Assembly (NCBI GenBank): GCA_019693395.1 | Contig: JAAMXP010004212.1 | Span: 16,184 to 43,632 of the forward strand | Direction: 5' to 3' | Origin: Ettlia oleoabundans | Lineage: Eukaryota; Chlorophyta; Chlorophyceae; Chlamydomonadales | Length of the DNA stretch: 27,449 nucleotides | In this document: positions 1 through 27,449 of the stretch, one piece after another | How positions within the stretch are numbered: the first letter of the stretch is position 1 | Layout of the letters: every line of letters begins with the position of its first letter | Position numbers and translations under genes: made by a program | The notes under the pieces: model-generated | The model's input: only the letters and a program-made list of their open reading frames with translations | The model's database searches: none | What the model was told of the DNA's origin: nothing

Positions 1-16
1 GCGGCAAGGGCACCAA

Positions 17-301
17 TCAGCCCACCTTGAAGGCCTCCTTAGGGTTGTTGAACTGCAGCGCTGCCAGCGGCAGTGGCTCAGTCGAGGCCTGCTGCTGTTG
101 CACGGGCAGTGGGTCTGGCTCGCCCATCACTTCGGCTACTGCCTGCGCCGCTTCCTCCATGCGAGCGGGGGCCACCTCCGCCGCCAACGCCGCCTGCTGC
201 GCCGCTGCGCTGGCTTGGTGCAGGCCGGCGGCAGCCAACGCCGGAAGCAAGCGCTGGCCGCCGCCGGCCGGTGCCTGGCGCCGCAGCGCCGCGCACAGCA
301 T
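17..301 (-). CDS. Uncharacterised Ala-rich ORF, possible 3' exon
   Basis: An open frame of 94 codons with a true ATG at 301-299 and a TGA at 19-17. The product is rich in Ala and Gln, with a helical-looking middle and a less biased C-terminus ending QFNNPKEAFKVG. I recognise no family. It is the only ATG on this strand between here and the V-ATPase gene at 842, so it is either a short complete gene transcribed away from that gene or a chance ORF. A splice acceptor-like TTGACAG lies just upstream of the ATG, so it could also be a terminal exon, but I found no convincing upstream exon. The opposite frames are equally open because the stretch is GC-rich, so the assignment is weak. Confidence 0.22.
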   Translation of the reverse strand: MLCAALRRQAPAGGGQRLLPALAAAGLHQASAAAQQAALAAEVAPARMEEAAQAVAEVMGEPDPLPVQQQQASTEPLPLAALQFNNPKEAFKVG

Positions 302-841
302 TCCAGCTGAAGTGGTCTGTCAAATGGCCTGCGTAGAATTGGAGGGTGCAGAGGAAAGGGCTCAAGGCGACCAGGGTGGCTTTGGGGTGAAGCTGTGCGC
401 ACAAGGCAGCACCCGCCCAGGCGCCGGCGGGCAAAGCCCTCTTACCACACAGCGCGGCAATCGCCTGCAGCGCAACGAACCGTACAGGGTTTTGCGTTGC
501 TGTGCACACACCAGGTGTGTTTTCGGGTTTGTGCGACTCTGGTGTTGTGTCGAAAAGGGAACGGAGTTTGGCTGGATCAACAATGACAGGCAAACCGTGA
601 TCAGGGGCTAATCTATTGTGGAATAACCCAGCAACGGAGGGCGACGGGAAGCAGAGGCGGACCTGCCCGCCCTGCTGGCGAGGAAAACCTCAACAATGCT
701 AGGCGCCAGACGGCAATCCCGCACGCTAGTGAAGTTGTCCTTTGGGCGTTGATATCCTTCTCCGCCTCGTCAACGCGTGGCGAGGAATCACCTCGCGGGG
801 GCCACAACACAAGTCACCGTTCACTGACCCGCAGCGCCAAA
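302..841. other. Intergenic; likely promoter and 5' UTR of V-ATPase c gene
   Basis: No coding exon could be supported here. Long frames starting near 593 on the minus strand begin with TTG rather than ATG and match nothing recognisable. By position the stretch should hold the promoter and leader of the V-ATPase c gene that begins at 842. Confidence 0.4.
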
Positions 842-2193
842 ATGTCCAGCACGTGGAATGGAGACCAAGTGGCTCCCCTATTCGGCTACTTGGGGGCCGC
901 ATCGGCGCTGGTCTTCTCCTGTGAGTTGGGCTTGGAGCCCGGTGCGAGTTCTGCCCTCGATCGGGGCCGCCGCTGTGCCAGCACTGCAAGGCGGCGAGCT
1001 GGCTTGCGACAGGGTCGCCCTGAAGGCCGCGATCACACCTTGCACTTGCCACCCACAGGGCGCCGCCACGCGGCACCTAGCAAGGCGCTTTGACAGCTGG
1101 TGTTGGTGAGCATTGAGCAGCCCGGCTCTCTGAGTAGTTGCTAATGTTGCTGCGCTGCCTGTTTTGCTTGCTACAGGCTTTGGCGCCGCATATGGAACGG
1201 CCAAGTCGGGCGTGGGCATTGCGTCCATGGGTGTGATGCGCCCGGAGCTCGTTATGAAGTCCATCGTCCCGGTGGTCATGGCGGGTGTGCTGGGCATTTA
1301 CGGCCTCATCATTGCCGTAATCATTAGCACCAACAGTAAGTGGGCACTACCAGAGTGCCTGTTTTGGCATGCGGTCGTTGCTGCCCTGGTATCAAAAGTG
1401 TGCAGCCCCCCACCTGTACCCACTTCTCTTGTTTGCTTTTCAATGTCGCACCTTAACTTGCTACTGGCTCACGAACAACCCAGGGACCCTCCTGTCTCCC
1501 CGCATTCTCTCTGGCCTGCCTGCCCCTGTGTCTCTTTCGAATGAAAAACCACTGCTGATTGTCACGGAAACCCTGTGCACTGCTTAGTCTTTGATTTGAA
1601 GGTCTCACGTTGCCTCCCCGCTCCACCCATGCCCTGCTGCTTGCAGTCAACCAGACCGCAGATAAGGCTTACTACTTCTTCGATGGCTATGCCCACTTTG
1701 CGGCGGGGCTGGCGTGCGGGCTTGCAGGTCTGGGCGCGGGCATGGCCATCGGCATTGTGGGTGACGCCGGCGTGCGGGCCAACGCGCAGCAGCCTAAGCT
1801 GTTTGTGGGTATGATCCTCATCCTCATTTTCGCCGAGGCGCTGGCGCTGTATGGCCTGATCGGTGCGTGGCGCAGCCATGCTGTTGTTTGGGCATTTGCA
1901 TGCTGTTTGGTTGGGCGCATGGCTTATTCTACATGGGCCACCATGCTGCTGTCTGGCTGGTTCCTTAACAGTCCGGATTCCCTGCGCAGCTGCGTGTGGC
2001 ATGCATGTGTTTCAGTTTGAATAGCTCTTTCTCATACTAATCACAGCACCAGAGCTTCATCTGGTCACTACTGCACTTTCCTAAGCCACTGCGCAACGTC
2101 ATTCACACCCGCCTGCCTCTCTTTTGTGATTTCCTGCCTGCAGTGGGTATCATCCTTGCGTCCAAAGCGGGCACAGCCGCGCCCATGTCTTAA
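842..2193 (+). CDS. VMA3: V-type proton ATPase 16 kDa proteolipid subunit c
   Basis: Subunit c forms the proton-carrying ring of the V0 sector of the vacuolar H+-ATPase in endomembranes. Four exons join in frame: 842-920, 1177-1335, 1647-1862 and 2144-2193, giving 167 residues, the usual length for the family. Four hydrophobic helices are visible. Diagnostic stretches are [12 protein letters not shown] in helix 2, [17 protein letters not shown] at the start of helix 3, and [18 protein letters not shown] before helix 4. Helix 4 holds the proton-binding glutamate in [10 protein letters not shown] (about Glu143). Introns start GTGAGT, GTAAGT and GTGCGT and end in CTACAG, TTGCAG or CTGCAG. The short last exon encodes [15 protein letters not shown] and a TAA stop. 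The only alga-like oddity is a two-residue difference in the loop ([14 protein letters not shown]). Identification is close to certain; the ATG at 842 fits the family start. Confidence 0.96.
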
Positions 2194-3016
2194 TCGCGGT
2201 CTGCAGCTGCTTGTTGGCGCCTGCAAGGCTACACAGGGTTGGGTGCTGGGCTGCCTGCTTGGCGAACTCATGTGCCCTGCAAAGCTCTGGGCGGGCACCG
2301 CAGGCTACAGCTTGTGGGCCAACACTCTAGTAGCAAACCTTTGGAAAACTTGCGGCGTGATGGCCTGCATGCGAACGCTAAGCACCAATCAGTGTCACCT
2401 CCATTGTGAGTGCAGCGTGGGACAGGCTGGCTGCTGAGCACTGACTTGGGTGTTTCTGATTTCTGGCACGACCGAAGGCCTGGCGTGGCTCCCCTGCCCG
2501 CACCGCAAGGTCATTAGTTTGTTTGTTTGAAGCAGGGTGTATCAGGTCTGCCCTTTTCTCCCAACCCCAACCGCATCTGTACCGCCAACCGGGGTGGATG
2601 TTCACCTGCAAATCCGTTTGTGTAATCGGCCATTTGGATGGTGCCCTGTGCATGAATATCAGAAAAGGGAGATAATCTGACAGTGCAGAGTATGGGCGCC
2701 TGTTCAACGACACTGGAGGAGTTGATTGTCACATCAAAATGTGCGGCATGGCATGCCCGCAGCAGCCCGCTGGTGCCTGCCTGTCACTTCTTCAACCGCC
2801 GATCTATGAATCAATGGATGACGCAATTGCAGCGACCCTCGAGCAGCTTAATTTGTGCATCCAACGGCCCATTGCTGTCAACGCACGTTCCCTGTGAGCG
2901 ACCCGGTTGGACGGGCGGCCAGCAATCGACATAGCAGCCAGCGTTGCTTCCCAGTTCGTGTGTACGAGTCATAACGTGGGTTGCTCCTGAACGCGGCCGG
3001 GCGCGGCAGGGGTTGA
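2194..3016 (+). other. 3' UTR of V-ATPase c gene plus intergenic DNA
   Basis: No coding exon was found. A TGTAA at 2621-2625 matches the poly(A) signal used by many chlorophytes, but it is 428 bases past the stop, so its role is uncertain. The right end must hold the promoter and leader of the next gene. Confidence 0.35.
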
Positions 3017-6000
3017 ATGGGCCTTGGCCTCTCCTGGTGTGGGCGCTGCTCCACGTGCGCCACTGCCAAGGACAAGTTATGCGAAAGATGGCGCCGGATA
3101 CGGCTTGAATTCACTGTTGAGGTAAGAACAAGTGAGGCTGACCAAACAGCTCATTGCTCTGGTAAACGCGCTGCTGGCTGGTTCTACGCTCCTTACGAGT
3201 GTAGAATCAGGAGCAGCTACAAACAGCCTTCTGCAGGCTGGGGGAAGGCCGTCTTGCCAGGATTGCTGTCCCACCCGTTACGTGCCGCCACCTGCCGTGC
3301 TTGCAGCTCCCGCTGCTCAAAGCGCGATGGAAGCAGGTTCTCTTTGGCGCCCTGTTCCAGTATGTGCATGGTATCTTCACACAGCTAGCACACCGCATGC
3401 ATCAGCCCCAAGAAGAGCCGCTGGGTGACCTTGGCTTCCGCTTTCTGCCGGTGCGCCGACCGCTCCATGCTGGCAGGAGAAGAACCAGCACAGAGCAGCC
3501 ATCAACAGTCAAAGAGGCAGCTGGGAGGCTTCATGTGATTGTGTTTGCCAGCCTAACCAAAGCACCAATAATCCGTGGCTAGATGCACAGCCGTGTCAGC
3601 TGTGCCACTCTTGGCTCGTTGCTCCAATCTGCGTCAGGCTAACCTCCGTCGGCCGCTCTCCCGCATTTGTCCCCTGTAGGAGCTGGGCCTACAGAACGCA
3701 TGGGTCAGCGAGACCATCTTTTGGTGCCTGTTCATCCCTTTTATCTTCTGGACCTTCTCCCCTTTTGTCACCGCCCGCAAACGCTTTTACACAGCCGTGC
3801 TCTACGCTCGCCTGCTCATGGTGCTCGTCGGTGAGTGCTGCTGCCTGCACCCCAGCCTTGTGCCGCTGTGCTCTTGCATTACATGCTCTGCCAAGGCAGA
3901 CTGATAGGGGTATGCAGCAAGTCTATTGTATGGTGTATGTATTGAGTCAAGGAAAGTTGTAGGAAGTTGCAGTGGATGCAGCAGGCACAGCATGCAGCAG
4001 GTGATGACATTGTGCAGTGGGCAACAGGCAGCTGAGCTTGCACAAGCCATGTTCCTGCTGTTCAGCAAGTTAGCCGCAAGGGGGTGTTGGAGGTAGCAGC
4101 AGGAAGGAGCACAGGGCAGGCTGCAGCATTGTTACACGTGCAGCTGTGGCGAGTTAAACTTTACAGCAAGGCTCAGTCACAGCACGGAGGTCTTGGCAGC
4201 AGGAGGCAGTGTAGTGCGAGCAGTTGGCATATAAAAATTAGGGCTTGCCCAGTTCGCTGTGCCAACCCAACCTCCACAATGTGGCTGTCTTTGCGTTCTC
4301 CTGCCTTGCTGACTTGGGTTTCACATGAAGCCGGCTGCTGTGCCCGACCTGCCCCTGCTGCTGGTGCCTGTGCCTGCAGCCTGCCAGATCCTCCGCATCA
4401 TCTCCTTCACAGTCACCCAGCTGCCAGCACCCAACTACCACTGCCGGCTGGGGCGGGACACGGCGGTGCGGGAGATGCCGGAGCACTGGTGGGGGCATGT
4501 GGTGGTTGACGTGGGGCGGCAGGTGGGTGCTAAGCTGGCAGAGCTTTCCGCGAGCCTTATTGCAATTGTATGTTGTATTGTGAAGGCCTATGATGGGAGT
4601 GGAAGTTTGCATCCCATGCTAGCATCCCTGACCCTATTTGTGGCCCCTGCCTCACCCAACTGCAGGCCACCCACGGCTGTGGAGACCTCATCTTCTCCTC
4701 ACACACCACCTTTGTGCTGACAGGGGTGCTGACCTTCACAGAGTACGGGGAAACGTTGATCATTAAGGTGGGCAGGGGACATTGGCGATTCTAGGGAGGA
4801 ACGAGAGTTGTCAAGGCTGAACGAGGAAGCTCATTTGGCAGGATGTCTGGGGTTACGTGTGAGGGCAGTAGCAGCTGCATCCGGCGCCCTTGCCTGCATG
4901 CCATCCAAACATGGGCTTCGATCTCACACGAGTTACCTTCGTCATCCTTCCTCATCTTGCTGCTGCAGATCATTGCTTGGATCGGCGTGGCTTTCATGGG
5001 ACTCTGCATCATCGCCAGCCGCAAGGTAGGGTACCGCACCAGGTGGCTGGGATGGCTGCTTGCAGCAGCAGCATGTGCAGTCTCAGCTGACCCGCCGAGC
5101 CCTACGGTTGCTTTTCTTCCCTGTCTGGGTTGGCGGTTGCTTCCGTGATATGCTGTCGTCACAAGGAACTTCTTCCTTGAGCTACCAACACCACCGCCAC
5201 CAGACATGCATACACACAGGGTGTTCTGTTGCGCTTTGATTGCCACACCCTCCTTTCACCTCTCCTTGCAGCACTACTCAGTGGATGTGGTAGTGGCGTT
5301 CTACACTGTACCCCTGGTGTTCTACACCATGCACCGCCGCTGGACCACCAAGCGCCCGGTGCAGGACTACTGGTGCGTGGCACACAGTGCCATGAAGCTG
5401 TGTGGGCTACAAATTACTGTAAACGATAGGGGTGTTCCTAGGATTTCAGCCGCGTGGGTTGTTCAGTGCAAAAATGAACGGCGATGTGCTTTGCATCCAT
5501 GAACCGGTGAGGCGAGAGGTTGTTGTGTGGCTTGCGCCAGGAGGCTAGGGTTCTGGGTTGGGGTTCAACCTGTCTGCTGGTCCTGCGTGCTGTCTGGCTG
5601 CAGGCCACATCGGCCATTGCTTGGAGAGGAGGAGGTTGAAATGCAGGCGGTTGGGGACATTGAAAGCGGAGAAGATGCAAAGCTGGATGTGAGTGGGGCC
5701 TTGGATAAGGGTTGAGCTGGGGATGAAGCGGAGCTATGGGCCTCGCTGACCCCAAGCCAGTCAAGACGGGGACCACACCTGAGTTTGCTGTGTTACGCTT
5801 TGGCTGGCCGATTGCTGTGCCTGCCTGTTGTTTAGTGCCCCTCCTGCGGCAGATTTGGTTGGTGGGTACTCGTTTGCTAGCGTTCCAATTCTCATATTGT
5901 CGCTGCCACAACAACCTATCCCACCTCATTACCTGCTTCTGTCTATTATAATGCAGGTATCCAAGCAACCGTTGCTGCCACCCCTGTTGCCGGCTGTCCA

Positions 6001-6499
6001 GCAGCCAGGCCGCTCATCAGCTGGCCATAGCCGGTCAAGCAGCAGGACGCAGGCGGAGCTTAAACACGCCAGCGCCAGCATGCAGAACCTGTCGGCATCA
6101 GCTGTTGCGGCAGTGGTTGAGGAGCAGCAACGACTTACTGCGGCCAGTGGCAGCGGCGTGCGGCAGCCGCGGCCTCGCAGTATTGCGGTGATGACCGCGC
6201 CGCCGCCTGAAGCTGCATATGACTCTCACAGGTGAGCATGGCTGGGTGGTGGCACCTGTCCTCTACAGAGTGGAGCTGTGGCAATGTGTAGTCCTGCTCC
6301 ACTTGTGTTCTGCACTTCATCACCATGCCACCTTTGACTGCCTACTGGTGTACGTGCACAGTAGGATGGCGCCGTTCATTCAGCTCCTCTTATGGCACTT
6401 GTTGGGTGCAGGGAGGACAGCCCGACAACGCGCGAAAGCCGGCAAGTCAATGGCGGCTCGGCAGTTGCCCCCTTGCAGCCGAAGCAACGCGTCACATGA
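3017..6499 (+). CDS. IPCS: Inositol phosphorylceramide synthase (PAP2_C / sphingomyelin synthase family)
   Basis: The enzyme moves the phosphoinositol head group from phosphatidylinositol to ceramide in Golgi-type membranes. Ten exons join in frame: 3017-3121, 3307-3450, 3680-3830, 4380-4522, 4666-4767, 4969-5025, 5272-5372, 5604-5688, 5957-6231 and 6412-6499, giving 416 residues. Plant IPCS landmarks appear in order: WKQVLFGALFQYVHG, LGFRFLPELG, FWTFSPFV, ILRIISFTVTQLPAPNYHCR, CGDLIFSSHT (His194) and HYSVDVVVAFY (His235, Asp239). These last three residues form the His/His/Asp catalytic triad of the family. Several hydrophobic segments span the membrane. The ATG at 3017 is chosen because a TGA lies in frame directly before it and exon 1 supplies the basic LCERWRRIRLEFTVE stretch seen at the family N-terminus. 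The tail after about residue 265 is roughly 150 residues, Ser/Gln/Ala-rich and longer than I recall for plants. Function is confident; exact substrate choice is inferred from plant relatives. Confidence 0.93.
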
Positions 6500-7477
6500 G
6501 GGTTTGGCGGCAAGCTCTACACCTATGTACTCTATATCTATGAAATGTAGGGCTTTGTGGTCTCAAATCCCTACAAGGCTACAAGCAACACTTGGTAATG
6601 CTATTGTCCTGCTTTTGCTTGCCCATGGACCAGCAAAGTGAAATAAGGGCGCCTCCCCCAGAAAGTGCCAGCAGAGAGATATGTAGGGCCGTGAGACAGA
6701 TAATCCAGTGACTCATTCAGGGATCGTTTACAAGCAATTCACTTGCAACCCACGACAAGAGGCACTGCACTACCTTCTTCGCCTGTGGAAGGCATGCTGC
6801 TCTGCCTAAGCGCAAGCTGACGCAACATGCAACCGGGAGCGAGGTAGTGCCTAGCTGGATGTAGCTGAGGAGGGATTGTCGCTGGTGCTGTCGTCGCGTA
6901 GCTACAGCTCTAATGCAGTCAAATCTTTCACACAACACTGCTCAGGCTGCAATTGCTGCCATGCATCTCAAAATTGACTCAACTTCGGTGTTTGCGCGGC
7001 GGCCCCATACGTCAGCACAGCGCCGCCCTGACGCCGCCTAGGACACAACGTCCAGAGCGCGGTTGATGTTCGCGGCATCGCACAATTGAGCTCCAGATTC
7101 GTTCGTTGTACAATAAATCTAAGACGAAGAGCTTCCAGGGAAGGGACGCAGGATTGGCATGGCCATGGCGAGGCGCAGGCAGGAGGAGCAGAGGCAGAAT
7201 TGCAAGGACAAAACAAGTCGAGACGATTTAAAAACGCAATGCTTGTGTTCGTTTCGCGTTTGTCTTTCCAAACTGTCTTCATCCTCATCGTCAAGAATCC
7301 AGCACCAGCTCGGATGAGACCGAGCCCCATCTCCCCTGTCGGGCTTTGTGCTGTTTCCCCGCCCTCAACCCGGAACTCAGAGCCTGTCCACGCGAGGGCA
7401 TGGCTGCTGGAGCTGCCAGCTCGCCACCAGCAGCGACAGCACCACTGGCGACCTGAGCCTGCGCTGCCGAGGCGCCC
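6500..7477. other. Intergenic between IPCS and NAB1-like genes
   Basis: No exon could be supported. A 282-codon open frame on the minus strand (6968-7816) overlaps NAB1-like exons in antisense and resembles no protein I know, so I treat it as chance. The right part should hold the promoter and leader of the NAB1-like gene. Confidence 0.35.
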
Positions 7478-9684
7478 ATGGGGGAGCCCCAGGAGCCACA
7501 GGTGCCGGGGATGCCCTGATCTAGGATGCCAAAGCGAAAAGAGTAGCCAGGAACTCGGGAGCCGCTGCCTGCCAGTGACGACGTGTGCCGTTCTGCTGAC
7601 TTGCAGGCGACCGAGCGCAAAAACGGCACGGTCAAGTGGTTCAATAGCACAAAGGGTACGTTGGATCCAAATGCGTGCCAGGGGCCTGAGACGCCCGGCC
7701 TTCACCGAGTTGTTGCCATCCAAAGCATCGGGTGCCCACACGTTGTCCCGGCACGGTGCGGTGCAGGATACGGATTCATAACTTGTGAGGATTCGGAGGA
7801 TGAGGTGTTCGTCCACCAGGTGTGTCCAGAGTTACCTCTGGCCTGGGCTGCTCAGCACGCACTGATTGCCCTCGCCCGGTTGCCGTCTGCCGCGACGTTT
7901 TGTGCAGTAATCAACTTTGTGCTGCATTGCTGCCTGCAGAGCAACATAGAAACGACCGGCTACCGCAGCCTTAAAGAGGGCGAGGAAGTGGAGTTCGATC
8001 TAGTTGAGGCTGATGATGGCAAGAAGAAAGCTTTTCGAGTGACTGGGCCTGGGGGAGTGCCACCGCAGGTACTTAGCAAGGCAGCCAGGCAGGGGCAGAA
8101 CATGCACAAATAGGGCTGCACCGCTACTTCAGTGCACAACATTTGGAACAGTGTCAAGGTCACAGAAAGCAGCTGGGCAGTCTTGGTGTAATGTGAACTC
8201 TGCTCCGTCAGCATGCAGCACGTGCCTGTAACTTTGCCAGTGTGGAGCTTTCGCAACAGCAGCTAGGGTGCTGTGTGTGAGGGTCAGTGTCAGGTGTCTG
8301 GGGTTCAGCACGAGGATTGCAATTGGTGGGGGTGTGTTGATCTACTTCTGCGCTGTAGGTACCACGCTGCGCTGTGCTGTGCTGTCCTGCAGGGCAGCCT
8401 CCAACCGCCGCCCATGGCCCGCCAGGGCTATGGCGGCGGGCGGGGCGGGGGGCGGGGGTATGACCCAGCTTATGCAGCAGCAGCAGCAGCCGGCCCCTTT
8501 GGGCCGTTTGCGGCCGGAGGCCGCGGCGGTCCGGGACGAGGGGCCGGCGCCTACTGGGGCCCTGAGGCGTACATGGGTTACTATGGGCCCATGGGCCCTG
8601 GCGCCTATTACGCAGCAGCAGCAGCAGCTCCGCAGCCAGCCATGTACCCCCGCGGCCGCGGCGGCTACTTCCCAGGAGGAAAAAACTGGGCAGGCGCGCG
8701 GCCGCCACCCCCGGGCACGCCCGGCTTTAGCAGTGGACTGCAGGTGGGCGTGGCGTGTGGCGGGAAAGAGGGATTAGAGCTGAGAATCTGTGTGGTCACA
8801 GGCAGGCCTCTGCTACCATCTCCAGCCTTGAAACCTGCTGTGTCTAGTCAAACATTCGCAACAACAACTTTGCCAAGCAGCACTACAGCAGCAGCCATGC
8901 TGCCAGTTGCAGGGCAGCCATGCTTCATTTGAGCCAGCAGGAAGCGTCAGCAATGGCATTCTGGCATGCGCAGTGCCCATGCGACGCTCATCTTGCAGCA
9001 CACACACCGCGTCTGCGCCACAAGAGCGCCGACAGGTGCTGTGCTTTACTGTGCTGTCGCCCTGCCATGTGTGCTGTGCTATAACGGTGTGTCCTGCTAT
9101 GCCTTACGCTGTGCCTGCTGTGGTTGCAGGTCGTGGTCCACAACTTGCCTTGGGACTGCACATGGCAGCAGCTGAAGGATGCCTTCATCGCATGCGGCGA
9201 AATCGAGCGGGCAGACGTTGTATTTGACAGCCGAGGCCGCTCGCGGTGAGAAGGGTTACCTCCCTGGGCTGCCCTGCCTGCTGGCAGCTGCTGGCTGGTG
9301 GATAGGTCCACATTTCCAGGTGCAAATTTGGTGTTGTGGCATGGGTTCACGATCACTGTGCTGGGTAATTTTGCTGGTCGGGTGCCTGGACGCTGCAGCG
9401 TCGCTGGTGGGCATCGGGGTGCCTGTAAGGCCAGTATACCTGTCATTGCAGCCTTGCTTGCAAATGGCTGCTAGCAAGCCTTTGGCCTCCTCCTTCCAAC
9501 CCTCTGTGGGAGGAGAGGTGCCTCCTGCCTGCTCATCCCCCCCTCCGACGGCTCTCTTGGCTGCAGGGGTTTTGGCATTGTGCGATTCCCCAACAAGGAG
9601 GGGGCAGACAAAGCGGTCAACACGATGAACAACACCACAATCGGCGGACGGGTGGTGTCTGTGCGGATCGACCGTTTTGCCTAA
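7478..9684 (+). CDS. NAB1: NAB1-like cold-shock domain / RRM RNA-binding protein
   Basis: In Chlamydomonas, NAB1 is a cytosolic translation repressor that masks light-harvesting antenna mRNAs. Seven exons join in frame: 7478-7501, 7607-7655, 7767-7819, 7940-8068, 8393-8743, 9130-9245 and 9567-9684, giving 279 residues. An N-terminal cold-shock domain (about 12-78) carries GTVKWFNSTKGYGFIT and DEVFVHQ, the RNA-binding RNP motifs. A Gly/Arg/Tyr/Ala-rich linker (about 86-200) contains RGG-type repeats and Ala runs. A C-terminal RRM (203-279) carries VVVHNLPWDC, RSRGFGIVRF and the closing SVRIDRFA. The first exon encodes only MGEPQEPQ, matching the short NAB1 N-terminus; the ATG at 7478 is the one that splices in frame to the next exon. 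Linker length exceeds the Chlamydomonas protein. Cys212 in the RRM is at a NAB1-like position, but the residue at the second published redox site appears to be Val (about 258). Confidence 0.93.
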
Positions 9685-10905
9685 GCTTGCGCACAGCCCC
9701 ACACGGGTGCTCTGGCGCTGCCGATGGACCTGCTTTCCAAGCCTGGCTGTCGTCTGTGTCCACGTGCTGCCCCCTCTCCAGGCCTCTTGCCAAACTGCTG
9801 CACCTTGCTGGGACAGCCGCCGTATGAGCCCTTTGAGCCCATCACGGTCGTTTGCTGCTGCCTTGGCGGCGGTGTGGGGAAGGGCTCCACCCTCCACGAC
9901 TCCGCGCCGCCGCCGCTTGTGTTGCATTGCGCTGTTGGCCCGCTCGTCCGGTTGCCTGCGCAATTTCGCTGGCTGACCCTCTGCCTCGCCGCTCTTTCCT
10001 GCCTTTGCACTCTTCAGCTTGCTCCATGAGAAGAACAATCAGTCCTGCAGCTCCATAACTACTTTTCCTTAGCACCACTGCCCTGCCTCCCTGCCTTTTT
10101 TGCTGCTTCCTAATTCCTGAGCGGGCCCTGCCCTTGTTCTGTCAAGGTTGGGGCTTTCAGACGTGTGTGTCGCCTGATGGCCAGCCGAACGTCCTCGCTC
10201 CCTGCTTTGCTTGCTTCCCCAGCAAGCCCCCCTCCCTGTGCAGCACTGCTTTTTCATAACTGTGTGTACGTGTGTGCTGTGGTTAGGGTACGCATGTGCT
10301 GTCATATTTAGCAAATCTCTGCTGCCCTCGCACCCATGTAAATCCAGGCGCCAAAGCCTACCTAAGATCCCACACCCTGCTGTTTCTGTGTTGCTCTCCA
10401 CCTGGCCAGGCACTTCAAACAGGTAGTAGGTTCTGTCTAGGCAACAGAGCCTACGAGCATCTGGCATGCCTTTGAAATGGGGCTGGCAATGGAACCACCC
10501 AGCCTTTGTGAAGGCTGCAGGGCAGGCCATGATGCAGTTACAACAACTGGTTGAAGGTACAGTTGAGTGAGAGGGTCACAAAGCACCGGCTAACGGCCAG
10601 CTTTGCAGCTGGCTGATGCAATGAATGCGAGGAAAATGCTACAAAAGGGTCAGGGCAAGGGGTGTGCAGGATGCAATGCTCAAATGCAAGCGAAGCAGGA
10701 GGCAAAACAACGAGCGAATTAGAAACGGAAGCCAGGAATGAACTGCGTCCCCAAAACAAGCAAAGAACAGACTATCAAGGGGCAAGGGCCCAGTAGCTAA
10801 GCCATCAAAGGGCCAGGCAACGCTGGCCGCAAGGTGAAGACGTGTGTGCCATTGCAACTGAACACCCCCGCTCACTCCATGCCGCATGGCCAGGTATCAG
10901 CCAGC
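9685..10905. other. Convergent 3' ends of NAB1-like and SBP-box genes
   Basis: About 1.2 kb without a supportable exon. It should contain the 3' UTRs of two genes that face each other. A TGTAA at 10337-10341 could serve the plus-strand gene, but it is over 650 bases from that stop. Open frames on the minus strand around 9256-10038 overlap the last NAB1-like exon and lack family similarity. Confidence 0.35.
10538..10542 (-). promoter_or_regulatory. Candidate TGTAA poly(A) signal of SBP-box gene
   Basis: The minus strand reads TGTAA here, 364 bases past the stop of the SBP-box gene. TGTAA is the common chlorophyte polyadenylation signal. A five-base match is weak evidence by itself. Confidence 0.3.
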
Positions 10906-12706
10906 TCAGCGCACAGACACTGAAGAGCTGCTGCTGGGGTGCATCATAGGCAGCCGCTGGCTCAGCACGCCCCCCGCAATCACCAGCAGCTTCTGCGCCT
11001 CCATCAGCTGCTGCTGCACGAACAGCTGGTAGAGGGCCGCATTGTGCTGCTGCAGCTGGCTCAGAGCTGCTGCCGAAGCCGCATTGCGGCCCGCTGCATC
11101 AGGGGGAGCCTCAACTGCGCGGTCGCTCACGCCAGCACCTGCACTGCGGCTGTCGGCTGTGTCAGCGGCATCTGTCACTGCACAGGGGCTGCTGCAAGAG
11201 GCCGCAGCAGGGCCGGAAGCTAAAAGGGCTCCAGCACCCAGGCGTCTGACATCGCCTCCTGGGGGGCTGGCAGCGGCAGAAGCTCCGGCCAAAGCCCCAG
11301 CTCCATGTCTAAATGCAGCTGGGACGACGACGCTGCCTCTTTTGCCTCCATCTGCCACTCCGGCTCGAGCAGCAATGCCGCCCACCATGGCTCTTGCTCC
11401 CATTCCTGCTCCCCCGCTGGCAGGCTCGCTATCGATGGCAGCATGTGCAAGGCGGCCGCCACAACAGGTGGCCCAGGCACCACAGGCACTGCTGCAACAA
11501 ACCCGCTCATGCTCGGGGGCAGCGGCTGCCGTGGCGCCCAGAGGGGAGCCAGCACCAACGCCACCTGCTGCCAGCTGCCCGCTTCGCAGCTGCCTATCTT
11601 CCTGCCAATACGGCGGGAGCGGTTCAGGCAACGCTACGCCGTCTGGCAGACCACCACCGCCGCCGCCGCTGCCATCTGTTAGCGGCCAGCACCCGCTGCG
11701 GTCTGGTGGCCCGGCCGAGCCCACGGAAACAGATGGGGAGGGCTCAGGGCCGGCACCAGCCCAGGCTGGAGCGGGGCCAGCTGGTACCTCCAACTCAGCA
11801 CCCAGCAGCAAGTCACCGCCACCAGGGCCCAGCTGCATGCCCGCCAGTGCAGGCAGCAGTTGCACAGCTGCCGGAACCGCCACACCTTGCTGCAGCTGCT
11901 CTGCCGATTGGGCAACCTGCTGCGGCTGCTGAGCCAGCTGGGCCTCCTCTGCCAGCTGCACGTTTGCTGCCGCCACTGCAGCAGCTTCTGCCGCGTTCGG
12001 AGCAGCGGAGGGTGCCCCACTCTTGCGGCGTCGGCTGTTGTGCAGCGCCAGCATGCGGCGGCAGCTCTTCTTCAGTCCGTCAAACTCTGACAGCGGGTGC
12101 GCCACCCCGCAGCGCTGGCAGAATCGCACCTCTGCCCCCTGCACAGCCAGGAGCATAGACAGGCGGCAACAAGGGTGAGCAACTTCTCTGGTGGCAAACA
12201 TTTCGAGGGGCTCGTGCTACAATGCCCTGGCGGCTCCATTTTGCTACTAGTGAGGCCGTCGGGTACAGCAAATATGCTTGGTTTAAGTCGAGGAGTCTGT
12301 TAGCCTGCCAGCGTGCTGCTACACTTCACCAACGCTTGCAAACGCAGGCGCAGTGGAAGGAGGGAGGGCAGCTTGCCTGCTTGAAGAAGCTGTCTGCAGC
12401 CTTGTGGGCCAGGCAGATGTGGTTGCGCAGGTTGTAGCGTGGCAGGCCTGACAGGGCAGCACTGCAGCCATCCGCCTGGCATTCGCCCTTCTTGAACAGG
12501 CGTGGCCTGCGCAACGGGGTGTGGACAAGGGCATGGCTGGTGGGAACTAACAAAGCACACGAGGTGACCCAAGACAGTACCTCGCATTAATATCGTGCAC
12601 TGCTCTATGTTGATAAGCAATGCACGACAATGCACTCAACTAACCATGCAGTCAAATGCATGGCTGTCTGGCTGGCTCACCTCGGACCCCGACTGCCCTT
12701 GCCCAT
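10906..12706 (-). CDS. SBP-box (SQUAMOSA promoter-binding-like) transcription factor
   Basis: A DNA-binding regulator of the plant/green-algal SBP family, expected in the nucleus. Three exons read high to low: 12706-12681, 12506-12377 and 12138-10906, giving 462 residues. The SBP domain spans about residues 17-88. The first zinc site is C-x4-C-x16-C-x2-H, starting CQADGC and ending ICLAH. The second is C-x2-C-x3-H-x11-C, starting CQRCGVAH and ending KKSC. A bipartite nuclear signal follows (KKSCRRMLALHNSRRRK). The remaining 370 or so residues are Ala/Gln/Gly/Pro-rich low complexity, typical of algal SBP proteins. The domain is split by an intron with a GC donor (CAG|GCAAGC), between the two zinc sites. 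The ATG at 12706 leaves only about 16 residues before the domain. An upstream exon could instead join at the acceptor-like CGCGCAG near 12780, so the start is uncertain. Target genes are unknown. Confidence 0.88.
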
Positions 12707-13353
12707 GCGAGGGCGGCTAGCGCCGCTGGTGGCAACAGTGCTGCCTCCTTGGCTGCCGCTTGTGCTTTCGGCGGGCAGAACCTGCGCGGAATGCGAGTTT
12801 CAGATAGAGCGGGTTGGAAGATGTAGGCGTGTGCCACCAACAAGCCAGGTAGCAGAATGTGCGAATACGGAGCTCCTCCGACGGTGGCCCACGGAGGCCC
12901 ACTTGCGCCACCTGCAGCCCAAAGGATGTGTGTGAGCGAGTGCGCACTCACCGCACTGCCTTCGAACGCGGTGGACCTCACAGGAGACCCTTCTCCTGGC
13001 GTTTGTCCCACCAACAAGCGCTGAAAATCTGCGTTCAGATGAAGCCCTGCCATTTCGTAGCTAAACGATTGACCGGCTGACCGTGCGAGCAAAACTAATA
13101 GACGCCCTGTGCGTCGCAGAGCTACAAGAACTTATTCAAACAAGGTATATGGCCAATTACCGTTGGCTGCAACTCGTTAGAGCGAGGCAGGGGATGACGG
13201 AAGCGGTCACGAGTTCAGGCAGTACAGTTTGGTAAAGCCAGAGCACTACACAGCTGTGGAAATCATTGAATACTCGTATGTTGCGTTAGATCATCATACT
13301 CTGAAAAGCAAGTTCGGCTAGCATAGGGCCATTTTTACTCCCAGTCGTTCACA
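12707..13353. promoter_or_regulatory. Shared divergent promoter region, SBP-box and HAD genes
   Basis: The two flanking genes are transcribed away from each other, so this roughly 650-base stretch should carry both promoters and leaders. I see no clear TATA box or named element. Its left part is open in several minus-strand frames and might hold an extra 5' exon of the SBP-box gene. Confidence 0.4.
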
Positions 13354-15683
13354 ATGCCTCATTCCTTGCCTGCACCAGCGCGGCAGCCGGTCAGCTGTAC
13401 AGCCCCCCGACAAGCCTTGACGGAGATGGTTCATCTGCTAAGGGTAAGATATCATGGTTTCCTGCTGGGCCCATCACCGTGCCATGCCACCATGCCGCCA
13501 CTCTCTTGTGTTAACGCTACAAGCTCAATCTGTCTTGGAGCATCTTCCGTTCTTCTCTGTTGGATTTATCAGACCAGCTTTTGCGCTTTGGCCGGCAATC
13601 CGCCTCAAACTTTTAGAATGTTCACCATGTTCAAGCTTGTTTCCTGCAGGGCAGTAGCCACCGACAGCACCCAGGGCGCCTTCCCCCAGCTGCCGCCTCC
13701 AAAGCAGCCCAAGAGTTTGCCAGCGGGCAGCGACGCATTGAGCTTATAGTGTCCGATGTAGACGGCACGCTTCTCAACCCGCTGCAGCAGCTCACACCCG
13801 GCGTACAAGCTGCGCTGGTGGCCGCGGCTGAGGCGGGCGTGCCGCTTGTGGTGGCCACTGGCAAAGCAATGGGGCCTTGGCGGGACACGGTGCTGCCCTT
13901 CATAGGCAGTCGTCTGCCCCAGGTCTGCCCTGGCTTGCCCAACACATAGTTTCACTCTCAGCCAGCTCCCAGGGTTTGCCCTCCAGCCTGCTTCCATTCC
14001 TGCTGGCACCACTGTTCATCTCCTGATGTTGTCGATCGCATCCAGCTGCCTCCTGTCAATGGTCTATTAAACGAGCATACCTTGTCAATGCATTCTCAAT
14101 CCTCTGCCACCCTGGCGCAGGTTTATCTGCAAGGCCTGCTAATCAACAGCTACGAGGAGGGCATTCTGTATCAACGTCTGCTGGAGGAAAGAATCATCCT
14201 GGAGGCAATCGAGTTTGCAGACTGCCATGGCCTGACCCTTACAGGTGAGATGAGACCCTGTGTTGCTGACAGTGGGACAGCGTCACAACACAGCACGCAC
14301 CTGCGTTGTTGCCGCCGCCTGTATTATTGGCAAGGGTGCAGCGGCATCTGGCCACGCATCACCGCATCGGTAATCCTGCCGAAGGTTGTCCGCCATGTTT
14401 CCGCTCCCATGTGCCTGCTGTGCCTTCTGTGTCACGGCGACTTGTTGTGCAGCATACTGCGGGGATCGTATTGTGTGCCGAGAAACAGATGAGCAGAGTG
14501 ATCGGCTGCTATTCTACAGAGAGCCGACACCAGAGGGCATAGGTGCGCTATTGGCAGGTGGCAGCATCCATGTGCCCAGCAGGTACAATCATGTAGCCTT
14601 TTGTGAGTGGCTGCAGCATGGTGCATTGGCTCCATGAATTGCATACCAGTTCTGTGCCACATCGATGTCTGCCTGCCTGCCTGCTCACCTGCCTCCCTGC
14701 TTGTCTTCCATTGCTTGCAGGGCCCCTAGAGCCCCACGTGGGGCAGCTGCCAATCATGAAGCTAATCTTCATGCAGTCAGAACAGAGGATTGCCGAGGTG
14801 CGGCCGGTGATCGAGCGGCTGTACGAGGGCCGTGCCTCGCTGACTACCGCAATACCTGGCATGCTGGAGGTGAGGGGCTCCCCCTGCACTTGTCCTTGCA
14901 AATGCTGCTAAAGGGGAGTTCTACGCATGCTTTATAACACAATGTTGATTGACAGTGGCATGCTGGAGGTGTGGGCTGCGTGCATCATTGGGACAGCTTT
15001 GTTTGGTGGGTTTCTATCTTTATGTGATAAGTTCAGTATGGTGCACTAGTCCGCATATACAGCAGATGACTGGTGTTGCCTCAGCAGACACCTGCACCAC
15101 CTGGAATCTGCTTGTCACATAAATGTGTGTCTGGCTGGTCCCTACCCACTGCAACAGGTGCTTCCCCTTGGTGCATCAAAGGGTCTGGGCGTGGCATGGA
15201 TGCTGGACAAGCTGGGAGTGGACCCTGCAGCGTGCTTGGCTTTAGGGGATGGCGAAAATGATGTCGAGGTGGGTGGTGATGCGCTGTCGTGTCGATTCTG
15301 CAGGTGTGTCCACTGCTATTGTGTGAACCACCGGCGAATCCAGTCTGACGCCATTGATGTGCTGGGGTTGTCTCCACGTGTGCTGTAATCAACTGCTTTG
15401 TTGCGATAGTAATTGTGCATGTCATATACTGTGAGAAGTGGTAGAGTGCTGTGCAAGCATTAGGGTTTCCCAAGCCTCCTCGACAATTTGTCCCCACCTG
15501 CAGATGCTGCAACTTTGCGGCCTAGGGGTGGCCATGGGCAATGCGGGACCACCGGCACTGGCAGTGGCAGATGCCATCACAGCACCCAACAGCGAGGATG
15601 GTGTGGCGAAGGCAATAGAGCGCTATGTGCTGCAGCCCCGCGGCCTGGCTCTACCCTCGGCGACAGCCAGCCGCAGCTTGTGA
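13354..15683 (+). CDS. HAD-superfamily (Cof-type) phosphatase, probably plastid-targeted
   Basis: A haloacid dehalogenase-like phosphatase with a Cof-type cap. Seven exons join in frame: 13354-13443, 13650-13922, 14121-14244, 14453-14542, 14721-14869, 15158-15268 and 15504-15683, giving 338 residues. All four HAD motifs are visible: SDVDGTLL (nucleophile Asp66, Asp68), VVATGK (Thr100), the lysine in GASKGLG (Lys250), and GDGENDVE (Asp273, Asp277). The stretch VYLQGLLINSYEEG resembles a plant chloroplast HAD protein. The first 60 residues are rich in Ala, Pro, Ser, Arg and Gln with no acidic cluster, compatible with a transit peptide. The ATG at 13354 is the only one that splices in frame at AGG|GTAAGA. 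The second intron has a weak donor, GTCTGC. The substrate cannot be told from sequence; sugar phosphates or phosphorylated cofactors are usual in this group. Confidence 0.88.
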
Positions 15684-16103
15684 CGCGCATCAGGCGATTT
15701 ACCTTGCCGATTATGGTCAAGAACACCGTGACTTTAGCCCCGTACTTGTACGCCCCAGCTTATGTAGCATGCGTGCCCCTCTGGTTGGGTCTTGTCCTGC
15801 CGTGTGCTGTTGCTTTGCAGCTCAAACTGTTTCAGCGATACTGCGACATCTTCTGCATGGTATTTTGTTGGCTGGACACCAATGCTTTGTAAATGCATTT
15901 GGAACCTTGCCAGTGCCTCAGCGGGAGCAGTAAGCCCAGGAAGGCACGACGGCCCGCCAACCACAGCGCTGTGCGTGCTGAGCAGAGCAAGTGGGCAGAA
16001 AGGCAGCCAGAACTCCTTACCAAGCGAGATCTCAAAGCTCCAGACAAGAATCCATTCTGGCGTTGCACGCCTAGGTGTGTTATTTGCGCGGTTTTCCTGG
16101 CTG
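15684..16103 (+). other. 3' UTR of HAD gene and short intergenic stretch
   Basis: This stretch is open in one plus frame and continuous with the next gene, but the likely translation start is the ATG at 16104. Nothing in the encoded residues here looks conserved. Confidence 0.35.
15888..15892 (+). promoter_or_regulatory. Candidate TGTAA poly(A) signal of HAD gene
   Basis: TGTAA lies 204 bases after the stop codon of the HAD phosphatase gene, a reasonable distance for the chlorophyte polyadenylation signal. The match is short. Confidence 0.4.
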
Positions 16104-16764
16104 ATGCGTTCTGAATCCGACTCCCCCGACCTGCCGGAGTCTCAAAGCAACAAGTCTCCTCCTTCAACGCCTTCTGCATTACCGCACGCGAATCAGAATC
16201 AGCCGGTTCCGCAAACAGAGCAAGCCCCTGCCACTCCTGGCGAGCGTCCTGCTGCCGCTCACCGGGCGCTCGCCAGGGGCAAGACAAGGGCCCTCCGGTC
16301 CAACTGCTCAAAAATGCTGGCAGCGCTGGAGGACTGCCAGAGAAAGCACCCACGGGAGCCGTATGTTTGTCAGCATCTGCAGCGTGCAGCCGGCTGGTGC
16401 CTGTTCAAACAGGCATGTCCCTCGGAAGGTGTGGTGCTGCTGGCCTGCTGGACTGATGCCCCGGTTGCACACCACCCACCCTCCACAAAAGCCACCCATT
16501 GACCCCACTCACACACAATACAATCCCTCTCCCTGCAACTGCTGCAGTTGATGCACTGGAGGCATGTGCCGGCGTCAGCAGCCATCGTTCTCCGCTGGCT
16601 GGACCGCCCCCAATACCACCCAAGTGTCATCAGCAGGTGCGCTCACAGATTGCGAGGTCCCCCGTGCAACTCCGCGATGGCTTCATAACGAATACCCATG
16701 CTGGCCTGTATTGCAGGTACTGCAGTTTGAAGCATGCCTTGCAAGGCACCAGGTGCCGCCTTGA
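16104..16764 (+). CDS. CHCH-type protein with four Cx9C motifs (NDUFA8-like layout)
   Basis: Three exons join in frame: 16104-16428, 16548-16636 and 16717-16764, giving 153 residues. The first 65 or so residues are Ser/Pro/Gln-rich and probably disordered. The rest has eight cysteines in four exact Cx9C pairs: 68/78, 89/99, 105/115 and 135/145. The first two pairs form a classic twin Cx9C helical hairpin, oxidised by Mia40/Erv1 in the mitochondrial intermembrane space. The last two, split by a Pro-rich 19-residue loop, make a second set. Splicing creates pairs three and four: both span exon joins, which strongly supports the model. Complex I subunit NDUFA8 is the family I know with four Cx9C motifs, and CPSEVDALEAC resembles its plant form, but overall similarity is weak. 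It could equally be an uncharacterised algal assembly factor. The ATG at 16104 is a choice; the frame is open further upstream. Confidence 0.72.
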
Positions 16765-18288
16765 CTCTATAGACTCATCAATAGACACAGCACTCAGGAC
16801 CGTGCCTGGGGCCTGGTCTTTCACATATCGCTGCGTGCAACTGACTCTCACGCATATTGCTTCTATCTTTCTACGTTACATTTTCTTTGTTTCAATCAAG
16901 TCCCCAAGTCCCCAAGTGCTAGATCACAGCATAATGTTGAAGTGGTGGGAAGAAAAAGAAAAGACCGCTCAGCAAGACGGGAGGGAAGGTGACAAACAGC
17001 GTGCACGCAGCCTGATGTGGCATGCCGTGACAGGGAAAGGACAGCAGAGAGCAGAAACAAACTAGCTAACTAACTTCTCAGTGGCCCCCAAAGCCTGAGA
17101 GAAGAATGTGCACACGTGAAGTCAGGAGTAGAAAGGCAGCAGCCTTCCAAATGGCAGACCCCACCCGCTGGTGGGGCGCTGCGGCAAACTTAGAAAGGTA
17201 GTGGTTGATGGCATATATGTGGGAAATGGGCCTGCTGCAAGATTAGGAAGTAACGTCTTGAGAGCAAACCAAGCAGCCACAGTGGGGATGAGGGTGTAAG
17301 GTGCACCAGCAGGTGACGCACACCGTGCAAGAGCCCGCGCATCGAAGCAATCAGCGGACCGTGCTGAAAACGGGAAAGTGTTGGAGGAATGAAAGGAGGG
17401 AATTGCTACGAAAACTAGGCACCACCGGAAAACTGGGGCCCAGAGTCAATGACAGGGATGGCGCCACGGCAGCGCGCATCGCTACATGTATCAAGGAGGC
17501 GCCGCCGCTGGGAGCGGCCGGCGAGAGAGGGCGCATCTCAGGAGCACCGTATGGTGTAGTGTTGTAACTCACACTACAAGAAATGGTCACAGCAGTAGCG
17601 GGCGCAACGGCACGCCGCTCCAAAATGATGACCTCACAAATGTTGATGCGGACGCAGCGGCAGCTTTACCTGGCGCGGCCGTAGCAAACATGGCACTTTC
17701 ATCCCTGGTAACAGGTGATGGGGAACGACGGCATGCAGCCACACTGGCTGGAGCAGGTACCGGCCACGCCGCGGCAGGCAATTCGCAGGCATGGTGGTTT
17801 GATTTGGAAGAGGCGGCAAGGAAAGTGGAGGTAGGCAGCAGGTGAGAGCGGCGCAGGCTTGCCCCCGCAGACAATCGCAGCCAATCTCTCTCACACAACA
17901 GCGGCGCCCGTGCAAGCCGGGGTGCAGCAGCCCGTACTTTCTGCGCTCCCACCGTGGCTGCATGGCTGAGGGCAGCGTCGCTGTGCTGCCTGGCGAGTTG
18001 ATGGAAGAGGCAACAAGAAGGGAAGACGGGTGGGGACAGGCGGCGGACTGGCGTTGCCGGCCTTCTGGCCGTAAGATGCTGCAGCCTTCTGGCTGCTTGT
18101 TGAGGATTTTCTATTGAAGTACAGTACAGCAGGCATCCAAGGGAGCTGTCGCCGGCGCGTCTAGCAGCACAGCAGCCAAGGTGAAGTCTTGAGCTGCGGC
18201 TGGTTCGCTCCTGGGCAGCTGCCGGCCAAGGGCCTCAGGAACCTCTTGAGAGAGGGTCCAATTGCCCGGCTTGGGGGCTGGGCACTCA
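16765..18288. other. 1.5 kb between convergent genes; no firm gene
   Basis: This holds the 3' ends of two genes that face each other. TGTAA occurs on the plus strand at 17295-17299 and 17563-17567. The plus frame from about 17600 to 17841 looks mildly protein-like (acidic and Ala-rich, ending in a good donor, AG|GTGAGA) and could continue from 17902, where ACAACAG precedes an in-frame stretch. I found no start exon and no family match, and the minus strand is open across the same bases, so I do not call a gene. Confidence 0.3.
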
Positions 18289-21200
18289 TCAGGGCTGGTT
18301 GGAGCAGATGTAGAAGGATGTGGCGGCGGTGGCGTCAATGCCGTTGAACTTGGAGGCGCCGCAGAGGGTGTAAGCTCCCATTGAGGGGAACAGCAGCCAG
18401 TCGCCCACCTGTTACAACGGTGGCATCAGCACGTGTTGGATATAAAAAAGGGGAACCTGAATCAACTCTTGCTGTACCCAGTACTGCAAGACTCAGTCAT
18501 GTCAATGTGGCGGTGCTGACGTGCAAGACTGGCTCATGCTGATAACAGGGCTGCTCACCGCTCTCAGCTGCCCCTTGAGAGTGGATGCGACAGCTCACTG
18601 ATGCCTCCAACAACAAACAAGTGCACGCAATGCATTGCAGCGCAAACAAATTACGCATTGCAGCTAATGGGTGCAACTGCCCACAGCATAGGTAGCAGTG
18701 CGCAACTGACGGGAGCAGGCACCCACCTGCAGCTCAGGCAGCTCTGTGTCCACTAGCAGCGTGTCCAGCCCGTCACAGGTGGGGCCAAACACGGTGGAAG
18801 AGAAGGTCTCGTCGGAAGCGGCAGCGCCGTCGGACAGCAGCGGCCTGCACAAGCAGAGATGCAACAGCAGAGACAAGCAAAGAAGTGTATAGAGTACCTC
18901 AGGAAGGGCTAACAGGCTGGCGAGGAGGACAAGAGGTGCAGGCAAGCCACCTGGCTGGATATCACTGCCACGCAATCCATCCCGTGCGGACCGGCAAAGC
19001 TGCAGCGTGTACCAATGCAGCCTGCTCCAGAGGCCAGCCTGCAGCTTTGCCTGTCAACCTCTCAATCGGCCAATAGCAGCTCCAATTACCTGACAGTGAG
19101 GGTGGCGTGGTCATACAGCACGCTGTTCATGCTGCCATACAGGCCATCTGTGACCCAGTAGTCAAAGCCCACCAGCTCGGCCTCTCCAGACTCCAGCTGG
19201 CCCACAAAGGCGGCCAGACGGCGGCTGGAATGCACGCGCTTGCGCATGGGCAGTGCGCCAGGGGCCCGCTGTGGGGGCACCTCGGTGCCCGCTGCCATGC
19301 CAGCATCCACCCGTACACGACGGCCGTACACCATGCAGCCCATTGTGGCGATGCTTTCGGCAAAGAAACGCCCAGGCTCAGCAATGATGCGCAACGGGGC
19401 TGCAGATAGGGGGCAGGAGGCAACCAGGGGTTCGGGAAACGCCAGGTACAAAAAGATGCAACAACACTGACGCACAACAACAAAGCTGCAGATTGCCTCG
19501 CGTTCACTACATGCCACTCGCCCCTGCAATCCACAGCAGCGGCATCAGCAGCCGTCCTCACCCTCATACTCGGGGAAGTGAGCTGCCAGGGCGCTGTTGA
19601 CAGCCTCAGGCACACCGCCCAGGTCCACACGGCCGTTGGGGCCAAACCGCCCGCCACAGAACCCGCCACCAATGTCCAGGACCTGCCCCAAGGAAGAGAG
19701 AAGTGCAATAAAGTAAGCCATTTGAATTATCAGCACGCAAACACTCGACACACCGCACCAGACCTCAACCGAGCACATGGAAATTGTTGCTGGGTTGCAT
19801 AAATGTTCTTCTGTACCTGCCATGTACAACCTGAAACCCTTAGCCGATTGCTCCCCCCCTGATATTCCATTTCCCCCATCCCCCCACACCTGCATGTCGA
19901 AGCCATGAGCTTTAGCCAGGTCCCAAGCGCGGCGCGCCAGCTCGATCGCGTGACTGAAGGCGGCAGGGTTGGTGGCCCCTGACCCCACATGGAAGGCCAC
20001 ACCCTCCACAACCACACCCAGGGAGGCAGCTGCTGCTAGCAGAGGCTCCCACTCGTGCACCTCAGCGCCATACTTGTTGCCCAGCTGGCAGCGTGCCCCA
20101 GGGTCGTCTGCAGAAATGGGGTGCCGCCAGGACAACAAAAGTGCGGGACATGTTAGAGACCAGAGCGAATGGGAGCAGGTGTGACGTAGAAGATTTGTGG
20201 TTGGGCGTCAGACTGCAATGGCACTGCAATGGCACTCAACGCAAGCAGGCACAACAAGAACCAAGCTATCAGCAGCAGCAACTGCAATGCCCATACCAAG
20301 CACAATGGCCCACATAAGGCACCAGCTACAAAGAAGAACCGAACCTGCACGAATGCGCAAAAGCGCGCGGGCGTCGGGCGCAAAGCGAGCCAGCTTGACA
20401 AGCTCAGCCTCTGTGTCAAAGGTGGTGAGCTCCACGTTGTTGTCTGCCGCGCAGCGCATGTCCCGCGGGCGCTTGCAAGGGTTTGCAAACACGATGCGGT
20501 GGGGCGCCACGCCCAGTGACAGCACAGCCCGCATCTCGGCTTCGCTGGCACAGTCAAAGCCGGCGCCCAGAGCGGCCAGCATAGCTAGCACAGCGCGATC
20601 CGGGTTGCACTTGACTGCGTAGTGGGGGTGCACACGTGGCATGGCCTCCCCCCACGCACGGTACAGGCGTTGGAGTGCACCCAGGTCAACAATGTAGAAG
20701 TTGTCCTGCGGCAGGAGAGGAAGGATCAGCGTTGTGGGAGCCAAGGGAAACCATTGCAAGCCCAGACCACTGCAACCGAGGCCTCACAGCAGCTGAGTGA
20801 TACACAAAGTTCTTGCCATCAATCAGAAACTGCAAATTGTAAGGACAGAAGAGCGAGTGTACACATATGTTTAGCAAAGCTAAGGCAAAGGCAGCCCTCC
20901 AACACGCACCTCCAGGGAGTGGTCGGCAATCAGCTTGCGGGCATACGCATCAATGGCAGCGGCATTGCCCTGCAGGCATTATGCATGTGCTGGTTAGCGA
21001 TCATAGCTTGCGAATGATGGGGACTGGGGACGGTGGCCAGTGTATTAAGCGGCGAACAACAGTCAGTGAGCAGAACCAACGAAGCTCAAATCCACCAGCA
21101 CAATATTACACCGAGAGCCAGGTGCCACCTAGCACTGTCAAAGGGCACCACCTCCAGCAGGCAACACAGGGGAGGCAAGAATTGTTGGTAGGCTGCTGCT

Positions 21201-23645
21201 CGCCTTTGGAAGGTATGCCGCAGCGTGCAGGGCCAACACATCCTCCACACCCATGTCAGCAGGGTCGATCAGCAGGCTGTTGCACAGCCCATTGCGCACC
21301 TGCAGGTGTGGAAAGGAGCATGGCAGGGCAACCCCAGAGTGAAACAGCAAGCAAACACAGCTGCAGTACTGTTGGGGTCTATCATAACCACAAAAACAGC
21401 AGTGCGGAGGGCACTGCTTGGCTGTCGCACAGACTACAGTATCAAACTGAACAATCAGTTCTAAGGACACCACACACGTTGGCCAAGCTGCTTCAAGCCT
21501 CCACCTCCAAAACGCAAGCAATGGGTACAGCTTTGGTTTTCTCACCGATGAGTTGTCAGAGGCATTGTCTGAGCCGGCCAGCAGATCCAGGTCAGCCAGC
21601 ATTGAGCCGGACATAAGGGAGGCTGTGCCCGAGAAGGAGGGGAAGTGCTTCACCACAGCACGTGGGCTGCCGCTGTCGCTGTCACTAGCGGCTCGAGATC
21701 CCTTGCCAGCAGCCAGTGGGGAGCCTGAACCAGTGGCAGACACCCCTCCTGCAGCACCAGGTGCCGCCTCCATGACCAAGTAAGCCACGCAACCCCCGCT
21801 CTTCATCTCTTGGTAGGAGGCGGACATGCAGGCATAGCCCTGGGGGCCAGTAAAGGCGGAGCCCCAAGCGGCAGCGGAGCACGATGTGCCGTTCGCAGCG
21901 CAGTCGGTGGAAAGGGCCACTGAAAGGTTGCGAGGCTGAAACACATCCGCCACCTTGCGCACAAGCTCCGCTGCAGGCGGGAGGTGGAAAGGTGGGGATA
22001 GGTAAGGAGTAGGCTTGGCCAACTGAAATTGAGAAGGGAGCTGACGTGAACAAAAACGAGATGGCCTAGAGGCATTGCATGCTATAAGGTGCTTTACTAT
22101 TCTCTCAAGTTGTGCGACCTGAACCACAAACTGTGTATGTGCAACCGTCTGCCCACACACCTGCGTTTACGGCGTTGGGGCAGTAGCCACAGATTTCAAA
22201 AGAAGCGTAGGAGAAACCATCCTCCGGAGTGATGTGGATGGTGGAGAATGTGGAGCCGTCAACCCCATTCATGGAGTAACCGCAAGGCTCAAAAACGTAG
22301 TCGTCAATGTCTGCAGTACAGGTGCCAGACCATGTGGGTGGAAAGCAGCACAATAATGTTGAGGTGCAGAACCTGGAGGGATGCTGAGCACAAGGGGAAG
22401 GTATGGAGGACAGGCTTGCAATGCACGGCACTCATAACAGCGGCCTGCACACCAAATAGCGGCCTTGCAACGCCTCACCTGCGCCAGGCACAAGGGCCTG
22501 GATGCCCGAGGTGTTGGTGGTATGCTGAGCTGAGATGTAGGAGTCAGAGCGGAAGAACTGGGCTGCCTTTGCTGGGGACAGTCCGGTCATACAGACCTCC
22601 AGAGTGTAAAGCGGCTGCTCAGCAGTGGGGTGAGTTGCGTTGGCATCTGCAGAGTGACAAAACGGGTTGATTGGGTGCTGATGGCATGAGTTCTTAGGAG
22701 AACGAAGAAATGCACGCAGACAGTTCTTCTGATGCAGTCATGCAGCCAACTGTAGATACTGCAGAAGCGAGGTCTGCCGTCTGACAACCATCCTGTCAGC
22801 CACATAGCGGCTGCAGTATTTGGGTGCTACAAAGCAAGCTGCTCACCTGCCACAAAGACATGCCATTGCAGACCGTTGAGTCCATCACCCAGCACATAAG
22901 CCGAGGAGGAGCCCAGGCAGCTGAATGCGGCACGCAGCGCCTCGCACTCCGCCTCAAAGCTGGTGTGGGGCGCGGGCTGCTGCTCCGGGAAGAGGAAAGA
23001 GGCCCGGCTGTACTTCACACGGGCAGGAGCCATGCTGAGGCCGGTTGCCAGCTGGCACATGTAGGGCACACAGCTGAGCAGCTTGGTGGTGCCACAGGTC
23101 TTCAGCACCATTCGGTCTGCACACACATCAAGGCAGGCAGGCACAACCAGCGCAAGCTCAGGAGTGACAGAGGGCGCATAAAAACAAATGGTACCCAGGA
23201 ATCGGCCCCTGGTACCATATGCACATGCAGTTTGGGGTAGAAACAGCTCTTGGTTCAGGCATGGTATACCAGGGTAGCCTTACGTCTAATGCAACCATTG
23301 GGAAAATGAACAGGGCAGACGTTTCACTACACTCTAGGCCTCGCTCTACCTACAGCACCCACGTTGCGCTCCTTGCAGCACCCACAAGAAGGAAAATTGT
23401 CACTCCGCACCTGGATAGACAAAAAGGCTGGACTCTGACAGCACGTAGGCGTCAAAGTGTTGGTTGGAGCGGGAGGAGACGATTTGGCAGGCTGCCAAGT
23501 CGAGCATTGCGTCCAATTGGGCGCGGGTGAGAGCCCTGAGGCCGGGTGCGGGGGTGCTATTGCCTGCTGAAAAGGTGACTGAGATGCGTTTCTCGCTGCC
23601 CTCAAATACGGGGCAGGGGAAGACGTCGGGGACCGCGCCTGTCAT
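18289..23645 (-). CDS. Bifunctional S-adenosylmethionine decarboxylase / ornithine decarboxylase fusion
   Basis: Fourteen exons read high to low: 23645-23411, 23116-22847, 22646-22479, 22310-22161, 21970-21546, 21299-21204, 20969-20910, 20829-20788, 20705-20345, 20107-19890, 19682-19562, 19399-19090, 18844-18727 and 18408-18289. They total 2694 bases in one frame, giving 897 residues. Residues 1-345 are AdoMetDC, a self-cleaving pyruvoyl enzyme that makes the aminopropyl donor. Visible are FEGSEK (Glu15, Glu18), cleavage site LSESS (Glu71/Ser72), KTCGTT (Cys86), GYSMNG (Ser237) and IHITPE (His250). About 100 low-complexity residues follow. Residues 450-897 are PLP-dependent ornithine decarboxylase, making putrescine: YAVKC (Lys514), FHVGSG (His642), DIGGGF (680-682), AEPGR (Glu723), TDGLYGS (Asp800), GPTCDG (Cys842, Asp843) and GAYT (Tyr871). 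Exon 6 and its GC donor (AAG|GCGAGC) are the least certain part, but exon 5 joins exon 7 in frame even without it. A separate ODC starting at Met432 is the main alternative. Confidence 0.85.
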
Positions 23646-23769
23646 TGTGCTGCTGCTGTTGAGGTTCGGGGACGTCTATGGGTGGGAGGGTTCCTGCTAC
23701 TGGAATCTGCTGCGTTTTTAAGGCTGGCGTTCACGTGCTAACTGGGTTGGGGGCCGCAAGCGTGTCCTG

Positions 23770-24102
23770 CTATGATGGCTTCTTCACGCACTGCAGGGCA
23801 GGATCAGGGTTGGGAGTTGGCAGGGCCACTTAGAAGTCACTAATACGACAACGGTATTGCCGGCAAGCACAACCTGCCAGGTGCATCTCCACAGCATATG
23901 GGGTACAAGGCTGATAGCATTCTGCGGTACCTCCAACCGCAGCGTGAACCCCACTCACGTCGCAGTAGCCTGCAGTGAACTTGACAGCGGCCCAGGGGCG
24001 GAGCTCCGCCACAATGGGGGGCAGGGGCGGCTCGGGCGCCTCGTGCTTAGTTGACGTGTTACTACTAACTCGACTACTACTGCCGTTAATGTTGTTGGTC
24101 AT
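23770..24102 (-). CDS. Spliced conserved uORF in the AdoMetDC-ODC leader
   Basis: A small ORF in the 5' leader of the fusion gene. Two exons, 24102-23959 and 23790-23770, join at GAC|GTGAGT and CTGCAG|TGC to encode 54 residues. It begins MTNNINGSSSRVSS, continues with HEAP, ELRPWAAVKFTAGYCD, and after the splice ends CVKKPS and TAG. Land-plant AdoMetDC mRNAs carry a uORF of about 50 codons with a Ser-rich start, then YEAP, VRP, KKF and an end like NCVRKPS. There it stalls ribosomes when spermidine/spermine is high and so represses the enzyme. The algal peptide shares this order, length and C-terminus. Its stop lies 124 bases before the main ATG. The ATG at 24102 is the first in this frame. 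I see no upstream 'tiny' uORF of the plant kind. Function is inferred from plants. Confidence 0.78.
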
Positions 24103-24967
24103 TAGAACAATGATTAAACGCGGGGTAATTGAGGTTCTCCAGTTTAACGACGTCCGGGGAAGGGGAGCGACGCTCAAACTGCAGGGCAGGCGGCAGGCGG
24201 GAGTGGGGTGGGTGCAGCAGCCTCATGCCCGTGACAGCCGCCGGCCGCCGGGACATTGATGGTTCATCCGCGTACGCTTCAGTCAATAACTGTCACGGAG
24301 AGTCAGCGTGCCAGACGGTCAGTGAGGGCAGCGCCTGACTGAGGCCCACGGTGAAAAATGCGCCTTCCCCCACCGCTGTGCAAGGGCCGCGTGCGGCTGA
24401 TTGCCATGCTGAATCATTGGGCCGACAGGATTGCACCCTCACCTGCTGGTCAGGCGCAATCAGGCTGAAGCTACACTCAGGTCGGTTGGCACAGTGGGGT
24501 GCTGCGTGCGTCTGCGGTGGTTGCAAAGGGCTGGACTGCTGGATCTGGCAATGATTGATGGAAATATGTGAGAATCAGGCGCGCCAACCACATCAGGCCA
24601 CCCCTCGCGCGACCCCGGGTGAAAGCCGCCGGCTTCTAATGCTTCCTGATGTGAGAGCCTGTGACTGACTGACATTTCTTGGACACAGCTGCTGAAGTTG
24701 TCTATTCGAGGGTCAGATTGCACCGCGAGGCTACGAGCCCCTGTCCAAAGAACCATGTCATCCGCCCAAGCCTTACCGCCGCCTGCTTTGTGTGGCTCAG
24801 GTTACAATTTCCGTCCAGGCAGTACGCCCGCTCACTTGAAACTCTCAAGATAACTCAGCGCATCAGGAAAAATGACAGGGGAAGGGGAGAAGGAGGATGG
24901 TCAACGTCGACGGTGTCGATGTGCACGGTTGATGCCGCTCATGCCATGCTCATGCCGCTGGTTGCCG
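24103..24967. other. Promoter region of fusion gene and 3' UTR of TPS/TPP gene
   Basis: About 860 bases without a supportable exon. The two minus-strand genes are in tandem here: the right part is the 3' UTR of the trehalose gene and the left part the promoter and leader of the AdoMetDC-ODC gene. No clear named promoter element was seen. Confidence 0.35.
24802..24806 (-). promoter_or_regulatory. Candidate TGTAA poly(A) signal of TPS/TPP gene
   Basis: The minus strand reads TGTAA here, 162 bases after the stop codon of the trehalose gene, at a typical spacing for a chlorophyte poly(A) signal. Confidence 0.42.
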
Positions 24968-27421
24968 TCATGCAAATGATACGGAGGGAGAAGCGGCGGG
25001 TGGCGGCGACCTCACTTCTGCCAGCTTACTCAGCGTGGCCACCACGTCTGCTGGGTCGTTGACGTAAAAAGGCGCCTTGCTAGGCTTCTGCCCCACTGTG
25101 CATGCAAACACCTCAGCTGGCATGTGCGGCGAGAACTGCATGTTCTCAGTCGCTGTGAACATGTCCTCATCTGCAAGTTGGCATGGAGAGCACCGGAGAG
25201 GAAGGGGTAACGCGGGGATAGCTGTTGTGTTGTTGATGCATGATGCATACACGCAGTCAAACAGCTGGCAACAACGAGGTTAGCCAGGTGGACCAGCCCG
25301 CCCGGCTGGCTGGCCAGGCTGTCGGCTGCAGGTTGCAAGCAGGCACAAACTCCCATGAATCAGCTTATCACAATCATGATCAGAGAGCGCACCAGAGCGG
25401 TCGTTGCCGATGCAGAGCACAAAGTCTGGTGACTCGCCGCCCTGCGCTGCATCATGCAAGATTCTTTCCACCATCTTGCCCTTGGACACCCCTTGCGGCT
25501 TCACTTCCACAATCGTCTGCCCCGGCACCACCTGCGGGAGAGGGAAGGAGAGGAAGCAGAGATCCGCCAGGTTGGTTGGTGACCCTGTCATCACCGTTCA
25601 CATGCCGGCCTGCTGCAAAGCAAAAACTCTTCGGAGCACTCAACTCTGCACCTTGTAACCGGATGCCCCACGTCTACTGCAGCATTCAAACTGCTCAATC
25701 AAAGAACAGCACTGCAAACAAATGCAGGTTCATTTAGTATGCATCCACCCGTCTCGATCCACTTGCCTCTATGGGCTCATTCGAGAGCACGCCCTCCAGG
25801 TGGTCCAGCAACTCCTTGGCCTGCGGTACAGCGATACGCAATAACGGTACAGCAAGCTTCAAATGCAAGGGCAGTGTTGCACACACTCACGGCCTACCGG
25901 GATGGAGATCAGTACAGTAAGGTTCAGATGCACCGTTAGGATCCGCAGGGTTGCGTGCTGCATTCACTCTACCACAAGCCTTTTGCCCTGGGCTGAGTTG
26001 TAGGCTGCTGATGGCTGCCAGCAGGGGCAGCCTCATGCTGTTGCATTCCAGCTAGCACTCACTGCTAGCCAGCAGAGTACGCTTTGCACCGGAATACAAC
26101 ATGCGGCATAGATGAGGAATAACACAGAAGCACCAGCGCCAAACCAGGCTGGCTGTGTCACCCACCTGCCAGGAGCCAAAGTCTGGGTCTGCGTCACGGT
26201 AGTGCCACACCAGCGCGCTTTCCTTGGCCTCAATGAAGGAACCGTCGGTAGACTCGGTGTACAGCTGCGGTTCAGGCGTGCGTCAGCGGGCATTGCAGTT
26301 GATGTTGGGAGGGGGATTGAAGGAGGGGGTAATTAACAACAAGGTGGCTTTTGGTGATTTGGGCCAGCTGTTTGTGGAATGTGAAAGTAAAGGTAACTAC
26401 CGGTGCCTTACCATGCCAACATGCAGAGCGCCCAGTAAGCAGCAGCAGAACACTGTCCCCCTGTCTGCAGAAAATGTGCTGCTTGACATCATTTGATCAT
26501 GGGCACACCACCCTGCCAATGGCTTGCCTGCAGAATTGGGTGCACAATGTCCTTCCACCCAAACCGCGCCTCAGGGTCTTGCACCAGCCACTCGCTGCTC
26601 GCGTTGGGCCGCCAGTAGAAGCCATGCTCCGCAGCCAGCCCTAGTTTCTCCTGTGGCAAACATGATGATGGGCAGGCGGATTGGCCAACCCACACTGTAA
26701 CTGCATCCATACCACGCTTCTGCCGCAGCAGGCCGGGCAAAAGGACTGGATGCGAAGATGAATGAGGCCAGGCCACAGCGGGTGAGAGCAGTGGCAGTTG
26801 CGGGAGCTGAGGTATCTGACCGGCGAGGCAGGCACTGGAGTGCATTAAGCAAAAGCAGGCAGCTTTCAAACAGGCAACTGTTTGTTGCTCCTCATATCTG
26901 TGCCACCCTCACCACTGAACTAAACCAGTCTGCCAGCTCTGCGCGTGCCCGCCCGGATATGATGTACACGACGTTGCGAGGGTCGGAGGTCAGCGCCGCC
27001 AGCACGCTGCAACGACAAAGCGAGCAAGCAGACGGCAGCAGGGGTGAGCTGAAGAGCTTGTCGCCCACGAATGTGAGTGAATAGGCAGCGCCCACGAATA
27101 TGAGTGAATAAGCAGCTGAGCGACGGCAGGGAGGCACGTGCTGCGTGCAGGATGCACTGCCACGCCGGGGAGTCGACTTGTACAGCCAGCCAGTTGGCCA
27201 GTTCCTCATCGTGCTGCAATAACTTGAGCACCTACCGCGTGAGCTTCCCAACCCACCCCAGGACCAACCCCGCCCAAATGTGCACGGCGGAGGTGTATGC
27301 GCACATCCATGCTGCCATTCCCTCCACTCACTTGAGCACCTCCTGGCTGGGCTTGCTCGTGATTGTGGACTGCGTCACCAGCGTGCCGTCATGGTCCAGC
27401 AGGAACACACGCTTGCCGGCG
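24968..27421 (-). CDS. Trehalose-6-phosphate synthase/phosphatase, C-terminal TPP domain (partial)
   Basis: The 3' half of a plant class II TPS/TPP gene; the synthase domain lies beyond the window. Seven exons read high to low: 27421-27332, 27006-26913, 26650-26528, 26264-26166, 25820-25767, 25531-25393 and 25170-24968, with an upstream acceptor at 27427-27422. They encode about 266 residues of the HAD-type phosphatase domain. Visible in order are FLLDHDGTL (motif I, DxDxT), DPRNVVYIISGR with the motif II Ser, LGLAAEHGF, YTESTDGSFIEAKESALVWHY, AKELLDHLEGVL, VEVKPQGVSKG (motif III Lys), and GNDRSDEDMF (motif IV). The usual motif IV is GDDRSDEDMF, so the first Asp is Asn here. Two introns use GC donors, CAG|GCAAGC at 26527 and GAG|GCAAGT at 25766. 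The tail after SKLAEV is short and Pro/Ser-rich. Class II proteins may signal rather than make trehalose; activity cannot be judged from this half. Confidence 0.9.
27062..27115. repeat. Tandem duplication of 27 bases in a TPS/TPP intron
   Basis: Two adjacent 27-base units, 27062-27088 and 27089-27115, both beginning CGCCCACGAAT and differing at two positions. They lie inside the first complete intron of the trehalose gene. The near-identity suggests a recent local duplication. Confidence 0.85.
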
Positions 27422-27449
27422 CTGCAGCGTGAACGGTGGGGAGGGGGGG

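Follow-up and report, generated by a model that had tools for sequence, protein, structure and literature searches.

A predicted AdoMetDC-ODC fusion gene preceded by a putative leader-peptide ORF in the genome of Ettlia oleoabundans

Analysis of a 27,449-nucleotide window of the Ettlia oleoabundans genome (contig JAAMXP010004212.1, positions 16,184 to 43,632; coordinates below are those of the window) revealed a fused gene on the minus strand, extending from an ATG at 23645 to a TGA at 18289 in a single spliced reading frame. Its 13 coding exons specify an 883-residue protein composed of a complete AdoMetDC, a linker and a complete ODC. The Pfam domains SAM_decarbox (344 bits), Orn_Arg_deC_N (234 bits) and Orn_DAP_Arg_deC (59 bits) follow one another along this open frame, which bears out the claim of the initial annotation that both enzymes are encoded in one frame and in this order. 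The AdoMetDC part is encoded by exons 1 (23411..23645; N-terminus with the self-cleavage site Glu71-Ser72), 2 (22847..23116; catalytic Cys86), 3 (22479..22646), 4 (22161..22310; Ser237 and His250) and 5 (21546..21970), the last of which also contains most of the low-complexity linker. Exon 6 (21204..21299) encodes linker sequence. The ODC part starts in exon 7 (20910..20969) and continues through exons 8 (20345..20705; PLP lysine Lys500), 9 (19890..20107; barrel), 10 (19562..19682; barrel, motif LDIGGGF), 11 (19090..19399; motif IAEPGR and Asp786, which corresponds to human Asp332 at the substrate-specificity position), 12 (18727..18844; C-terminal sheet domain with Cys828/Asp829) and 13 (18289..18408; C-terminus and TGA stop).

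Exons 6 and 7 are separated by only 234 bases, in support of the earlier reading of one fused protein. A TAA in the ODC frame, also described previously, was seen just 5′ of the exon 7 acceptor, and the start of the ODC domain indeed lacks an in-frame ATG, the nearest in-frame Met codons being Met432 in the linker and Met490 within the ODC domain. Met432 could start a separate ODC. The donor of intron 6 is of the GC-AG type, and its use is supported by the protein sequence of relatives across the junction. The initial annotation had counted fourteen exons. One of these, a 24-base piece (20806..20829, minus strand; FLIDGKNF), was rejected since it is absent from all 11 aligned relatives, so the model comprises 13 coding exons; without this piece exon 7 is spliced straight to 20705 with the phase unchanged, and the continuous frame is retained.

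All key residues of AdoMetDC (PF01536) are present, i.e. E71, S72, C86, S237, H250, E15 and E18. The same is true of ODC, in which the Lys, the His, the Glu-Pro-Gly-Arg motif and equivalents of Asp332 and Cys360/Asp361 were identified; the active-site pair noted earlier is therefore kept, but its numbering had to be corrected from Cys842/Asp843 to Cys828/Asp829. These residues, together with the predicted fold of homologue P0001, assign the ODC part to the PLP-dependent enzymes with an alanine-racemase fold; the Foldseek matches listed for this fold need not cover every family. The linker of the P0001 model has a pLDDT under 50. A Trp occupies the position of human ODC Tyr323, a substitution shared by 93 of the 118 fused proteins compared. 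Four putrescine-site positions of human AdoMetDC (L13, F111, D174 and F285) differ in potato, and three of them carry residues of the plant kind here (Arg20, Lys113 and Leu181), while the fourth, Ser295, is unlike both. The earlier remark that AdoMetDC can form dimers suits the human enzyme better than this plant type.

Upstream of the fused gene, on the same strand, a small ORF was distinguished, which had been missed in the initial annotation. It is predicted to consist of two exons, 23959..24102 (ATG at 24102, GT donor at 23958) and 23770..23790 (ending in CVKKPS and a TAG stop), separated by a putative 168-base intron (23791..23958; GT...CTGCAG). Once spliced, it encodes a 54-aa peptide that resembles the plant AdoMetDC leader (PF08132) over profile positions 5-51 of 51, scoring 24.8 bits, just under the cut-off of 25 (E 2e-5; 24,736 families searched). 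After predicted splicing, no AUG is present between this ORF and the main start, and three further ATGs lie within 165 bases 5′ of it. In the dual-uORF control of plants, a tiny AUG uORF overlaps the small uORF by one base. The tiny uORF is absent upstream of the small ORF described here: TAATG is found there, yet the tiny frame has no ATG. Taken from the sequence, a single polyamine-sensing leader most likely gates translation of both decarboxylases.

Proteins carrying both the AdoMetDC and the ODC Pfam domains were searched for, as had been suggested, and both domains were found in all 120 proteins listed (the best 120 of 180 matches); the further protein listings hold the best 120 of 5319 and the best 120 of 2934 matches. 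Fused relatives among the matches listed come from trebouxiophytes, Bryopsis, Tetraselmis, prasinophytes, streptophyte algae, a liverwort and ferns. The Micractinium fusions (886 residues) share 80-83% identity with the 883-residue protein, and the closest relatives align over the entire length, junctions included, which is more than chance would produce. In the alignment with 11 relatives, Micractinium, Nannochloris and others have one chain spanning the exon 6/7 junction. Names or sources of 17 of the 120 proteins listed (best 120 of 180), Tetraselmis and Nephroselmis included, point to transcript assemblies, and in these assemblies from other organisms both domains lie within one ORF. No viral carrier of the fusion was found: matches occurred in nine viral contigs, in each case confined to ODC residues; a viral fusion with an unmatched ODC would escape this search, because both search patterns were drawn from the ODC half. 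We regard the AdoMetDC-ODC fusion as real.

Trees of the two halves were calculated after removal of rows that were incomplete for the respective half or whose matched span was much longer, and dereplication of the rest at 72% identity. Quick trees contained 128 AdoMetDC and 107 ODC rows, human included. Careful trees were built from 51 of the former and 43 of the latter, chosen mainly for having names; an Asterochloris AdoMetDC fragment (P0269) was excluded from the 51-row tree. In the 51-row AdoMetDC tree the human root joins beside two long green branches, so this root is unsafe, and in the 43-row ODC tree Chlorokybus is placed outside the other streptophytes.

Several other explanations of these data were considered. 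Two adjacent genes, AdoMetDC and then ODC, might be expressed separately and look fused through in-frame splicing of the intervening stretch. Such an arrangement could make use of Met432, and since intron 5 has no in-frame stop (open stretch 21138-22166), AdoMetDC might instead terminate at the TGA at 21138. However, the short distance between exons 6 and 7, the closure of the ODC frame upstream of exon 7, the single chains of Micractinium, Nannochloris and other relatives over the same junction, and the one-ORF transcript assemblies render separate genes highly improbable. A further reading, which we consider unlikely, accepts an old fusion but takes the similarity of the upstream ORF to the leader as accidental, leaving ODC outside leader-peptide control. 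The score 0.2 bits below the Pfam cut-off and the absent tiny uORF would fit a chance match, as would the result with a home-made four-sequence leader profile lacking the conserved tail, on which 2 of 200 shuffles and 2 of 138 other stretches scored at least as high as the ORF. Against this, 47 of 51 PF08132 positions are matched, and with 320 candidate peptides possible in the leader, chance alone would yield only about 0.006 matches of this strength across all families. Moreover, the C.[RK]KPS tail was found in none of 1000 dinucleotide shuffles and none of 138 other window stretches, and the looser [RK]KPS tail in one of 1000 shuffles.

The remaining alternative, which we regard as rather doubtful but slightly less so than a chance leader, is that separate genes are ancestral and that the green fusion formed many times independently. 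Fused and separate forms are interspersed, human is the sole non-green row rooting the trees, and the margin at the ODC root is thin (3 changes for a fused root, 4 for a single one). In the larger quick trees the number of changes rises to 8 for AdoMetDC and 16 for ODC, in part since metagenome pieces and incomplete gene models were scored as single. Under gains only, however, the AdoMetDC tree requires 13-15 separate fusions, as opposed to 6 splits of a fused ancestor, and the ODC tree 10 fusions as opposed to 3 losses. In addition, the domain order is the same in all 140 proteins with both domains. The trees of both halves thus favour an ancestral green fusion that was split later. On balance, we lean towards a fused gene under a polyamine-sensing leader in an ancestor shared by all green plants, with the separate enzymes of Chlamydomonas and seed plants arising by splits and the leader, now investigated as a control of AdoMetDC, at first governing putrescine synthesis as well.

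In the bifunctional AdoMetDC/ODC of Plasmodium, AdoMetDC likewise comes first and ODC second, with a linker between them; this likeness is one of domain order, and the parasite protein differs in its large insertions. The initial annotation knew of no such protein in green algae, but a Micromonas AdoMetDC-ODC fusion was reportedly described by Green et al. in 2011. Furthermore, in a 2018 review table the accession XP_003057072.1 is already entered for Micromonas pusilla under ODC as well as under SAMDC (PMC6356823, Table 2). This is also one green algal protein under both enzyme names. The present gene differs in coming from a trebouxiophyte; it consists of 13 coding exons with a leader similar to PF08132 in front. 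The same table records SAMDC as absent in Chlorella variabilis (PMC6356823), which might be explained by a fused or broken gene model. The conserved-peptide uORF of plant AdoMetDC (homology group 3) is also present in Ulva and Chlamydomonas (PMC2075485); apparently the same leader family precedes AdoMetDC here, but the ORF after it includes ODC and the tiny AUG uORF is missing. Bacterial AdoMetDC-aminopropyltransferase fusions (PMC12803844) similarly join polyamine enzymes in one chain, with another partner and an AdoMetDC of the prokaryotic class. The titles and abstract openings listed for openly licensed PMC papers contained no statement of a green-lineage-wide fusion, which does not imply its absence from print.

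A bifunctional AdoMetDC-ODC polypeptide with leader control of both activities is, with high probability, the best explanation of the locus as a whole. We infer that the E. oleoabundans gene is transcribed, that its enzymes are active and that its leader functions. This gene of a Micractinium-like trebouxiophyte alga would give rise to a polypeptide that cleaves itself between Glu71 and Ser72 into a 7.5-kDa beta piece and an alpha-AdoMetDC-ODC chain, computed as 85.5 kDa and not the roughly 90 kDa proposed earlier. The ODC domains would dimerise, placing Cys828 across the interface, and the AdoMetDC heads, carried on flexible linkers, would act as plant-type, putrescine-independent units. One chain could then supply spermidine synthase with both putrescine and decarboxylated AdoMet, and at high polyamine levels ribosomes stalling at the upstream ORF would turn both activities down. 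The genome search also detected arginine decarboxylase and agmatine deiminase, suggesting a second putrescine route; gene copy counts are lower bounds, as the same kind of search found no separate lysA locus. No antizyme match was obtained in this genome, the control genomes being equally silent, and we know of no antizyme in this lineage.

Research on plant polyamines treats ODC and AdoMetDC as enzymes under separate control. Given an ancestral fusion in green plants, the two-gene condition of seed plants and Chlorophyceae would be derived, and one leader peptide would once have set the supply of putrescine and of the aminopropyl donor together. Such a leader would provide ODC with feedback in a lineage without a known antizyme. 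Genome surveys that expect one gene per enzyme can misinterpret a fused locus, and an ancient joined gene may lie behind the unfused enzymes of flowering plants.

Manual reconstruction from splice sites, followed by correction against relatives, placed the AdoMetDC-ODC gene on the minus strand of the window (part of contig C1044 in a 32.9-Mb assembly, whose introns mark it as eukaryotic), from an ATG at 23645 to a TGA at 18289. Its 13 coding exons encode a predicted protein of 883 residues (93.0 kDa). Eleven of the 12 introns are of the GT-AG type, and intron 6 is GC-AG, a junction backed by the protein sequences of relatives. The initial annotation had proposed a fusion of 14 exons in a single frame. 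The one frame running from AdoMetDC into ODC was retained, but the 24-base fourteenth exon, which adds eight residues found in none of 11 aligned relatives, was rejected; residue numbers of the earlier 891-residue model run 8 too high after residue 468. Elsewhere in the window, also on the minus strand, there are a 436-residue open stretch that carries an SBP DNA-binding domain (10909-12216; PF03110, 59.7 bits) and a possible piece of a trehalose-phosphatase gene (26895-27374; PF02358, 25.4 bits, cut-off 27).

A whole-protein search matched 180 proteins, and the AdoMetDC and ODC Pfam domains, a combination that the initial annotation had proposed to look for in chlorophytes, are both present in all of the best 120 of them. 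The closest among the matches listed are the fusions of Micractinium sp. CCAP 211/92 and then M. conductrix, with 83% and 80% identity along the whole protein. Other fused matches listed bear source names that include Nannochloris, Myrmecia, Elliptochloris, Trebouxia, Auxenochlorella, Coccomyxa, Apatococcus, Prototheca, Bryopsis, Tetraselmis, Cymbomonas, Klebsormidium, Closterium, Adiantum and Ceratopteris; a second search added the liverwort Riccia and a second Ceratopteris gene. Presumably Chlorokybus, Mesotaenium, Asterochloris and Botryococcus (names read from JGI codes) and Nephroselmis (from a shortened source name) also belong here. Transcript-assembly names or sources accompany 17 of these best 120 matches; the fused frame is thus present in mRNA assemblies from other organisms. 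With our own profiles, both domains were found in 140 of the 333 collected proteins plus the window sequence, AdoMetDC always being first; a median of 91.5 residues separates the matched spans in the 118 complete fusions (outliers -248 to 406). The name "Mitochondrial 2-oxoadipate and 2-oxoglutarate transporter", given to four Trebouxia and Cymbomonas fusions (P0032, P0036, P0063 and P0066), probably reflects a mix-up of two proteins sharing the abbreviation ODC. Nine viral contigs (L007-L015) carry genes for ODC-like proteins that share 27-34% identity with the ODC half; no AdoMetDC-half match was found in them with search patterns drawn from the ODC half alone.

The initial annotation knew of no description of such a fusion from green algae. 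However, Green et al. in 2011 reportedly named a Micromonas AdoMetDC-ODC fusion in their abstract. One Micromonas pusilla accession (XP_003057072.1) is entered both as ODC and as SAMDC (AdoMetDC) in a 2018 review (PMC6356823), whose Table 2 marks Chlorella variabilis as lacking SAMDC, an entry that might be due to a gene model that is fused or broken. Taken together, the two Micromonas records mean that this kind of fusion is already known, the window gene being a further example. A green AdoMetDC-ODC fusion goes unmentioned in the accessible parts of PMC10407285, PMC12803844, PMC9992855 and PMC3476827.

Both halves also occur separately. Among the matches listed, separate AdoMetDCs belong to Chlorophyceae, seed plants, a moss, Selaginella, Pyramimonas and a pedinophyte, and separate ODCs to Chlorophyceae and Sphagnum; Myrmecia, Chlorella ohadii, Asterochloris and Botryococcus have an additional ODC type, which is unfused. 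Myrmecia bisecta has both a fused protein (P0028) and an unfused ODC (P0130); the latter clusters with the unfused ODCs of the other three, and this type is nested among fused ODCs.

In a careful AdoMetDC tree (51 rows), fused proteins are found on both the chlorophyte side and the streptophyte side, and single ones are nested among them. A single clade of all fused rows was rejected (p-AU 2.4e-99), as was the grouping of Chlorophyceae singles with seed-plant singles (p-AU 4.8e-6); the ODC tree (43 rows) likewise rejected a single fused clade (p-AU 4.8e-4). Under one-way counting, 6 fusion losses stand against 13-15 gains in the AdoMetDC tree, and 3 losses against 10 gains in the ODC tree. When changes in either direction are allowed, the AdoMetDC tree takes 6 changes from a fused root and 8 or 9 from a single root, but the ODC tree 3 and 4. 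These counts favour an ancestral green fusion, short of proof given that rows were chosen by similarity to the window gene, that human was the sole outgroup, that the lists contain no seed-plant ODCs and that larger quick trees gave 8 (AdoMetDC) and 16 (ODC) changes.

An ORF ahead of the fusion gene, on the same strand, consists of exon 1 (24102-23959) joined through a 168-base GT-AG intron to a short exon 2 (23790-23770), which encodes CVKKPS and then a stop. The predicted 54-residue peptide matches positions 5-51 of 51 of PF08132, the AdoMetDC leader peptide (E 2e-5, 0.2 bits below the curated cut-off), a match that is lost when exon 2 is left out. The tail fits C.[RK]KPS, a pattern of plant leaders. 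With any splicing allowed, none of 1000 shuffles and none of 138 other stretches contained this pattern, and the looser [RK]KPS turned up in one of the 1000 shuffles and in none of the 138 stretches; a weaker home-made profile lacking the tail did not tell the real leader from controls. The spliced form has no further AUG from the leader stop to the main start, and three ATGs in the 165 bases ahead of the leader would be relevant if the transcript extends there. PF08132 and the fusion share gene models in Chlorokybus (P0056, P0109) and Closterium (P0096), most likely leader ORFs merged into the main ORF by gene prediction. Plant AdoMetDC leaders are accompanied by a tiny companion uORF, whereas none is present as an AUG ORF upstream of the fusion gene. 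According to the accessible parts of two papers, the uORF family of this leader is known from Ulva and Chlamydomonas (PMC2075485), and translation of plant AdoMetDC is regulated by polyamines (PMC3426882).

Polyamines acting on translation of the leader peptide would lower initiation at 23645, and both decarboxylases would then drop together. The fusion chain would self-cleave at Glu71-Ser72 and dimerise via ODC, and spermidine synthase would consume the products of both decarboxylases. On contigs C868, C16 and C15 of the same genome there are exons similar to those of arginine decarboxylase, agmatine deiminase and spermidine synthase, the arginine decarboxylase match falling below the family cut-off when scored exon by exon. 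The first two enzymes point to a second putrescine route, so putrescine may have sources besides the fusion. What the window gene adds to the known fusion is its breadth, its likely ancestry and the leader.
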